64,000 nucleotides of DNA from Psychrobacter pasteurii (GTDB taxonomy: Bacteria > Pseudomonadota > Gammaproteobacteria > Pseudomonadales > Moraxellaceae), in assembly GCF_900162815.1 (NCBI RefSeq), contig NZ_FUGD01000131.1, forward strand, positions 1 to 64,000, given 5' to 3'. Position numbers and translations under genes: made by a program. Positions 1-64,000 of this stretch are shown piece after piece. Every line of letters begins with the position of its first letter. Within the stretch, counting starts at the first letter, position 1. A model generated the notes under the pieces. The model was not told where the DNA came from and ran no database searches. It saw only the letters and a list, made by a program, of their open reading frames with translations.

Positions 1-1
1 T

Positions 2-283
2 CGGCATGCCGTGGTGGTTATGGATGGGGCGCTATGGCACCAACCAAGTTTGGATCAAGACAATGTGACCATGCTTAAATTGCCTCCCTACTCACCTGAG
101 CTTAACCCTGCTGAACAGGTATGGCAGTACCTTAAACAGCATTGGTTGTCTAATCGCTGTTTTGAGAGTTATGATGCGATTGTCGATGCGGCATGTGACG
201 CTTGGAATGCATTGTGTAATGAGACTAACTTAATTAGGTCTATCACTCAGCGGGAGTGGTGCGACTTGAGTGTTATTTTTTAG
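2..283 (+). mobile_element. IS630-family transposase, C-terminal part (5' end outside window)
   Basis: The frame is open from base 2 and ends at TAA-type stop 281-283, so the N-terminal half of the protein lies outside the window or is missing. The visible part carries the second catalytic Asp in a V-V-M-D-G-A-x-x-H context and the catalytic Glu in PPYSPELNPAEQVW, which is the typical C-terminal DDE signature of IS630/Tc1-type transposases. These enzymes cut and paste the element at TA dinucleotides. The first Asp cannot be seen. I could not identify a terminal inverted repeat in the ~100 bases after the stop. Whether the element is intact depends on sequence to the left. Confidence 0.85.
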
Positions 284-391
284 AATTGGTATTACATTCA
301 AAAGGCTAGCAAAATCACTTAGAGTCGTGATTAAGAGGGTGGTAGAAAAACTAACAAGGATGACCCGCCGTTATATAAGGACTGATGGAAA

Positions 392-1603
392 ATGGCAACA
401 GTAAAAAAAGTATTAAAGTGGCTGATGATCTCTATAGTTGGGCTGATTGTTTTGATCTCTATCGGTCTACTGGTTACAGGTAATGGCTATATCTTTAGAG
501 GGTTGCAGCTGACCTATCTAAAAGGTGAAAAAACAGCGAATATTGATGATTACATCGATTTTGACAATAGAATCATCGATACATCAATTCCTATTTCTTG
601 GGAGAAAGACACTAACTTTGGCGCCATCTCTTTGACACCAGAACTACAAAACGCGTTAGATAATGACCAAACTGTCGCCTTTGCTTTTATTAAAGATGGC
701 AAATTGTTGTATGAGAGTTATTGGCAGGGTTACAGCAGCGAGTCGCATACCAATAGTTTTTCTATGGCAAAAACAGTCACTACGATGCTGTATTTAAAGG
801 CAGTTGAAGAGGGCATTATTGCAGACATAAATGAACCAATAATCACCTTTTTGCCTGAATATGCTAATGATAAATACGCACAAAACTGTACTTTGGCAGA
901 TTTATCAGGTATGACCTCTGGCTATGATTGGTTGGAGGATTATTATTTGCCAGTGAACCCAACTGCCAAGGCCTATTATGGCAATGATTTGGTTAAGCAC
1001 ATGACCAGTCGCTCATTTATTGAAGAGTGTGGCGGTCATTTTGTCTATTCCAGTGGCGACACTCAGCTTCTTGGTATTGCGCTGACTCGTGCTTTAAAAC
1101 CTCATGGCTATACAGCCTCTAGCTATTTAGAAGAGAAGTTTTGGAAACCATTAGGCATGAAAAATGAGGGATATTGGTCGTTAGATGGTTCAAAAAATAT
1201 TGAGAAAATGTACTGCTGCCTGAATGCAAATGAGTTAGATTTTGCCAAATTTGGACAATTACTCTTAAATGGTGGCGAGTGGCAAGGCGAACAATTGCTG
1301 TCAAAGGAGCATGTTGAGTGGATGGTAACCCCCAATGAAGCCGCTTTTGATGTCGGTGAGCCACAGATATATGGTCATTCAGTTTGGACCGATATGGACA
1401 GCCCGGTGCCGTTTTATGCCATGCTAGGGCACTTGGGTCAGCGTGTTTTGGTACTACCTGAAGAAAACGCCATTATTGTCCGTCTGGGTAAACAAAAAGG
1501 ATTACCAACCCCTGTTGCAGGTTTTCATTTAGAGCCTGATTTGGGGCTATATGTCACCGAGGTTAAAAAGATTATGGATAACCTGCCAGCACCAGCCGAG
1601 TAG
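392..1603 (+). CDS. membrane-anchored serine hydrolase, beta-lactamase (class C / PBP-like) family
   Basis: This 403-residue protein begins with a hydrophobic segment (about residues 8-30) that probably anchors it in the inner membrane with the enzyme domain in the periplasm. The catalytic S-x-x-K is seen as S-M-A-K at residues 124-127, the Tyr motif as Y-S-S at about 219-221, and the third motif as H-L-G at about 347-349, all in the order of the class C beta-lactamase / DD-peptidase / esterase (EstB-like) fold. An AAGGA-like ribosome site (about 377-381) supports the ATG at 392. The family includes esterases, peptidases and 6-aminohexanoate hydrolases, so the substrate cannot be assigned. 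It lies directly after the IS630 remnant and 56 bases ahead of the next gene. Confidence 0.85.
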   Translation: MATVKKVLKWLMISIVGLIVLISIGLLVTGNGYIFRGLQLTYLKGEKTANIDDYIDFDNRIIDTSIPISWEKDTNFGAISLTPELQNALDNDQTVAFAFIKDGKLLYESYWQGYSSESHTNSFSMAKTVTTMLYLKAVEEGIIADINEPIITFLPEYANDKYAQNCTLADLSGMTSGYDWLEDYYLPVNPTAKAYYGNDLVKHMTSRSFIEECGGHFVYSSGDTQLLGIALTRALKPHGYTASSYLEEKFWKPLGMKNEGYWSLDGSKNIEKMYCCLNANELDFAKFGQLLLNGGEWQGEQLLSKEHVEWMVTPNEAAFDVGEPQIYGHSVWTDMDSPVPFYAMLGHLGQRVLVLPEENAIIVRLGKQKGLPTPVAGFHLEPDLGLYVTEVKKIMDNLPAPAE

Positions 1604-1659
1604 GTCATGGCTTTGATGGGGCTAACTCTAAATCAGATAAATGATAATAAGTGAGTGGT

Positions 1660-2559
1660 ATGACACAAGATGTCTTGGAGCAAGCGTCGATACAGCTAGC
1701 AAAACAGATAACAGATTATTTACAGGATAATCAGCTAGAGGCTAATTTGCCTAATATCAGCTATGAGATATTGGCCTTGCAGCTTATAGACAGTGTTGAG
1801 CACGAAAATCAGATTAAAGCGCTTGCAGATACCAAAATTTCTAGCGCCTGTTGTGATCCCAATTCTGATAGTTTTGACCCCATAAAAGCCATCGTCTTCT
1901 TGAAAGACAGCGATTATGATGAGGCCTGTTGGTTGAGCTTTTTGCTGATTTATACTGATGATAGTGCAGACAATGATTGGCCATTTATGAGGCTGCTGTA
2001 TAAGGGCGTAGGATTGGATACTCCTAGACTGACTTGGAAAGCAGTTAACGAGCATTCAGACTTATTAGCTCAGTTAGATACCGTGGCGAGTGCTTTAGCC
2101 CTGCAGCAACCTAAGCCTAAGTTTGGTCATCATAGAGCTTATGAGTCATTGGCTCAGTTACCTACGGTATTTACCAGTTATATTGGTTTTATAAATGAGC
2201 AGGGCGGGCATAAGGCTTTATTCCAGCCAAATAAGACTGATGTTGATAAACAAGCGTATTTTGAAACTTTATACTCATTGATACGTCAAAATATTTACCG
2301 TTTTGGTCGGCTATCGACGTTTGAGTATTTATGTTTACTTGGCAAAATGAGGTTAGCTGATGTCGAGCCAGACAGTTGTTATATCGCTGAAGCCAGTGGC
2401 CCTAAGCGCGGTGCCAAACTGTTATTTGGCATGCTAAACAATGAGCAGCTAGACGCGCATGCGGTGGGCTTGGCCGACTATCTGGATGTGGGATATCAAG
2501 AGATGGAGGCCGCGATATGCCATTGGCAGAAGTCTCCAAATCGATATATTCAGCATTAG
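1660..2559 (+). CDS. conserved hypothetical protein; possible alpha-glutamyl/putrescinyl-thymine pyrophosphorylase clade 3-like
   Basis: A soluble protein of 299 residues from the ATG at 1660 (a GTG at 1651 is also in frame). No signal peptide or membrane segment is visible. The C-terminal third has a run of features I associate with the aGPT-Pplase3 family, a helical enzyme group predicted to act on hypermodified thymine in DNA: F-G-R-x-x-x-F-E-Y-L near residue 218, L-L-G-K-M-R, a V-E-P-D-S-C-Y stretch, the G-P-K-R-G-A-K-L-L-F-G segment near residue 250, and a terminal W-Q-K-S-P-N. This match is from memory and is an inference. The N-terminal 150 residues are acidic and unrecognised. It may be cotranscribed with the serine hydrolase and ends at a strong terminator. 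Its position beside an IS remnant suggests an accessory gene. Confidence 0.5.
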   Translation: MTQDVLEQASIQLAKQITDYLQDNQLEANLPNISYEILALQLIDSVEHENQIKALADTKISSACCDPNSDSFDPIKAIVFLKDSDYDEACWLSFLLIYTDDSADNDWPFMRLLYKGVGLDTPRLTWKAVNEHSDLLAQLDTVASALALQQPKPKFGHHRAYESLAQLPTVFTSYIGFINEQGGHKALFQPNKTDVDKQAYFETLYSLIRQNIYRFGRLSTFEYLCLLGKMRLADVEPDSCYIAEASGPKRGAKLLFGMLNNEQLDAHAVGLADYLDVGYQEMEAAICHWQKSPNRYIQH

Positions 2560-2590
2560 TATCCTCCTCATACTATTTTATCTTAATAAA

Positions 2591-2624
2591 AAGCCCCATA
2601 AGTCATCGCTTATGGGGCTTTTTT
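2591..2624 (+). terminator. intrinsic terminator after the 1660-2559 gene
   Basis: A perfect 12-bp stem (2591-2602 with 2609-2620, centred on the GCCCCATAAG motif) has a 6-base loop and is followed by a T run. Confidence 0.9.
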
Positions 2625-2658
2625 GAAGGACACTCTTAGTTGTTATAAAACATTATAT

Positions 2659-3984
2659 TCACCAAGGTTTCAGAGTAAAAATTTGCTTTGGTGAGTTATT
2701 GCACGTGGCGATTTTTAGACTCTTAGAGCCCTCATTATCACTAACGGATATACAATTTAAAGCAGGTGTTTGTTCTGCAACCTCTTTGTTGAGGTTCTTT
2801 TGCCACAAGGGCATGAGTTGATATTGCTCATCACCGACTGGTTTTAGTGAAAACAGTTGTCCTGAATAGTTGCCACACTATTTTAGATGTAGCTTTTGAT
2901 CATGCTTGCCACCGTTAACGATATCTAGGCATTTGTCATCATTACCTTGAGTATATTTAATCTGATATCTATTGGAAGTGCCATACTGACTGTCGACTTT
3001 AGGAACAAGTTTCCAAAATTGAGAGTCAGTTGCAGAGATTGGTGCCATTTTTGCAAAATTAGAATCAGAAATATCAATGGCGTTTTGAGCATTAGAGCTG
3101 GTAATTTGGTAAGGGGTATGAGGTGTTATTTTGATGGGTAGGTGGGTCAGATTTAGATTAACACCTTCAAAAAACTTTATTCGATTGGGTATGGTTTTGA
3201 GTATTTTATCTTGAAGTGTTCCCAGTCGTTCATTCTTATACTTAACCGCATAGTAGGTGATTAAGCTTTCCGCTATGTCCTCATAGTCATTGGTTTTGGC
3301 ATAATATGAGATATGGTCATTATCTTGGGACTGAGCCTGTTTCCACAGCGCGTATAAAGGATTTTGCTTTTTGAACAGCATGGTATTGAAGTAGTTATGA
3401 GTGGCTTCATGAAATAAAGCTTCTTCAATAGAGCCTTTTTCGATATGTTCAGCACCGCGTTTTTCAAAGATAATGATATTATTATTACCACCCATCAAGC
3501 CATTATAGTGGTTATGAATCGTTATTGAGTGCGTTGCTTTTCGTAAATCTGGTGGTATATATCCTAACTGCTCAGCATAGATTGAACCTGTGGTATAAGC
3601 GTCTTGCCATGAGCGTTTACCGTCGTCATAACTGACCTGAATCTCTATATCAGGCCCCAATTCATAGCTTGCTTCTAGAATATAAAACTTGCTGTAGAGC
3701 CACTTTTTCTCTTTTATCTCGTAATATCTTCTGGTTTCGATATTCGGGCTGGTATTGTTTTTTAGAATAAAACGGTACTTACTGCGCCAGTCACTGTCGT
3801 TATTTTTATACTCAGGAATATATATTTCTTTAAAGTCGTTGCTATCAGAGGGATTGATAATATCAGAACCCATTGCATAGACCGTCCCGCCAGAGCCATT
3901 GGGGTTGCCGAAAGCGACCGCATAAGCTGCGTTACTTATACTTATCAGCATGATGCTACTTAATATAAGTCTAACGGGGCTCAT
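2659..3984 (-). pseudogene. secreted HEXXH metallopeptidase-like protein with ricin-like C-terminal domain, interrupted by an in-frame TAG
   Basis: The minus-strand frame starts at the ATG at 3982-3984 with a clear signal peptide (residues 1-22, cleavage after A-Y-A). A zinc-binding H-E-A-T-H lies at residues 192-196, with acidic residues near 236-239 that could supply a third ligand. From about residue 285 the protein resembles a ricin B-type beta-trefoil lectin. Translation stops at TAG 2878-2880 after 368 residues, but the same frame stays open for 72 more codons to TGA 2659-2661. The extra codons carry convincing lectin sequence (C-G-N-Y-S-G-Q-L-F-S-L just after the stop, and a final Q-I-F-T-L-K-P-W). 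The full product would be 441 codons. A single C-to-T change of CAG to TAG is the simplest explanation. Alternatives are a base-calling error or amber readthrough. A truncated secreted protein with an intact peptidase domain could still be made. Confidence 0.8.
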
Positions 3985-4240
3985 TGCATGCTCTCTATTA
4001 TTTATTATAAAAGTGGGTCAAGTAACAGGTATCAGCTATTAACTAAGTAGCCTTTAAGGAAGGTATGACTTTTTATTATAGAGGGTCAAGGCAGCGACTG
4101 TTATTGTGAAACCGTAATGGAGTGAAACGGTAAGTATCCGCATGTTTTTAGGCATTAGCCCAATGGTTGTTAAATTAGGTTGTGTTTGATGCGCTAGAAC
4201 TTCGCGATAAGCGTCTTTATATCTATCACTAGAAAAGAAT
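3985..4240. other. intergenic region upstream of the HEXXH gene
   Basis: This AT-rich stretch between the start of the HEXXH gene and the tcyP terminator should hold the minus-strand promoter of the HEXXH gene. I saw no convincing gene, RNA or repeat in it beyond a weak imperfect repeat of GAAACCGTAA / GAAACGGTAA around 4110-4134. Confidence 0.4.
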
Positions 4241-4272
4241 AAGCCCTCATAAATTCACATTTATGAGGGCTT
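4241..4272 (-). terminator. intrinsic terminator after tcyP
   Basis: A 13-bp perfect stem pairs 4241-4253 with 4260-4272 around a 6-base loop. On the minus strand a U-rich stretch follows, which suits termination of the cystine transporter transcript that ends at 4324. Confidence 0.8.
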
Positions 4273-4323
4273 ATTTGTGGTTAAAAAATGAAGTGTAACT
4301 ATTAACTCAAACCTTCATTCATA

Positions 4324-5688
4324 TCAGCTCAGCTGTGTAGAACCATCTTGAAAGCTTTCAGGATGAACTTTATCCCCCAAGATTTTGTTACCCACTACAC
4401 CGGAGGTAATAGAGCCACTGACATTTACTAACGTACGCATCATATCAATGAGAGGCTCGATTGAAATTAACAGACCTGCCAGCTCAAGAGGCATACCAAG
4501 TGTAGATAACACAATGATGGCTGCGAAAGTTGCACCGCCACCGACACCGGCCACACCAAATGAAGCAATCATAGAAACGCCGACGACAGAAGCGATAAAA
4601 CCGATAGACCAAGGGTCGATACCCATCGTTGGTGCAATCATCATCGCAAGCATCGCAGGATACACACCAGCACAGCCATTTTGACCAATGGTTGATCCAA
4701 AGGAGGCTGAGAAGTTAGCAATCGGTTTGGCAATGCCTAACTTATTTACCTGAGCATCGATACTTAGAGGAATCGTTGCTGCTGAACTGCGAGAGGTAAA
4801 GGCAAAGGTTAATACCGGAGCAATCTTCTTGAAGTGTTCAATAGGCGATCTGCCCGTTAGCATAATGATAAAGGCGTGGACAATTAACATAATGAATAAT
4901 GCCACATAGGACGCCACTAAGAATTTTGCCAACTGCCAAATAGCATCAGCATCTGTGGTCACAATGACCTTAATCATTAGCGCTAAGATACCGTAAGGGG
5001 TTAGACGAATAATGAAGCGAACCAAAGCCATAACCCAGCTTTGAACCACATCAATACCTTTAAGGATAATTGCCCCTTTTTCTGGGTCATTTTTATTAAC
5101 CGTTAGTGCGGCAATCCCCATCAAGCTGGCGACGACCACAGCTGAAATCATTGAAGTGCTGGCAAGCTCAGCGAAAGTGCCTCCCATGCTGGTTGGGATA
5201 AAGCTTAATATCAGGCCTGGAATGGTTAAATCAGCAACATCGCCACTACGCTCAATGATGCTTTGACCTCGTGCAACTTCCATCTCACCGGCGACAATTG
5301 AGCTGGCATCTAAATGAAAGAGGTTGGCAATGACAGCGCCATCTAAAGCTGCAATACCCGTGGTAATAAGTAGGGTGCTGATAATCCAAAAGCTCATTGA
5401 GCCAATCATGGACGCTTTCTCAAGGCGGGCAATAGCTGCCAAGATAGAGACAAATACCAAAGGCATGGCAATCATTTTTAATAGATTCACATAGCCATTA
5501 CCGACGATATTGACCCATGGTAAAAAGCTTTCAATATCGACATTTAAGGTAGATAAGACTAGCCCGTAGACTACCCCTAAAAATAGACCTAGAAATACAC
5601 TACGACTCAGTGAGTCGCTCTGACGGTGATATCGCCATAATCCATATAGCAAGGCTATGAATATGACTACCAGCACTAGTAATAGCAT
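4324..5688 (-). CDS. tcyP: L-cystine transporter, DAACS family (TcyP/YdjN type)
   Basis: A sodium- or proton-coupled symporter of the dicarboxylate/amino acid:cation family that imports L-cystine across the inner membrane. The 454-residue protein has eight or more hydrophobic segments. The substrate-site signatures of the TcyP branch are visible: the serine-rich S-R-S-S-A-A-T-I-P-L hairpin, the N-G-C-A-G-V-Y-P-A segment, and the glycine-rich F-G-V-A-G-V-G-G-G-A region. I chose the ATG at 5686-5688 because a GGAG site precedes it; an upstream TTG (5706) has no support. The gene is a single unit with its own terminator. The substrate is assigned from overall resemblance to E. coli YdjN. Confidence 0.88.
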   Translation of the reverse strand: MLLLVLVVIFIALLYGLWRYHRQSDSLSRSVFLGLFLGVVYGLVLSTLNVDIESFLPWVNIVGNGYVNLLKMIAMPLVFVSILAAIARLEKASMIGSMSFWIISTLLITTGIAALDGAVIANLFHLDASSIVAGEMEVARGQSIIERSGDVADLTIPGLILSFIPTSMGGTFAELASTSMISAVVVASLMGIAALTVNKNDPEKGAIILKGIDVVQSWVMALVRFIIRLTPYGILALMIKVIVTTDADAIWQLAKFLVASYVALFIMLIVHAFIIMLTGRSPIEHFKKIAPVLTFAFTSRSSAATIPLSIDAQVNKLGIAKPIANFSASFGSTIGQNGCAGVYPAMLAMMIAPTMGIDPWSIGFIASVVGVSMIASFGVAGVGGGATFAAIIVLSTLGMPLELAGLLISIEPLIDMMRTLVNVSGSITSGVVGNKILGDKVHPESFQDGSTQLS

Positions 5689-5962
5689 GAGGAGCTCCGC
5701 GCACAAATAAAACGTTCTATTATCCTGATTTTTAATAAAAGGTCTAACAGTTAATGCTCAACTGGTTATTCCCATTGGTTATAAGAGGCTTTACATTAAG
5801 TTAGCTTTTTATAGCTTGATGAGCTTAATAAATGAGTTTATTTGTGGCGTAGTGCTTGACCGCATAAAAAAGTTATTTTAGAATCTGTATCACTGTACTA
5901 GAACGAAGAAACAGCTTATCAAATTATCAAAAAACAAGTTTATTAAAAACAGGGTGCATCTG

Positions 5963-7183
5963 ATGATTGAAATTAAAAACAGCTATGGGTTACATGCTTC
6001 AACTCTACCTAACAAAGAGGGCTTATTTGGTGAGTTTGGTGGGAAGATTGGTCATCCTGAGCTGGCCAAAGCGTTAGACGAGCTTGAAACTGGGTTTCAT
6101 GAAATTATTAATGAGCAAGACTTTATTGCAGAAATGAAGAGACTGCGTGAGACTTATGTGGGCAGACCTAGCCCCATTTACCATGCCAAGCGATTATCAG
6201 AGCATTGCGGGGGTGCTCAGATTTACTTAAAGCGTGAGGATTTAAACCACACGGGCGCTCATAAAATTAATCACTGTCTAGGTGAAGTATTGCTGGCCAA
6301 AAAAATGGGCAAAACCAAAGTGATTGCTGAAACTGGAGCAGGGCAGCACGGGGTTGCCTTGGCCACTGCAGCTGCTTTGATGGGTATCGAGTGTGAGATT
6401 CACATGGGTGTGGTGGATATGAAAAAAGAACACCCTAATGTAAGCCGTATGAAAATATTAGGCACAAAATTAGTTCCTGTGTCAGAAGGCGCCGGCACAT
6501 TAAAAGAAGCGGTAGACAGTGCCTTTGCTGCGTATCTAGAAGATATTGAGAACAGTATGTTTGCCATCGGTTCTGTCGTGGGCCCTGCACCTTATCCTGA
6601 AATGGTAGGTTATTTTCAATCTGTCATCGGTCACGAAGCACGTGAGCAATTTTTAAACACCACAGGTGGTTTGCCAAATAAAGTAGTCGCTTGTGTCGGC
6701 GGTGGCTCTAATGCTATGGGTATGTTCAGCGGCTTTATGGATGATGAGGGTGTCGAGAAAGTTGGGGTTGAGCCGGCAGGTGAGGGGCTCGATACGCCCA
6801 ATCATGCAGCCACCATGACCAAAGGCGTTAAGGGTGAAATTCAAGGATTTAAGTGCTATGTCTTGCTCGATGAGAAAGGCAATCCTGCGCCGGTTCACTC
6901 AATCGCCTCAGGTTTGGATTACCCTGGTGTTGGCCCGCAGCACTCTTTCTTAAAAGATGAAAAGCTGGCAAGCTACGAATCCGTTACTGATGCAGAGTGT
7001 TTAGAAGCCTTTATGGCATTATCACGTATGGAAGGTATTATTCCCGCTTTAGAGTCTTCTCATGCTGTGGCTTACGCGATGAAGATAGCCAAAGAGATGT
7101 CGAGTGATCAGACAATCTTGGTTAACTTATCAGGTCGTGGCGACAAAGATATAGATTTCGTGTTAGATAAAGTTGAATTGTGA
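5963..7183 (+). CDS. trpB: stand-alone tryptophan synthase beta-chain-like PLP enzyme
   Basis: A 406-residue PLP-dependent enzyme. The PLP lysine sits in H-T-G-A-H-K-I-N at about residue 101, followed by the catalytic A-E-T-G-A-G-Q-H-G motif, the phosphate-binding [10 protein letters not shown] loop, and the C-terminal S-G-R-G-D-K-D motif. TrpB condenses indole with serine to form tryptophan. No trpA, trpF or trpC lies nearby, and the protein departs from ordinary TrpB at several places: the segment after the PLP lysine reads I-N-H-C-L-G-E, and the stretch after the M-G-V-V-D reads M-K-K-E-H-P-N where TrpA-partnered enzymes carry an E/D-x-x-R-Q-x-x-N pattern. I use the ATG at 5963 rather than the in-frame GTG at 5954. 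It could be the normal TrpB of a split pathway or a paralog using free indole or another substrate. Confidence 0.8.
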
Positions 7184-7230
7184 TTTTTCGCAGTTTTTAG
7201 TAATAATCCACTTAAAAGTTAATAAGTTTT

Positions 7231-7264
7231 ATAGCCTACCAGCAGAACTGGTAGGCTATTTTAG
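7231..7264 (+). terminator. intrinsic terminator after trpB
   Basis: A perfect 12-bp stem (7231-7242 with 7248-7259), 5-base loop, then TTTT. Confidence 0.85.
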
Positions 7265-7280
7265 TAAGTAGTTAATTAAA

Positions 7281-7305
7281 ATAACTGATTGATTGAATCA
7301 GTTAT
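7281..7305 (-). terminator. intrinsic terminator after the NadR-like kinase gene
   Basis: A 10-bp stem (7281-7290 with 7296-7305) is followed on the minus strand by a T run. It faces the trpB terminator, so the two convergent genes each have their own hairpin. Confidence 0.65.
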
Positions 7306-7314
7306 TTGAAGTAG

Positions 7315-7935
7315 TTAGTTGAAATCTGCCAACCAGTTAGCAACGGTAGCCACTCGCTGCTGCCGGGTACCGCCTATTTTTCTAAAAGGTTTGTTGTGAG
7401 TAATGAGGGCTTGTTCAAAAGCCTGGCTTATTTCATGACGCTGGTGAGGAGCATCTCGCAAATCATCTGCTACCCAAGGCACATCCACTTCAGTCAGCAA
7501 AATTAAATCATAACTGTGAGCAAGTGCGGCCGTCTCCAAGGCTTGTGGACATTTGCCATAATACCAATAAGAGTAGACCATCAGCTCAAATAAAGTAGTA
7601 TCACAAAATAAATAACGATTGGCTTGTGATGCTTTGAGGTTTTCTTCCGCAACTTGACCTTCAGCTATCGGCATTAAGTCTTCCCATTCACACGAGCTTT
7701 GGGTGGTATCCCACTTTAATTGCAAATAAGGCCGCATAAATTCTCCCGCCCACTGGGTATTAAAGTGCTGTGCTAAATCCTGACACAGGGTGGTTTTTCC
7801 GGTACTTTCAGCACCAAGTATGGCCACTTTTAATACGTCAGGCACTTTTTGCTGCTGTAGTGAAGTAGCAAGCTCGAGAGTTGGCGAGTCATTTGCTTTA
7901 GAATTAGCAGAAAGTTTTGGGTGTGAAAGGCTCAT
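7315..7935 (-). CDS. AAA/P-loop kinase, NadR-type nicotinamide riboside kinase
   Basis: A 206-residue protein with a Walker A motif G-A-E-S-T-G-K-T near residues 41-48. It continues with a W-A-G-E-F-M-R-P-Y-L segment and an L-L-T-E-V-D-V-P-W-V-A-D-D-L-R-D stretch, which are hallmarks of the C-terminal ribosylnicotinamide kinase domain of NadR. The family phosphorylates nicotinamide riboside to NMN in NAD salvage. The NadR helix-turn-helix and adenylyltransferase domains are absent, so this is the kinase domain alone. I prefer the ATG at 7933-7935 over an upstream one at 7989, because the first ~35 residues are already a low-complexity lead. No pnuC-type transporter is adjacent. Confidence 0.75.
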   Translation of the reverse strand: MSLSHPKLSANSKANDSPTLELATSLQQQKVPDVLKVAILGAESTGKTTLCQDLAQHFNTQWAGEFMRPYLQLKWDTTQSSCEWEDLMPIAEGQVAEENLKASQANRYLFCDTTLFELMVYSYWYYGKCPQALETAALAHSYDLILLTEVDVPWVADDLRDAPHQRHEISQAFEQALITHNKPFRKIGGTRQQRVATVANWLADFN

Positions 7936-8223
7936 AATCAGGCTCGAAAAGTTGTAGGAATGAATGGGTAAAGAATCTATAACACTCAAGATTAGGAATA
8001 ATCGGCCAAAACAGGCATAATATATAGCTTGGATTTTTTAATTCATAAAGAGTATGACTCTGTGCACCATTATGCAAGATATGGATGCAACATATTGAGT
8101 TAGACGTATCAGTTCAGAGATTGTGCGTGCTGCACAGTCTGTCGACGTAAGATAACTATAAGGGTTAAACCTAGAGTTAAGCCGCTTTAAATACCTTATT
8201 TGCTAAGAGAAATAGGAAGCAAT

Positions 8224-9369
8224 ATGAAAACATATATTACAGGGACAGGTCTATATATTCCGCCATATAGCATTAGTAATGAAGAGCTTGTTGAATCGTT
8301 TAATCAGTATGTTGACAATTATAACAGTCAATACGCCAGTGAAATCGAAGCGGGCACCCGAGAAGCATTAGAGCCTTCTTCAGCTGAGTTTATCGAAAAG
8401 GTTTCTGGTATTAAGTCACGCTATGTGATGGAAAAATCAGGCATTTTAGATCCTAATATCATGACGCCACTTATCCCTGCTCGTAAATTGGGTGAAGAGC
8501 TGTCAGTTATGGCTGAAATGGGTGTGGACGCCTTGCAACAAGCTTTGGATGAAGCCGGTATCGAAGCTACTGAGCTTGACGGTATTATCGTGGCATGCTC
8601 TAACTTACCACGTGCTTATCCAGCACTTGCCATCGAGATACAAGACGCTATTGGTATGGTAGGCGGCTTTGCTTATGATATGAACGTCGCCTGTAGTGCC
8701 GCTACTTTTGGTATCGCTCAAGCGGTAGGTGCTATTAAAGGCGGGCTAGGTACTAAGATTGCCGTTGTTAATGTTGAAATTACCACAGCGCATCTTAACT
8801 GGCGTAACCGTGACAGCCACTTTATCTTTGGGGATGTTGCTACGGCTTCTATCATTGAAGCTTCTGACACACCAAAAGGCTATGAAGTTTTAGACAGTAA
8901 GCTATTTACTCAGTTTTCAACCAACATTAAAAATGAGTATGGCTTCTTGGATAAAGGCGAGTATCTAGCCGCTGAAGCTGAGCTTTATGGCGACTTACAA
9001 GATCCAGTTTCTGACAAACTATTTTTACAAAACGGCCGTAAAGTATTCCGTGAAGTGTGCCCAAAAGTCTCTGAGCTTATTAGCGAGCATTTAGCAGAAA
9101 ATAATTTGCCTGCTACAGAAGTCAAAATGATGTGGTTGCACCAAGCCAATATCAATATGATTAATCTAATTTTACGCAGTGTAGTAGGTAAACAAGCGGA
9201 TCCTGCTATAACCCCAACCGTAATTGATGAGTTTGGTAACACCAGCTCGGCCAGTCCAGTTATCGTATTCCACCGCTTCAAAGATAAGCTGCAATCTGGT
9301 GAATTGGGTGTGATGTGTTCATTTGGCGCAGGTTACTCGATTGGTTCAGTGCTACTTAGAAAGGTCTAA
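8224..9369 (+). CDS. beta-ketoacyl-ACP synthase III-like thiolase-fold enzyme (long FabH-like)
   Basis: A 381-residue condensing enzyme of the thiolase fold. The FabH catalytic triad is intact: Cys157 in N-V-A-C-S-A-A-T, His306 in L-H-Q-A-N-I-N and Asn339 in F-G-N-T-S-S-A-S. FabH enzymes start fatty acid synthesis by joining acetyl-CoA or another acyl-CoA with malonyl-ACP. This one is about 60 residues longer than ordinary FabH, largely through an N-terminal insertion (about residues 25-60), and it is not in a fab cluster. It may therefore be a salvage enzyme taking longer acyl-CoAs, like the second FabH-like enzymes of Pseudomonas. The ATG at 8224 follows an AGGAAG site; an in-frame TTG at 8200 is less likely. 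Confidence 0.85.
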   Translation: MKTYITGTGLYIPPYSISNEELVESFNQYVDNYNSQYASEIEAGTREALEPSSAEFIEKVSGIKSRYVMEKSGILDPNIMTPLIPARKLGEELSVMAEMGVDALQQALDEAGIEATELDGIIVACSNLPRAYPALAIEIQDAIGMVGGFAYDMNVACSAATFGIAQAVGAIKGGLGTKIAVVNVEITTAHLNWRNRDSHFIFGDVATASIIEASDTPKGYEVLDSKLFTQFSTNIKNEYGFLDKGEYLAAEAELYGDLQDPVSDKLFLQNGRKVFREVCPKVSELISEHLAENNLPATEVKMMWLHQANINMINLILRSVVGKQADPAITPTVIDEFGNTSSASPVIVFHRFKDKLQSGELGVMCSFGAGYSIGSVLLRKV

Positions 9370-9511
9370 CTGACTCTTTGAGCTAAGCCTCTTAATTACC
9401 GATAATTTAAGCAGGACTCCTGATAGATAAAAATATGAATCTATAGCGGGGGCCTGCTAGATTTTTTAGGGCTTATAATTGACCAGACTAGTCTCGGTAT
9501 TGTGCTTAAAA

Positions 9512-9522
9512 TTTGCTATAAT
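9512..9522 (+). promoter_or_regulatory. extended -10 promoter candidate for prfA
   Basis: A perfect TATAAT at 9517-9522 is preceded by TG at 9514-9515, which makes an extended -10. No good -35 is present at 17 bp. It lies about 105 bases upstream of the prfA start. Confidence 0.5.
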
Positions 9523-9626
9523 TAGCCACCTTATTTTTACATCAAAAATTAGTCTATATTTTTAGCTATTAATAATTCATTCAATCGTTAATATCGTTTA
9601 TAACCAAACTCAAGAAAAGATAACTT

Positions 9627-10715
9627 ATGAAAGACTCGTTAAGAGAACGCTTAGATCAGATGGTAGATCGCTACGAAGAAGTGACTGCACTGCTTTCTGA
9701 CCCCGATGTCATTAGTGATAACAACAAGTTTCGCGAGCTGTCTATGGAGCACAGTGAGCTGATTGAAATCACGACTCTGTGGCAGCGTTACCTTCAGGCT
9801 GAAACTGATAAAAAAGATGCCGAAGAGATGCTAAATGATGCAGCTGACCCTGATATGAAGGCGATGATGCAAGAAGAGATTGAAACGGCTGCTGCTGATA
9901 TCGAAACGATGGAAGAAGAGCTTAACGTTATGATGCTGCCTAAGGATCCTAACGATAAGGTGCCTGCTTTCTTAGAGATTCGTGCAGGGACAGGCGGTGA
10001 TGAAGCGGCAATCTTCTCAGGGGATCTGTTCCGTATGTATGAGCGTTATGCTTCATCTCAAGGTTGGACGGTAGAAATACTATCTGCCAACGAGGGTGAG
10101 CATGGCGGTTATAAAGAAATCATTACTCGTGTTTCTGGTAATGATGTTTACGGCCGCTTAAAGTTTGAGTCTGGTGCACACCGCGTACAACGTGTCCCTG
10201 AAACAGAAAGCCAAGGCCGCGTTCATACTTCAGCCTGTACTGTGGCAGTGATGCCAGAGGTTAAGATTGACGATACGGTTGAATTAAACCCAGCAGATAT
10301 CCGTATGGATACTTTCCGTTCAAGTGGGGCGGGTGGTCAGCACGTTAACACCACCGACTCTGCTGTACGTTTAACGCATATTCCAACCGGTGTGGTTGCT
10401 GAGTGTCAGCAAGAGCGAAGCCAACATAAAAACCGTGCCAAAGCGATGCAAATGCTAATTGCTCGTATTCAACAAGCCAAAGTACAAGAGCAAGTGGATA
10501 CAGCCGATGCGCTACGCCGTAACTTAGTAGGTAGTGGTGATCGCAGTGAGCGTATCCGTACTTATAACTTCCCACAAGGTCGTATGACCGATCACCGTAT
10601 TAACCTAACTTTATATAAGTTAGATTCTATTATGGAAGGGGATTTAGACGAGCTATTAGATGCCTTAACCCGTGAGCACCAAGCCGACTTGATGGCCAGC
10701 GTGAGCGGAGAATAA
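9627..10715 (+). CDS. prfA: peptide chain release factor 1
   Basis: Release factor 1 reads UAG and UAA stop codons in the ribosomal A site and triggers hydrolysis of peptidyl-tRNA. The 362-residue protein has the usual length. It shows the universally conserved G-G-Q in [10 protein letters not shown] and the P-x-T stop-recognition tripeptide as P-E-T in [10 protein letters not shown]. The usual neighbours hemA and prmC are not adjacent; lysS follows at 97 bases with no clear terminator between, so the two may be cotranscribed. Confidence 0.97.
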
Positions 10716-10811
10716 TTGTCTAAAAACAATTGTCTACAAGTAGAAAACTTAGAGAAATAACTTCTTTAGCTGTTTTATAAAAATCATTGTCATAAATAAT
10801 TTGAGAGTCTT

Positions 10812-12338
10812 ATGTCTAATCAAAATAATCAAGATCAAGCCCCATCAATCGATGAAACCAATGACCTTATCGCTCAGCGCCAAGCTAAGCTAGATGAGAT
10901 TGCTGCCTCGGGTAAAGTGGCTTATCCAAACCAGTTCAAACGTACTGATTATGCTGAGGATTTACAAAAGCAGTTTGAAGATGTCTCTAAAGAAGAAATT
11001 GAAGAAAAAGCGGCTAAGGGCGATAAGACTCAAGTCAATGTAGCAGGCCGTGTGATGCTAAACCGTGGCTCATTCATGGTTATTCAAGATATGACGGGCC
11101 GCATCCAGTTATACGTTGCCCGTAAAGAGCTAAATGATGATACTAAAGCACTCATTAAATCATTAGATTTGGGCGATATTGTTGGTGTTTCAGGCTATAT
11201 CGGCCGTTCAGGCAAAGGCGACTTATACGTCCATATCGAAGAGATTACTTTATTAACTAAATCTTTACGTCCTATGCCAAATAAATTCCATGGTTTGGCA
11301 GATACTGAAGCGCGTTATCGTAACCGTCACTTAGACTTAATGACCAATGAAGACAGCCGTAAAACCTTCATGATCCGTAGTCAGGTAGTGAGTGGTATCC
11401 GTAAGTTCATGCTAAATGAGCGCTTTATGGAAGTAGAAACACCAATGATGCATCCTATCCCAGGCGGTGCTGTGGCTCGTCCGTTTGTGACGCATCACAA
11501 CGCTTTGGACATGCCATTATATTTACGTATTGCGCCAGAATTATACCTAAAACGTTTGGTTGTGGGCGGCTTTGAGCGTGTGTTCGAAATCAACCGTAGC
11601 TTCCGTAACGAAGGGGTATCAACACGCCATAACCCTGAATTCACTATGATTGAGTTCTATCAAGCTTATGCAGATTATAAAGATCTGATGGATCTGACTG
11701 AGCGCTTATTTAATGAGTTGGCAATGGATATCTTGGGTACGACTGAACTGACTTACCAAGATGAAACCATTAGCTTTAAAGCACCATTTGCTCGTCTAAG
11801 CATGAAAGATGCTATTGCTCAATATGCTGAAAACTTCGACATGAGCAAAATCGACGACCGTGATTATTTAGCGGATTATGCTCAAAACGTATTGAAGCAG
11901 CAAGTAAAAGACGGCTTCGGTGTTGGTAAGCTACAAACCATTATCTTTGAAGAAACTGCTGAGCATAAACTACGTCAGCCAACCTTCATTACTGAATATC
12001 CAGCTGAGACTTCGCCACTGGCTCGCCGTAATGATGAGAACCCAGAGATCACCGATCGCTTTGAGTTATTCATTGGCGGACGTGAAATCGCAAATGGCTT
12101 TAGTGAGCTGAACGATCCTGCAGACCAAGCAGAACGTTTCCATAACCAAGTTGCCGAAAAAGAAGCGGGTGATGATGAAGCCATGCACTTTGATGCCGAC
12201 TATATCGAAGCGTTGTCATATGGTTTGCCACCAACAGCGGGTGAGGGTATTGGTATTGACCGCTTAGTTATGTTGTTTACTGATGCGGCCAGTATTCGTG
12301 ATGTGATTTTATTCCCTCACATGCGCATGAAGCACTAA
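10812..12338 (+). CDS. lysS: lysyl-tRNA synthetase, class II
   Basis: The 508-residue cytoplasmic enzyme charges tRNA-Lys. An N-terminal OB-fold anticodon-binding domain (about 60-170, with V-N-V-A-G-R-V-M and R-I-Q-L-Y-V) is followed by the class II catalytic core. Motif 2 is seen as [11 protein letters not shown] with [11 protein letters not shown], and motif 3 as [12 protein letters not shown]. Length and order match bacterial LysS. It ends at a strong terminator. Confidence 0.97.
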
Positions 12339-12387
12339 GATAAAACTTAACTTTAGACTAAGTTTTATGCCATGAAGAGATGAGATG

Positions 12388-12420
12388 TAGGACTGCCTTA
12401 AGTGCAGTCCTATATTTTTT
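12388..12420 (+). terminator. intrinsic terminator after lysS
   Basis: A 9-bp stem (12388-12396 with 12404-12412) with a 7-base loop leads into a TATATTTTTT tail. Confidence 0.85.
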
Positions 12421-12506
12421 TAAAAGCCGTTAACATATGTGCAACAGAGTCAAAAAAACGGTATAGTAATAATCGTTATTTTGAATATTTTCACAGTTTA
12501 GGTTAA

Positions 12507-13940
12507 ATGGATGTTATGGCAAATTACTCAGCCCAAAAATTAAAAAGTGTTTCCCTAAATAATCAGGAGAGACGTTACGCCAATCAGGATGGTAACAAGA
12601 CCGCTAGGCCAGAAAGTCCCACTGTAACAGCGGCAAAGAAGCCTCTGATTACCCCTTTATCAGAAGCCAATAACGCTGCTACGCCGGCTGAAGAACAAGC
12701 ACCTGCGACTCCTTCTAAGGAGAGCAAAGTTGCGAGCTTTGATTGGCTAGCTATGCTCCATCGCACTTTTTTATCTATCTACTTGGTAAAAGATGATCCG
12801 TTGGTTGGGGCAGGTAAGTTTGATTATGCCTTTAAGGTAGGTAAGCAGCTTTTATATGTCATGGCTCATGAGCAGATGGCAGAGGTTGACAGCCCGAATG
12901 TTGCAAAGTCTATGCTGGCTGAAGTCAGACAGCAAGCAGCTACTCATGTTAATAAGCGCTTTCAGCAGTTAATGAGTAGAGTAGATTTGCCTGTAGTAGA
13001 TGAGGCTCAAGATATACAAAACATTCATTACATCGGCCTTACCTCGCTAACTTTGGTTCATCAAGACACAGGCTATCAGGTAGAGCATGAGTTTGGCAGC
13101 ACCTTTTTCCAAGAAGAGTGTGTGCTTGATTTAGATGATGAAACGAAGGTTTTACAGTTATTTAGTTTAAACAGCTTCTATCAGATGGTTCATCTGCTAC
13201 AAACCCCAAGTGATTTATTGAGTTACTTTGATTATCACTTAACTAAGTTGGTCAATTTTGAGGACTTTAAAGGGGAGTTGGAGCTGGCGCATCAGTTTTT
13301 AAACAGCCCTGTTTTTTATCAAAGAGCTGTAGAAGTTCAGCAAAAGCTAGTTGAAATAGGGCTGCTGGGTAAGGTTGAAACTCGATTAACAGACATTATT
13401 AATCAGGCTAGCCCACAATCTGAAGCACAGCCAACTCAAGAACAAGTGGAATTGACTCAGAAGCTGCAGTCTCACGCGACTATTTTCCAAAAGCTTCTAA
13501 ATGGGGCCACCAAACGTCGTCATGAAGCAGGACAGACCATTCCTCTAGAAGAGGTCAAAGTTTTAGTCGCTGAGTCTATGTATACTCGAATGAGTATTAT
13601 TGAAGAGATGATGGCTTATGAGAACAGGTCTAAAGAGGACTGTCTAAATGGCTACCTTTGCCATCAGCATTCTTACAATGACTTTGGTCACCACTATGTA
13701 ATCGTTGTTTATGGTTTAGATCAAAGAGCGCAGTACTCAAAGCAGTGGCTACAACAGAATCATCAAAAGTTGCTGTTAGATATTAATGCTCAGCTTCAAG
13801 ACCCAGCGATGAAAGAGTACTTTGTTTTAGGGTTTGATATGTCTAATGATGATGGGCAAGGTAATGTGACGGTTCTGATGGATGTTTATCATCAGTCGGG
13901 CTCAGTATTGTCTGATAGTGAAAAGCGTTATTACCAATAG
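12507..13940 (+). CDS. conserved hypothetical protein, 477 aa
   Basis: I do not recognise this protein. It starts with a low-complexity Ala/Pro/Glu-rich region (about residues 20-75), which suggests a disordered N-terminal tail, followed by a mainly helical soluble region. A conserved-looking block D-W-L-A-M-L-H-R-T-F-L-S-I-Y-L-V-K-D-D-P-L lies near residue 77. A second Gln/Glu-rich segment at about 305-330 separates it from a C-terminal domain containing H-Q-H-S-Y-N-D-F-G-H-H-Y-V-I-V-V-Y-G. No signal peptide, membrane span or catalytic signature is apparent. Starts at 12507 or 12516 are both possible. It stands alone between lysS and dnaX and is probably a lineage-specific gene of the Moraxellaceae. 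Confidence 0.75.
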   Translation: MDVMANYSAQKLKSVSLNNQERRYANQDGNKTARPESPTVTAAKKPLITPLSEANNAATPAEEQAPATPSKESKVASFDWLAMLHRTFLSIYLVKDDPLVGAGKFDYAFKVGKQLLYVMAHEQMAEVDSPNVAKSMLAEVRQQAATHVNKRFQQLMSRVDLPVVDEAQDIQNIHYIGLTSLTLVHQDTGYQVEHEFGSTFFQEECVLDLDDETKVLQLFSLNSFYQMVHLLQTPSDLLSYFDYHLTKLVNFEDFKGELELAHQFLNSPVFYQRAVEVQQKLVEIGLLGKVETRLTDIINQASPQSEAQPTQEQVELTQKLQSHATIFQKLLNGATKRRHEAGQTIPLEEVKVLVAESMYTRMSIIEEMMAYENRSKEDCLNGYLCHQHSYNDFGHHYVIVVYGLDQRAQYSKQWLQQNHQKLLLDINAQLQDPAMKEYFVLGFDMSNDDGQGNVTVLMDVYHQSGSVLSDSEKRYYQ

Positions 13941-14006
13941 TTAGTTAGCATAAAAGCTTGTTAGTATAAAAACTAGTTAGCATAAAAGTTAGTTAGTATA
14001 AATAAG
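13941..14006. repeat. four degenerate tandem copies of a ~16-bp unit
   Basis: Four imperfect units of the form TTAGTTAGYATAAAAG follow each other directly after the stop codon (13941-13957, 13958-13973, 13974-13988, 13989-14006). They look like replication-slippage products in a 3' untranslated region. Confidence 0.75.
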
Positions 14007-14092
14007 TGGCTCAAGCCTTACCCCCTAGCTTGGGCCAAACTTCCGTTTATTTTAAGTTTTTAAATTACATATCATAGGTTTGGTTGTCCATT

Positions 14093-16309
14093 ATGTCGCA
14101 GCAATATCAGGTTTTAGCACGTAAATATCGCCCAAAAAACTTCCATGAGTTGGTAGGGCAGTCGCATGTGTCTAAAGCGCTTATTAACGCCATTGATCAT
14201 AATAGGCTACACCATGCTTACTTATTTACGGGAACTCGTGGTGTAGGTAAAACCACCATTGCCCGTATTTTGTCTAAATGCTTAAACTGTGAAACAGGGG
14301 TTACCAGTACACCTTGTGGTGTGTGCAGTAGCTGTGTGGCCATTGATCAAGGTCGCTTTATTGATCTGATTGAGATTGACGCGGCCTCACGTACTAAAGT
14401 TGAGGATACCCGAGAGCTTATTGATAATGTGCCTTATGCTCCAACCCAAGGTCGTTATAAGGTTTACTTGATTGACGAAGTGCACATGCTGTCTACGCAC
14501 AGTTTTAATGCTTTGTTAAAAACCTTGGAAGAGCCACCTGCGCACGTTAAGTTTTTGCTCGCTACAACAGATCCTCAAAAGTTACCGATTACTATTATTA
14601 GCCGCTGTCTGCAGTTTGTGTTACGTCCTTTACCGCAGCAAGCGCTAAGCGATCACATTGCTAATTTATTGACCCAAGAAGGCATTGGCTTTACTCAGCC
14701 TGCACTTTGGCAATTGGCCAATGCTGCCAAAGGCTCAGTGCGTGATGCTTTGTCCTTAACTGATCAAGCCATTGCTTTTGGTCAAGGCGCATTAACTGAT
14801 GAGACGGTTAATGATATGTTGGGGCTAATTGATAATGCAGACTTGGTAAAGCTACTATTAGATATCTATCAGGGCAATACAGAATCAGTCTCTGCCCATA
14901 TTGAACAAATGCGGGCACAGATGGTCGATGCCGGCAGTATGTTTGATGGACTAGCAGAGCTACTGCATCAAATTGCTATGGTGCAGCTATTGCCAAACGT
15001 GGCGTTAAACGTTAATGACAAGCAAGCTGAGCAAATCAAACAGCTGGGCAATACCATTACTGCAGATGTACTGCAGCTTTACTATCAAATTATTATCCAA
15101 GGGCGAGAGCAGATTAAGCTGGCCAATACTCCGCTTCAGGCTTTAGAGATGTGCTTATTGCGGTTATTAGCATTCAGACCGCTAGCAATTAATGAGGTGC
15201 CTACAGTTGCTGAACCTCAAGTAGTGGCAGCTACTGCAACTCCAGAGCCTGTTGTGCCACAACAGGTGGAGCAAACCCCACAGTCAGAGCAGCTAGAGCA
15301 AGAGATTTTTGAGCCGCCAGTACAAGCAGTTGGTGAAGAAGTCAGTGATACCCCTGTTCATGAAGCAATTAATGAGCCGCCTTTAGTAGTTGAAACTGAA
15401 GCTAAAGCTGATGAAAACCCTAATAACTACCAGGATTTTGCTCCTTCGACAGCTGAAAGCTTAGGTTCACAAGAGATAACTCAGACTGAAGATTATAAGC
15501 AAGATCTGGAGGGTTATGGCCCTGAATCAGGTAATACAGAGACTCAAATTGAGAGTTTAGATAACCAGGTAGAAAGTGATGCTAGTAATCTGACAGACAC
15601 CGCCACAAATAATATTGATTCTGAGTCTGATTCTCAATTAAATGCTTTATTTACGGACAAAAGTGATTTAAAATCTTTGGTTCCGCATCGCGATACTAAT
15701 CCTATTCAATCAGTAGATGCGGAATCGGACGGTATAACGGCTGAACAACAAACGTTTTTAGAAACAAGTGAAACTTCTTCTGATCAGAATCAGGCCCCTT
15801 CATCACCCACAACTAACCAATCTGCTAAAAGCGAAACTCATTCGCAGCTTTCAGCTGAAGATCCACGCTCATTATTAAAGTGTGCTCCGATGGAGTTGGT
15901 GGGAGAGTGGACGCCTGAGAAATGGGATTACTGGTTACAGACTGCCAGGGACGTAGGTGCATTAGCCTATGACCAACTTGCTATGGCAAGACAAGGGGTA
16001 ATGACTGGCGAAATATCCGGAGAAAGTGTCTTTAAAGTTGCCTTTGATACTAAAAATATGCAAAGTATTTTTAAGCATTTAGCCAATCATTTGGGTGAAC
16101 AATTTGGGGCACAAGTATCGATTGCTGTTGACACCTCTCTCAATTCTGATAATGAAGATTTACTTCCACAAAACAGACAAAAGCTGCGTGAAGTCAAAGC
16201 GAAAGATTATGCTAAAGAACTCCTTATTCAGAGTCCGGTTATGCAAAGGCTAATCCATGATTCTAAAGGGGAAATAGTTAATTTGAAGCTTGTGACCGAT
16301 GCTGAATAG
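14093..16309 (+). CDS. dnaX: DNA polymerase III subunits gamma/tau
   Basis: The clamp-loader ATPase of the replicative polymerase; tau also holds the polymerase cores together and touches DnaB. The 738-residue protein has Walker A (G-T-R-G-V-G-K-T), a four-cysteine zinc module (C-N-C-E-T-G-V...C-G-V-C-S-S-C), Walker B (L-I-D-E-V-H-M-L) and sensor 1 (L-L-A-T-T-D-P-Q-K-L-P). A long acidic, Glu/Thr/Ser-rich linker (about residues 365-605) joins the ATPase to the C-terminal tau domain (about 610-738). I use the ATG at 14093; an in-frame TTG lies three codons upstream. No A-AAA-AAG slippery heptamer for making gamma was seen in the linker. recR and ybaB do not follow. Confidence 0.96.
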   Translation: MSQQYQVLARKYRPKNFHELVGQSHVSKALINAIDHNRLHHAYLFTGTRGVGKTTIARILSKCLNCETGVTSTPCGVCSSCVAIDQGRFIDLIEIDAASRTKVEDTRELIDNVPYAPTQGRYKVYLIDEVHMLSTHSFNALLKTLEEPPAHVKFLLATTDPQKLPITIISRCLQFVLRPLPQQALSDHIANLLTQEGIGFTQPALWQLANAAKGSVRDALSLTDQAIAFGQGALTDETVNDMLGLIDNADLVKLLLDIYQGNTESVSAHIEQMRAQMVDAGSMFDGLAELLHQIAMVQLLPNVALNVNDKQAEQIKQLGNTITADVLQLYYQIIIQGREQIKLANTPLQALEMCLLRLLAFRPLAINEVPTVAEPQVVAATATPEPVVPQQVEQTPQSEQLEQEIFEPPVQAVGEEVSDTPVHEAINEPPLVVETEAKADENPNNYQDFAPSTAESLGSQEITQTEDYKQDLEGYGPESGNTETQIESLDNQVESDASNLTDTATNNIDSESDSQLNALFTDKSDLKSLVPHRDTNPIQSVDAESDGITAEQQTFLETSETSSDQNQAPSSPTTNQSAKSETHSQLSAEDPRSLLKCAPMELVGEWTPEKWDYWLQTARDVGALAYDQLAMARQGVMTGEISGESVFKVAFDTKNMQSIFKHLANHLGEQFGAQVSIAVDTSLNSDNEDLLPQNRQKLREVKAKDYAKELLIQSPVMQRLIHDSKGEIVNLKLVTDAE

Positions 16310-16391
16310 TCATTTTTCTATTATTTACGCCTGCTGCAAAGTTTCTACAATTAGTTTTCACAAAAAGTAAACTTAAAAAACGGAAAAACTT

Positions 16392-16441
16392 AACATTTGT
16401 CTGCACTTTCTCAACATTTGTCTGTTTAAATACGTTATACT
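16392..16441 (+). promoter_or_regulatory. direct repeats and -10 box upstream of the LysR gene
   Basis: AACATTTGTCTG occurs twice, at 16392-16403 and 16413-16424, exactly 21 bp apart (two helical turns). A TATACT -10-like box follows at 16436-16441. The downstream repeat covers the -35 position, so a bound regulator could control this promoter. The assignment is inferred. Confidence 0.5.
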
Positions 16442-16473
16442 ATGCTACTTACTTTATATGTTAGGTGTTAAGA

Positions 16474-17379
16474 ATGATGTTAGACAATTTAAGAGGCATG
16501 GCGGTATTCGCCAGTGTTGTCGGCCATGGTTCATTTAGTGGGGCAGCTAGACAGTTAGGTATCACCACCAGTGCTGTAAGCCAACAAATCAGATCACTTG
16601 AAAGAGATCTAGGCGTAGTCTTATTACATAGATCTACTCGAAAGTTAAGTTTAACGGAAGCGGGTGCTAGCTTCTATGAATCTGCTAAAGATGTTGTTAC
16701 CGCAGCAGATCAAGGTCGTATAAAAGTTAACCAACTACGTGACGAGTTAGCAGGTAGTTTAAGAATTGCAACTACTCCTGAATTAGGGGTTAACCATATT
16801 CTTCCAGCTTTATCTACTTGGATGTCTGCTCATGATGATTTAAGCATTCATTTCCTAGCAGATAACCATTATATCGATATGATCGATGAGCGTGCTGACA
16901 TTGCTATTCGTATGAGCCCACAGATTAAAGACAGCTCTGTAGCGACTTATCCGCTAGCTGAAGTCAAGCAAATGTTGGTAGCATCTCCTCATTACTTAAG
17001 ACAGCATGAGAAGATTACTAAGCCTAAAGACTTGGTTAATCATCAGCTTATCAGCATTGATTTAATGAAAGATCCTAATACCTTAGATTTCAATAGCATT
17101 GAAACTGGTAAAAAGAACCGTGTTAAAGTACCTTCTAGAATTCAGACCAATAACGTCTTCTTAGCGGCTACTTTAGCTAAAGAAGGTCATGGTCTAGTAC
17201 GTGTCATGTCACTTGATGTTCAAAAAGAATTGGCTTCTGGTGAGTTGGTAGAAGTAATTCCTGAATATGCATTACCACACTTCGTTCTATATGCAGTTAC
17301 TTTAGATCGTGAGCAACAACCTGCAAAAATTACGCGTTGTCTTGAAGTTCTAAAAAAGCACTTTCATGCTGCAGCATAA
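16474..17379 (+). CDS. LysR-family transcriptional regulator
   Basis: A 301-residue regulator. The N-terminal winged helix-turn-helix is seen in F-S-G-A-A-R-Q-L-G-I-T-T-S-A-V-S-Q-Q-I-R-S-L-E (about residues 18-42), followed by the linker helix and a periplasmic-binding-like effector domain. The H-R-S-T-R-K-L-S-L-T-E-A-G segment is typical of the CrgA/DmlR branch. Two adjacent ATGs (16474, 16477) are possible starts. It is a single-gene unit, with two upstream direct repeats that may be its own operator. Neighbouring genes do not reveal its regulon. Confidence 0.88.
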   Translation: MMLDNLRGMAVFASVVGHGSFSGAARQLGITTSAVSQQIRSLERDLGVVLLHRSTRKLSLTEAGASFYESAKDVVTAADQGRIKVNQLRDELAGSLRIATTPELGVNHILPALSTWMSAHDDLSIHFLADNHYIDMIDERADIAIRMSPQIKDSSVATYPLAEVKQMLVASPHYLRQHEKITKPKDLVNHQLISIDLMKDPNTLDFNSIETGKKNRVKVPSRIQTNNVFLAATLAKEGHGLVRVMSLDVQKELASGELVEVIPEYALPHFVLYAVTLDREQQPAKITRCLEVLKKHFHAAA

Positions 17380-17413
17380 TTAACACCTTAAAATAGTTTC
17401 TAACTTTAAGGCT

Positions 17414-17479
17414 TACGCTAAAGTAGTGTTCATGATATATAATTAATATCTTAAGACACTACTTCAGCGTATTTTTTTG
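17414..17479 (+). terminator. long-stem terminator after the LysR gene
   Basis: A 16-bp stem with one mismatch (17414-17429 with 17456-17471) encloses a 26-base AT-rich loop and is followed by TTTTTTT. Confidence 0.7.
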
Positions 17480-17580
17480 TCCATATGTTTTTGATTAAAC
17501 TAAGTTTTTAAATAAATATTTTTGAATAAATTTAGATGTGCTATCTGCTAGTTATTTTATAAGGTTGTTTATAATAGATT

Positions 17581-18558
17581 ATGGAAAATAGACTGATTAA
17601 TCCTTTAGAGCGTCAAGATGATGGGGTGGATAGCAATATTCGCCCAGGGACACTGGCAGAGTACATTGGTCAGCCAGTTGTACGTGAGCAGATGGAGGTT
17701 TTCATTGAAGCAGCTCGGCGGAGACAAGAGGCCTTAGACCATACTCTAATCTTTGGCCCTCCTGGTTTGGGTAAGACCACATTGGCCAACATCATTGCAC
17801 GTGAAATGGGCGGTAATTTGCGCTCAACCTCAGGTCCAGTGCTAGAGCGAGCTGGTGACTTAGCTGCTATGCTGACCAATCTTGAAGAAGGCGATGTGTT
17901 ATTTATTGACGAGATTCATCGTCTAAGTCCGGTTATTGAAGAGATCTTATATCCAGCAATGGAAGACTTTCAGTTGGATATCATGATTGGTGAGGGACCG
18001 GCCGCTCGTTCTATTAAGCTGGATCTACCGCCCTTTACTTTGGTAGCTGCGACAACGAGAGCAGGTCTACTGACCTCTCCATTACGAGATAGATTTGGTA
18101 TTGTGCAGCGCCTAGAGTTTTATAATATTGAAGATTTGACTACTATTGTGAGCCGTTCAGCACGTTTGATGAATGTGGAAATGACGGCGGAAGGTGCCGT
18201 CGAAGTGGCCAGACGTTCTCGTGGTACGCCTCGTATAGCCAACCGTTTATTACGCCGAGTTCGAGATTATGCTGAAGTTAAATCTAACGGCAAGGTCACC
18301 GGTGATATCGCTGATAGTGCTTTAGATATGCTTGCGGTAGATAGAAGAGGCTTGGACCACTTAGATAGACGCTATATTGAGATGGTTCATGCCCGATTTG
18401 ATGGAGGTCCTGCTGGGGTGGAGGCTATCGCTGCGGCAATGGCTGAAGATAGAGGTACTTTAGAAGATGTCATTGAGCCGTATTTAATCCAGCAAGGCTA
18501 TGTGCTAAGAACCGCACGAGGTCGTGTATTGACTCAAATGGCGATTGATCAACTCTAA
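17581..18558 (+). CDS. ruvB: Holliday junction branch-migration ATPase RuvB
   Basis: RuvB is the hexameric motor that, with RuvA, moves Holliday junctions during recombinational repair. The 325-residue protein shows Walker [10 protein letters not shown], Walker B in [10 protein letters not shown], the sensor A-A-T-T-R-A-G-L-L, the arginine finger region S-P-L-R-D-R-F-G, and the C-terminal winged helix with P-Y-L-I-Q-Q-G-Y. The gene stands alone. ruvC (38667-39251) and ruvA (49043-49675) are elsewhere in this window, whereas many gamma-proteobacteria keep ruvAB together. Confidence 0.97.
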
Positions 18559-18593
18559 TTAATTTATCTCAAATCATCCGAAGATTAATATTG

Positions 18594-18624
18594 AGTGCAA
18601 GCTATTAGGCTTGCACTTTTTTTT
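18594..18624 (+). terminator. intrinsic terminator after ruvB
   Basis: A perfect 9-bp stem (18594-18602 with 18609-18617) with a 6-base loop is followed by a long T run. Confidence 0.9.
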
Positions 18625-18658
18625 GATGTTTGATTTTAAGGTTGGCGATAAGTTTGAG

Positions 18659-19786
18659 TTAAGCTTTCATTTTTTTGATTTCAACTGGAGTGTCGATAGC
18701 TTTAGATTTTTTATATTGGTATTTACCAACCGCCATTAAGCTTAATCCGCCAATTACCAGTACTAATAATATGAGCACAGGGTTTCTCCAAAAAGGAATA
18801 CTGCCTTGCTCAGAATCTAGGCTGCTAGAGACGTTTTGATTTTCCTTATTGTTACTTGTATCCAAAAAACCAAAGTTAACAAACGGTCTAGAGGGCGGCT
18901 GCACAGGTTCTGGGGACACTTTTAGACGTTTACGGCTTAGATAAATATCTGAAATCTTAGCCAACTGTAATAACCAGCGCTGGTAAGGCAAGCTAATGTT
19001 AGGCATATTCCCAAAAGTTAATACATCACTGTTATTAGCGTTATCTACAATAAGCTGATTATTGTCAGTGGATAAGTTATGAGCTAAAGGGGTCTGATGG
19101 GTTCGACCAATCACTTTGGCGTAATGCGGGATTTGTTCTGCAGGATTGGAGGAGGATATAGCAGGCTGTTTATAGCCAGTTATTTGATGCCAATTCGTAT
19201 CAAAATTAGGCAGCTCACCAGCTAGCAGTTTATTGTTAGCATTACCGCGTTCATCTAACTTATTTATCTCAATACGATTTAACTCAAAAAACTGGGGTTG
19301 TAGCCCAAACCAGCAGTCAACTTCTTGGGCATCTAATTGTGCATAATCCGCTAATATGGCTATTTCTCTTAGGCAAATTAGGCTTAACGCCCCGAATAAA
19401 GGCCGTACTTGACTGCTTGTTAATTGAGTCTGCTCAGCAAGCTTTTGGCATATCAATTTTTGTATTTCAGTTGAGCCAAATAAGGTATCATTGATAGCAT
19501 TACCATTTAGATGGGCTGCACTCATGGTCTCTAGATTGAAAGCATTGTATTTACGCAGCTCTTTGATTTGACTGCGGCTCAATAGCTTTTTTAGGACAGC
19601 CTCCCCACCGTGTTGTTGGTTATAAGCCATAAGTCCACTAATGATAGCCTGAATGCCATTTTGAATGAGTACTCGGGCCTGAGGTATTGAGACGTTACCT
19701 ATATCTGCAAAGATGGCATCGATAGGTAAAGTATCTTCAAATAGAAAATCATAAAGTGACACGCGGGTGGGTAAAAGAGCTGTCAT
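18659..19786 (-). CDS. DUF937-like protein with C-terminal membrane anchor
   Basis: A 375-residue protein without a signal peptide. The first ~190 residues are helical and resemble the DUF937 fold: repeated segments with L-L-x-x-x-x-I and a Q-L-T-S-S-Q-V-R-P-L-F-G-A-L-S-L-I-C-L-R-E stretch. The middle is Asn/Ser-rich and probably disordered. A single hydrophobic span (about residues 340-360, P-V-L-I-L-L-V-L-V-I-G-G-L) is followed by a short lysine-rich tail, which suggests a tail-anchored inner-membrane protein facing the cytoplasm. Function is unknown. It is divergent from the L,D-transpeptidase-fold gene, with 133 bases between them for two promoters. Confidence 0.65.
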   Translation of the reverse strand: MTALLPTRVSLYDFLFEDTLPIDAIFADIGNVSIPQARVLIQNGIQAIISGLMAYNQQHGGEAVLKKLLSRSQIKELRKYNAFNLETMSAAHLNGNAINDTLFGSTEIQKLICQKLAEQTQLTSSQVRPLFGALSLICLREIAILADYAQLDAQEVDCWFGLQPQFFELNRIEINKLDERGNANNKLLAGELPNFDTNWHQITGYKQPAISSSNPAEQIPHYAKVIGRTHQTPLAHNLSTDNNQLIVDNANNSDVLTFGNMPNISLPYQRWLLQLAKISDIYLSRKRLKVSPEPVQPPSRPFVNFGFLDTSNNKENQNVSSSLDSEQGSIPFWRNPVLILLVLVIGGLSLMAVGKYQYKKSKAIDTPVEIKKMKA

Positions 19787-19919
19787 AAGACCTACTACTA
19801 TGAATTATTTATAGTTATCATAAGGGCGATTTACTTCAGTTACAACCTTTCGTTGCACATAAGTTGCCCAAATACTTCTAAATGTAGATTTTAATAATCT
19901 AATAATAAGAGTCAAGAAC

Positions 19920-20456
19920 ATGCCAAATTTAAAAATATTCGAAAAGATCACGCCAAAAATTATTGTTAATATCGCCAAACAGACCTTAACTTTAAGCCTT
20001 CCTAATGCGCAAGGTGATTGCGACACGCATGAATTTATCATTTCAACAGCAAAAAATGGCATAGGCAGCCAAGAGGGCAGTGGCTGTACGCCATTAGGAA
20101 AACATTTCATTGCCAACAAAATAGGAGATGATGCTCCTATAAACAGTGTGTTCGTGGGCAGAGTAGCCACTGGTGAGATATATGATGAGCAGCTAGGTAA
20201 GGAGTATCCTGAACGAGACTGGATTTTAAGTCGTATACTTTGGCTGAGCGGCTGTGAAGAGGGACATAATAAAGGCGAGAACGATGAAGGCTGCTGTGAT
20301 ACCTATCAGCGTTACATCTATATTCATGGCACTCCAGACACAGAGCCAATGGGGATGCCTCTTTCACATGGCTGTGTGCGTATGCGTAATGAGGAGCTGA
20401 TCTGGTTGTTTGATCAAGTGGAAGAAGGCACGCCAGTTGAGATTGTAGAAAGTTAA
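19920..20456 (+). CDS. YkuD-domain enzyme without signal peptide; ElsL-like cytoplasmic L,D-carboxypeptidase candidate
   Basis: A 178-residue protein that is essentially one YkuD catalytic domain. The active-site pattern is complete: I-H-G-T (His136) and S-H-G-C-V-R-M (His150, Cys152). YkuD enzymes normally form 3-3 peptidoglycan cross-links in the periplasm, but this protein has no signal peptide: its N-terminus (M-P-N-L-K-I-F-E-K-I) is charged and runs straight into the fold. Acinetobacter uses a cytoplasmic YkuD enzyme, ElsL, as an L,D-carboxypeptidase in muropeptide recycling, and this gene fits that type by size, by lack of export signal and by family relationship. The ATG at 19920 has a weak ribosome site. 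The function is inferred. Confidence 0.75.
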   Translation: MPNLKIFEKITPKIIVNIAKQTLTLSLPNAQGDCDTHEFIISTAKNGIGSQEGSGCTPLGKHFIANKIGDDAPINSVFVGRVATGEIYDEQLGKEYPERDWILSRILWLSGCEEGHNKGENDEGCCDTYQRYIYIHGTPDTEPMGMPLSHGCVRMRNEELIWLFDQVEEGTPVEIVES

Positions 20457-20473
20457 TTTGCGGCTCTAAATAA

Positions 20474-20515
20474 AAAAAGCTTGTTCTTAGCGGGAAGCAA
20501 AGGACAAGCTTTTTT
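20474..20515. terminator. bidirectional terminator between the YkuD and CYTH-CHAD genes
   Basis: A 15-bp stem with one G-U pair (20474-20488 with 20500-20514) is flanked by an A run on the left and a T run on the right, so it can serve both convergent genes. Confidence 0.85.
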
Positions 20516-20570
20516 ATTTTTTATTCTTACTTAGAGGTGTTATTGATTAATAGCTCAGTAAGAACTAAGT

Positions 20571-22079
20571 TCACCAAAACTTAGGAGCATCTTTTATGAT
20601 TTTCAGACTCTCTGCGCACTCCAAAGCAGCATGGCTTTCTTGGGCAGTAAAATAGCCAACAGCGAACCAAGCTGCAGGGTCAGTCTGTGCTTTTTGTCTA
20701 TAAAAAGCTTGGCCAACGATATCATCATTATAGTCCCCTAAAAGCTCTTGAGCAGGTTCTAAGTGCTGTAAGAAAGCTTTGGTTTTCTTCTTTTTGTACA
20801 TAGGGCTGACAAACTCACTAATATAGCGCAAGCTCTTTAGCCGCTTTCTGACATCATGCTGTGCTTCTATATTTAATGAGGCAAACTGATCACTGGCTTT
20901 GCTGATTTTTTTGTATAGCGACTCTAGGATTTTAACAGTTTGCTGCTTAGCATTGCCTTTGCTATGAGGCTTGTCCTTCTTAGCAGGACTCATGATATAT
21001 TCAATTAATTCAAGTAGTGCTATTTGAAAATCAGGCGCTCTAATGGCATCAATAGGCTTAATCTTAATAGAGTCACGCTCTGTTGACCAGTCAACATAAG
21101 GCGCACCTTTGCTCTCTAGTATAGGCTGGGTTCTGGTTTGTAACAGCTCATGGTCACGGTATTCACCCAATAAGCCAAAGGTTTGTTTTAAAATTGGGGC
21201 CCATTCAGGATTTAACTGTGAGGAAAACCCTTCAAAGAATTTTAAGGCAGTACGCAGTCGTCTAATGCCCACTCGCAGTTGATGGACGTGATTACCATCA
21301 GTGCTGCCTGCAGCAATAGCACTAACGTTAGGTAGAATTTGTATCATGCAGTTGTGAATCACTGCGCGCATAAACTGAGGCTGGCTCATTTTTTTATTTA
21401 AAGCCAACTTCTTTAAATCGGCTTTGGTGGCTTCAGCATGCTCTTTGCCTGCCAGCATCAGACCGCCACGCTCTGCTTTGGTGACAGTAGATAAGCAGAG
21501 GTTATAACGTTTCGCCCAAGTTTTAGCCACTTCAAATAAGAATGAAACATCCCCTTCTATTAGCTCAAACTCTAACTCTAATATAGGCTTACTAATTTGT
21601 GAGTCTTCACCGTGGATGACCGTGCCCTCATCATAAGCCATTTCAATCAAACCGGTCTCACCTCTGATAAGTCGGGTGGTGCGTTCAATATCGGTGATAT
21701 AAAGGCGGTTTAGCTTATCTGAAACTTCTTCGTCGCTCGAGCTTAGTACCATCTTTTCTATGTCCAAATCCTCATAAACAGAAAGATCAGGATATAAAGC
21801 ATTGGCCTTGATGGCTTCATTAACTTGAGCCTCATCGAGAATGTTGTTTTGTTCACCGCGAGAGGCCATGCCATCGCCATTGGACTTTAAAGTCTGTACC
21901 CAAGTATCCCCTTCTTTACGAATTCTAAGAGCCATACCGGACTGGGCTAAGATATTATCAGCGGTATCGTAGTAATGTGCGGCTAACTGGGTAGTATTAG
22001 ATGACTTGATTTTAGCCTGACGCATAAGTGAGTCGACTTTATATTCGGGTACTAAAAACTTAAGTTCAATTTCTTGCAT
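20571..22079 (-). CDS. CYTH and CHAD domain protein (inorganic triphosphatase, YgiF-like)
   Basis: A 502-residue two-domain protein. The N-terminal CYTH domain (about residues 1-205) starts with the signature E-I-E-L-K-F (E-x-E-x-K) at residues 3-7 and continues with R-I-R-K-E-G-D-T-W-V-Q-T-L-K, the basic and acidic tunnel residues of triphosphate tunnel enzymes. The C-terminal CHAD domain (about 235-500) has H-Q-L-R-V-G-I-R-R-L-R-T-A-L-K-F and D-V-R-K-R-L-K-S-L-R-Y, the His/Arg/Lys-rich helices that bind polyphosphate. YgiF of E. coli with this layout hydrolyses inorganic triphosphate. The gene is a single unit. Confidence 0.9.
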   Translation of the reverse strand: MQEIELKFLVPEYKVDSLMRQAKIKSSNTTQLAAHYYDTADNILAQSGMALRIRKEGDTWVQTLKSNGDGMASRGEQNNILDEAQVNEAIKANALYPDLSVYEDLDIEKMVLSSSDEEVSDKLNRLYITDIERTTRLIRGETGLIEMAYDEGTVIHGEDSQISKPILELEFELIEGDVSFLFEVAKTWAKRYNLCLSTVTKAERGGLMLAGKEHAEATKADLKKLALNKKMSQPQFMRAVIHNCMIQILPNVSAIAAGSTDGNHVHQLRVGIRRLRTALKFFEGFSSQLNPEWAPILKQTFGLLGEYRDHELLQTRTQPILESKGAPYVDWSTERDSIKIKPIDAIRAPDFQIALLELIEYIMSPAKKDKPHSKGNAKQQTVKILESLYKKISKASDQFASLNIEAQHDVRKRLKSLRYISEFVSPMYKKKKTKAFLQHLEPAQELLGDYNDDIVGQAFYRQKAQTDPAAWFAVGYFTAQESHAALECAESLKIIKDAPKFW

Positions 22080-22292
22080 GATGTTTCCTTGAGTCTCAAC
22101 TCATAGAAGAGGGTATATAAGTACTTATAATGGTTAATAATTTTTTTTAATCTAAGCCATTAGATAGAAGAGATTTAATAGATATGGAGTATCCTAGGAT
22201 ATGTCAACAATAATAACAAGCGTATTAAGGTGACAGATTTATGACATGCAGAGGGTAGGCGTAAGGGGAAAGTGTTTTTTAAAACATAAAAA

Positions 22293-22322
22293 AAGTCGCC
22301 CTAACCGAAGTTAGAGCGACCT
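22293..22322 (-). terminator. intrinsic terminator after aceA
   Basis: Read on the minus strand, a 13-bp stem with G-U pairs (22310-22322 with 22293-22305) is closed by a stable UUCG tetraloop and followed by a T run. Confidence 0.92.
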
Positions 22323-22362
22323 TTTGTTCAATGAGGAACTAAGAATCTTTTATAAAGAGTTC

Positions 22363-23949
22363 TTAGAACTGGTTCATTGTGTTTTTCTCACCGCCAGCTT
22401 TAAGTGCGTTGTCACCAGAGAAGATCTCTTTGTGGTCGTCACCTAAGTCTGAACCAGCCATTGCTTGGTGCTTAACGCAAGAGATACCTTCACGGATTTC
22501 TTTACGTTGTACGCCAGCTGCATAAGCAAGCATGCCGTCTTCACCGAAGTAGCCTTTAGCAAGTTCGTGAACGCTAAGAGCTGTAGTGTGGTAAGTAGGT
22601 AGAGTGATTAAGTGATGGAATACACCCGCTTCACGTGAAGCATCTTTCTGGAAGTTCTTCGCAGCTAAGTCAGCAGCAGCGTCAAGCTCAGTACCATCAT
22701 AGTCAGCACTCATCAAGTTGTTCTTGTCGTATGCTGATACGTCTTTACCTTCTTCTTCCCACTTAGCGATAACTTGCTTACGGAAGTTTAGAGTCCAGTT
22801 GAATGATGGGCTGTTGTTGTATACAAGTTTAGCTTCTGGACGCTGTTCTTTAATACGGTCAACCATCATTTTGATGTGTTCAACGTCTGGAGTAGGTGTT
22901 TCGATCCATAGAAGGTCAGCACCGTTTTCTAGAGCAGTTACACAGTCAAGTACAACGCGGTCGATGTTAGTTTCTTCACGGAACTGGTATAAACCGTTTG
23001 GTAGACGAACTGGGCGAACTAGTTTACCATCACGCTTTAATAGTACATCGTTTTCTTTAGCATCAGCGATGTCGATTTCTTCAACGTCGATGAAGTCGAT
23101 GTATTTAGAAGCTAAGTCACCTGGTTGCTCAGATACTGGGATTTTCTGAGTTAGTGAAGCACCTTCAGAGTCAGTACGGGCAACGATAACACCGTCGTCA
23201 ACACCTAGCTCTAAGAATGCATAACGGATAGCGTTTAGCTTAGAGATGAAGTCTTCATGTGGTACAGTTACTTTACCAGCTTGGTGACCACACTGCTTAG
23301 CGTCTGATACTTGGTTTTCGATCTGGATAGCACAAGCACCCGCTTCGATCATAGCTTTAGTTAGTAGGTAAGTCGCTTCTTCGTTACCGAAACCTGCGTC
23401 GATGTCAGCGATGATTGGCACAACGTGTGAATCAAAGTTGTTGATTTTTTCTTCGATTTCAGTAGTGTCTTGACCCGCTTCTTTAGCAGCGTTTAGCTCA
23501 CGGAAGTAGTCGTTTAATACTTTAGCGTCTGCTTGACGTAAGAAAGTGTAGATTTCTTCGATTAGAGCAGGAACAGTTGTTTTTTCGTGCATTGATTGGT
23601 CAGGTAAAGGACCTAGCTCTGAACGAAGTGCTGCAACCATCCAACCTGATAGGTAGATGTATGTTTTTTCAGTAGTACCGAAGTATTTTTTCTTAGCGTA
23701 CATAGTTTGTTGAGCAACAAAACCATGCCATGCACCTAGAGACTGAGTGTACTTAGAGTGATCTGCATCATACTCTGCCATATCTTTACGCATGATAGCA
23801 GCAGTGTATTTGGCGATATCAAGACCAGTTTTAAAACGGTTTTGAACCATCATACGTGCAGCATCAGATTCGCTGATGTTCTGCCAGTTGCCATGTTTTG
23901 CTTTGATTTCACGGATATGGTCAATAGCTGATTTATAAGTTGACATCAA
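22363..23949 (-). CDS. aceA: isocitrate lyase (long form)
   Basis: Isocitrate lyase splits isocitrate into succinate and glyoxylate, the first step of the glyoxylate shunt needed for growth on acetate and fatty acids. The 528-residue length matches the long form of Pseudomonas and Acinetobacter, not the ~430-residue E. coli enzyme. The metal-binding P-I-I-A-D-I-D-A-G-F-G and the catalytic cysteine loop K-Q-C-G-H-Q-A-G-K are visible, followed by V-A-R-T-D-S-E-G-A. An AAGGAGA ribosome site sits 7 bases before the ATG. Codon use looks optimised, in line with high expression. glcB/aceB and aceK are not adjacent. A divergent LysR gene lies 679 bases away and could regulate it. Confidence 0.97.
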   Translation of the reverse strand: MMSTYKSAIDHIREIKAKHGNWQNISESDAARMMVQNRFKTGLDIAKYTAAIMRKDMAEYDADHSKYTQSLGAWHGFVAQQTMYAKKKYFGTTEKTYIYLSGWMVAALRSELGPLPDQSMHEKTTVPALIEEIYTFLRQADAKVLNDYFRELNAAKEAGQDTTEIEEKINNFDSHVVPIIADIDAGFGNEEATYLLTKAMIEAGACAIQIENQVSDAKQCGHQAGKVTVPHEDFISKLNAIRYAFLELGVDDGVIVARTDSEGASLTQKIPVSEQPGDLASKYIDFIDVEEIDIADAKENDVLLKRDGKLVRPVRLPNGLYQFREETNIDRVVLDCVTALENGADLLWIETPTPDVEHIKMMVDRIKEQRPEAKLVYNNSPSFNWTLNFRKQVIAKWEEEGKDVSAYDKNNLMSADYDGTELDAAADLAAKNFQKDASREAGVFHHLITLPTYHTTALSVHELAKGYFGEDGMLAYAAGVQRKEIREGISCVKHQAMAGSDLGDDHKEIFSGDNALKAGGEKNTMNQF

Positions 23950-23980
23950 TTGTCTCCTTGATTGGGGATGGGTTAGGTGA

Positions 23981-24032
23981 AATAAAGGCTTCTATTATTT
24001 TATTATTAAATAAAACTAAAGAAGCTTTTATT
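23981..24032 (-). promoter_or_regulatory. inverted repeat in the aceA leader
   Basis: Two 13-base arms (23981-23993 and 24020-24032) match with one mismatch around a 26-base AT-rich loop. They lie 32-83 bases before the aceA start, so they could be a leader hairpin or a dyad operator. No T run follows on the minus strand, which argues against a simple terminator. Confidence 0.4.
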
Positions 24033-24247
24033 TAACTCACTTTCTAATACTGGGTTAAAGCTATGGTAGCTGTGGCCTAGTAAAAAATTTGAGTGTATTG
24101 CTAATGTTCTTTTCTTAAGCCGTTCTTATAATCTTCCATGAAGCTCATTGAGATTGACTTAAGTTGTAGTGTAATAACACTTGCCCTTAACACTTGATAA
24201 ACACTATAACCACATTACTTAAATTTATCTAGTTTATGAAGGTTATC

Positions 24248-24276
24248 TTGGGTATTTATTTAAATTATAGTATAAT
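24248..24276 (+). promoter_or_regulatory. strong sigma-70 promoter in the aceA-LysR spacer
   Basis: TTGGGT (24248-24253), a 17-base spacer and a perfect TATAAT (24271-24276) predict a start near 24283. That is about 345 bases before the LysR ATG, unusually far for a simple promoter. Confidence 0.55.
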
Positions 24277-24282
24277 GGATAT

Positions 24283-24417
24283 ATAGGGTTGAAGGGGGTT
24301 TTGAGCCCTTTTTCAATTACCGTATGAGCCTTGAATAATGGGGTTTTTGAATGAGGTTAGTATAAACTGACTCCAAAAGTGAGTAGGTAGCTCACCTCAT
24401 TTCAGCGCTGTTTTTTT
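24283..24417 (+). ncRNA. candidate small RNA or attenuated leader, ~135 nt
   Basis: Downstream of the promoter above, a 28-base hairpin (24289-24316) starts almost at +1. A second dyad pairs 24350-24357 with 24394-24401 (8 bp exact), then CAGCGCTG runs into T7 at 24411-24417, which resembles an intrinsic terminator. No convincing short ORF is present. The layout fits either an independent sRNA or a terminated leader of the LysR mRNA. No known RNA family is recognised. Confidence 0.3.
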
Positions 24418-24628
24418 GATATATTTACTTTTTTATGCCACAAAAGTTACTTCTTCGGTGTCAATAACTGTCAAATAAAAAGTCATGTTTTTTTGGGGAT
24501 TGCTCATCAGCTTTAATCATAATCCTAAAAAATACCAAATAGGGTTAGGGGCTAACTCTACTAATAAAACTGACTAATAAACTTGATTGTTATAGGCAGT
24601 CTTGGGCGTACTAATCACAGAGAGTGTT

Positions 24629-25618
24629 ATGAATTTACAAAGGGTTGATTTAAATTTATTGGTTAATTTAGATGTTTTGTTGCGTGAAAAAAACGTCACC
24701 CGTGCAGCCGAGCAATTGGGCATCACTCAGCCTGCAATGAGTAACATCCTACGTCGTTTACGTAAGTTATTTAACGATCCGTTGTTGGTTCGCTCATCAG
24801 AAGGTATGACCCCTACAGAACGCGCTTTAGAGCTACAACCGCGAGTTCGTGAAATACTGGCTGAGCTATCTCAATTGCTAGAGCCGCGTACCGAGTTTAG
24901 ACCCTATACCACTTCTCGTGTGTTTAGAATTATGACCTCCGACTACGCTGAAGCCACCTTAGTGCCTCGTTTGGTTAAGGCTTTGCGTTCGGAAGCTCCC
25001 AATGTCATTTTAGACTTCTTAACCCCGTCGGATGTGTCTTATCGCGATATGGAGCAGGGACGAGTGGACTTAGCCATTAACCGCTTTAACGAGATACCAC
25101 AAAGTTTCCACCAAGTACTGGTGTGGCGTGATACCTTTAGTTGTTTGCTATCAGCCGATAGTCCTTATGCGCATCGCTTTAATCTCAAAAACTATCTAAA
25201 AGCGCAGCACGTCTGGGTATCTAAAACCGGTATGGGGGTTGGCTTTGGGGTAAACCCAGATAAGTCGGGTGGTCTAGGCTCTATTGACCAAGCATTACAG
25301 CGTTTGGGTCAAAAACGTCAGATCAGTGTCTTCACTCGTCACTATCAAATGCCGGCGATGCTTGCTGCAAACAAAGATTTGATTGCGACCTTACCAACTC
25401 GAGTAGCGAGAATGCAGGCCAATAATGACAGTATTGTGTTAAAAGAGCCGCCATTTTTTATCCCTGAGTTTGAGCTGACTATGGCTTGGTCGCCTTTACT
25501 GCAACATCACCCTGCCCATAGATGGCTTCGTCAATTAATTATGCATGTGGCCCGTCAAGTGGTGGCTGATGAAGAAGCTGGTGAAGATGAGGTGCATAAA
25601 ATCAGCCATTTATTTTAA
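24629..25618 (+). CDS. LysR-family transcriptional regulator (divergent from aceA)
   Basis: A 329-residue regulator with an N-terminal winged helix-turn-helix (V-T-R-A-A-E-Q-L-G-I-T-Q-P-A-M-S-N-I-L-R-R-L-R, about residues 20-42), then the F-N-D-P-L-L-V-R motif of the NodD/NahR/LeuO branch, then a substrate-binding-like effector domain. The ATG at 24629 is chosen over an upstream in-frame start at 24602 because family proteins begin with a similar M-N-L-x-x-V-D-L-N-L-L. The C-terminus ends in an acidic tail. Being divergent from aceA and just upstream of an aldehyde dehydrogenase, it could control either; this is inference from position. Confidence 0.88.
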   Translation: MNLQRVDLNLLVNLDVLLREKNVTRAAEQLGITQPAMSNILRRLRKLFNDPLLVRSSEGMTPTERALELQPRVREILAELSQLLEPRTEFRPYTTSRVFRIMTSDYAEATLVPRLVKALRSEAPNVILDFLTPSDVSYRDMEQGRVDLAINRFNEIPQSFHQVLVWRDTFSCLLSADSPYAHRFNLKNYLKAQHVWVSKTGMGVGFGVNPDKSGGLGSIDQALQRLGQKRQISVFTRHYQMPAMLAANKDLIATLPTRVARMQANNDSIVLKEPPFFIPEFELTMAWSPLLQHHPAHRWLRQLIMHVARQVVADEEAGEDEVHKISHLF

Positions 25619-25859
25619 TTAAATCAGAGAGTTGTATATTAAGATGTTTTAACATATCCATGACAGTTGTTTACATCCTCATAAAGCTAAGAGGCTTTAT
25701 AGTTGTTATGCTAGTAAGGGTCAAAGAACAAAAAAGTGGTCACTAAATTAATGGTTACTTAATTAAAGTCACTAAATTAAATAGTGAAATTTAATGTCAA
25801 TATAAACAAGTATGACCACTAATAACAAACTTACTAGCATAATAAATAAGGATATCCCT

Positions 25860-27257
25860 ATGTCAGATATTACTACTATAAATCCTGCCACCGGTGAAGA
25901 AATCACGTCATATAGCTATATGAGTGATTCAGAAGTTAATAGCATCATCGATGCCTCTCATGAAGCCTTCTTAAAATGGCGAGAAGAGACGCCAGAAAAT
26001 AGAGCCAAAGTTATTCGTTCAATCGGTGAAAAACTGATTGAGTATAAAGAAGAGTTGGCAAGTTTGATGACTGAGGAGCGAGGTAAAACCTATACTCATA
26101 GTCTGCAAGAAGTCGATTTGTGTAAAAGCATTTGTGACTTTACTGCCGATCAAGGTATAGCAGCGCTAGCTGATGACGAGCGTGACCTAGAAGGGATTAA
26201 AAAAGGCATCGTCACTTATCAGCCAATCGGTATCGTTTATGGTATCCAGCCTTGGAACTATCCTGCTTATCAAGTTATTCGCTATGCAATCGCTAACTTG
26301 ATGGCAGGAAACAGCATCTTATTAAAGCACGCCTCTAACGTAACCGGCTCTGGATTATTGATTGAAAAAATCCTACACGAATCGGATTTACCAAATGACT
26401 TATTCCGTGCCCTAATCGTCAGCCATGATCAATCTGAGCAAATTATTGAAAATGATAAAGTTCGTGGCGTGACCTTAACGGGTAGTGATAAAGCAGGGGC
26501 AGTGGTTGCCCAACAAGCTGCAAAAGTTCTGAAGAAAACCGTTATGGAGCTGGGCTCAAACGATGCGTTCATCGTCCTTGATGATGCTGACTTAGAACTG
26601 GCGGCAGCAACTTGTGCTTACGCTAGACTGTACAACAATGGTGAAACTTGTGTGGCGGCAAAACGCTTCGTAGTAGTGGACTCTGTCTATGACAAATTCC
26701 GTGAACTACTTATTGAGAAGTTTAAAGGCTACAGTGTAGGCGATCCAATGCAAGAGTCTACAGATGTAGGCCCTATGTCGAGTACCAAGCAGCGTGATAC
26801 CTTGCAACAGCAAATGCAAGAGAGTATCGATAAAGGGGCGAAAATCGCTTATAGCAGTGAGCTTGATTCAAGCTTATCGAAAGAAGGTGCTTTCCATCCT
26901 TTAGTCATTTTAGAGAACATTACTGAAGACCAGCCGGCTTATAAAGATGAGCTATTTGGTCCCGTTGCCTCTTTAATTCGTGCCAAAGATGAAGAAGATG
27001 CCTTCCGTATTGCTAATGATAGTCGCTATGGTCTAGGCGGTGGTGTATTCTCAAAAGCTGAAGACAAGGCCATTCGCTTAGCAACCAAATACTTCGATAC
27101 AGGTATGGTTTATATCAATGGCTATAGTTTAGTACACCCAGGTCTTCCTTTCGGTGGCGTGAAAAACTCTGGCTTTGGTCGTGAGCATGGTGGCTTTGGT
27201 ATCAAAGAGTTCGTTAACGTTAAGGCGTTACACGTGGTTGGCCAAGCTCCTGCTTAA
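25860..27257 (+). CDS. NAD(P)-dependent aldehyde dehydrogenase, succinate-semialdehyde dehydrogenase (Sad/YneI) type
   Basis: A 465-residue soluble enzyme of the aldehyde dehydrogenase family. Visible landmarks are the cofactor-site I-Q-P-W-N-Y-P, the general-base Glu in V-M-E-L-G-S-N-D, and the catalytic Cys in N-N-G-E-T-C-V-A-A-K-R-F, with a final F-G-G-V-K-N-S-G-F-G-R-E. The overall pattern is close to E. coli Sad (YneI), which oxidises succinic semialdehyde to succinate. I chose the ATG at 25860, which follows an AAGGAT site; an in-frame ATG at 25812 would add 16 residues without similarity to the family. The true substrate may differ. Confidence 0.85.
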   Translation: MSDITTINPATGEEITSYSYMSDSEVNSIIDASHEAFLKWREETPENRAKVIRSIGEKLIEYKEELASLMTEERGKTYTHSLQEVDLCKSICDFTADQGIAALADDERDLEGIKKGIVTYQPIGIVYGIQPWNYPAYQVIRYAIANLMAGNSILLKHASNVTGSGLLIEKILHESDLPNDLFRALIVSHDQSEQIIENDKVRGVTLTGSDKAGAVVAQQAAKVLKKTVMELGSNDAFIVLDDADLELAAATCAYARLYNNGETCVAAKRFVVVDSVYDKFRELLIEKFKGYSVGDPMQESTDVGPMSSTKQRDTLQQQMQESIDKGAKIAYSSELDSSLSKEGAFHPLVILENITEDQPAYKDELFGPVASLIRAKDEEDAFRIANDSRYGLGGGVFSKAEDKAIRLATKYFDTGMVYINGYSLVHPGLPFGGVKNSGFGREHGGFGIKEFVNVKALHVVGQAPA

Positions 27258-27326
27258 TTATTAGATTAAAATTAGCAGGTTAATTATCAGGCTAGCTTTA
27301 GATATAGCCACTCGTAAATCAAAAAG

Positions 27327-27358
27327 CCCTCAGCACATAAGTGTTGGGGGATTTTTTT
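27327..27358 (+). terminator. intrinsic terminator after the aldehyde dehydrogenase gene
   Basis: A 10-bp stem with two G-U pairs (27327-27336 with 27341-27350) and an ATAA loop is followed by a T run. Confidence 0.8.
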
Positions 27359-27366
27359 ATTACCTT

Positions 27367-27465
27367 AAATCCTACAATACTCGATAACGAGTAAATAAGC
27401 GGCTTAAAATCCTACAATAAAGCTTTGTTAAATCCGCCAATGGCCGTATTATTTTGCTAAAATCC
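27367..27465. repeat. spaced direct repeats upstream of the thiXYZ-like operon
   Basis: AAATCCTACAATA occurs at 27367-27379 and 27407-27419, 40 bp apart. A third partial copy (AAAATCCTA) lies near 27457-27465. They sit 60-160 bases before the permease start and could be operator sites or recent duplications. No TPP riboswitch core is present here. Confidence 0.5.
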
Positions 27466-27526
27466 TAAGCATTGCCTTTAAGTAAGTGTTATTACCCTTT
27501 TGTTAGCTTTACTGAGATTCTTAATA

Positions 27527-28306
27527 ATGACCCCTGTACAAAAGCGACCGCAAGTTAGTAGACAGATTATTAGTCTAATAAAAAGTCACATCTTAGTTGT
27601 TTTAATACTGGTGCTCTGGCAGCTGTGTGTATCATTAGAGGTGATACCTGATTACTTACTACCTTCGCCGCTGCAGATTGTTGAGGCCTTTATTGAAGAT
27701 TTTCCATTATTGATGGAGCATGCCAAGTACACCTTAGCGACAGCTTTTATAGGAACAGCGATTGGGCTTATCATCAGCTTTGTGTTATCGATCCTCATGG
27801 ATTTATCGAAGACCATGAAAGAGCTGATTTATCCTGTTATTTTGTTGAACCAAACCATTCCCACCATTGCCATAGCCCCGTTATTAATTATCTGGCTTGG
27901 GTATGGGATTACTCCTAAAGTGGTTTTGGTTGTTTTGGCGGTATTCTTTCCGATAACCATTGCTTTAGTGGATGGCTATCAGTCTGTCAGCCGTGAGCAT
28001 TTAAACCTCTTTAAGTCGATGAAGGCTTCGAGGTATCAGCTGTATCGCCATTTGAAAATACCCTCAGCCATGGGCTCATTTTTTACTGGTTTGAAAGTGG
28101 CTTTATCCTATGCCCTAATCTCAGCAGTTATTGCTGAATGGCTAGGGGGGTATCATGGACTAGGGGTATATATGACCCGTGTCCGTAAATCTTATGATTT
28201 AGACAGTATGTTTGCAGTGATTTTTTTAATCAGTTTCCTAACGATTTTGCTTATCGGACTGGTGAAATGGTTGGAAAGACGAGTATTACGTCATAACTAT
28301 TTATAA
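27527..28306 (+). CDS. thiX: ABC transporter permease, ThiX-like
   Basis: A 259-residue inner-membrane permease of the SsuC/TauC/ThiX type with about six hydrophobic segments. The EAA-type loop that touches the ATPase is visible around F-K-S-M-K-A-S-R-Y-Q-L-Y-R-H-L-K-I-P. It is followed at 24 bases by an NMT1/THI5-like binding protein and then an ATPase, which is the layout of the ThiXYZ importer for the thiamine-pyrimidine salvage precursor formylaminopyrimidine. I use the ATG at 27527; an in-frame TTG at 27500 is less likely. Another small-molecule substrate cannot be excluded. Confidence 0.75.
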   Translation: MTPVQKRPQVSRQIISLIKSHILVVLILVLWQLCVSLEVIPDYLLPSPLQIVEAFIEDFPLLMEHAKYTLATAFIGTAIGLIISFVLSILMDLSKTMKELIYPVILLNQTIPTIAIAPLLIIWLGYGITPKVVLVVLAVFFPITIALVDGYQSVSREHLNLFKSMKASRYQLYRHLKIPSAMGSFFTGLKVALSYALISAVIAEWLGGYHGLGVYMTRVRKSYDLDSMFAVIFLISFLTILLIGLVKWLERRVLRHNYL

Positions 28307-28329
28307 AATAATTTAAAAGAGGATTCATA

Positions 28330-29343
28330 GTGGCAATTTTAAGCTCAAGTCGTATTAAAGCCAACAATTTGTATTCTATGGTTGTGCTATCGTTACTTGT
28401 GATTATGGCGCTAAGTTTAGTGGCCTGTCAGCCAAAAGCGGATAGTACCAAACGAGGTGAGGATGGTCTTACAGAAGTTGTGATCTCATTAGACTGGGTG
28501 CCCAATACCAATCATACGGGTCTGTATGTGGCCCAAGAAAAAGGATATTTCGCGGATCAAGGTTTGGCGGTCAAAATTGTTCAACCTAGTGAAGACAGTG
28601 CCTCAACGCTAGTGGCCAATAATAGAGCAGACTTTGGGGTGTACTTCCAGTCAAATATGACTTCAAGATTGGCCAAAGACGTACCTATTACTGCCGTAGC
28701 AGCAATTTTGCAGCACAACCCAGCAGGGCTTTTGAGCTTAAAATCTTTGGGAGCCCAGTCGCCAAAAGACTTAAACGGCAAACGTTACTCAACCTGGGAA
28801 GATCCTATTGATGATGCGACTGTGGCCCATATCGTAGGCAGTGAGCTGGTGAAAATTCCAGGCGAGGCGACAGATGCTACCGTGGCTTTAAGAATGAATC
28901 AATTTGATTATATTTTAGCTTACTATGGCTGGGATGGTATTCATGCACAGCTTCAAGATGTAGATACCAACTTTTTCTTCTTAAAGGACTATGAGCCAAG
29001 CTTTGATTATTATGCCCCAGTAATTATTACTAATAATAAGCTGTTGGAAACCAATCCAGAGTTGGTGAGAAAGACCTTGGCAGCAATGAAGCAAGGCTAT
29101 ATCTATGCAGCAAATAACCCTGAAGAAGGGGCGGAGATATTAGTAAAGCATGCGCCTGAGACCAATAAAGAGCTTGCGCTTGCCAGTCAAAAATATATCT
29201 CAACTCAATATTTAGATGAAGAGGGTGATTGGGGTAAGTTTGATTATGCCCGTTGGGATAGGTTTTATGACTGGGTTTATAAAAACGGTCTGTTAGAAAA
29301 ACCACTTCCGCCTCAAGCGGGTGTTAGTAACGATTATCTGTAA
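28330..29343 (+). CDS. thiY: NMT1/THI5-like substrate-binding lipoprotein, ThiY-like
   Basis: The binding component of the ABC importer. It starts with GTG at 28330 after an AGAGGA site. Residues 14-35 form a lipoprotein signal ending in the lipobox S-L-V-A-C, so the mature protein is tethered in the periplasm. The NMT1/THI5 fold follows: V-V-I-S-L-D-W-V-P-N-T-N-H-T-G-L-Y-V-A is the classic pyrimidine-binding opening of ThiY and yeast Thi5, and G-Y-F-A-D-Q-G-L follows. The Y-Y-G-W-D-G-I-H segment is also typical. It is cotranscribed with the permease and ATPase. Confidence 0.82.
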   Translation: MAILSSSRIKANNLYSMVVLSLLVIMALSLVACQPKADSTKRGEDGLTEVVISLDWVPNTNHTGLYVAQEKGYFADQGLAVKIVQPSEDSASTLVANNRADFGVYFQSNMTSRLAKDVPITAVAAILQHNPAGLLSLKSLGAQSPKDLNGKRYSTWEDPIDDATVAHIVGSELVKIPGEATDATVALRMNQFDYILAYYGWDGIHAQLQDVDTNFFFLKDYEPSFDYYAPVIITNNKLLETNPELVRKTLAAMKQGYIYAANNPEEGAEILVKHAPETNKELALASQKYISTQYLDEEGDWGKFDYARWDRFYDWVYKNGLLEKPLPPQAGVSNDYL

Positions 29344-29408
29344 TTATTTTGGTCTACTTACACCCTGTTGTCTTGACCCAGTATCCGATAAAGTGAGCTG
29401 TATTAGTA

Positions 29409-30143
29409 ATGGATAAGGTACTTGTTTTAAAAGAAATTACCCATGCCTTTGAGCAAAAGCCTATATTTGAAAACTTAAATATGGCAGTGACAAAAAATGA
29501 TGTGGTAAGTATCGTTGGTGCCAGTGGGGTGGGTAAGACCACGCTGTTTAATATTGCAGCAGGGTTGCTTACGCCTACCTCTGGAGAGGTCTGGATAAAC
29601 GGGGTTGAGACCACAGGGCAGGCAGGTACCGTAGGCTATATGCTCCAAAAAGACTTACTGCTGCCGTTTAAGAGTGTGTTTGATAACATTGCCCTGCCGC
29701 TTACTTTAAAGGGTTATAGTAAGACAAAGATTGAAGAGGTTGTAACACCGCAACTGGCTCACTTTGGCCTTCAGAGGTTGGAGCATCAGTATCCACAGAC
29801 CTTATCGGGTGGTCAACGTCAGCGAGCAGCTTTACTGCGCACTTACTTAAGCGATAACCCGATTATGCTACTTGATGAGCCATTCTCCGCCTTAGACTTT
29901 GTAACCAAAGACGAGATGTATCAGTGGTTTAGTCAGCTCCAAAAGCGTTTGGAATTAACCTGTCTGATTATCACCCATGATATTGATGAGGCGATTTATC
30001 TCTCCGACCATCTCTATGTATTGAAGGGTGAGCCCGCTCAGTTAACCGAACACTTTGTCATTCCTAAGTCGGAAGGCTTTTTGGACAGCCAACAATATTT
30101 GGTGTTAAAAAAACAAATCTTGGCGGCCATTCAAGCCCCATAA
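29409..30143 (+). CDS. thiZ: ABC transporter ATP-binding protein, ThiZ-like
   Basis: The 244-residue ATPase of the importer. Walker A is G-A-S-G-V-G-K-T-T, the Q-loop reads Y-M-L-Q-K-D, the signature is L-S-G-G-Q-R-Q-R, Walker B is I-M-L-L-D-E-P and the switch histidine is in I-I-T-H-D-I-D-E-A. It belongs to the nitrate/sulfonate/taurine group, which includes ThiZ. The gene lies 65 bases after thiY and 26 before the LysE-family gene. Confidence 0.82.
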   Translation: MDKVLVLKEITHAFEQKPIFENLNMAVTKNDVVSIVGASGVGKTTLFNIAAGLLTPTSGEVWINGVETTGQAGTVGYMLQKDLLLPFKSVFDNIALPLTLKGYSKTKIEEVVTPQLAHFGLQRLEHQYPQTLSGGQRQRAALLRTYLSDNPIMLLDEPFSALDFVTKDEMYQWFSQLQKRLELTCLIITHDIDEAIYLSDHLYVLKGEPAQLTEHFVIPKSEGFLDSQQYLVLKKQILAAIQAP

Positions 30144-30169
30144 AACGGATAGCCAGTTAAAAGGATTTA

Positions 30170-30832
30170 ATGATGTTTGGTATCGAGAATTATTGGGGGT
30201 TTTTGGCAGCAGGCTTGCTGCTAAATTTAACTCCAGGTGCAGACAGCTTGTATATTATTATGAGGAGTATCTCACAAGGGCCACAGGCAGGCGTGTTTTC
30301 AGCGTTAGGCATTACCTCTGGTATCTTAGTGCATACCTTGTTAGCGGCGCTTGGCTTGTCTGTACTGTTGGCAAGTTATCCACTGGCTTTTACTGTGGTC
30401 AAATATATAGGGGCACTTTATCTGTGCTATTTGGGAGTAAGACTGTTATGGCCCAAGGCTAACAATAGCACGCAAGTTGCTGATCAGCTATCCGAAGGCG
30501 TAATTCCTGAGGTGAAGCAGGGAATCAACCCATGGCAAATTTACAAGCAAGGGGTATTGACCAATGTATTCAATCCCAAAGTAGCCTTGTTTTTTTTAGC
30601 CTTCTTCCCCCAGTTTATCGACCCCAATTACGGTTATGCGATGCTGTCTTTTTCTTTACTAGGATTAAGCTTTGCGGCCACAAGTGTGGTGTGGTGCGTA
30701 AGCTTAGCACTGCTAGCAGCAAGATTTAGTGAACAGCTGAGACAAAATCCAAGCATTGAGGTTTGGCTGAATAAGATAAGTGGGGTGGTGTTTATTGGTT
30801 TGGGGCTAAGGTTGATGAGTGCCAAACTTTAA
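30170..30832 (+). CDS. LysE/RhtB-family amino acid exporter
   Basis: A 220-residue inner-membrane protein with about six hydrophobic segments. The RhtB/LysE signature is clear at the N-terminus (L-N-L-T-P-G-A-D-S-L-Y) and in the L-Y-L-C-Y-L-G-V-R-L-L-W stretch. These proteins export amino acids such as threonine, homoserine or lysine. Tandem ATGs at 30170 and 30173 follow an AAAGGA site. Close spacing to thiZ suggests cotranscription, though an export role does not obviously fit thiamine salvage. The stop codon lies inside a 60-bp perfect palindrome. Confidence 0.87.
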   Translation: MMFGIENYWGFLAAGLLLNLTPGADSLYIIMRSISQGPQAGVFSALGITSGILVHTLLAALGLSVLLASYPLAFTVVKYIGALYLCYLGVRLLWPKANNSTQVADQLSEGVIPEVKQGINPWQIYKQGVLTNVFNPKVALFFLAFFPQFIDPNYGYAMLSFSLLGLSFAATSVVWCVSLALLAARFSEQLRQNPSIEVWLNKISGVVFIGLGLRLMSAKL

Positions 30833-30882
30833 ACAATAAAAAACCCAAGTCATGACTTGGGTTTTTTATTGTTTAAAGTTTG
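30823..30882. terminator. 60-bp perfect palindrome, bidirectional terminator
   Basis: Bases 30823-30852 are an exact inverted copy of 30853-30882, with no loop bases and no mismatch. The core ACCCAAGTCATGACTTGGGT has A-rich and T-rich flanks, so it works as a terminator for both the LysE-family gene and the convergent purN. The palindrome overlaps the LysE-family stop codon (30830-30832). Confidence 0.85.
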
Positions 30883-30919
30883 ATTTTACTTGGCTTGTTG
30901 CTGTTTGGCTTAGGTTTAA

Positions 30920-31633
30920 CTATCTAGCTATTTGGCTATTTAGCCAAAGCTTCAACGGTAGGGCAGGCAGATAAGGGGCTGCATCTGCGTTCTCATTAAT
31001 AGCCTTAAGATTTAGTGCGCCCTGAGCGATAAGCAAAATGGTCCATGGCAATACTTGATGCTCAAGCTTTTGAACACGTGCTTGCAGCTCTTCAGCAGAC
31101 TCACTGTGATCAACTGCAAGCATCGCTTGAGTCAATACCTGACCAGCATCAAGCTCAGCTGTGACCACGTGCACGCTACAGCCATGATGGGCGTCGCTAG
31201 ACTCTAGAACACGCTGATGAGTATCTAACCCTTTATATTTTGGCAATAATGAAGGGTGTAGGTTAATCATTGGTGCCGGTGAGCCGCTAATGAAATCATC
31301 ACTCAGTACACGCATAAAGCCAGCCAATACGACCAAATCAGGCTGCCACTCGTTAAGCTGAGCACCAGCATGGCGCTCAAAGGTTTTAATCCCCATACGC
31401 TTGCCAGCATTCTCACCTTCAGTGATATGAGAGAATACGGCTGTGGCTATCCCAGCTTGCTGTGCTCGAGTCACCGCGTAAGCTTCTTTAACATTACTAA
31501 TGACACCGACAATCTCGATAGGTAAGCTACCGGCATTCATGGCGTCAATTAGTACCTGAAGGTTGCTACCACTTCCTGAAACTAGGACTGCAACCTTCAA
31601 AGGTTTTTTCGATAAAGAGTGTGAATCAGTCAT
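30920..31633 (-). CDS. purN: phosphoribosylglycinamide formyltransferase (GART)
   Basis: PurN transfers a formyl group from 10-formyl-tetrahydrofolate to GAR, the third step of purine synthesis. The 237-residue enzyme shows V-L-V-S-G-S-G-S-N-L-Q at the N-terminus, the catalytic Asn-His block M-I-N-L-H-P-S-L-L-P-K-Y-K-G-L-D-T-H and the catalytic Asp in E-L-D-A-G-Q-V-L. I choose the ATG at 31631-31633, one base after the purM stop, which means translational coupling; a start further upstream at 31708 would overlap purM by over 70 bases. A C-terminal tail of about 20 residues exceeds the E. coli protein. Confidence 0.95.
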   Translation of the reverse strand: MTDSHSLSKKPLKVAVLVSGSGSNLQVLIDAMNAGSLPIEIVGVISNVKEAYAVTRAQQAGIATAVFSHITEGENAGKRMGIKTFERHAGAQLNEWQPDLVVLAGFMRVLSDDFISGSPAPMINLHPSLLPKYKGLDTHQRVLESSDAHHGCSVHVVTAELDAGQVLTQAMLAVDHSESAEELQARVQKLEHQVLPWTILLIAQGALNLKAINENADAAPYLPALPLKLWLNSQIAR

Positions 31634-31634
31634 G

Positions 31635-32726
31635 TTACGAATATACCACCGCATCATCAGTACGAGCGATAATTTCACCGAAGATGAAAGACTTTTCACC
31701 GGCATCATTTAAGATGCTAACGGCTTGCTCAGCCACTTCAGCGGGTACCACAACTACGAAGCCTACACCACAGTTGAAAGTACGGTACATTTCAGACTGC
31801 TCAATGTTGCCGTGCTTTTGAAGCCAGTTAAATAGCTCAGGCATCTCCCAGCTTTGGATATCAATTTTAGCGGCTAAATTCTCTGGTAATACGCGAGGTA
31901 AGTTTTCAGTAAATCCGCCACCTGTGATGTGCGACATAGCATGTAGTTTGCTATTACCCAGTGCTTTTTGTAACGCTTGGATAGATTTGACATAGATTTT
32001 GGTTGGGGCCATTAACGCATCAGCAATAGGCTGACCGTCTAAAGTCTCGTCAGAGTTTGCGATATCTACACCGCTAACTTCGATAACTTTACGGATTAGC
32101 GAATAACCGTTTGAGTGAGCACCACTTGATGCGATACCGATTAGAACATCACCTTCAGCAACATTTTCACCAGTAATAACTTCAGACTCTTCAACCACAC
32201 CCACACAGAAGCCAGCTAAGTCGTAGTCTTCATCTTGATACATGCCTGGCATTTCAGCAGTTTCACCACCGATTAGCGCACAATTAGACTGTTTACAGCC
32301 TTCACCGATACCGCCCACAACTGAGGCTGCAGTATCTACGTCTAATTTACCAGTAGCATAGTAATCTAAGAAGAATAGAGGCTCAGCACCACACACCAAT
32401 AAATCGTTGACACACATGGCCACTAGGTCAATACCGATGGTGTCATGACGGTCTAACTGAAGGGCAAGCTTAAGCTTAGTACCCACGCCATCTGTTCCTG
32501 ATACTAATAGCGGTGATTTATAGCCTGTAGGAATACGGCATAAGGCGCCAAATCCACCAAGACCACCAACAACTTCAGGGCGAGTGGTTGATTTAGCAAC
32601 AGATTTAATGCGTTGAACTAGGGCATCACCTGCATCAATATCCACACCAGCGTCTTTATAGCTTAGTGAAGTTGGCTTGTCTTGAGTTGACGAGTTAGCA
32701 GATGCATTAGAATTTGGATGGCTCAT
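31635..32726 (-). CDS. purM: phosphoribosylformylglycinamidine cyclo-ligase (AIR synthetase)
   Basis: PurM closes the imidazole ring of AIR with ATP, the fifth step of purine synthesis. The 363-residue protein has the glycine-rich G-L-G-G-F-G-A-L segment, [33 protein letters not shown], and [11 protein letters not shown], all conserved in AIR synthetases. The ATG at 32724-32726 leaves a short Ser/Asn-rich lead before S-Y-K-D-A-G-V-D-I; an in-frame ATG at 32798 would add a hydrophobic stretch not seen in the family. purMN form an operon divergent from perM, as in Pseudomonas and Acinetobacter. Confidence 0.96.
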
Positions 32727-33040
32727 GGTAGCAGCAGACCTTAATAAGCGAATGTGAGAATAAAATAATAGAAGGTTTAGATAAAAAACTAAGTGCACAA
32801 ATTGGCAAATAGCAGTTCTCTGGTGGCATTATACGCAAAAACACAAGGCTCGCAAAATTTAACGAGCATTAATTGATGATAAAAACAAAAAATGACCAAA
32901 ATTCAGTTAATGATTACGTTGTTGTGGATTATTATAGAGTTAATTATGACTTATTATTTAAGTTCTCAAATTTAATTAAATGTCAAAAAAAGATAATTTC
33001 ATTTTTTTGTGAAGCTTTTGGATTATAGAGAAGACTGTCT

Positions 33041-34141
33041 ATGCAAGTTGCAAGATTTGACCCCTTTTTTAAGCGTTTATTTGCCATTGTCGCCATCGGA
33101 ATTGGTTTATGGCTTATATATTTGCTAATTCCTGTTATTTTGCCTTTTTTAAGTGCCTTTATACTTGCTTATCTTCTTAATCCCATCGTGGCGCGATTGG
33201 CTCGTATTATGCCTAGGTGGTTGTCTATTTTGATTGTGTATACCGCCATCATCTTTGGGTTTGTGGCTTTATTATGGTGGCTGCTACCTACGCTATGGAT
33301 ACAGATTGAGTCGGCGTGGCAATACTTCCCAAGACTGGTTGAGTGGTACAACAGCGATATGCGTATCTGGGTCAATGATAACAGTCGTTTCAACTTGCCT
33401 GTCTTAGAGTCACAGATCGTCTCTGATACTATGCTTGAGTATCTCAATAAAAACTATAATGTGGCAGATGCTCAGTCATTATTACTCCATGTTATGAACT
33501 CAGGGCTAACGGTTATTAATAATACCGGTCTTGTGGTTTTGGTTCCTATTTTGACCTTTTATTTCTTATTTAATTGGAATGAGCGTCTGCAAACTTGGAA
33601 AGCTGCTTTACCTGCGGCCAGCTCAAAGAAAATCATTGAGATTGCCCATGATTGTGACAAAGCATTAATGGCCTTCATTAAAGGTCAGCTGTTGGTCATG
33701 ATATTGCTAGGGGTGGTCTATGCGGTACAATTACAGCTTATTGGATTAGAGCTGGGGTTAATTATTGGTATGGTGGCAGGTATTGCCAGTTTTGTGCCCT
33801 ACCTTGGTTTTGGTATTGGCTTTATTGCAGCCATCATTGCCGGACTCTTCCAGTTTGGCCTAGATTGGCTACAGCTTGGGCTTATTGTGGGGGCATTCTT
33901 GGTGGGTCAGGCGGTAGAAGGTTATATCTTACAGCCACTACTTCTTGGTGACAAAATTGGGCTGTCTCCGCTATGGGTAATATTTGCTGTGCTGGCGGGC
34001 GCAAGCTTGCTAGGCTTTGTGGGAATGCTAATTGCTCTCCCAGTTTCTGCCATTATTAATGTCTTATTCCGTCATGCTTATGCCGCTTATCAGAATACAG
34101 ATTGGTATAAAGGCCGAAAGCAATATAAATTATTTGAGTAG
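33041..34141 (+). CDS. perM: AI-2E/PerM-family transporter
   Basis: A 366-residue polytopic inner-membrane protein with about seven or eight hydrophobic segments. It has the AI-2E family layout: an N-terminal pair of helices with I-P-V-I-L-P-F-L-S-A-F-I-L-A-Y-L-L-N-P, a less hydrophobic middle domain (about 80-150) and a C-terminal bundle with P-Y-L-G-F-G-I-G-F, followed by G-D-K-I-G-L-S-P-L-W-V-I-F-A-V-L-A-G. Members act in autoinducer release or sodium/proton exchange; the substrate of PerM is not settled. It precedes hda and is divergent from purMN, a conserved arrangement. Confidence 0.88.
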   Translation: MQVARFDPFFKRLFAIVAIGIGLWLIYLLIPVILPFLSAFILAYLLNPIVARLARIMPRWLSILIVYTAIIFGFVALLWWLLPTLWIQIESAWQYFPRLVEWYNSDMRIWVNDNSRFNLPVLESQIVSDTMLEYLNKNYNVADAQSLLLHVMNSGLTVINNTGLVVLVPILTFYFLFNWNERLQTWKAALPAASSKKIIEIAHDCDKALMAFIKGQLLVMILLGVVYAVQLQLIGLELGLIIGMVAGIASFVPYLGFGIGFIAAIIAGLFQFGLDWLQLGLIVGAFLVGQAVEGYILQPLLLGDKIGLSPLWVIFAVLAGASLLGFVGMLIALPVSAIINVLFRHAYAAYQNTDWYKGRKQYKLFE

Positions 34142-34272
34142 TTAACTGCTAGGAGATAAAAAGTGTTTGTTAGGGTTTACTGGCTTATTACAAGGTAATG
34201 TCATATTATTGTTCATAAAATTGTGATATAAATAAACGTTATAAAGTTATATCGAGCCGAGATACTAGCCTG

Positions 34273-35085
34273 ATGACAAATCAATTAAGTTTAAATCTGG
34301 AAGTAAGGAGAGATGCTAGCCTGAGCGATTTTTCGGGGCCGGGCTGGTCGACTTTAATCGATGCTGTTCGTCAACTGCATGTTGGCTTAATTGGACAGAT
34401 GTATATCTATGGTAGTGCTGCTACCGGTAAGACACACTTACTTTCGGCCATTTGCGAATCTTATATGGAGATGGATAAGTCTGCTATCTGTCTTTCTTTA
34501 AAAGAGTTGGTCAACACTGATGTGGGGGTATTGGCCTCGCTTGAAAGCTTTGACTTGGTTGCTATTGATGACTTGGAAGCCATTCGCAATAGTCGAGTGT
34601 GGCAAGAGGCTATTTTCCATTTAATTAATCGCAGCCGTGAAGGTCAAGGCCAATTAATCTTTGCTGCCAAGACACCAGCTACAGAGTTGCCGTTTGAGCT
34701 TCCTGATTTACTCACTCGACTGATCCAGTCTCCAGCTTTTAGAGTACCAGAAGGTCATAATATTGCAGATAGAAAAGCCATGCTTGAGTCGGTCATGCGT
34801 AGACGGGGTTGGCAGTTTGACTCTCGTATTGCTGAGCATCTATTGAATGAAGGCCCACACCGTATTGGGGGTATGCTTGATATCTTAAATATTATCCAGC
34901 CGCTATTTTCTAACCTAAATCGCTCTCATGTGTCCAAGGCTGTGATCAATCAGGCCATTACTATGATTGATGAACAAACCCTTATGGCGGAGCTTGAGGA
35001 TATTCATCAAGAAGCTCACGAGGACTTCTTATCTAAGTCAGAAGAGAGCAATCCTTATCGTGACAATATGACTTTAAACTTTTAA
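34273..35085 (+). CDS. hda: DnaA regulatory inactivator Hda
   Basis: Hda, an AAA+ relative of DnaA, works with the DNA-loaded sliding clamp to stimulate ATP hydrolysis by DnaA and so prevents over-initiation. The N-terminal clamp-binding peptide is visible as Q-L-S-L-N-L at residues 4-9. Walker A appears as G-S-A-A-T-G-K-T and Walker B as L-V-A-I-D-D-L-E-A. At 270 residues it is longer than the ~235-residue E. coli protein, with an acidic C-terminal tail of about 35 residues (from roughly 235). Gene order with perM and purMN supports the call. Confidence 0.93.
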   Translation: MTNQLSLNLEVRRDASLSDFSGPGWSTLIDAVRQLHVGLIGQMYIYGSAATGKTHLLSAICESYMEMDKSAICLSLKELVNTDVGVLASLESFDLVAIDDLEAIRNSRVWQEAIFHLINRSREGQGQLIFAAKTPATELPFELPDLLTRLIQSPAFRVPEGHNIADRKAMLESVMRRRGWQFDSRIAEHLLNEGPHRIGGMLDILNIIQPLFSNLNRSHVSKAVINQAITMIDEQTLMAELEDIHQEAHEDFLSKSEESNPYRDNMTLNF

Positions 35086-35201
35086 AAAAATAGCAGATAA
35101 TCTTTAAATTGTAATTTTTTCCAGTTATGCTACAGCATATTTTTATTTTCTTTTTTAAAAATTAATATTCACCTAATTCCAATATTCTTTAAGGCTAGCT
35201 C

Positions 35202-35891
35202 ATGACTGATACAACCCACAAGCCCCTGCTTAATAAACTTTTAACTGTAGCAGGTATCGGTTTATTCTCGGTAACATTTGCACATGCTGATGTGACTTTG
35301 AAAGTAGATGATAATATTAAAGTCACTGTGTTAAACGGTAAGCAGTACAACACCAGCTTATTTCAACCCTTACAAAAAACCTTTACCTTACAGCCAGGTA
35401 AGCACGTTATCACAGCCAAATATGATCGTCTGTATGATCTTACTGGTGATAATCATGATTATTTGCGCTCTGGAAATGTAACAGTAACTGCTGACTTAGA
35501 AGACAACCAAACCTATCGTTTGGCAATGCCAGGTCAACCAGAAAGATACCAAGAGGCCCAGAAATACGCTAAGGCTCCAACTTTAGCAGTGATGAAAGGC
35601 TCAACTGTGATAGCACAGACAAAAGGCACCACTGAACAAGGTGGCTTATTCTCAGGTCTGTCTTCTATATTTGGTGGCAATGACGCGCAGATCGAGAACC
35701 AAAAAGCGATTGCTGCAGTTAATAGCTCATCAACCACTACTCAATCTAATTCGGCTACAGCTATTGCTCCCGTTGAAGCCACTACGACCAGTAATAGTGC
35801 CAAAGCAGATACTTTAGACAACTTCATGCAGTTGTGGTTACAAGCGACTCCTAATGAGCGTGAAAAAATCCGTCAGTGGATTCAAAAGTAA
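35202..35891 (+). CDS. DUF2057 (YccT-like) exported protein
   Basis: A 229-residue protein with an N-terminal signal peptide (cleavage after A-H-A, about residue 28). The mature N-terminal half matches the DUF2057 pattern: V-T-L-K-V-D-D-N-I-K-V-T-V-L-N-G-K, then F-T-L-Q-P-G-K-H-V-I-T-A-K-Y-D, and D-L-E-D-N-Q-T-Y-R-L. The C-terminal half is Thr/Ser/Ala-rich and probably disordered, ending in a short helix (D-N-F-M-Q-L-W-L-Q-A-T-P-N-E-R-E). Function is unknown. It has its own terminator. Confidence 0.8.
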   Translation: MTDTTHKPLLNKLLTVAGIGLFSVTFAHADVTLKVDDNIKVTVLNGKQYNTSLFQPLQKTFTLQPGKHVITAKYDRLYDLTGDNHDYLRSGNVTVTADLEDNQTYRLAMPGQPERYQEAQKYAKAPTLAVMKGSTVIAQTKGTTEQGGLFSGLSSIFGGNDAQIENQKAIAAVNSSSTTTQSNSATAIAPVEATTTSNSAKADTLDNFMQLWLQATPNEREKIRQWIQK

Positions 35892-35968
35892 CTGTTGTTT
35901 TGAACTAGACCTCAATTTGTTCTTTTATGGCTTATTAAGCTACGTTTAAAAACAATAATAGTCTATTA

Positions 35969-35997
35969 AACCCGTCAGCTTACTGGCGGGTTTTTTA
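35969..35997 (+). terminator. intrinsic terminator after the DUF2057 gene
   Basis: A 10-bp stem with one G-U pair (35969-35978 with 35983-35992), a CTTA loop, then a T run. Confidence 0.88.
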
Positions 35998-36166
35998 TTA
36001 ATTGCATAATAAAATAAAAGGTTGGAGGCAAAGGCTAAAACGGTATAACGCCTTTACAATATGGCATAGTTTTAATATATTTATTTTGATAGTATATTGT
36101 TAATTGCATAGGACACCTGTGCATGAGAGTGGTTAAATAAATCAATTATAAATAAGGATTTTTACT

Positions 36167-36808
36167 ATGGCACATTTACGTTTAGGTGATGATGCTCCAA
36201 ACTTTGACGCCCCAACAACTGAGGGTGATATTAACTTTTATGATTGGGCAGGTGATAACTGGGTAGTATTCTTTTCACACCCAGCTGACTTTACCCCAGT
36301 ATGTACTACTGAATTAGGTCGTGCTGCAGCCTTAAATGGTGAGTTTCAAAAGCGTGGTGTTAAGCCAATCTGTATCTCTGTAGATGATGTAGAAGATCAT
36401 AAAGCGTGGGCAAGTGATATTGGTGAGACTCAAGGTACTGCTTTAAACTTCCCAATTATTGGTGATGAGAATAAAAAAGTTGCTGAATTATACGACATGA
36501 TTCACCCAAATGCGGCGACTACTCACACAGTACGTAGCGTATTTATCATTGATCCAAAGAAAAAAGTACGTTTGATCCTAACTTACCCAGCAAGTGTTGG
36601 CCGTAACTTTGATGAAATCCTTCGTGCTATTGATGCGCTACAATTAACAGATGAGTATAACGTTGCTACTCCTGTAGATTGGAAAGATGGTGATGACGTT
36701 ATCATCCCACCAAGCATCAAAACTGAAGATATCTCTGAAAAAGATTATCCAAAAGGCTTCACTGAGATTAAACCTTACTTACGTACTACACCTCAGCCAA
36801 ATAAATAA
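36167..36808 (+). CDS. peroxiredoxin, 1-Cys Prx6 subfamily
   Basis: A 213-residue cytoplasmic thiol peroxidase that reduces hydrogen peroxide and organic peroxides. The active site is P-A-D-F-T-P-V-C-T-T-E, with the peroxidatic Cys near residue 46. The extended C-terminal domain (W-K-D-G-D-D-V-I-I-P-P-S, then P-Y-L-R) is typical of Prx6, which mostly use a single cysteine and an outside reductant. Apart from one Cys downstream (in P-I-C-I-S-V-D-D), no C-terminal resolving Cys is seen. A good AAGGAT site precedes the ATG, and codon use suggests strong expression. Confidence 0.93.
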   Translation: MAHLRLGDDAPNFDAPTTEGDINFYDWAGDNWVVFFSHPADFTPVCTTELGRAAALNGEFQKRGVKPICISVDDVEDHKAWASDIGETQGTALNFPIIGDENKKVAELYDMIHPNAATTHTVRSVFIIDPKKKVRLILTYPASVGRNFDEILRAIDALQLTDEYNVATPVDWKDGDDVIIPPSIKTEDISEKDYPKGFTEIKPYLRTTPQPNK

Positions 36809-36860
36809 CGGCAGGTAGTAAGGCTAAACGGTTTAAAGACCAGAAGCTAAGTAAAATAAA

Positions 36861-36895
36861 AAGCTCCCACAAAATAAGTTGTGGGGGCTTTTTTT
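36861..36895 (+). terminator. intrinsic terminator after the peroxiredoxin gene
   Basis: A 12-bp stem with one G-U pair (36861-36872 with 36879-36890) and a 6-base loop is followed by T7. Confidence 0.9.
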
Positions 36896-37071
36896 ATCTG
36901 TTTATACTATTAAAACTTAGACAATCAAAATAAAACTTATAAAACGAAAACCTATTTTATTAACAAATATTGATATGGTGTTATTCATTGAATTTGATAT
37001 GATTAGAGAGCAAGTAGGGATAACTAAAACTATATATATCAAAGATAAAACTAAATCAAAGGGAGTTTGAA

Positions 37072-37701
37072 ATGAAAAAACTATACTTAACTCGTATGGC
37101 GCCTAATCCACGTAAAGTAATCATTCTTTTGCAAGCTAAGGGCATAGATATCGACGACATTGATGATATTGATGTGATTGATATCGACATGACAAAGGGT
37201 GAGCATTTAACTGAAGAGTTTCGTAAGATTAATCCGCTACAGTTATTGCCGGTATTAGTGCTTCAAGATGGCACCGTACTCAATGACTCACAAGCAATTT
37301 GTGAGTACTTAGATAGAGTCTACGGAGAGCGCTCCGTGATGGGCAATGATGTGGTTCAGCGTGCTCAGGTGTGCTCTATAAGACGAACCGCTGAATTTGA
37401 AGTGCTATATAACTTTATGCTCGCATTCCAACACAGTCATCCATCAAAGGCCAAACGGGTAGATCAAGTGCCTGAGTTTGCAGCCAAATCCATTAAAAGA
37501 GCTGAAAAAGTCTTGCCTTACTTTAACGATATTCTAAAAGACAAAGATTACTTAGTCGGTGACCAGTTAAGTTATGCAGATATCGTCTTTTATATTGGTT
37601 TAGATTTTGGAAGATTATTGAAGTTTGATCCAACCGCACATGGTGAAGGCATCGCTCGTTTCTACAATTCAATGAATGAACGCTTTGGTCTTAAAAAGTA
37701 A
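37072..37701 (+). CDS. glutathione S-transferase family protein
   Basis: A 209-residue soluble protein with a thioredoxin-like N-terminal domain and a helical C-terminal domain. The N-terminus (L-Y-L-T-R-M-A-P-N-P-R-K-V) and the cis-Pro block L-L-P-V-L-V-L-Q-D-G, with the S-Q-A-I-C-E-Y-L glutathione-binding motif, identify the GST family. An unusual Ile-Asp run (residues 25-40, I-D-I-D-D-I-D-D-I-D-V-I-D-I-D-M) replaces the usual short beta-alpha turn; the DNA holds a 9-bp direct repeat 33 bp apart. It is followed after 8 bases by a lipoprotein gene, so the two are probably cotranscribed. Substrate unknown. Confidence 0.88.
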   Translation: MKKLYLTRMAPNPRKVIILLQAKGIDIDDIDDIDVIDIDMTKGEHLTEEFRKINPLQLLPVLVLQDGTVLNDSQAICEYLDRVYGERSVMGNDVVQRAQVCSIRRTAEFEVLYNFMLAFQHSHPSKAKRVDQVPEFAAKSIKRAEKVLPYFNDILKDKDYLVGDQLSYADIVFYIGLDFGRLLKFDPTAHGEGIARFYNSMNERFGLKK

Positions 37702-37709
37702 GGAATATT

Positions 37710-38558
37710 ATGCTGTCTGCAAAAACTCTGTTTATTACTATGGTTACAGGTAGCCTACTACTAACCGGTTGTCAAAAAATAGATTCACTCACTTCCCAAT
37801 CTACTGCAGCCCAGTCCAATACTATGATAAATACTGAAAACAAGCTGATACTCAATACAGCGACTTTGGCTGACTATCATTGGCAATTACTGTCTGCCAA
37901 GGACAAGCAAGGTGATCCCTTATCAGCTTTAGAAGCGATTAAAGACCAGGTGCGCTTGAAGTTCTATCTGCAACAAAGTACTCAATATGCCAGCTTCACG
38001 GTAGGCTGTAATAGTATGAGCGGTAACTTTACGATATCCAATCAGCAGCTAAAAATTGGCGATGTTATAAGTACTGAGATGTATTGTGAAGATCTAGACC
38101 CAGCAGAAAGGCTGATGGCTCAATTAATGCCGGGTAATAGTAAGCTTAAGCTATCTGTTGAAAACCCGAGTAAGTCAACCACGACTCAGCCGCTGTTAAC
38201 TCAGGAATTTGCGACAGGGGAGACTTTGGTTTGGCAAGGTACTGCAACTGCAGAAGCTAAGTATCAGCAGCAGCCCGATCTGGTCTTTTGGGAAGTGAAC
38301 CATCAGCTTCAAGATTGTCCTAATCCTGATCAAAAGACCTGCCTGAAAGTAAGACCGGTTTATTATGATGAACAGGGTATTAAAAAAGGGGTAGGTGACT
38401 GGGATATCTTTGTAGATAATATTGAAGGCTATAACCATGATAGCAGTGTCGATACTGTGCTGCGCCTAAAGCGTTTTACGGTTGACCCAGTAGAGGTTAA
38501 GGGTAAGCAGTTTGTCTATGTGTTTGACCGTATTGTCGAAAGCTCTGTAGTTAACTAA
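37710..38558 (+). CDS. META and DUF4377 domain lipoprotein
   Basis: A 282-residue lipoprotein with a signal peptide ending in the lipobox L-L-T-G-C (Cys about 21). Residues ~50-150 form a META domain (Y-H-W-Q-L-L-S-A-K, then V-G-C-N-S-M-S-G-N-F-T-I, and T-E-M-Y-C-E), the fold of HslJ. Residues ~190-280 match DUF4377 (C-L-K-V-R-P-V-Y-Y-D-E and D-N-I-E-G-Y-N-H). META proteins are linked to motility, heat-shock or drug resistance in different bacteria, so no specific role is assigned. Probably cotranscribed with the GST gene. Confidence 0.82.
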   Translation: MLSAKTLFITMVTGSLLLTGCQKIDSLTSQSTAAQSNTMINTENKLILNTATLADYHWQLLSAKDKQGDPLSALEAIKDQVRLKFYLQQSTQYASFTVGCNSMSGNFTISNQQLKIGDVISTEMYCEDLDPAERLMAQLMPGNSKLKLSVENPSKSTTTQPLLTQEFATGETLVWQGTATAEAKYQQQPDLVFWEVNHQLQDCPNPDQKTCLKVRPVYYDEQGIKKGVGDWDIFVDNIEGYNHDSSVDTVLRLKRFTVDPVEVKGKQFVYVFDRIVESSVVN

Positions 38559-38616
38559 AGCTAGAAGCTGGGCTGCTTGAGCCAATAAAGTATTAACCGG
38601 TTATTAAATTATTAAA

Positions 38617-38655
38617 ATAAAAAATCGCCTATATAAGTTATAGGCGATTTTTTTT
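38617..38655. terminator. bidirectional terminator between the META lipoprotein gene and ruvC
   Basis: A perfect 12-bp stem (38621-38632 with 38640-38651, core ATCGCCTAT) is flanked by A and T runs, serving both convergent genes. Confidence 0.9.
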
Positions 38656-38666
38656 AAGACTTAGTT

Positions 38667-39251
38667 TTATTTTAAACTGGCCAAGTCCTCTTCAGTTAAG
38701 CGCCAACGTCCTTTTTTCTTGGATGCACCACGACCACGTAGCGTGGTATTCATAAGAAGCTTGTTCATAGAGTGGCTAGAGTGAGCATGGCAAATAGCGC
38801 AGGCAAGACCATCGGCGGCATCTTGTTGCGGGGTGACATCAAGCTTTAAGATACGACAGACCATCTCTTGCACCTGACCCTTATCGGCCGCGCCATAGCC
38901 ACAGACTGCTTGTTTAATTTGTCGTGCGGTGTATTCAGACACCTCTAAGTCTAAAGCTACCAAAGCGGCAATAGCAGCTCCACGGGCTTGGCCTAATTTT
39001 AGAGCAGAGTCGGGGTTTTCAGCCATAAAGACTTGCTCAACGGCGGCATGAATAGGTTCATCAGAGTATTTTTGATGGTATTGAGTAATCCGGGTAATCC
39101 CATTGAATATGCGCTTTAGACGTTCTGGCATCTCTTTGGTGTCGGTTCTGATGGTGCCAGCATCCAGATAACGTAAGGTATCTCCTTTTTGATGAATAAT
39201 ACCGTAACCTGTCATTCTAGAGCCGGGATCAATACCAATAATTATCGCCAT
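38667..39251 (-). CDS. ruvC: Holliday junction endonuclease RuvC
   Basis: RuvC cuts Holliday junctions symmetrically after RuvAB branch migration. Acidic active-site residues are visible in [12 protein letters not shown] (Asp near residue 7), A-V-E-Q-V-F (Glu) and D-A-A-D-G-L-A-C-A (Asp pair). The protein is 194 residues, about 20 longer than E. coli RuvC because of a basic C-terminal tail rich in Arg/Lys (about residues 165-185). It is separate from ruvA and ruvB. Confidence 0.95.
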
Positions 39252-39436
39252 AATAAATCAAATTATCCTAAAGATTATAAAGTTTGTGCTGCAGAATTTT
39301 GTTGAATACAGACAAAATTTCAGTATTATTCCTCAACAAAATTCACTTAAGATTTGATAGTATAGCAAGCCATCCCCATATATCTAATACATATTAAATT
39401 TTAGTTATTTTCAAAATCAAAATAGGACGACACATT

Positions 39437-40075
39437 ATGGGTCAATTAGTTGGCTTAGCCATCGTATGGTTTATTATTGAAATGCTACTGTGGTATTTAG
39501 TGGCACAATTTATCAGTGGCTGGTGGGTATTCATCTGGTTTATCGTGGCTGCTGTTATTGGGCTTAGCTTAATACGTCGTGGTATGACTACCTTAAACCC
39601 TATGGCGCAGCAGATGAAAGCAGGGGGTATGATGAATCCCGCCATGCGTCCACCTGAAGACACCATTATCAAAACGGTAGCTATGGCAGTAGGAGGATTA
39701 TTACTTCTGATACCTGGTCTACTGTCTGACATTCTAGCCTTGTTAGTAGTCTTACCACCTGTGCAGAAAAAACTAAAAGATATGGCCAATAATTACGTCA
39801 TGAATAATCAGCAAAAAATGATGGAAATGATGGCAAAACAGATGGGCGGTCAAATGGGAGGTCAAAATCCATTTGGTGGCATGGGTGCTGGTGGTAATCC
39901 ATTTGGAGGTCAAAACCCATTCGGCGGCGGTCAAAACCCATTCAACAACCAACCAGGCTCTAAAAATGCTAGCCCATTTGGTAATGGATTTAAGCAAAAC
40001 ACTACGGTAGATGGCTCAGCTAAGCCGGTTATCAAAGATGTGAAAAAATTAGAGAAGCCTGCTAACGATGAATAG
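39437..40075 (+). CDS. fxsA: FxsA-family membrane protein with Asn-Pro-Phe-Gly repeat tail
   Basis: A 212-residue inner-membrane protein. The N-terminal part has three or four hydrophobic segments and the FxsA core (W-W-V-F-I-W-F-I-V-A-A-V-I-G, the M-T-T-L-N-P block, then L-L-L-I-P-G-L-L-S-D-I-L-A-L-L). E. coli FxsA counteracts phage T7 exclusion by plasmid F; its normal role is unknown. The C-terminal 85 residues are hydrophilic and low-complexity, with Met/Gln-rich sequence followed by repeated N-P-F-G-G and Q-N-P-F units (about residues 145-175), unlike the shorter E. coli protein. Confidence 0.85.
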   Translation: MGQLVGLAIVWFIIEMLLWYLVAQFISGWWVFIWFIVAAVIGLSLIRRGMTTLNPMAQQMKAGGMMNPAMRPPEDTIIKTVAMAVGGLLLLIPGLLSDILALLVVLPPVQKKLKDMANNYVMNNQQKMMEMMAKQMGGQMGGQNPFGGMGAGGNPFGGQNPFGGGQNPFNNQPGSKNASPFGNGFKQNTTVDGSAKPVIKDVKKLEKPANDE

Positions 40076-40087
40076 CCGGTTAGATAT

Positions 40088-40164
40088 GCCAGTTAAATAA
40101 ATAACCAACTGGCTTTTGTCCAAACAATAAAAAAACCCTTTTACTTCAAGTAAAAGGGTTTTTT
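40088..40164 (+). terminator. two tandem terminators after fxsA
   Basis: The first hairpin pairs GCCAGTT (40088-40094) with AACTGGC (40107-40113) and is followed by TTTT. The second, much stronger one pairs 40130-40144 around a short loop with the segment ending in TTTTTT near 40164. Confidence 0.85.
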
Positions 40165-40213
40165 GATAGCTTACAAATCAAAGTTTATTATTTAACTTAA
40201 TAAGCCATAACAG

Positions 40214-40408
40214 AATTTAGAACCGAAGTGCCGCTGTTGGATGGGGACCCATGAACCGTGAAGTTCAGGGCGGATGTGTCACTGTCTCTTAAGGTTTCCT
40301 GAGACACTGCAAGCAGTGCAGGCATACGCAATGAAACAATAGATAGCACATCCATTTAGTGCATTATCGGCTCAGGGAATAACATCCACTGGCGAACACT
40401 TCAGAGTA
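40214..40408 (-). ncRNA. ssrS: 6S RNA
   Basis: 6S RNA mimics an open promoter and sequesters the sigma-70 RNA polymerase holoenzyme. Read on the minus strand, the sequence has the conserved gamma-proteobacterial 5' part (CTCTGAAGTGTTCGCC and CCCTGAGCCGAT). It also has a middle segment with GTGACACATCC and a 3' end (GCGGCACTTCGG) that pairs with the 5' end to close the long hairpin. The length of about 195 nt fits the family. The ends are estimated from the promoter and the closing stem, so they may be off by a few bases. It lies between fxsA and gpmI, opposite to both. Confidence 0.88.
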
Positions 40409-40413
40409 TTTAA

Positions 40414-40442
40414 ATACTAACCAATTTTTTATGAACTTGCAA
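40414..40442 (-). promoter_or_regulatory. 6S RNA promoter
   Basis: On the minus strand, TTGCAA (40437-40442), a 17-base spacer and TAGTAT (40414-40419) predict transcription starting at about 40407-40408, exactly where the 6S homology begins. Confidence 0.7.
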
Positions 40443-40745
40443 ACCTAAAGCTATATAAGTTTGTTAATAATGTTAACAAAGACTCAAGCCAGAGAATTGT
40501 TTGCTTGTATATCTTAAGTTTCAATTTAGAGGATATGGTTAATATTAACTTCTATATTATCGCTCTAAACCCCTTATATTACAGGCGTTCACAATCTTAC
40601 ATTATAGTTAAACTGGCGAGTGTGTTAGAATTAGATAGTCAATTTTGATGTTCATTTTAATAGTTTTGTATATTTGATTTAATTTTCCAACCTTAAAGAA
40701 TCTAACTTTCCTTGAAATATTGCACTACAAATGGAGATAAAGTAA
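40443..40745. other. AT-rich spacer before gpmI
   Basis: Apart from the 6S promoter at its left end, this stretch should hold the gpmI promoter. A GGAG site (40734-40737) precedes the ATG. No gene, RNA or repeat is convincing here. Confidence 0.4.
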
Positions 40746-42338
40746 ATGGTAGCAGCTGATAACAACAAAAAAATTCCACACGTTCTAATGATTTTAGATG
40801 GCTTTGGATATCGTGAGGATGAGCAGGACAATGCGGTCGCTGCTGCCACCACGCCCAATCTAGATCGTATCTACAGCACTTATGCACATGGCTTAATCTC
40901 AGGGTCGGGTGAAGATGTGGGTTTACCTGAAGGTCAGTTTGGTAACTCAGAAGTAGGTCATATGAACTTAGGAGCGGGCCGAGTGCTTTTCCAAGACTCT
41001 ACCCGTATCTCTCGTGATATCAAAAACCGTGATTTTTATAAAAACCCTGCTTTATTAGAAGCTCTAGATGCAGTGAAAGATGGAGAGGGTAACTTGCATA
41101 TCATGGGTCTATTATCAGATGGTGGCGTTCACGCTCACCAAGACCATATTGAAGCCATGTGTCATGCCGCTGTAGTCCATGGGGCGACTGGGGTCTATGT
41201 TCACTGTTTCTTAGATGGCCGTGATACACCACCAAAATCTGCTGATAAATACATTAAGCGTCTAAAAGAGTTCTTAGCTAACTTAAATGCTTATTATGAA
41301 AGTAATGTGCAGATTGCCAGTATTATTGGTCGCTACTATGCTATGGACCGTGACAATCGCTGGGATAGAGTAGAGAAGGCTTATAACCTATTGACCTTAG
41401 GGGAGTCAGAGAGAATGGCTACACGAGCAGATGGCGCAGTTCAGGCGGCTTATAAATCTCGTGAGACAGATGAGTTTGTTAGTCCAACGACGGTAATTGA
41501 GCATGGTGAGACACCAACGACTATTAACGATCATGATGCCGTTATCTTCATGAACTTCCGTGCTGATAGAGCCCGTGAGTTAAGCCAAGCTTTCATCTTA
41601 CCAGATCATGAGTTTTCAGGATTTGCCCGTAAGAAGCAGCCTAATTTATCGGCTTTTGTCATGATGACTCATTACTCTGACGAGTTGGCTGCTAACCCAA
41701 AAACTTCAGTAGCTTATAAGCCAACCACACTACATAACACCCTAGGTGAGTATCTACAAAATAATGACAAAACCCAACTAAGAATTGCTGAGACTGAGAA
41801 GTTTGCTCACGTTACGTTTTTCTTTAGTGGTGGTAAAGAAGATGAGTTCACCGGTGAGTCTCGTATTCTAATTCCATCACCGGATGTGGAAACTTATGAC
41901 TTAAAGCCAGAGATGAGCGCTCCGGAAGTCACCAAAAGCTTAGTAGAAGCTATTGAATCTGGTAAGTATGATGTGTTGGTAGTGAACTATGCCAATGGTG
42001 ACATGGTAGGTCACACTGGTAACTTTGACGCAGCAGTTAAAGCCGTAGAGGCCTTGGATGTGGCTGTCGGTGAAGTGGCTGAAGCAGTTATTAAAGCCGG
42101 TGGACATATGTTAATTACAGCAGACCATGGTAACTGTGAGCAGATGCAGGACTACGAAAGTGGTCAGGTGCATACGCAGCATACCACCGAACAGGTTCCT
42201 TTGATTTATGTGGGCGATAAAAAGGTAACAGTCCGTGAAGGCGGTAAACTAAGTGATGTGGCGCCAACGCTATTAGATCTAATGGGTCTTGAGATACCTA
42301 AAGAAATGACGGGTATCAACTTGTTAGAAGCTAAATAG
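40746..42338 (+). CDS. gpmI: 2,3-bisphosphoglycerate-independent phosphoglycerate mutase
   Basis: GpmI interconverts 3- and 2-phosphoglycerate in glycolysis and gluconeogenesis, using manganese and a phosphoserine intermediate. The 530-residue enzyme is close to the usual ~515. It has the metal site M-I-L-D-G-F-G-Y, the catalytic Ser in [11 protein letters not shown], the [10 protein letters not shown] block, [10 protein letters not shown] and the second metal site A-D-H-G-N-C-E-Q-M. It is followed by ctpA after 86 bases without a clear terminator. Confidence 0.97.
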
Positions 42339-42424
42339 TCATCAGCTAAGTTATAAGCTAAATAACAGGTCAAGATTACCCTAGGACGATACTCTCTTCA
42401 CGACAACCGATAGTAGAGCATGTG

Positions 42425-43999
42425 ATGCAATTTGAACCTCTTCAAAACATATCAAAAAACCAGGAGTCTATGACTCCTAGTAAGTCTTGGTTAGCCATGC
42501 TTAATTCTCGTAAGGTGGGTCATGCGACTGGTCTTACGCTGTTGTCTTTAACGGTTGCTATCAGTGGCTGTTCTTCTATAGGACAGTCACAGACTTCTGG
42601 ACTAAATAGCGACAATGCTACCGCTGTCATATCGGATTCTGAGGCGAATGCTCAACCCAACTCAGAAGCGGCAAAAAAGCTTAATGATTTGGCAGTTAGT
42701 GCTAAAAGGTCTGAAGAATCTTGCGTGGATGACTGTGATGATGTGGATGCTATCGCCTATGTTGATGATGATATAGAGAGTTACGAAGACATAGATTCGC
42801 AGCCAGCTCTGATTGATATAGAAGACGATGATATCGATGACTTGGATAATGAAGTCGAAGGTGAGAGATTAGGGGTAGAACATGTCCCGCTTAATGCTAT
42901 CTCACCACAGACGCTACAAGCTTTTGTAGAGGTTATCGATGTTATTCGTCATGACTATGTCAAACCTGTTAATGATGAGATGTTATTTCAGCAAGCCATA
43001 ACAGGGATGCTAGAAAAGCTAGATAAGCATGCTGAGTATTTAACACCAGAGAATTACGACAACCTGCGCAGCTTCACTGATGGTGAAATTGCACAAGTAG
43101 GTTTGGTGGTGAGGTATAACCCCAGTCAGCAGGCTTGGGTGGTCACCTCGGTACTAAGCCAATCCTCTGCTAAGCAAGAAGGGATTAAAGTCGGCGATAG
43201 GTTATTACGTATTAAAAATGCGGAACTAACCTCAGATATGACTGAACAAGATGTTCAGCAACTGCTATCTGGTATTGCTGGCTCTCAAGTTGAAGTTACT
43301 GTCATGAGCGCCCAAGGGAGTTCGCGGCGTAACATAACTTTGCAGCGTAATCTGGCAGCTGATAATGAGCTCACTGTGACCGTCAAAGATGGCATCGCCA
43401 TAATTCGCTTACCTGTTTTCCAAAACGGCTCTAAAGATCAATTAATTAGTGCCTTAAAGCAAACAGGGGCAGCGGTAACTGGTGTCGTTATTGATGTGCG
43501 TAACAACCCAGGGGGCGTATTATCCTCTGCGATTGATATCGGTAGCTTGTTTATCAAAGAAGGAGATCTGATTCAGGTCAGAAGTCGTACCAATCACAGT
43601 CAACTGATTAAACCTAAGGGTAAGCCTTATTTATCCGATTTACCGGTTGTTGTCCTACAAAACCGTTATTCTGCCTCTGCAGCTGAAGTGCTGGCAAGTA
43701 GCTTCAAAAGCAATCAACGGGCACAAATTGTGGGCGAGCAAAGCTTTGGTAAAGGTACCGTTCAAGAAGTGGTGCCCCTCAAATCGGGTGGAGGTATCAA
43801 GCTTACGGTAGCCGAGTACCGTAGTACCAAAGGGGAGCTTATAGACGGTATTGGAGTCAAGCCTGATGTTGTTTTAGCTCACGATGGTTCAGATTGGCAG
43901 CAAACCGCAGTGAATTTGTTATTGTCTCAAGACCGACCCTTTGGGATTAAGTTTGATACAAAGTTTGATGATGACAGCCTCATGCTCAACGACTATTAA
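42425..43999 (+). CDS. ctpA: carboxyl-terminal processing peptidase (S41 family), predicted lipoprotein
   Basis: A periplasmic serine protease of the Prc/CtpA family that trims the C-termini of envelope proteins. The N-terminus is a hydrophobic signal ending in A-I-S-G-C-S-S, a likely lipobox (Cys about 50 from the chosen ATG). A strongly acidic region follows (about residues 95-150, many Asp/Glu), then the S41 N-terminal segment, a PDZ domain (about 215-300, with G-D-R-L-L-R-I) and the protease domain. The catalytic Ser lies in R-Y-S-A-S-A-A-E-V-L-A and the Lys in G-E-Q-S-F-G-K-G-T-V-Q. Translation could start at the ATG at 42425 or at one 14 codons later. gpmI lies just upstream, and the two may share a transcript. 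Confidence 0.9.
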   Translation: MQFEPLQNISKNQESMTPSKSWLAMLNSRKVGHATGLTLLSLTVAISGCSSIGQSQTSGLNSDNATAVISDSEANAQPNSEAAKKLNDLAVSAKRSEESCVDDCDDVDAIAYVDDDIESYEDIDSQPALIDIEDDDIDDLDNEVEGERLGVEHVPLNAISPQTLQAFVEVIDVIRHDYVKPVNDEMLFQQAITGMLEKLDKHAEYLTPENYDNLRSFTDGEIAQVGLVVRYNPSQQAWVVTSVLSQSSAKQEGIKVGDRLLRIKNAELTSDMTEQDVQQLLSGIAGSQVEVTVMSAQGSSRRNITLQRNLAADNELTVTVKDGIAIIRLPVFQNGSKDQLISALKQTGAAVTGVVIDVRNNPGGVLSSAIDIGSLFIKEGDLIQVRSRTNHSQLIKPKGKPYLSDLPVVVLQNRYSASAAEVLASSFKSNQRAQIVGEQSFGKGTVQEVVPLKSGGGIKLTVAEYRSTKGELIDGIGVKPDVVLAHDGSDWQQTAVNLLLSQDRPFGIKFDTKFDDDSLMLNDY

Positions 44000-44080
44000 T
44001 GGTTAAAGACCAATCAAATTAAAGGCCAATCAATTAGTAAGTAATTGATATTTAGCCCTATAAATAAGTTTTTAACATAA

Positions 44081-44117
44081 AAAAAGAGCTTCTATCAGAT
44101 AGAGGCTCTTTTTTTAT
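44081..44117. terminator. bidirectional terminator between ctpA and gacA
   Basis: A ~14-bp stem with one G-U pair (arms near 44081-44094 and 44100-44113, core AAGAGCTTCTAT) has A and T flanks on either side. Confidence 0.85.
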
Positions 44118-44146
44118 TGGCTAGTTACCCGTTATAGCACACAAGC

Positions 44147-44782
44147 TTATGGTGTGATTAACCCATGGCGCATTGCTAAGTGGGTTAGTTTTACGTCGCT
44201 GTCTACTCCAACTTTTTCAAAAATACGATAACGGTAGGTATTGACCGTTTTGACACTTACGAAAAGCTGGTCAGCGATTTGCTGGGGGCTTTGACAGTTA
44301 ACCACCATCATAGCGACCTGCTTTTCTCTTTCACTTAATCTATCAAAAGGCGACTCTTCATTATCGGTTAATAGCATATCTGCCAGCTGTTCAGCCACAT
44401 CACTACTGAAGTACTTACTGCCCTGATACACCTTTTTGATGGCCTTAATCATCTCTGCTAGAGGGGTGCCTTTGGTGATATAACCATTGACTCCCGCCTT
44501 TAATAGCATAGAGGGGTAGGGCTGTGAAGAGACACTGCTTACCGCTAAGATTTTTACCTTTTCATCAAATTGGCGTAGGCGTTTTGTGGCTTCAACACCT
44601 CCAATATTAGGCATATTAACATCTAATAAGACCACATCTGGGTTAAGCGCTTTAACCATTCTAATGGCAGCTTCACCACTGTCAGCTTCTCCAATAACCT
44701 CAATTTCAGGATCATCGGACAGCATTCTACTTATGCCCATTCTTACTAGGTCGTGGTCATCAACCACCAAAACTTTAATCAT
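44147..44782 (-). CDS. gacA: response regulator, GacA/UvrY type
   Basis: A 211-residue two-component regulator. The receiver domain has the acidic pair V-D-D-H, the phosphorylated Asp in V-V-L-L-D-V-N-M-P (about residue 54), and the conserved Lys in I-T-K-G-T. The C-terminal LuxR-type helix-turn-helix is L-S-E-R-E-K-Q-V-A through V-S-V-K-T-V-N-T-Y-R-Y-R-I-F-E-K. Overall it closely resembles GacA/UvrY, which in gamma-proteobacteria is activated by the GacS/BarA hybrid kinase and drives CsrA-sequestering small RNAs. uvrC, its usual partner gene, is not adjacent. Confidence 0.9.
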   Translation of the reverse strand: MIKVLVVDDHDLVRMGISRMLSDDPEIEVIGEADSGEAAIRMVKALNPDVVLLDVNMPNIGGVEATKRLRQFDEKVKILAVSSVSSQPYPSMLLKAGVNGYITKGTPLAEMIKAIKKVYQGSKYFSSDVAEQLADMLLTDNEESPFDRLSEREKQVAMMVVNCQSPQQIADQLFVSVKTVNTYRYRIFEKVGVDSDVKLTHLAMRHGLITP

Positions 44783-45032
44783 ATTATTTTCCCAAGAGAA
44801 CGCATAAAACCATAGTGTTAGTAATTTTATGTTGCTGTAGCGTAAAAGAATTGTTTTGAATTGACAACATACCTTAATCCCACCTGTTTAAGTGGAATTA
44901 ACACTTAACGACTAAGATTAATGATGTTAAGATAATTAACATATTGGCTTTATTTAGTATTAGTATGGTGTTTAAGTTTATATATTAGTACTCAACTTTG
45001 TAAATTTTATTGCTTTTCTAAGAAGCACTCAA

Positions 45033-45060
45033 TTGCCCCTAACATCAAAAAGCTTATAAT
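45033..45060 (+). promoter_or_regulatory. promoter candidate for pbpG
   Basis: TTGCCC (45033-45038), a 16-base spacer and TATAAT (45055-45060) predict a start near 45067 and a leader of about 146 bases. The leader contains the short palindrome GAGTGCACTC (45098-45107). The rest of the 44783-45212 spacer is AT-rich; apart from the gacA start region nothing else stands out. Confidence 0.55.
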
Positions 45061-45212
45061 CAAAGGGCATAATTGGGTAAAATTTTTAAATCTATGTGAG
45101 TGCACTCCATTGTCGATGGAATTAGCTTTAAGGTCAATAACATCATACCTTTAATTAACCTGATAGTTAATTATTCTTTTTACACTATTTTACGACTCAA
45201 GTGGGATGAAAT

Positions 45213-46235
45213 ATGAGCATAAATAAATCTTTCAACAAATCTTTTATCTTTGTTTGCATCGCATTGGGTCTGGGTACCGTAAGCTCCGTATCTAATGCTG
45301 CGTTAACAATCGTTGAGCCAAGCAAAACAGGCAACACACAAGTTAAGTGGGGCAACGCCGGTGGTTTATCAGAAGCCCGCAGTATCATGTACTCCAATCC
45401 TGGGGTAACTTCTAACTCGACCACCTCTTTTTCTACTAATAACTACTCAAGCTCTTCAAGTTTTGTAGACAGATTACCTATTTCAACAGCATCAAGAGGC
45501 GTTATCGTCCTAGACGTTGAGACTGGGCAGCCTTTATATGAGAAGAATGCTGATGTGGCTCGCCCAATTGCATCTATCACTAAGATCATGACGGCTATGG
45601 TGGTACTAGATGCCGGTCTTGATATGCGAGAAGAAATCATGCTTGAGCCTGAAGACTTCGTAGGTCCTAAGCGTGCTAGCTCTCGTTTGAAATCTGGCGA
45701 CCGCATGAACCGCGCAGAGCTGTTGTTAATGACACTAATGAAGTCTGAAAACCCAGCCGCCAAATCTCTAGCCCGCAACTTCCCAGGTGGCTATGATGCC
45801 TTCATGCGTGCGATGAACGCTAAAGCCCGATCTTTAGGTATGAACAGTGCGTTCTTTGGTGATCCAACGGGCCTAGATAAGCGTAACGTAGCTTCTCCAA
45901 TGGATCTAACCAAAATGGTTCAAGCGGCTGGCCAATATGAAGTTATTCGCCGCTTCTCTACAACCAAAAACTATGACTTCTTTGTTGCCAACTATAGTGC
46001 CGGTAACCGTAGATATCCTGCTAACAACACCAGTAAGCTAGTTCGTAGCGGTACTTATCCAATCGGTATCTCTAAAACAGGCTTTATTAATGAGGCCGGT
46101 CGATGTGTGGTAATGGAAACTCAGGTTAATAACCGTCCAGCAATTATTGTTATTTTAGGTGCTGATAGTTCTAACACGCGTTGGAACGATGCAGAAAATA
46201 TCCTGCACAACTTAGCTTTACGCCGTACGATCTAA
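45213..46235 (+). CDS. pbpG: D-alanyl-D-alanine endopeptidase (PBP7-like, S11 family)
   Basis: A periplasmic penicillin-binding protein that cuts peptide cross-links in peptidoglycan. The 340-residue protein has a signal peptide (cleavage after S-N-A, about residue 29). The three S11 motifs are present: S-I-T-K in P-I-A-S-I-T-K-I-M-T-A, S-E-N in M-K-S-E-N-P-A-A-K, and K-T-G in G-I-S-K-T-G-F-I-N-E-A-G. A ~60-residue Ser/Asn/Thr-rich linker precedes the enzyme domain, so the protein is somewhat longer than E. coli PbpG. Confidence 0.92.
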   Translation: MSINKSFNKSFIFVCIALGLGTVSSVSNAALTIVEPSKTGNTQVKWGNAGGLSEARSIMYSNPGVTSNSTTSFSTNNYSSSSSFVDRLPISTASRGVIVLDVETGQPLYEKNADVARPIASITKIMTAMVVLDAGLDMREEIMLEPEDFVGPKRASSRLKSGDRMNRAELLLMTLMKSENPAAKSLARNFPGGYDAFMRAMNAKARSLGMNSAFFGDPTGLDKRNVASPMDLTKMVQAAGQYEVIRRFSTTKNYDFFVANYSAGNRRYPANNTSKLVRSGTYPIGISKTGFINEAGRCVVMETQVNNRPAIIVILGADSSNTRWNDAENILHNLALRRTI

Positions 46236-46268
46236 TAGCTAACTTCTGGTTATTTATAGCTATTGATA

Positions 46269-46330
46269 ATTAAGTACCAAATGATAGTTAAGTACCAAAA
46301 ATATAATTAAGTACTAAAAAGTTAAGTCCA
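46269..46330. repeat. degenerate tandem repeats after pbpG
   Basis: Four imperfect copies of a unit like ATTAAGTACCAAAAATA, 15-20 bp each, lie between the pbpG stop and its terminator. Confidence 0.7.
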
Positions 46331-46364
46331 AAAAAAAGATTGCTCTATGGAGCAATCTTTTTTT
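46331..46364. terminator. bidirectional terminator between pbpG and the DksA-like gene
   Basis: A perfect 15-bp stem (46331-46345 with 46350-46364, core AGATTGCTC) is flanked by A7 and T7, serving both convergent genes. Confidence 0.93.
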
Positions 46365-46383
46365 GTTTTTGAAAGTCGATAAA

Positions 46384-46713
46384 TTAAGAGGCGTGTTGCA
46401 TACATAAAGTTGCATAAGGAACTGCTTCTAATCTTTTATCTTCGATATCTTCACCACAGACAGTACATTCGCCATAGGTACCATTCTCAATACGGCTTAG
46501 CGCATTATTGACATAGGTTAGACCTTGCTTGGCTTCGACCAATAGAGTTTTACGCATCTCATTGTCGCGCATAGAAATGGCTTGGTCGTCCCAATGCTCA
46601 TTTAAATCATCTTGAGGGTTGTAGATATGGTCTTCAATTTTATCAATGCGATTTTGATATTCTTGTTGTAGTTCTAAAAGACGTGCTTTAGCAGCAGAAA
46701 AATCTCTACTCAT
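46384..46713 (-). CDS. DksA/TraR-family zinc-finger protein with C-C-C-H ligands
   Basis: A 109-residue protein with a coiled-coil-like N-terminal half (about 1-75) and a C-terminal zinc finger, the layout of short TraR/DksA proteins that insert into the RNA polymerase secondary channel. The finger reads C-x2-C-x17-C-x2-H (C-T-V-C ... L-C-M-Q-H), so the fourth cysteine of classical DksA is a histidine here. The acidic tip of the coiled coil (D-H-I-Y-N-P-Q-D-D) is not the D-x-x-D-A motif of DksA, so a DksA-like effect on the stringent response is uncertain. A good AAGGAG-like site precedes the ATG. The main dksA is probably elsewhere. Confidence 0.85.
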   Translation of the reverse strand: MSRDFSAAKARLLELQQEYQNRIDKIEDHIYNPQDDLNEHWDDQAISMRDNEMRKTLLVEAKQGLTYVNNALSRIENGTYGECTVCGEDIEDKRLEAVPYATLCMQHAS

Positions 46714-47010
46714 TATATTTCTCCTTAAATAGCTATTTTTATAGGGGTTATTGTTTTGTATGGATATTGATAACCCTTTCTTATTTCTTTGTTTATATCT
46801 TCTATATTACCATTTATTCCCTAATAAATCTTTGCATTACTCTAAATAATAAAGAGTTAGTTTTAAGAGCTTTCCATAATAATAGGCACAAACTGAGGCG
46901 AAAATAGGCGCCAAAATATGATAGAATTCTTGCACTATTTTTTCTTCAAACCTCAAACAGAAGTGTCAGCTAATTTTGACTTCTAATCATAATTAAGTAA
47001 GGGTAAATAC

Positions 47011-48219
47011 ATGAACTTCGCTAGAATGGAAAACCAAGATTTAACCGGAAAAACTGTGTTGATTCGTGAAGACTTAAACGTGCCAATTCAAAATGGAAAA
47101 ATTTCTAATGATGCGCGTTTGCAGTCAAGTTTGCCCACCATCAAGCTAGCTCTTGAAAAAGGGGCAGCGGTACTGGTTTGCTCACACTTAGGTCGTCCAA
47201 CAGAAGGTGAGTTTGAAGAAAAATATTCTATGCAGCCTGTGGCAGATTATTTAAGTGAACATCTAGGTCTGACTGTCAGCTTAAATAAAGACTATGCTCA
47301 GCAAGAAGTATCAGTTAAGCCAGGTGAAGTGGTACTGCTAGAAAACGTTCGCTTTAACGTGGGTGAAAAGAAAAATACCGAAGCTTTATCGCAGCGCTAT
47401 GCTGACCTATGTGATGTCTTCGTTATGGATGCATTTGGTACAGCACACAGAGCTCAAGCTTCTACTGAAGGGGTCATTCAAGCTGCCGCTAAAGCGGGTA
47501 AAGTTGTGTGCGCAGGTCCTTTGCTAGCTGCAGAGCTTGATGCGTTAGACAAAGCATTACATGCTCCTAAGAAACCATTGGTGGCCATTGTAGGGGGCTC
47601 TAAAGTTTCTACTAAACTAGATGTACTGATTAGCTTAGCGAAAATCTGTGACCAAATTATCGTGGGTGGTGGTATTGCCAACACCTTTATCGCAGCCAAA
47701 GGTCATTCAGTAGGCGCTTCTTTATATGAAGCAGATATGATTGATACTGCCAAACAAATCATGACTCAGACTGAGATTTTGTTGCCTGAAAATGTAGTCG
47801 TAGCGGATAAGAATCAAATTAACTTTGATGATTTTATTAACTCATTGCAATCGGCAACACCAACAGTAAAAAATATTGATTCAATTTCTGAAAATGACAT
47901 GATTTTAGATGTGGCGGCTGAAGGTGCAGAGCATATCTTTAATGCAGTTAAGAATGCAGCGACGATCTTGTGGAATGGCCCAGTTGGCGTATTTGAAGTA
48001 GATGCCTTCGCAGAGGGAACCCGACTATTGTCTGAAGCAGTAAAAGACAGTGAAGGCTTCTCTATTGCAGGCGGTGGTGACACCTTGGCTGCTATTCATA
48101 AATTTAAAGTAGAAGATGGTGTAAGCTATATGTCTACTGGCGGTGGTGCTTTCTTAGAATTTGTAGAAGGTAAAGTATTACCTGCTGTTGCTGCATTAGA
48201 AAAACACAGCGCTAAGTAA
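47011..48219 (+). CDS. pgk: phosphoglycerate kinase
   Basis: Pgk makes ATP from 1,3-bisphosphoglycerate in glycolysis and runs in reverse in gluconeogenesis. The 402-residue enzyme has the usual length. Visible motifs are [10 protein letters not shown] near the start, [18 protein letters not shown], the G-G-S-K-V-S-T-K block, W-N-G-P-V-G-V-F-E and the nucleotide-binding A-G-G-G-D-T. The usual neighbours gap/epd and fba are not adjacent. Confidence 0.97.
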
Positions 48220-48402
48220 TCAACATTTGTTAAGGAAACTTACGACTGATAAGGGTTGCTTGCTTTGTTTGCCTTAATCACAGCCTAGCTTAGCTGTGCA
48301 TTAGATTTAGTTAAACTAAAGTTACTTAATGCTACTTGTGTTTTCAATTATTAGCTATTAGAATGCTGAAAAATCTAATATTGCATATTGTGAGGAGTTC
48401 AC

Positions 48403-48771
48403 ATGTTATACCGTAATCTTTTAATCGCAGGTCTTGTTACTAGTGCTGTTGCTATCACTGGTTGTAGTAAAGAAACTGAGCAAGCTGCAGATGCAGGTGC
48501 TGTAGAAGCTGCTGCTGAAAGTGCAGGTGAAGATGCTGTTGATAATGCCCAAACTGCAGGTGCTGTAGCTACTGGTGCAGCTGTTAATGCTGGTGAAGCT
48601 ATTGCTGAAGGTGCAAACGCTGCTGTTGAAGGCACAGCAAACGCAGTATCAGAAGGGGCAACTGCCGTAGCTGAAGGATCAAAGAATATAGCAGAAAGCA
48701 CTGCTGATAGTGTTGATCTAGAAGCTGATCCTGCAGTCGCTGAAGCCGTTGATGAAGATCAACAGTACTAA
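48403..48771 (+). CDS. small alanine-rich lipoprotein
   Basis: A 122-residue protein with a lipoprotein signal ending in the lipobox A-I-T-G-C (Cys about 21). The mature part is strongly Ala/Glu/Gly-rich (repeated A-E-G-A-x-A-A, A-V-x-E-G-A-T) with no aromatic residue until the C-terminal tyrosine. It would form a long amphipathic helix anchored at a membrane, like Lpp-type or LEA-like proteins. An AGGAG ribosome site precedes the ATG. The function is unknown. Confidence 0.8.
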   Translation: MLYRNLLIAGLVTSAVAITGCSKETEQAADAGAVEAAAESAGEDAVDNAQTAGAVATGAAVNAGEAIAEGANAAVEGTANAVSEGATAVAEGSKNIAESTADSVDLEADPAVAEAVDEDQQY

Positions 48772-48818
48772 TTTATTTGCTTAAACTCTTAAGGTTTAAA
48801 TACTGTATTTAGCTATAG

Positions 48819-48866
48819 AAAATATTTAAGTTAAAGAAATATTTAAGCTAAAGAAATTTAAGTAAA
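48819..48866. repeat. degenerate tandem repeats after the Ala-rich lipoprotein gene
   Basis: Three imperfect units of the form AAATATTTAAGYTAAAG, about 17 bp each, sit between the stop codon and the terminator. Confidence 0.65.
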
Positions 48867-48898
48867 AAAGCTCTGATATATATATCAGGGCTTTTTTT
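48864..48898 (+). terminator. intrinsic terminator after the Ala-rich lipoprotein gene
   Basis: An AAAAAGCTCTGATATA / TATATCAGGGCTTTTT stem (one G-U pair) runs straight into a T run. Confidence 0.88.
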
Positions 48899-49042
48899 AT
48901 GGCAGGTAATTTATTGAAATCTAGTAACCGAACTTAGAGGCTAACTTAGAGAAAAATAAGGGCAAAGCACAAGTCCGGTAAATGACTGGGTATCTTTGCT
49001 ATAATGAAGTTTGTTTTTTTATTAGAGAATTAAAATAAGATT

Positions 49043-49675
49043 ATGATAGGACTAATTGAAGGTAAGGTATGTCATTTGTCTGCTCCTGTGGCCTGCATTA
49101 TGACCACTTCGGGCGTGGGTTACGAGATAGAGTTACCTCTACCAGACTTCTGTCAGCTGCAACTAGACGCAAGTGTGGCTGTATGGACTCATTTACATGT
49201 ACGTGAAGATGCTCAGTTACTGTATGGATTCGTTAAGCATCAAGAAAGGGATGTCTTTCGCCAGCTCATTCGTATTAATGGGGTGGGGGCAAAAATGGCA
49301 TTGGCGATGATGTCGACCATGTCTGCACCTGAGCTGAAGCATGCGGTTGAGACGGACAATGAGGTGGCATTAACTCGAGTCCCAGGTATTGGTAAAAAGA
49401 CAGCGCAGCGACTGCTTATTGAACTAAAAGGCAAGTTTGATAATATTGAAAACAGTGGTGGTCTCTTTGAAGAGCCAGAGGGCGCACCAAAATCTGCTGC
49501 GGGTAGTGAAGGGGTGATACTTGCTGAGGTTGAATCGGCGCTTATTAGCTTAGGTTACCGTGATAAAGAAGCTCAAAAAGCCATTAAAGCTGCTAGAGAA
49601 ACGGAAGCGGGACAAAATATAGTCGATACTCAATCACTATTAAAGTTAACTCTACAACAGCTTTCAAGTTTTTAG
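49043..49675 (+). CDS. ruvA: Holliday junction-binding protein RuvA
   Basis: RuvA binds the four-way junction as a tetramer and loads RuvB. The 210-residue protein has the N-terminal OB fold (M-I-G-L-I-E-G-K-V), two helix-hairpin-helix motifs (I-N-G-V-G-A-K-M-A and V-P-G-I-G-K-K-T-A-Q-R-L) and the C-terminal RuvB-binding domain (L-I-S-L-G-Y-R-D-K-E-A-Q). A G/A-rich linker at about 140-150 joins them. The gene stands alone, apart from ruvB and ruvC. Confidence 0.96.
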   Translation: MIGLIEGKVCHLSAPVACIMTTSGVGYEIELPLPDFCQLQLDASVAVWTHLHVREDAQLLYGFVKHQERDVFRQLIRINGVGAKMALAMMSTMSAPELKHAVETDNEVALTRVPGIGKKTAQRLLIELKGKFDNIENSGGLFEEPEGAPKSAAGSEGVILAEVESALISLGYRDKEAQKAIKAARETEAGQNIVDTQSLLKLTLQQLSSF

Positions 49676-49723
49676 GCACAAGCTTTTTGCTATTCTGAGC
49701 TCTAAGTTTAGATCACACAAAAC

Positions 49724-49761
49724 AAAAAGCCCTTCAGTTATGTATTGAAGGGCTTTTTTAA
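49724..49761. terminator. bidirectional terminator between ruvA and argD
   Basis: A perfect 13-bp stem (49724-49736 with 49746-49758) with flanking A and T runs serves both convergent genes. Confidence 0.92.
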
Positions 49762-49786
49762 TACTAATTATGAGGTTGTTACTTTA

Positions 49787-50977
49787 TTAGTTTAAAGTGG
49801 ATTTGATTAGTCGAATCAATCTTTCAATAAGCTGGTCGCTTTCTTCACGTTTTAGATTTAAAGGGGGGAGCAGACGGATAACATGACCACCGGTAACGTT
49901 GATGATTAGTTTTTCTTCCTCACGCGCCCTGTCTACGAAAGTACTGCAATCGGTCTCTTCTGGCAAAACAACCCCTATCATCATGCCGTATCCTCGGGTA
50001 GTAACGCCAAGCTCTTTTAAGGCTTCACTCAAAGATTGCTGAATATAGTCGCCTTCAGTAACCGCGTTTTGCATAACATCACTGTTGCTCAAAATGTTAT
50101 AAACGGTATGCACGACGCGGCTGCCTAGGGGCGTTCCGCCGTATGTAGAGCCATGACTGCCCACTTGGAATAAGTCACGAGCACGGCCACGGACCATGCA
50201 GGCACCAATAGGGAAGCCATTGCCTAAGCCTTTAGCGGTAGATAATACGTCAGGTTTAGCATTACTGTGCTGATAGGCAAAATACTTACCGGTACGACCA
50301 TTACCAGTTTGTACTTCATCTAGCATGAACAGCCAGTCTTGCTCATCACATAGCGCTTGCACTTGCTCTAAATAGTCAAAGCCATCTTTGGCTGTATTTA
50401 ATCCGCCTTCGCCTTGAATAGGCTCTAATAAAACGGCAGTAATCTCATCATGATCTTGCGCAGCTTGTCTTAAAGCTTCGATGTCTCCAAAAGGTACTCG
50501 AATAAACTCAGAGTCTAAGGTAAAGAAGCCTTCACGAGCTTTGGGATTTGCGGTGGCAGTGACCGTTAATAGAGTACGGCCATGGAATGACTTCTCCATA
50601 ACGATGACTTTAGGCTTTTTATAGCCTTTGTTATGGCCGTATAGACGTGCCATTTTAAGGGCAGCCTCATTAGCTTCAGCACCACTGTTGGCAAAAAAGA
50701 CACTGTCCATGCCAGCAGCTTGGCACAAAGCTTCAGCGGCCTTTTGCTGCCATTCAATCTCAAATAAGTTACTGGTATGAACTAAAGTGGCGGCTTGCTC
50801 TTGAATGGCTTTCGTAATCTGCGGGTGGCAATGACCCAGGCCACAAACAGCGATACCCGTTAAGGCGTCTAAGTAAGCGGTATTGTCAGAGGTATAAAGC
50901 CAGCTGCCTTCTCCTCGAGTAAAGCTTATAGGTTGAGGGCTATAGGTAGGCATAATATAGGAGTGCGATGCTGACAT
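49787..50977 (-). CDS. argD: acetylornithine / succinylornithine-type class III aminotransferase
   Basis: A 396-residue PLP-dependent aminotransferase. It has F-F-A-N-S-G-A-E-A-N-E-A-A-L-K for the phosphate site, the F-H-G-R-T-L loop, the L-D-E-V-Q-T-G-N-G-R-T-G block with the PLP-contacting Asp, and the Schiff-base Lys in S-T-A-K-G-L-G-N-G-F-P-I-G. ArgD makes N-acetylornithine in arginine synthesis and often also acts on succinyl-diaminopimelate. Related class III enzymes (for example AstC or GabT) share these motifs, but the length and overall pattern fit ArgD best. It is a single gene. Confidence 0.9.
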   Translation of the reverse strand: MSASHSYIMPTYSPQPISFTRGEGSWLYTSDNTAYLDALTGIAVCGLGHCHPQITKAIQEQAATLVHTSNLFEIEWQQKAAEALCQAAGMDSVFFANSGAEANEAALKMARLYGHNKGYKKPKVIVMEKSFHGRTLLTVTATANPKAREGFFTLDSEFIRVPFGDIEALRQAAQDHDEITAVLLEPIQGEGGLNTAKDGFDYLEQVQALCDEQDWLFMLDEVQTGNGRTGKYFAYQHSNAKPDVLSTAKGLGNGFPIGACMVRGRARDLFQVGSHGSTYGGTPLGSRVVHTVYNILSNSDVMQNAVTEGDYIQQSLSEALKELGVTTRGYGMMIGVVLPEETDCSTFVDRAREEEKLIINVTGGHVIRLLPPLNLKREESDQLIERLIRLIKSTLN

Positions 50978-51099
50978 AATGGGTCCTTAAACATTTAGCA
51001 GATAGGAGGGTAATAGATATTGTATCTCAATAAATGACACGTTTGGGGAATATAAAACAGTGTGTTAATTGAATAAGTGTACTAAAGCCATGTCAAGAA

Positions 51100-51309
51100 T
51101 TAATACTTAAGATCCTCTGAAAAAGGTGACTCTTCAGCGGCAACACGATATTCTTCATTGGCCCAAGCGCCTAAATCAATAAGTTTGCATCGATCACTAC
51201 AAAAAGGCTTGTAAGGGTTGTCTTGCCAGGCAGTCAGTTTTTTACAGTGGGGACAAGGATAAGTCTTTGGGCTTGAAAGTGGTTTGGAATTATCAGTAGA
51301 GTCAGTCAT
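51100..51309 (-). CDS. yacG: DNA gyrase inhibitor / zinc-finger protein YacG
   Basis: A 69-residue protein with four zinc-binding cysteines in C-P-H-C and C-S-D-R-C, followed by the conserved L-I-D-L-G-A-W segment and an acidic C-terminus. YacG binds GyrB and blocks supercoiling in E. coli. The usual partners coaE and zapD are not adjacent here. The N-terminal ~15 residues are a Ser/Pro-rich extension. Confidence 0.92.
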   Translation of the reverse strand: MTDSTDNSKPLSSPKTYPCPHCKKLTAWQDNPYKPFCSDRCKLIDLGAWANEEYRVAAEESPFSEDLKY

Positions 51310-51553
51310 ATCATAAGGTCTTTAAATAACAAGTAAGTTGTGGGCCACTAGGTGACCTTTTATGATTATAGCATGAGTATCATAGGGCTTATACTGCCTG
51401 CTATATATCTTAGCTATCCATATCAAGCTGATTTTATTACCAATGCAAATATTAAATTAACCGCTAGAGTTCACCCTGACAGGGCTTTAGAAATGATAAT
51501 ATACAATACATTACCCATAACTTTACAACTCGATTAAGTGTATAAAACTTCTT

Positions 51554-52309
51554 ATGTCTGCATCAAATTCTAACTCTTTATCGTCTACTCAGGCTCTAAG
51601 TCATAAAAAAAGCCGCTGCTTTAAGCCTGAGAAGCTAACTGCCCCTAGAGATTTTTCGATTCCTAGCTTTGTTGCCCGCCAGCTTCAAGACAGTAAAGCC
51701 AGTGCTGGCCAGGCAAGTGTGAGTCATAACAGTCGCCCACTGATAGTAGAAATTGGCGCTGGAAAAGGGATGCATGCTTGCTTGTATGCCAAAAATAACC
51801 CTGAACACGATTTGATTGCCATTGAACGAACCCAAAATAAATTCACTGCGTTTAATAATTTAGTGCAATCGGTGAGTAACGAGGTAGTCAATCTTGATAA
51901 TATTTTAGCGGTACATGCAGACGCCATTCCTTACTGTGTACACGCGTTGCCGGTACAAAGCGTCGATGTATTTTATTTACTGTATCCAAATCCTGAACCT
52001 AAAAACCCGAATCAACAATGGTTAAATATGCCATTTTTTGAGTTTTTATTATCAAGATTAAAGCCAAAGGGTAAGGTAATATTGGCTAGCAATATCGAAG
52101 AGTATATAGACAATGCTTATCAGCAGGCTGTAGACACCTGGTGCTTAGCTACTCAAAGAAAGGAAGTGCCTATTGAGAGTAAACGTACTCACTTTGAAAT
52201 TAAATACCTAGCCCGTGGTGAGACCTGTTGGGAGCTTGAAATGATTAAGCCTGAAGGCTATAAGACTCGATTTGATGACTGGAATTCAGAAGCATTGCAG
52301 TCAAATTAA
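51554..52309 (+). CDS. divergent TrmB-like SAM-dependent methyltransferase
   Basis: A 251-residue soluble protein. The SAM-binding motif I is V-E-I-G-A-G-K-G-M-H, followed by an I-A-I-E-R-T motif II, and the C-terminus has K-R-T-H-F-E-I-K-Y-L-A-R-G-E-T-C-W-E-L-E, which closely mimics the end of tRNA (guanine-46-N7) methyltransferase TrmB. However, the TrmB hallmark F-P-D-P-W-P-K-K-R-H-H-K-R-R is replaced by Y-P-N-P-E-P-K-N-P-N-Q-Q-W, losing the basic tRNA-contacting cluster. It may be a paralog with a different substrate, and a normal TrmB could exist elsewhere. A ~45-residue Ser-rich lead precedes the domain. Confidence 0.7.
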   Translation: MSASNSNSLSSTQALSHKKSRCFKPEKLTAPRDFSIPSFVARQLQDSKASAGQASVSHNSRPLIVEIGAGKGMHACLYAKNNPEHDLIAIERTQNKFTAFNNLVQSVSNEVVNLDNILAVHADAIPYCVHALPVQSVDVFYLLYPNPEPKNPNQQWLNMPFFEFLLSRLKPKGKVILASNIEEYIDNAYQQAVDTWCLATQRKEVPIESKRTHFEIKYLARGETCWELEMIKPEGYKTRFDDWNSEALQSN

Positions 52310-52333
52310 GTACAATCAATAGCTGATACTCAT

Positions 52334-52378
52334 AAAAAAAGGCTTACTTGAATCATTGATCCAAGTAAGCCTTTTTTT
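52334..52378. terminator. bidirectional terminator between the TrmB-like and ABC1 kinase genes
   Basis: A perfect 17-bp stem (52334-52350 with 52362-52378) with an 11-base loop; the stem itself begins with A7 and ends with T7. Confidence 0.95.
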
Positions 52379-52400
52379 GTCGCTGAACTAACCAAAGCGA

Positions 52401-53852
52401 TTAGTGCTTTAGCGTCTGCATATTAATAGGGACAAACTTGCTAATGGTGTCGTAAGTGTTGGTTCGGGCATTTAGTACCGTCAAGAAGGTATAAGCTCCG
52501 ATAAACTTACGGCTGATGAACATAAACTCTTTTGGCGGCAAGCTGAACTCACGAGACTGCATAGCGCTACCTGAGCTTTCCATGAGTCGCTTATGTAAGT
52601 TGCTATTGGCCCAGTGGTAAAAGCCGTGCTCATCTATAAAGCTGCTGGCTTTATTCTGTGGCAGGTTAGGGTCTCTAAATGGTTCTGTGGCCAATAAGAA
52701 TACCTCGGCCATATTGCTCTTAACTTCAGTGCTCATGCCGTCAAAGAAATGATAACCTTGCATGGCATCAATCATTTGCTGCTTGTCATAATTAAAACCA
52801 GCTAACATAAGATTGCGGGCGATTTTTAATAAATGATCATCAAACTGACGCATCGCTCCGAAGTCTAATAAGATAAGCTTATCTTTGCCGTTAGGCTTAT
52901 CTGCAGGCTCTGAGCGAATTAAGTAGTTACCAAAGTTCGGGTCAGTTTGCATTTCTCCCCAAACAAAGATTTCATTAAGCATGATGTCAATTGCCGCTTT
53001 ACCTAAAGCATCACGGCGGCGCTGTGGTAACTCTTTAAGATTGGCGCTGGTAACGGGTACACCTTCCTCAAAGCTTAAGCACAACAGTCTTTGAGTTGAA
53101 TAAGCTTCAAAAACTCTAGGTACTACGTAGCGCTCATCGTCTTTTAGACGCTCATAAAAGCGAATGGTGGTTTGGGCTTCAGCAAAATAGTCTACTTCAA
53201 CTTTCAATAGGTCGCTGATTTCATTAAACCACTCATCTAAGGCTTTGGTTTGCGGAACAGCATTGGTAACTTTTAATAAGTGCTTGAATAAACTTAAGTC
53301 AGAATCAATGGCGTCTGCAACACCAGGATACTGAACTTTTAGTACCACCTGCTGGCCAGTAGCTTTAATGGTAGCGCGATGCACTTGTGCTAAAGACGCG
53401 GTACCGATAGGGGTGTGCGAGACTTCCAGTTCATCTAAACGGTTGCCCAGTTGTTGGCGCAATACCGACTCTACCACTGGCCAAGATAAGCTGGCTGTGC
53501 TGTCATTTAAGCGATGTAGAGCTTCGGTAATCTCAGGATGTAAAAAGTGCTCACCGTATAAAGCCAACATTTGACCAATCTTAACGACAGAGCCTTTTAG
53601 TTTGCCCAACTCATCTGCTAAGTAGGCAGCTTGCTCTTTCATAAACTCTTGGTTGCGAGAGGCTCTTTCTTCTTTACTTAAAAACAGACCGCTAAAGCTA
53701 TTACCTGCCCAACGTCTTCCTAAGTTTAAAGAGGTCTTAGCTATAGAAAGGCGGCGGTCTAAACTAGAGGTTTTAAGTTCGCTCATCTCATTGGCTAAGC
53801 GGCTTCTAGGTAAGTCTGTATGTGGCGGTGTTGAAGAAGATGAATTTGACAT
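52401..53852 (-). CDS. ABC1/UbiB-family atypical kinase (AarF-like)
   Basis: A 483-residue protein of the ADCK/UbiB family. It has the family's K-x-G-Q motif (V-V-K-I-G-Q-M-L) in place of a P-loop, the A-S-L-A-Q-V-H-R A-rich loop, the kinase Lys in V-L-K-V-Q-Y-P-G-V, and the catalytic Q-T-D-P-N-F-G-N-Y and L-L-D-F-G-A-M-R blocks. Family members support ubiquinone or lipid metabolism. It is probably not UbiB itself, because no ubiE/ubiJ is adjacent and no C-terminal membrane helices are obvious. It is a single gene. Confidence 0.88.
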   Translation of the reverse strand: MSNSSSSTPPHTDLPRSRLANEMSELKTSSLDRRLSIAKTSLNLGRRWAGNSFSGLFLSKEERASRNQEFMKEQAAYLADELGKLKGSVVKIGQMLALYGEHFLHPEITEALHRLNDSTASLSWPVVESVLRQQLGNRLDELEVSHTPIGTASLAQVHRATIKATGQQVVLKVQYPGVADAIDSDLSLFKHLLKVTNAVPQTKALDEWFNEISDLLKVEVDYFAEAQTTIRFYERLKDDERYVVPRVFEAYSTQRLLCLSFEEGVPVTSANLKELPQRRRDALGKAAIDIMLNEIFVWGEMQTDPNFGNYLIRSEPADKPNGKDKLILLDFGAMRQFDDHLLKIARNLMLAGFNYDKQQMIDAMQGYHFFDGMSTEVKSNMAEVFLLATEPFRDPNLPQNKASSFIDEHGFYHWANSNLHKRLMESSGSAMQSREFSLPPKEFMFISRKFIGAYTFLTVLNARTNTYDTISKFVPINMQTLKH

Positions 53853-54252
53853 GTTTTAACCATATTGAAAAACAAAAGCTGTGTTATGGCAGTGTTGCCA
53901 AGGCAGCAGCTGTATAAGTAATTAGGGTAGGTACGAATATCCTGAAAGGTATTAACTTATAATTATCTGAACCGTACCAGTTAATACTACCTTGTCGACC
54001 TAATCTCTAGAGTAACATTGTTATTCTTTTGACGCACTGACCTGAGAGTTTTAATAACAAACCTAATAAAAAATAAGCTAGGTCTTAACCGTAACTAAGC
54101 ATTAAATTAACAAGCATTAAATTAAATAGGTATTAAGATATTAAGACTAGGTATCTACTATATCAATGGGGCTTATTACCAACAAAGCAATGGTAAAAAC
54201 CCAGCCCCATGATTTATTTCACAATAAAGCCAATTAATTACAGCAGGCGTTG
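53853..54252. other. 400-bp spacer between the ABC1 kinase gene and purD
   Basis: This region must hold the ABC1 kinase promoter (minus strand, right of 53853). It contains a duplicated AAGCATTAAATTAA near 54097-54127. A hairpin near the purD end pairs 54166-54173 with 54203-54210 (ATGGGGCT / AGCCCCAT), with an inner TTACC/GGTAA stem; it lacks a clear T run. No gene or known RNA was recognised. Confidence 0.5.
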
Positions 54253-55533
54253 TTAGTCACGATTAAGGGCTCTATAACCGATATCACGGCGGTAATGAGC
54301 ACCCTCAAATTGAATAGAGGCGGTCACTTTTAACGCTTCTTGTTGAGCGTCGCCAATAGTGTCCCCTAAAGCGGTAACACAAAGCACACGGCCTCCATTT
54401 GTAACCACATGCTCACCTTCTTGCTTGGTGCCGGCATGGAATACTTTAGTGGTTTCGCTGCTTTGTAGCTCTCGAAGGCCAGTAATCACATCGCCTTTAG
54501 AAGAAGTCTCTGGGTAGCCTTTAGAAGCTAGGACGATACCTAAGGCGGCACGCTCATCCCATTCTGCAGTGTTAGGCAGCTTGCCAGCCACCCCTTGTTG
54601 GATAAGTTTGACCAGTGAGCTTTTTAAGCGCATTAAGATAGGCTGAGTTTCAGGGTCACCAAATCGGCAGTTGAACTCAATGACGTAAGGGTCATTTTTG
54701 TCATCGATCATAAGGCCGGCATATAAGAAGCCAGTGTAAGGGTGGCCTGCCTCTTTCATAGCATCAACCACAGGCTGAATGACTTGATCGATAACTTTTT
54801 GATGAACCTCTGGGGTAACAACAGGGGCTGGCGAGTAAGCACCCATACCGCCAGTGTTTGGACCCGTATCGCCTTCGCCCACACGTTTGTGGTCTTGGCT
54901 GGTGGCCATAGGTAGAATATTTTCGCCATCAATCATACAGATAAAGCTGGCTTCTTCACCTTGTAGGAACTGCTCAATAACCACACGGCTACCGGCATCG
55001 CCAAACTTATTATCTCCAAGCATGTCTTCAATGGCTTCATGCGCTTGTTCAATGGTTTCAGCAACAATAACGCCTTTACCTGCTGCAAGCCCATCTGCTT
55101 TGACAACAATAGGCGCACCATTTTCATTGATATAAGCTTTGGCTGCCTCTATGTCAGTAAACGCCTCATATTTTGCAGTTGGGATATTGTTGGCTTGCAT
55201 AAACTCTTTGGCAAAAGTCTTAGAACCTTCAAGCTGAGCACAATATTGAGTCGGACCCCAAGTTGCGATATTTGCTTTGTTGCAGTCGTCAACTAAGCCG
55301 GCTACTAATGGCGCTTCTGGGCCGACAATAATAAGCTCAACTGCGTTTTGCTGACAAAAAGCGATAACCGCTTGGTGATCTGTGGTATCAAGGTCAATAT
55401 TTTCACATTTTGGTTCAAGGGCTGTACCAGCGTTGCCATTGGCCACATAGACTGTGGAGACATCTGCGTCTTTTGCACATTGCCATGCCAGTGCGTGTTC
55501 ACGACCGCCAGAACCAATAATTAAAATATTCAT
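54253..55533 (-). CDS. purD: phosphoribosylamine-glycine ligase (GAR synthetase)
   Basis: PurD joins phosphoribosylamine to glycine with ATP, the second step of purine synthesis. The 426-residue ATP-grasp enzyme begins M-N-I-L-I-I-G-S-G-G-R-E-H-A-L-A-W, and shows V-G-P-E-A-P-L-V-A-G, the ATP-grasp lid V-V-K-A-D-G-L-A-A-G-K-G-V, R-V-G-E-G-D-T-G-P-N-T-G-G-M-G, and the metal-binding Y-V-I-E-F-N-C-R-F-G-D-P-E-T-Q. purH, its usual partner, is not adjacent. A run of A/T precedes the start. Confidence 0.97.
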   Translation of the reverse strand: MNILIIGSGGREHALAWQCAKDADVSTVYVANGNAGTALEPKCENIDLDTTDHQAVIAFCQQNAVELIIVGPEAPLVAGLVDDCNKANIATWGPTQYCAQLEGSKTFAKEFMQANNIPTAKYEAFTDIEAAKAYINENGAPIVVKADGLAAGKGVIVAETIEQAHEAIEDMLGDNKFGDAGSRVVIEQFLQGEEASFICMIDGENILPMATSQDHKRVGEGDTGPNTGGMGAYSPAPVVTPEVHQKVIDQVIQPVVDAMKEAGHPYTGFLYAGLMIDDKNDPYVIEFNCRFGDPETQPILMRLKSSLVKLIQQGVAGKLPNTAEWDERAALGIVLASKGYPETSSKGDVITGLRELQSSETTKVFHAGTKQEGEHVVTNGGRVLCVTALGDTIGDAQQEALKVTASIQFEGAHYRRDIGYRALNRD

Positions 55534-55808
55534 ATATATCCTTGTTAACTTAATGAGGTATGGTTATTAATGGGAAAATATTTACACAATAGGCCAGCTT
55601 ATATTGGCGATATAAAAAGGCGCAACATAAACTGGCCCACAGTATATGGGATAATTACACTCATTTTATCAAAATCTAGGCGTTAGGGGCAGGTTTGTTA
55701 GCCCTCAAAGCTATTATTACGTATAAATAAGGATAAACCTCTTAAAAAATGGGATTTGGTTTATTATTGATGATTTTTTTGAATTATTTTTACTTGAGGA
55801 GAGGCATT

Positions 55809-56015
55809 ATGGCCAAAGTTTTAATTTTGATTGGGGTGGTTTTGGTGGTATTAGGCCTGATATGGAGTGCTTTTCCTGGGGCTTTTTCTTGGATAGGTAA
55901 GCTGCCTGGGGATATTCGTTATGAATCTGGGAACACCCGAGTTTATTTTCCAATCGTCACTATGATAGTGGTGAGTGTGGTACTAAGTATTTTACTCAAC
56001 TTGTTTCGCCGTTAA
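55809..56015 (+). CDS. DUF2905 family small membrane protein
   Basis: A 68-residue protein with two hydrophobic segments (about residues 3-25 and 45-65) and the DUF2905 central signature G-K-L-P-G-D-I-R-Y-E-S-G. The ATG at 55809 follows a perfect GAGGAG site; an in-frame start at 55749 would add a hydrophobic lead with no ribosome site. Function is unknown in the family. Confidence 0.82.
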   Translation: MAKVLILIGVVLVVLGLIWSAFPGAFSWIGKLPGDIRYESGNTRVYFPIVTMIVVSVVLSILLNLFRR

Positions 56016-56258
56016 GCGGACAATCTAGCTTCACCGTTAATAAAATCTCAGGATTTATACAGGCTATTAACGTCAATAAAGTAATGAATTGAATTTACAT
56101 ATTCTGGTTAAGCATGGCTTTTGTTTGGATAAGTTGATGTCATAAACAGTGCAGTATGCTATATTATTGCGCTTTGTAAAATTCATTACAGTCGCACTTA
56201 GACTGTGTTTGTCTCCTAACTTCAGTGTAACTTCAAAAGCTGTAAACCGTTATTCAAG

Positions 56259-57023
56259 ATGACTGCCATGAGCGATATGATTGTTCTAGATCAAGTATAT
56301 AAAAAATTCCAGACTCAAAAGGATGGTAAAACCTATTGGTTTACTGCTGTTGAGCCTATCTCATTGACTGTAAAACAAGGAGAAATCTTTGGTTTGATGG
56401 GATATTCCGGGGCAGGGAAGTCGACTTTATTACGCTTAATGAATTTACTTGAACGTCCTGATGGGGGCACGGTTACTATCGATGGCGAAGTGCTGACTGA
56501 TATGAACCCCAAGCAGTTGCGAGTCGCTCGTCATAACGTGGGTATGATTTTTCAGCAGTTTAACTTGATGTCTAACAGAACTGTTTTTGAAAACGTGGCA
56601 TTTAACTTAAAGGTTTCAGGCTATGCCAAAGATAATATCTATGGCCGAGTTATGGAGTGCTTGGAGATTGTTAATCTAACCGATCGTGCCAATCATTATC
56701 CTGCTCAGCTGTCTGGCGGTCAAAAGCAGCGCGTTGGTATTGCTCGTGCTATTGCTCCAAATCCAAAAGTACTACTGGCTGATGAGCCAACCAGTGCCTT
56801 AGATCCTTCGACCACCCGTACGTTACTGGCTACCTTAAAAGAAGTGAACGAGAAGTTGGGTGTGACCATTGTCATCGTGACTCATGAAATGAGCGTTATT
56901 CGTCGTATTTGTAATCGAGCCGCTTTATTGCATGAAGGTCATCTACTCGAGGTGGCGGATATTACTGATGGTCAAATTATAGCCACCACTGAAGTGGGTC
57001 GCGGCTTGGTTCAGGAGGATTAA
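56259..57023 (+). CDS. metN: methionine ABC transporter ATP-binding protein, short form without NIL domain
   Basis: The ATPase of the MetNIQ importer for methionine. Motifs seen are Walker A G-Y-S-G-A-G-K-S-T, the Q-loop I-F-Q-Q-F-N, signature L-S-G-G-Q-K-Q-R, Walker B L-L-A-D-E-P, and switch I-V-T-H-E-M. The protein ends at 254 residues, just after the ABC domain. Ordinary MetN (about 340 residues) carries a C-terminal NIL/ACT domain that binds intracellular methionine and shuts the transporter down; it is missing here. An in-frame ATG three codons downstream is an alternative start. The gene overlaps closely with metI (3-base gap). Confidence 0.88.
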   Translation: MTAMSDMIVLDQVYKKFQTQKDGKTYWFTAVEPISLTVKQGEIFGLMGYSGAGKSTLLRLMNLLERPDGGTVTIDGEVLTDMNPKQLRVARHNVGMIFQQFNLMSNRTVFENVAFNLKVSGYAKDNIYGRVMECLEIVNLTDRANHYPAQLSGGQKQRVGIARAIAPNPKVLLADEPTSALDPSTTRTLLATLKEVNEKLGVTIVIVTHEMSVIRRICNRAALLHEGHLLEVADITDGQIIATTEVGRGLVQED

Positions 57024-57026
57024 TAA

Positions 57027-57710
57027 ATGCTAGCAATGAGTTTTAACGATGCCACAGCCCGTCTTTGGGAGCTGCGTAGTGAAATCTGGCAAGCAACGAT
57101 TGATACCTTTGTTATGCTGGGTATATCAACCACAGCGGCGATTATTATCGGTGGCTTCTTTGGGGTGTTTTTATTTTTAACCAGTGATAAGCAGTTACTG
57201 CAAAATAAGACCTTTTATGCGTTACTGGGCGGTGTCACCAACTTCATGCGCGCCTTCCCCTTCGTTATCCTAATGATTGCGATGACTCCCTTTACCAAGT
57301 CCTTAATTGGTACCAGTATTGGTCCCATTGCGGCATCGCTAGTATTGGCGCTGGCAGGTTCGTTTTATTTTGCTCGTTTAGTTGAGCAAAACTTGAGAGA
57401 AGTGCCACGCGGCATTGTTGAGGCTACTGAGTCTATGGGGGCAAGTCCTTTTACTATTATCAAGGTTTTGCTAACAGAAGCCCGTTCAGGTCTGGTGCTA
57501 TCAGTGACCATACTGTGTATTAGCTTGCTGTCTTATTCAGCTGCAGCTGGTATGATTGGTGGCGGTGGTCTTGGTGACTTAGCCATTCGTTATGGCTACT
57601 ACCGTTATCAAACTGAAGTGATGATCTTCATTGTGATTATGCTTTCAGTTATGGTAATTGGCATCCAGGGAATTGGTAACTTATTAGCGGCCAAATTGGA
57701 TAAGCGTTAA
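57027..57710 (+). CDS. metI: methionine ABC transporter permease
   Basis: A 227-residue inner-membrane permease with about five hydrophobic segments and the MetI EAA-loop region (I-V-E-A-T-E-S-M-G-A-S-P-F-T-I-I). The stretch G-G-G-G-L-G-D-L-A-I-R-Y-G is a MetI hallmark. A GGAGG site at the metN end supports coupled translation from the ATG at 57027. Confidence 0.93.
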   Translation: MLAMSFNDATARLWELRSEIWQATIDTFVMLGISTTAAIIIGGFFGVFLFLTSDKQLLQNKTFYALLGGVTNFMRAFPFVILMIAMTPFTKSLIGTSIGPIAASLVLALAGSFYFARLVEQNLREVPRGIVEATESMGASPFTIIKVLLTEARSGLVLSVTILCISLLSYSAAAGMIGGGGLGDLAIRYGYYRYQTEVMIFIVIMLSVMVIGIQGIGNLLAAKLDKR

Positions 57711-57930
57711 GGCTAAGTTTTTGATAAAGACGACTTAGTCAACACAGTCTTAATGAATTTAATTCATAAGTAGTGCCAAAAGTTTCATGTAGAAATGCGT
57801 AGTTATCGGTTAGAATGTGAGTCACACACTACAGCAACAATCGTTAAGTCTGTGGTAACATTTTAACTTTCAAATAACTTTTAACAAAAATGCTTTGTTA
57901 AAAACACCTTCTTATTTAAAGGATTGATCC

Positions 57931-58824
57931 ATGAAGATAGCTGAAATTCGTAAGCAAGTTTTTGCCGCAGCCGCCATAGCCGGTATCTCAGGCCTAGCAT
58001 TAGTAGGTTGTAGTAACAGTGCTGACCAAGACGCAGCCAATGCTGATGCTGCCGCCGGTACTGCTGAAGAGAAAACGACCATCGTAATCGGTACCACTGA
58101 AGGTGACTTCGCCGATATGGTTCGCGATCAAGTTAAAGGTGAGCTTGAGGCACAAGGTTACACGGTTAAGCTGACGACTTTCACTGACTATGTTCGTCCT
58201 AACTTAGCTTTGGCTGAGGGTGACTTGGATATCAATATTTTCCAACACAAGCCTTACTTAGATACTTTTAAAGCAGAAAACAACTTAGAATTAGTTGAAG
58301 TTTTCCAAGTACCAACTGCACCATTAGGCGTATATAGTGGCAAGAAGAAGTCATTGGAAGAAGCTTATGATGGTATGAAAGTATCTGCTCCTAACGATCC
58401 AAGTAACTTCGCTCGTGCGTTGGTAATGATGGATGATTTGGGTTGGATTACTTTAAAAGACAACGTGGATCCATTAACAGCGTCTAAGTCTGATATCGCT
58501 ACTAATCCAAAAAATATCGATATCATTGAGCTAGAAGCAGCTCAGTTACCTCGTGCTCGTGATGATGTTGATTTTGCTATCATCAACGGTAACTATGCTA
58601 CCGACTCTGGTATTAAGCTAACAGAAGCTTTATTCCAAGAAGCCAGCTTCGCGTATGTTAACTGGTCAGCGGTTAAAGCTGCAGATAAAGAAGCAAAATG
58701 GGTTAAAGATGTGACCGATGCTTATAACTCAGAGAGCTTCAAAACTTATGCTCACAAATCATTCCCAGGCTATAAATACCCAAAAATTTGGGGTGAAGGC
58801 CAAGAAGAAGCAGAAGCTAAATAA
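57931..58824 (+). CDS. metQ: methionine-binding lipoprotein
   Basis: The periplasmic binding component of MetNIQ. A signal peptide with lipobox L-A-L-V-G-C (Cys about 27) anchors it to the inner membrane. The NlpA/MetQ fold is clear from V-I-G-T-T-E-G-D-F, the G-Y-T-V-K-L-T-T-F-T-D-Y-V-R-P-N segment, N-I-F-Q-H-K-P-Y-L and the A-I-I-N-G-N-Y-A segment. It follows metI by 220 bases without a terminator, so it may have a second promoter for higher expression. Confidence 0.94.
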   Translation: MKIAEIRKQVFAAAAIAGISGLALVGCSNSADQDAANADAAAGTAEEKTTIVIGTTEGDFADMVRDQVKGELEAQGYTVKLTTFTDYVRPNLALAEGDLDINIFQHKPYLDTFKAENNLELVEVFQVPTAPLGVYSGKKKSLEEAYDGMKVSAPNDPSNFARALVMMDDLGWITLKDNVDPLTASKSDIATNPKNIDIIELEAAQLPRARDDVDFAIINGNYATDSGIKLTEALFQEASFAYVNWSAVKAADKEAKWVKDVTDAYNSESFKTYAHKSFPGYKYPKIWGEGQEEAEAK

Positions 58825-58880
58825 TCTGCTGTCATAAACTTTGAGGGTGGCTGTTTGGGCTACTGTTAAAGATAATATAA

Positions 58881-58930
58881 AAAACCTGTTATCTGTAAGG
58901 CTTAAGGTCTGATAGGTAGCAGGTTTTTTT
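58881..58930 (+). terminator. intrinsic terminator after metQ
   Basis: The AAAACCTG / CAGGTTTT outer stem (58881-58888 with 58920-58927) has an inner ATC/GAT pairing and a T run. The rest of the spacer up to 59166 is AT-rich, with nothing recognisable. Confidence 0.8.
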
Positions 58931-59166
58931 ATATTTGTTTATTGCTCTTTTTTGACCCAGCTAACCCTTCGTTAGGTTAACCAATCTGTAAATTAACATC
59001 GAGATATAGGCAGATATTTGGTAAACTTAAAGCCTAACTTTGATTACCCTCTTTGTACACCTATTGTTTTCTTGCTTTTGCTGTCTTAAACACTTGTTTT
59101 CTTAAATTAGAAAAAACAACTTGGGCTCAACAATTATGAGCTCTAAAACTGAAAAATGATAATTCT

Positions 59167-60009
59167 ATGACTGCTGCATACCAAGCTCCTGCTAACCCAA
59201 TGACTCCATCACCTAAGGGAGTAGATAGTGCTGTGCCAGCTTTGTTAGTTCAACAGCGACACATATTGGGCATGATGGGATTAGATATTTGGGTGCAGCG
59301 TGATCGCGCTACTAGCACAGTAGACTATGACGCTGTGGTTGAGCAGCACAATCAGAGGGTTAATGATCAAGCCAGCCAAAGCCGCCAACATATGGGGCAA
59401 GCTGTGGTTAGTGAAGCTCCACTAGCGGTTGATCATAATGGACAGGCGTCAAAACCTGCTACCGCTGCAGTAACAGAGGCTCCAGTTATAAGCCGGCCAG
59501 ATATAAGCCGATCAGATATAGACCGTCCCGTTGTTGAAACAGGAAATTTAACGGCCAATCCGATACAGGCTTTAAAACAAAAGCTCGATGTCTCTGAAGG
59601 GCAGAGTACTCAAGCGAAGGTCAGCCTAGCGGATAGCTTAGAGCAGGTGGCCCCCTTTGAAATTGTGGGGGTAAGCTTTAAAGACTGGGTATTAATAGCA
59701 GATGCTGAGACATTCAAGCAGCCACAGCAATTAGCCCTTTGGGAAAATATACTTAGTGCCTTATCGCTAAGCCCACAAGTGCTTAAATTCCCTATTTGTC
59801 CGGGTATTAGTGATAAAGAGTCGGCCAATGCTAGTGTGGCAGGATTTATATTTTGCTTGGCTAAAAGAAATGATGTCAAAGTGGGTGCGCTCACTGAAAT
59901 GCCCAAAAGCTTGAGCCATCCACAGCTTGTGACTCTGCCTTATCTGGCGGATATGCTACAAAATAGTGACCTAAAAAAACAACTGTGGCAAACGCTCAAT
60001 CAAAAGTAA
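59167..60009 (+). CDS. hypothetical protein, possible DNA polymerase III psi subunit (HolD-like)
   Basis: A 280-residue soluble protein with no signal peptide. Residues ~28-48 (L-L-V-Q-Q-R-H-I-L-G-M-M-G-L-D-I-W-V-Q-R-D) resemble the short conserved N-terminal motif of HolD, the psi subunit that links the clamp loader to chi and SSB. The middle (about 55-155) is low-complexity, with a repeated S-R-P-D-I-S-R-S-D-I-x-R-P segment. The C-terminal third is a compact alpha/beta-looking domain (F-E-I-V-G-V-S-F-K-D-W-V-L-I-A-D, then L-W-E-N-I-L-S-A-L-S-L-S). HolD is poorly conserved; this assignment rests on weak similarity and is inference. rimI, its usual partner, is absent. Confidence 0.55.
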   Translation: MTAAYQAPANPMTPSPKGVDSAVPALLVQQRHILGMMGLDIWVQRDRATSTVDYDAVVEQHNQRVNDQASQSRQHMGQAVVSEAPLAVDHNGQASKPATAAVTEAPVISRPDISRSDIDRPVVETGNLTANPIQALKQKLDVSEGQSTQAKVSLADSLEQVAPFEIVGVSFKDWVLIADAETFKQPQQLALWENILSALSLSPQVLKFPICPGISDKESANASVAGFIFCLAKRNDVKVGALTEMPKSLSHPQLVTLPYLADMLQNSDLKKQLWQTLNQK

Positions 60010-60138
60010 CCTCATTCCCCTTATGAATAAATGCTGAGTCAGTTAACAGTGTTTATCGCTTTGGTAATTGTATTATACTTATGCAGTTAACCTAAAAATG
60101 CTGTATCCCCACCCACCTTATTGTTTTGTAGGATAATT

Positions 60139-61287
60139 ATGAATCAAGCAACTGCAGCCACTAATTTAAAACAAGAAACTCCTGTTAATCGTTTGCATAA
60201 CTTTTGTGCCGGTCCGGCCTCTTTACCTACAGAGGTATTGCTAAAAGCACAAGCTGAGATGTTAGACTGGGAGGGTAAGGGCGTCTCTATCATGGAGATG
60301 AGTCACCGTAGTTCAGACTATGTAAAAGTGGCACAAGAAGCGGAACAAAGCTTACGCCGCTTAATGCAGATTCCTGATAATTACAAAGTGCTTTTCTTAC
60401 AAGGTGGTGCAACACTTCAATTCTCTGCTATTCCGTTAAACCTACTGGGTAACCAAGATGGTAAAGGCAAAGCAGATTATTTGACCACAGGTGCTTGGTC
60501 AGGCAAAGCAATTAAAGAGGCCAAACGTTATGCTCAGTTAGGGCTGGGTGAAGTTAACGAGGTGGCTTCTAGCAAAGACTCAAACTTTACTACAGTACCA
60601 GAACAAAGTGAGTGGCAGCTAACTGAAGGCGCTGAATATTTTCATTACTGTGCTAACGAAACCATTCATGGGGTGCAAATTTTTCAGCCGCCTCAAGTTG
60701 ATGCTCCGTTAGTTGCAGATATGTCTTCATGTATCTTATCAGAGCCTATCGATGTTTCTAAGTTTGGCTTGATTTATGCCGGTGCCCAAAAGAACATTGG
60801 TCCCGCAGGCCTAGTTATCGTTATTATCCGTGAAGACTTAATTGGTAAAGCCAGTGAATGGTGCCCAGCTTTGTTAGACTATGCGAATCAGGCTAATAAA
60901 GACTCTATGTTAAACACGCCAGCGACTTACTCTTGGTATCTTGCTGGTCTGGTGTTTGAATGGTTAGAGCAACAAGGCGGCTTAGAAGCTATTGCAAAAA
61001 TTAACCGTCAAAAAGCTGAGCTACTGTATAAAACCATCGATGACAGTGAGTTTTATATTAACAATGTAGACTCTCAGTATCGCTCAATCATGAACGTACC
61101 TTTCACGCTAAAAGACAGTAGCCTAGATGCCCAGTTCTTAGCAGAAGCTGAGCAAGCCGGTTTACTAAACTTAAAAGGGCATCGTGATGTCGGCGGTATG
61201 CGTGCTAGTATTTATAACGCTGTGAGTCTTGAGTCGGTACAAGCCTTGTGTGACTTTATGATTGAGTTTGCTAACAAGCAGGCTTAA
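60139..61287 (+). CDS. serC: phosphoserine aminotransferase
   Basis: SerC transfers an amino group to 3-phosphohydroxypyruvate in serine synthesis and also works in pyridoxal phosphate synthesis. The 382-residue enzyme shows N-F-C-A-G-P-A-S-L-P at the N-terminus, F-L-Q-G-G-A-T-L-Q-F, the PLP Lys in Y-A-G-A-Q-K-N-I-G-P-A-G, and the C-terminal G-H-R-D-V-G-G-M-R-A-S-I-Y-N-A. I use the ATG at 60139, which follows an AGGATAA site; a TTG-start extension to 60121 is unlikely. Confidence 0.97.
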   Translation: MNQATAATNLKQETPVNRLHNFCAGPASLPTEVLLKAQAEMLDWEGKGVSIMEMSHRSSDYVKVAQEAEQSLRRLMQIPDNYKVLFLQGGATLQFSAIPLNLLGNQDGKGKADYLTTGAWSGKAIKEAKRYAQLGLGEVNEVASSKDSNFTTVPEQSEWQLTEGAEYFHYCANETIHGVQIFQPPQVDAPLVADMSSCILSEPIDVSKFGLIYAGAQKNIGPAGLVIVIIREDLIGKASEWCPALLDYANQANKDSMLNTPATYSWYLAGLVFEWLEQQGGLEAIAKINRQKAELLYKTIDDSEFYINNVDSQYRSIMNVPFTLKDSSLDAQFLAEAEQAGLLNLKGHRDVGGMRASIYNAVSLESVQALCDFMIEFANKQA

Positions 61288-61379
61288 GTTTTAATGGGTA
61301 CTGATTAAATAAAAGTCATGCTATAAGCTAAAGGATAGGTGAGCTGTGCTAGGAATTAAACTGACCAAAGGAGGGGTAA

Positions 61380-63233
61380 ATGCAGATTAAGCTGTTTTTT
61401 AAAAAACAGAATGCTTTTTTTGCTTCGATTTTATTGAGTGCCCTGCTGCTCAGTTTGACTCCTAGCGTCCATGCTGCTTCTATTACTGTGACAGCCCTTG
61501 GTCACAATAGTGAGGCGCGCTATATCAATGCGCCTTACTTGCCTTATGCTAACCCCAACGCCCCTAAAGGCGGCATGCTTTCTCAAGCGGCGATGGGGAC
61601 CTTTAACAGTGCCAACCCTTGGATGACCACAGGGGTATCTATGAGCGGTACGGACTATCTTTACGATACCTTGTTGGCAGGCTCGTTAAGCGAGTCATTT
61701 GTTATGTATCCGCAGTTGGCTGAAAAAATCACCTACGATCCTGATGATACCAGTTGGATTATTTATCATATTAATCCTAAAGCCAAGTTTTGGGATGGCA
61801 GTGCTGTTACCAGCGAGGATGTTCAGGCCACTTATGAGGCCTATTTAAATAAAGGATTGATGCAATTACGCAGCTATTTGGCAGCTATTGATAAGGTAGA
61901 AGTCATAGATAAGCGCCGAGTAAAATTTCATTTTAAATCATCAGAAAATAAAGAGATTTTATTGACGGTGGGGCAGTTTCCCATCTTTAAGAAAGCTTCG
62001 GTTGAAAAAGACTTTGAAAAGCTATCGCTGACGCCATTGATGGGCAGTGGCCCTTACCAGTTGCATCACGTGGAGCAAGGCCGCAGTGTGACTTATAAGC
62101 GTGATCCTAACTACTGGGGTCAACAACTTATGGTCAATAAAGGTCGGTTTAACTTCGACTATATTAAATACATATACTATGGCAGTGATGAAATTGCTCT
62201 AGAAGGATTTAAAGTAGGGCAGTATCACTTTCGTCAAGAAAGCTCGGCGAGAAAATGGACAACAGCGTATGATTTTGCTGCTGCCCGAGCCGGATTAATA
62301 AAAAAAGAAGCCATTGTGACCAAAAATCCTGTGATGATGCAGGCTTTGGTGATGAATCTTCGTAAAAATATCTTCTCTGATATACGTGTTCGTCAAGCAA
62401 TGACTGATGCTTTCGACTTTGAGCTTATGAACAAGACCTTGTTCTATGATCAATATGAGCGTTTAGAAAGCTATTTTCACGGCTCGGAGCTTGCGGCTAC
62501 CGGAACGCCAGATGATGAAGAGTATCAGGTATTAAAGCCTTTATTACCTAAGCTTGAGCCTATTCAAAGACAAGCTGCTGTGGCTAAGTGGCAACTTGCT
62601 AAGTCAGATGGCAAAGGCTACCATCGACAAGCTTTATTAAATGCCAGACAAAAACTGCTGGAAGCGGGCTTTTACTATCAAGATATGAAGCTGTATCAAG
62701 CCAATGGCAAGCCAGCTAGGTTTGAAATCTTAATCACTGATGAAAAAATAAGCCGAGTGTTATTGCCTTATGTGCGAAACCTAAAGAAATTAGGGTTTGA
62801 AGTCTCAATTCGTCAGGTTGATACCTCTCAGTATCTAGAACGGTTAAGACGATTTGACTACGACATGATAGTGGCTGGCTTTCCACAAAGTACCTCACCA
62901 GGTTCTGAACAAAGCTATATGTGGGGTAGTGCTGCCGCCGATGAGCAGGGCAACCAAAATTATAGTGGTATAAAAAACGAAGCCATTGATACTGTGATAG
63001 ACAAGCTTATTAAAGCTGAGAACAGAGAAGAGATTGTGCTTTATACTAGGGTATTAGACCGTTTGTTAAGGGCTGGATATTACATGGTGCCTATGTATGG
63101 TACTACCAGCACCCGAGTGGTCTACTGGGATAAATATCGCCACCAAAAGACCCTACCAGATAATGCGGTCGGTATTGATTATTGGTGGGTGGATAAATCC
63201 GCTGAGTCGATTATTACTAAATATCTCAAATGA
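61380..63233 (+). CDS. extracellular solute-binding protein, family 5, YejA-like (peptide/microcin uptake)
   Basis: A 617-residue periplasmic binding protein of the oligopeptide family. A signal peptide ends after V-H-A (about residue 32). The fold's markers are P-L-M-G-S-G-P-Y-Q-L and the F-W-D-G-S-A-V-T-S-E-D-V substrate-cleft segment, with a C-terminal Y-D-M-I-V-A-G-F and W-W-V-D-K. Size and pattern match YejA, the binding protein of the YejABEF importer for peptides and microcin C. The permease and ATPase genes are not in this window, so it may work with a system encoded elsewhere. A GGAGG site lies before the ATG at 61380. Confidence 0.85.
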   Translation: MQIKLFFKKQNAFFASILLSALLLSLTPSVHAASITVTALGHNSEARYINAPYLPYANPNAPKGGMLSQAAMGTFNSANPWMTTGVSMSGTDYLYDTLLAGSLSESFVMYPQLAEKITYDPDDTSWIIYHINPKAKFWDGSAVTSEDVQATYEAYLNKGLMQLRSYLAAIDKVEVIDKRRVKFHFKSSENKEILLTVGQFPIFKKASVEKDFEKLSLTPLMGSGPYQLHHVEQGRSVTYKRDPNYWGQQLMVNKGRFNFDYIKYIYYGSDEIALEGFKVGQYHFRQESSARKWTTAYDFAAARAGLIKKEAIVTKNPVMMQALVMNLRKNIFSDIRVRQAMTDAFDFELMNKTLFYDQYERLESYFHGSELAATGTPDDEEYQVLKPLLPKLEPIQRQAAVAKWQLAKSDGKGYHRQALLNARQKLLEAGFYYQDMKLYQANGKPARFEILITDEKISRVLLPYVRNLKKLGFEVSIRQVDTSQYLERLRRFDYDMIVAGFPQSTSPGSEQSYMWGSAAADEQGNQNYSGIKNEAIDTVIDKLIKAENREEIVLYTRVLDRLLRAGYYMVPMYGTTSTRVVYWDKYRHQKTLPDNAVGIDYWWVDKSAESIITKYLK

Positions 63234-63341
63234 TGACACCAGGCATGACCTATGGCATTCTTGTGTAAATAGTAGAAGTCACTATCCTTCACATTATAAG
63301 AGTTTGCATCAAAAAATATATTTTAAACAATAGGAAGTTCC

Positions 63342-64000
63342 ATGAGCTTAATTATTACGCCTATACCCGCCTTTAATGATAACTATATATGGGCGTTGGT
63401 AAACGATAAAAATAAACAAGCCATCATTATTGATCCAGGCCAAGCAGAGCCTGTTGCTGAATATTTAGAACAGTATCAACTTGAGCTGACAGCCATTTGG
63501 GTGACGCATCATCATCATGATCATGTGGGTGGAATAGCCGAGCTACGTGAACTGTATCCTATGACTCATGTGGTAGCCGCCTCTGATCATGGAGTAAGTC
63601 CCGATCAGGTGGTTAAAGAGGGCAGCTCAGTGAGTGCTTGGGGATATACAGCGCAGGTATGGGCTGTTCCTGGGCATACCGCCTCACATTTGGCTTATGT
63701 ATTAACCAATGAAGATGTGAAGCAAGTATTCTGTGGTGACACCTTATTTAGTGCAGGCTGTGGCCGAGTGTTTACAGGCACTATGGAGCAGCTGTATGAA
63801 AGCTTGAAGCGACTTAATAAGCTGCCTGAAAACACCTTGTTTTATCCCGCCCATGAGTATACGGCCTCAAACTTAAGATTTGGCTTATCTATTGAGCCAG
63901 ATAATCAGGTAATGCAACAAACCTTATCAGAAGTTGAAGCTCTAAATGAGCAGGGTAAACCTTCTTTACCAGTCACATTAGGGCATGAAAGACAGGTTAA
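63342..64000 (+). CDS. gloB: hydroxyacylglutathione hydrolase (glyoxalase II), 3' end outside window
   Basis: The frame opens at ATG 63342 after an AGGAAG site and runs off the right edge without a stop (219 complete codons seen). GloB releases D-lactate and glutathione from S-lactoylglutathione, finishing methylglyoxal detoxification. The metallo-beta-lactamase metal site T-H-H-H-H-D-H is clear, followed by P-G-H-T, the F-C-G-D-T-L-F-S-A-G-C-G-R motif and P-A-H-E-Y-T. The N-terminal P-I-P-A-F-N-D-N-Y-I-W is typical of GloB. Confidence 0.95.
   Translation, partial: MSLIITPIPAFNDNYIWALVNDKNKQAIIIDPGQAEPVAEYLEQYQLELTAIWVTHHHHDHVGGIAELRELYPMTHVVAASDHGVSPDQVVKEGSSVSAWGYTAQVWAVPGHTASHLAYVLTNEDVKQVFCGDTLFSAGCGRVFTGTMEQLYESLKRLNKLPENTLFYPAHEYTASNLRFGLSIEPDNQVMQQTLSEVEALNEQGKPSLPVTLGHERQV

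Follow-up and report, generated by a model that had tools for sequence, protein, structure and literature searches.

A solo aGPT-Pplase3 gene of Psychrobacter pasteurii as a possible repurposed descendant of a mobile gene cassette

Related systems

Proteins of the aGPT-Pplase superfamily have a predicted HhH-GPD-like fold, and the pyrophosphorylase or base-modifying activity of clade 3 (aGPT-Pplase3) is a prediction carried by the family name. The papers that founded the field are Iyer 2013, Lee 2018 and Lee 2022. The closest structurally solved protein is PUGT (gp46) of Pseudomonas phage PaMx11, a 5-phosphomethyl-2'-deoxyuridine (5-PmdU) glycinyltransferase, which acts on 5-PmdU (title of entry 8z2m). 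PUGT is a phage gene of an HMUDK pathway, with a thymidylate synthase (TS) homologue and a HMUDK-type protein encoded nearby.

Several bacterial defence systems are relevant to the gene cassette described below. Brig1 is a UDG-fold defence protein that excises alpha-glucosyl-hmC from T4 DNA (PMC11078745), and CMoRE is another bacterial defence against 5hmC DNA, which acts by a nuclease (PMC12923530). PD-Lambda-2 has three components: a protein resembling HigB, a fusion of HigA with a peptidase, and a third that is required against lambda-vir. Its fusion protein is toxic alone and the HigB-like protein rescues (PMC9519451). DefensePredictor lists the aGPT-Pplase domain as a predicted, unvalidated defence domain, its newly validated domains include thymidylate synthase and 5-hydroxymethyluracil kinase, and the legend of its figure 6F names aGPT-Pplase and UDG (PMC13092281). 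Burroughs 2015 is reference 59 of the same paper.

The locus considered here lies at the start of the window, the first 64,000 nucleotides of contig NZ_FUGD01000131.1 from the draft genome (229 contigs) of Psychrobacter pasteurii. It contains an aGPT-Pplase3 gene that stands alone, and comparison with its relatives leads to a cassette found in several phyla.

The window gene and its family

The gene runs on the forward strand from an ATG at 1660 to a stop ending at 2559 and encodes 299 amino acids; an alternative in-frame GTG start lies at 1651. The features of this part of the window are the following.

2-283 (+): C-terminal part of an IS630-family transposase (NF033545, 77 bits; PF13358), outside the system
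392-1603 (+): serine hydrolase (PF00144), ending 56 bases upstream of the ATG at 1660
1660-2559 (+): solo aGPT-Pplase3/ADDT gene (PF18746, 199 bits; PF18724, 148 bits; AlphaFold2 pLDDT 95.7)
2588-2623 (+): hairpin with a 3' T run, a probable terminator (RNA fold -25.9 kcal/mol, z -7.7)
2878-3984 (-): secreted HExxH protein with a lectin-like C-terminal part, a neighbour in some solo loci
4324-5706 (-): SDF-family symporter (PF00375), syntenic in the solo loci of P. lutiphocae, P. phenylpyruvicus and P. piechaudii

Membership of the aGPT-Pplase3 family is firm. In Pfam the protein matches PF18746 (aGPT-Pplase3) with 199 bits (E 1.4e-58, cut-off 25) over model positions 4-276 of 279, which bears out the assignment made in an earlier sequence-only reading and rules out that the gene belongs to no family. 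The motif blocks on which that assignment was built (FGRLSTFEYL, VEPDSCY, GPKRGAKLLFG and WQKSP) are all present in the open reading frame. PF18724 (ADDT, amino acid:DNA transferase) is matched as well, with 148 bits (cut-off 26.2) over model positions 1-232 of 232, and the putative activity of an ADDT-type protein is the transfer of an amino acid to DNA pyrimidines that carry a phosphomethyl or hydroxymethyl group. Other searches with the window protein returned nothing from NCBIfam at E 1, 0 families from PADLOC-DB 2.0.0 at E 1 and a best E of just 0.19 from PHROGs, and a sequence search of solved structures gave a best E of 0.19 with the aGPT profile and 1.3 with the protein. The window gene is the one PF18746 match in its own genome, and 14 control genomes contain 0.

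The AlphaFold2 model, built from 85 aligned relatives (pLDDT 95.7, pTM 0.92), is all helical. In VIA-align, PaMx11 PUGT fills the first two rows (8z2n and 8z2m, Z 10.9 and 10.8 over 213 and 212 residues, 4.2 A for the best match), but the VIA notes state that a common arrangement alone can bring helical models to Z near 13, so the gap in Z and the top rank of the one functional relative outweigh the Z value itself. Rows 3-28 are DNA glycosylases or endonuclease III by title, bar one unnamed protein, with Z down to 6.6; the next row has Z 3.1, unrelated rows lie at 3.1 and below, and no family beside PUGT and the glycosylases stood out in the list. The model therefore comes nearest to PUGT and then to HhH-GPD glycosylases, the fold comparison that the sequence-only reading had suggested, and an HhH-GPD-type fold is supported for the predicted structure. 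Foldseek against the PDB returned no match below E 0.001 and no HhH protein among the 50 best, and the best viral-model match is a mycobacteriophage protein labelled 'Amino acid:DNA transferase' (E 7.8e-5).

PUGT and the window protein are both ADDT proteins (PUGT itself matches PF18724 at 97 bits), and a C-terminal E-x-x-(L/I)-C-x-W block aligns between them. Their sequence identity, however, is 12-13%, hhalign of alignment A2 (see below) against PUGT gives a probability of 3% over the C-terminal block only, and the window gene has no HMUDK-pathway neighbour of the kind found beside PUGT. A search for further PUGT relatives found 3 viral contigs.

The neighbours of the window gene contribute little to its interpretation. 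The IS630 piece, present where the sequence-only reading saw a remnant, corresponds to model positions 224-298 and is better described as a C-terminal part truncated by the contig start. At its end, contig C188 of the same genome (L135:1-240) weakly matches the N-terminal part of IS630 (20 bits, E 3.5e-4, under the curated cut-off), so the element may be whole and split only by assembly. The serine hydrolase matches PF00144 and has an N-terminus that is hydrophobic by eye, in agreement with the membrane serine hydrolase noted previously. Neither the hydrolase nor IS630 has a counterpart beside the other Psychrobacter solo genes compared; both thus say little on the function of the window gene, and a functional unit with either was rejected. 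A consensus terminator scan listed none at 2588-2623.

The HExxH protein was considered as a stand-in for the ImmA peptidase of the cassette and dropped: its N-terminus looks like a signal sequence, a ricin-lectin-like part is present in its homologue, and P. piechaudii carries a solo gene without an HExxH protein. At 368 amino acids it looks C-terminally shortened against the P. phenylpyruvicus homologue (L017:8884-10245), which has 453 amino acids and the ricin-lectin-like C-terminal part.

A cassette around the relatives

Relatives of the window protein were sought in phages, plasmids and genomes. Searched with the window protein (E limit 0.01) and with one cassette relative (E limit 0.001), a set of 50,697 phage records gave 0 matches, which speaks against a gene of known phages and leaves the phage connection proposed from the sequence unsupported, although 26 IMG/VR viral contigs carry relatives. 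Eight plasmid records matched, of which seven were viewed. A genome scan yielded 216 relatives, and the best 80 were kept, a sample chosen by closeness to the window protein rather than at random; by record titles these best 80 of 216 include, for example, Pseudomonadota, Bacteroidota, Chloroflexota, Acidobacteriota and Planctomycetota. A DNA-level search of E. coli genomes gave nothing useful.

The relatives occur in a five-gene cassette with the order TS-like gene, optional UDG-like gene and aGPT-Pplase3, followed by a convergent HigA-ImmA fusion and a HigB-like gene. All seven plasmid loci viewed have an upstream, same-strand gene annotated as thymidylate synthase, and the downstream convergent gene is annotated as ImmA/IrrE peptidase in six and as hypothetical in one. 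Models of the cassette proteins were made from the seven plasmid loci and genome loci L015 and L019, none within the 80, and all ORFs were searched. Under the distance rules of the script, the best 80 genome loci contain TS-like genes in 73, ImmA in 73, HigB-like genes in 73 and UDG-like genes in 33, with TS-like, ImmA and HigB-like together in 71. The TS-like total is 74 of 80 when L072 is added, which carries the gene but failed the overlap rule. Among the 26 viral contigs the corresponding counts are 25 (TS-like), 25 (ImmA) and 23 (HigB-like).

Nearly all loci of the sample from outside the Moraxellaceae carry the cassette. A TS-like gene is missing from six of the 80, namely L021-L025 (four from Psychrobacter and one from Acinetobacter) and L071 (Chryseolinea), and the seven without ImmA are L021-L025, L081 and L084, of which L081 and L084 have contigs that end 10 and 144 bases past the gene. 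In L024 the contig stops 62 bases after the gene, leaving the upstream side alone visible. L071 (Chryseolinea serpens) has the UDG-like, aGPT-Pplase3, ImmA and HigB-like genes with no TS-like match and is the sole non-Moraxellaceae exception among the best 80. Smaller variations occur in L048 and L068, where the UDG-like gene comes after and not before aGPT-Pplase3, still ahead of the convergent ImmA gene, and on a Leptospira interrogans plasmid (L014:7881-8814), where aGPT-Pplase3 is annotated as two hypothetical ORFs and the rest of the cassette is complete.

A literature search whose reach did not include the founding papers of the field found neither a paper describing the cassette nor the name aGPT-Pplase3. 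The cassette may already be described in Iyer 2013, Lee 2018, Lee 2022 or Burroughs 2015, and figure 6F of the DefensePredictor paper may show it.

The TS-like protein carries cytosine signatures. Against solved structures, a profile of 28 TS-like sequences matches the CMP 5-hydroxymethylase MilA best, with 235 bits, compared with 106 for the best thymidylate synthase. The residues were read from 103 sequences of 112 matches, with short ones and repeated loci dropped and near-identical ones retained. The catalytic Cys is present in all 103, as are Asp at the position of E. coli N177 and Ser at that of S167; the R126 position has Arg in 94 and Lys in 9, and the residue three before Cys is acidic in 92 (Asp 64, Glu 28) and another in 11. 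Asp at the pyrimidine-specificity position is a dCMP determinant and the acidic residue a hydroxymethylase mark (PMC6400193), two features that link the TS-like protein to MilA and T4 dCMP hydroxymethylase. MilA has Ala and Lys in place of the Ser and Arg that mark the dCMP type (PMC5175136), so that in this pair the cassette protein departs from its top hit. Host ThyA and PaMx11 gp51 both have Asn at the N177 position, and gp51 likewise has Asp before Cys, which means that the acidic mark alone fits any hydroxymethylase. Together the Asp, the acidic residue and the Ser/Arg marks make 5-hydroxymethyl-dCMP the expected product; to judge from these residues, the cassette probably makes this compound and not a thymine derivative, and the tie to thymine drawn in the sequence-only reading becomes doubtful for this clade. 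These enzyme features belong to the TS-like protein of the cassette, and none lies in the window genome.

A second TS-like gene was seen in another genome of the genus (G011, C4:25794-26411, locus L156), with 172 bits to the cassette TS profile; the ordinary ThyA of genus genomes reach 79 bits or less, and aGPT-Pplase3 gave no match in G011.

The optional third protein has no worthwhile Pfam, NCBIfam or PDB sequence match. Its model (pLDDT 93.8) is that of a UDG, with Foldseek E 7.6e-5 to UdgX and Z 14.7 to the family 4 UDG of S. tokodaii. As modelled, it shares with Brig1 the UDG fold and the S. tokodaii enzyme as best structural match. Brig1 acts on a hydroxymethylcytosine derivative, and the part of its description available here names no TS-like or aGPT-Pplase partner (PMC11078745).

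The convergent protein joins a HigA-type HTH (4mct, 47 bits) to an ImmA/IrrE domain in which H267, E268 and H271 are invariant in 22 aligned rows, and the small gene beside it is weakly HigB-like ('Putative Killer protein', E 0.064). The two cassette ImmA proteins tried both match PADLOC PD-Lambda-2_B (124 and 58 bits), whereas the A and C models of PD-Lambda-2 found no match among the eight cassette proteins searched, and the cassette adds the TS-like, aGPT-Pplase3 and UDG-like genes. Such a system is absent from the window. Given that the PD-Lambda-2 fusion is toxic and rescued by its HigB-like protein, the toxin of the pair could be either partner.

The neighbours of the cassettes hint at a defence context, and the search for defence genes around homologues that the sequence-only reading had called for did find some. 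In a sample of 110 of 252 neighbour ORFs, called naively, 54 PADLOC families were matched at E 1e-20 (families, not neighbours, are counted); among the matches listed are GajB, a CBASS cyclase and type I and III restriction genes. The control, 49 window ORFs that match one PADLOC family (mad3) in 2 members, is one ordinary stretch from another taxon. The suggestion of a defence or nucleobase-processing role is hence plausible for the cassette, with its PD-Lambda-2_B-like antitoxin-peptidase and its defence neighbours; the window gene itself is without cassette partners and several family-invariant residues.

The solo copies in Psychrobacter

Neither a TS-like gene nor a convergent HigA-ImmA gene lies beside the window gene. 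In the draft genome as a whole there is no PF06114 protein and no cassette-type TS at E 1e-20, and the one PF00303 protein, on contig C66, is an ordinary ThyA (402 bits). Six other solo genomes (G034 and those of L021-L025) also have one PF00303 protein each; PF06114 is absent in five of them and occurs once, away from the solo gene, in G034. The family is carried by 5 of the 60 genomes sampled in the genus, the own one included: G004 has a full cassette (L015), and four have solos.

The Psychrobacter solos share neighbours. A helicase gene (HrpA, named by eye) lies upstream, adjoining or a few ORFs off, in L016, L017/L022, L018/L023, L021 and L024, where the paired handles are the same records taken twice. 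The SDF symporter is downstream of the solo in L017/L022, L018/L023, L021 and the window, and is not in the visible stretch of L016; as a synteny marker it occurs in 2 of 25 genus genomes. In the own genome the helicase gene ends near the start of C188, with the weak match to the IS630 N-terminal part behind it. Since the window contig begins inside IS630, the likely order is helicase, IS630, hydrolase and solo gene. In 19 further genomes of the genus the genes that follow hrpA vary, and no common empty site is seen there. A second, separate solo exists in Acinetobacter sp. HY1485 (L025:7971-8816), at another chromosomal place and with no cassette genes in the 16.8 kb locus.

In a midpoint-rooted tree, for which the bootstrap had not settled, the five Psychrobacter solos form one clade (100/99), joined next by the Psychrobacter cassette copy (100/98) and then by the Acinetobacter solo (100/99). 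This Moraxellaceae group of seven, six solos and one cassette, is one side of the deepest branch. Two partner losses, or an old solo state with gains, fit the tree about equally. Losses are preferred because the partner proteins of the Psychrobacter cassette (L015) are strongly diverged: its TS-like protein has 34-40% identity to 27 others, and its ImmA 24% to that of L019, where others have 35-55%.

The Psychrobacter solos are under purifying selection. Over the 10 pairs of the five solos, pS is 0.585-0.863 and pN 0.125-0.253; omega is 0.12, a value from the sole unsaturated pair, synonymous sites being saturated in 9 of 10.

Residue conservation was compared in alignment A2, which holds 91 of 98 non-redundant rows (L014, which is split, and L052, L065, L080, L085, L102 and L123 were removed by hand), and the criterion of invariance is our own, not that of Pfam. 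By this criterion 17 residues are invariant in 85 cassette rows, a few of which, L071 among them, come from incomplete loci. In the five solos 13 of these residues are retained and 4 replaced, namely R48 (to H, Q or E), D222 (to E), D284 (to A) and N288 (to H), so that three of the four go to one common new residue. All five also change N157 (present in 96% of rows) to His and K160 (93%) to Ala, and H157, A160, E222, A284 and H288 are uniform among them. Two stretches of the window gene show these changes.

1801-1803 (+): codon 48 (His), counted from ATG 1660; Arg in 85/85 cassette rows and H/Q/Q/Q/E in the five solos
2506-2529 (+): codons 283-290 (EAAICHWQ); EDxxCNWQ in cassettes, where D284 and N288 are invariant, with Ala and His in the five solos

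The window protein retains H158, R217, G247-P248, G251, E283, C287, W289 and K291. It thus differs from the aGPT-Pplase3/ADDT copies of cassettes in several residues invariant there, a difference that, as read from the alignment, would lower the claim of the same chemistry and not that of family membership.

Seven control cassette clades, chosen by hand from the tree, change 0-1 of the 28-33 sites that are 97% conserved elsewhere in the alignment. By the same measure the Psychrobacter solos change 5 of 28, the Acinetobacter solo 4 of 28 and the Psychrobacter cassette copy 2 of 29, the latter two being single sequences, which change more easily than a whole clade. The solo stem is also somewhat longer (0.82 changes per column; among the controls, 0.69 for the Comamonadaceae clade and 0.68 for that of the Burkholderiaceae), so some extra residue change is expected. 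The excess in the solos may be taken as support, not proof, of an altered function. The Acinetobacter solo keeps D222, D284, N288 and K160, and partner loss alone therefore does not bring these changes.

Origin and possible functions

The reading that we favour, with confidence slightly on the positive side, is that the window gene is a vertically kept single-gene descendant of the mobile cassette, repurposed after the loss of its partners. Repurposing is proposed on account of the lost residues and the missing supply of modified base, together with the fold, the solo clade, the shared neighbours and the purifying selection.

The solo may instead still carry out the original transfer onto a modified DNA base, with its substrate coming from host metabolism or phage DNA. 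Unchanged chemistry is in keeping with the purifying selection, with the high-confidence PUGT-like predicted fold and with the survival, in every one of the five solos, of 13 of the 17 residues invariant in cassettes, but the replacement of R48, D222, D284 and N288, invariant in 85 cassette rows, and a genome lacking a cassette-type TS at E 1e-20 make this reading unlikely. Somewhat less likely still is that the gene was always solo in this lineage and that cassettes were assembled around it later or elsewhere, its residues then representing an older function. The root is only a midpoint, with the Moraxellaceae seven as one side of the deepest branch, and two losses or two gains account for the pattern about equally; against an always-solo history, the Pfam family model and all 84 other rows derive from cassette-type relatives, and the strong divergence of the L015 partner proteins is what long joint travel would produce. 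That the gene is a functionless relic heading to decay seems very improbable. Its partners are gone from the genome, conserved residues are lost and the family is patchy (5 of 60 genus genomes), yet the ORF is intact, pN is far below pS across Psychrobacter species and the five solos agree on H157, A160, E222, A284 and H288.

For the cassette itself, the family name may be right and the product derived from thymine (5-hydroxymethyl-dU), on the pattern of phages like PaMx11, where PUGT acts on 5-PmdU and is accompanied by a TS homologue and a HMUDK-type protein. This is improbable in view of the Asp found at the N177 position in 103 of 103 TS-like proteins, where gp51 and host ThyA have Asn, of the CMP 5-hydroxymethylase as nearest solved structure, and of the seven viewed plasmid loci, in which no HMUDK is annotated. 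The cytosine reading leads to a bolder proposal, which we put forward tentatively and would rate as possible rather than probable: clade 3 would be misnamed and would be the writer of a mobile bacterial cytosine-hypermodification immune system. The cassette would make and incorporate 5-hydroxymethyl-dCMP, aGPT-Pplase3 would add a group to 5hmC, the Brig1-like UDG would remove wrong or foreign hydroxymethyl bases and the PD-Lambda-2-like toxin pair would stand guard. The Psychrobacter solo would be a domesticated copy, able to sense phage DNA that is hydroxymethylated, or to attack it, while making no such DNA itself.

Under the favoured reading of a repurposed descendant, the ancestral cassette would work as follows. 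The MilA/T4-type enzyme would make 5-hydroxymethyl-dCMP, which would enter DNA; aGPT-Pplase3 would bind the DNA, expose the modified base and alter its 5-position, in the way that PUGT acts on 5-phosphomethyl-dU; unwanted modified bases may be removed by the UDG-like protein; and the HigB-like and HigA-ImmA pair may guard the system or make the cell dependent on the cassette. For the window protein, DNA binding and base exposure can be inferred from the model. With the supply of modified base gone and R48, D222, D284, N288, N157 and K160 lost, the cassette chemistry has presumably been lost or changed. The protein would now most likely act by itself, either binding DNA or serving as an enzyme with a changed specificity. 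That it acts on or senses hydroxymethylated bases in incoming phage DNA is a guess, and much less probable than the repurposing itself. Taken as a whole, the sequence-only reading keeps its family and its HhH-GPD-like fold, finds no support for its phage tie and is left with a doubtful tie to thymine.

The cassette is a more interesting lead than the window gene. A family for which no tested cellular function was found gains a testable context, a conserved cassette in several phyla with a TS-like gene bearing the marks of dCMP hydroxymethylases. By this context, bacteria with the cassette should have 5hmC, or a compound derived from it, in their DNA. The Psychrobacter solos are a natural set in which the fold is kept and the partners and several shared residues are lost; the clade can be of use in finding the residues responsible for the chemistry, and in learning what becomes of a base-modifying enzyme once it is freed.
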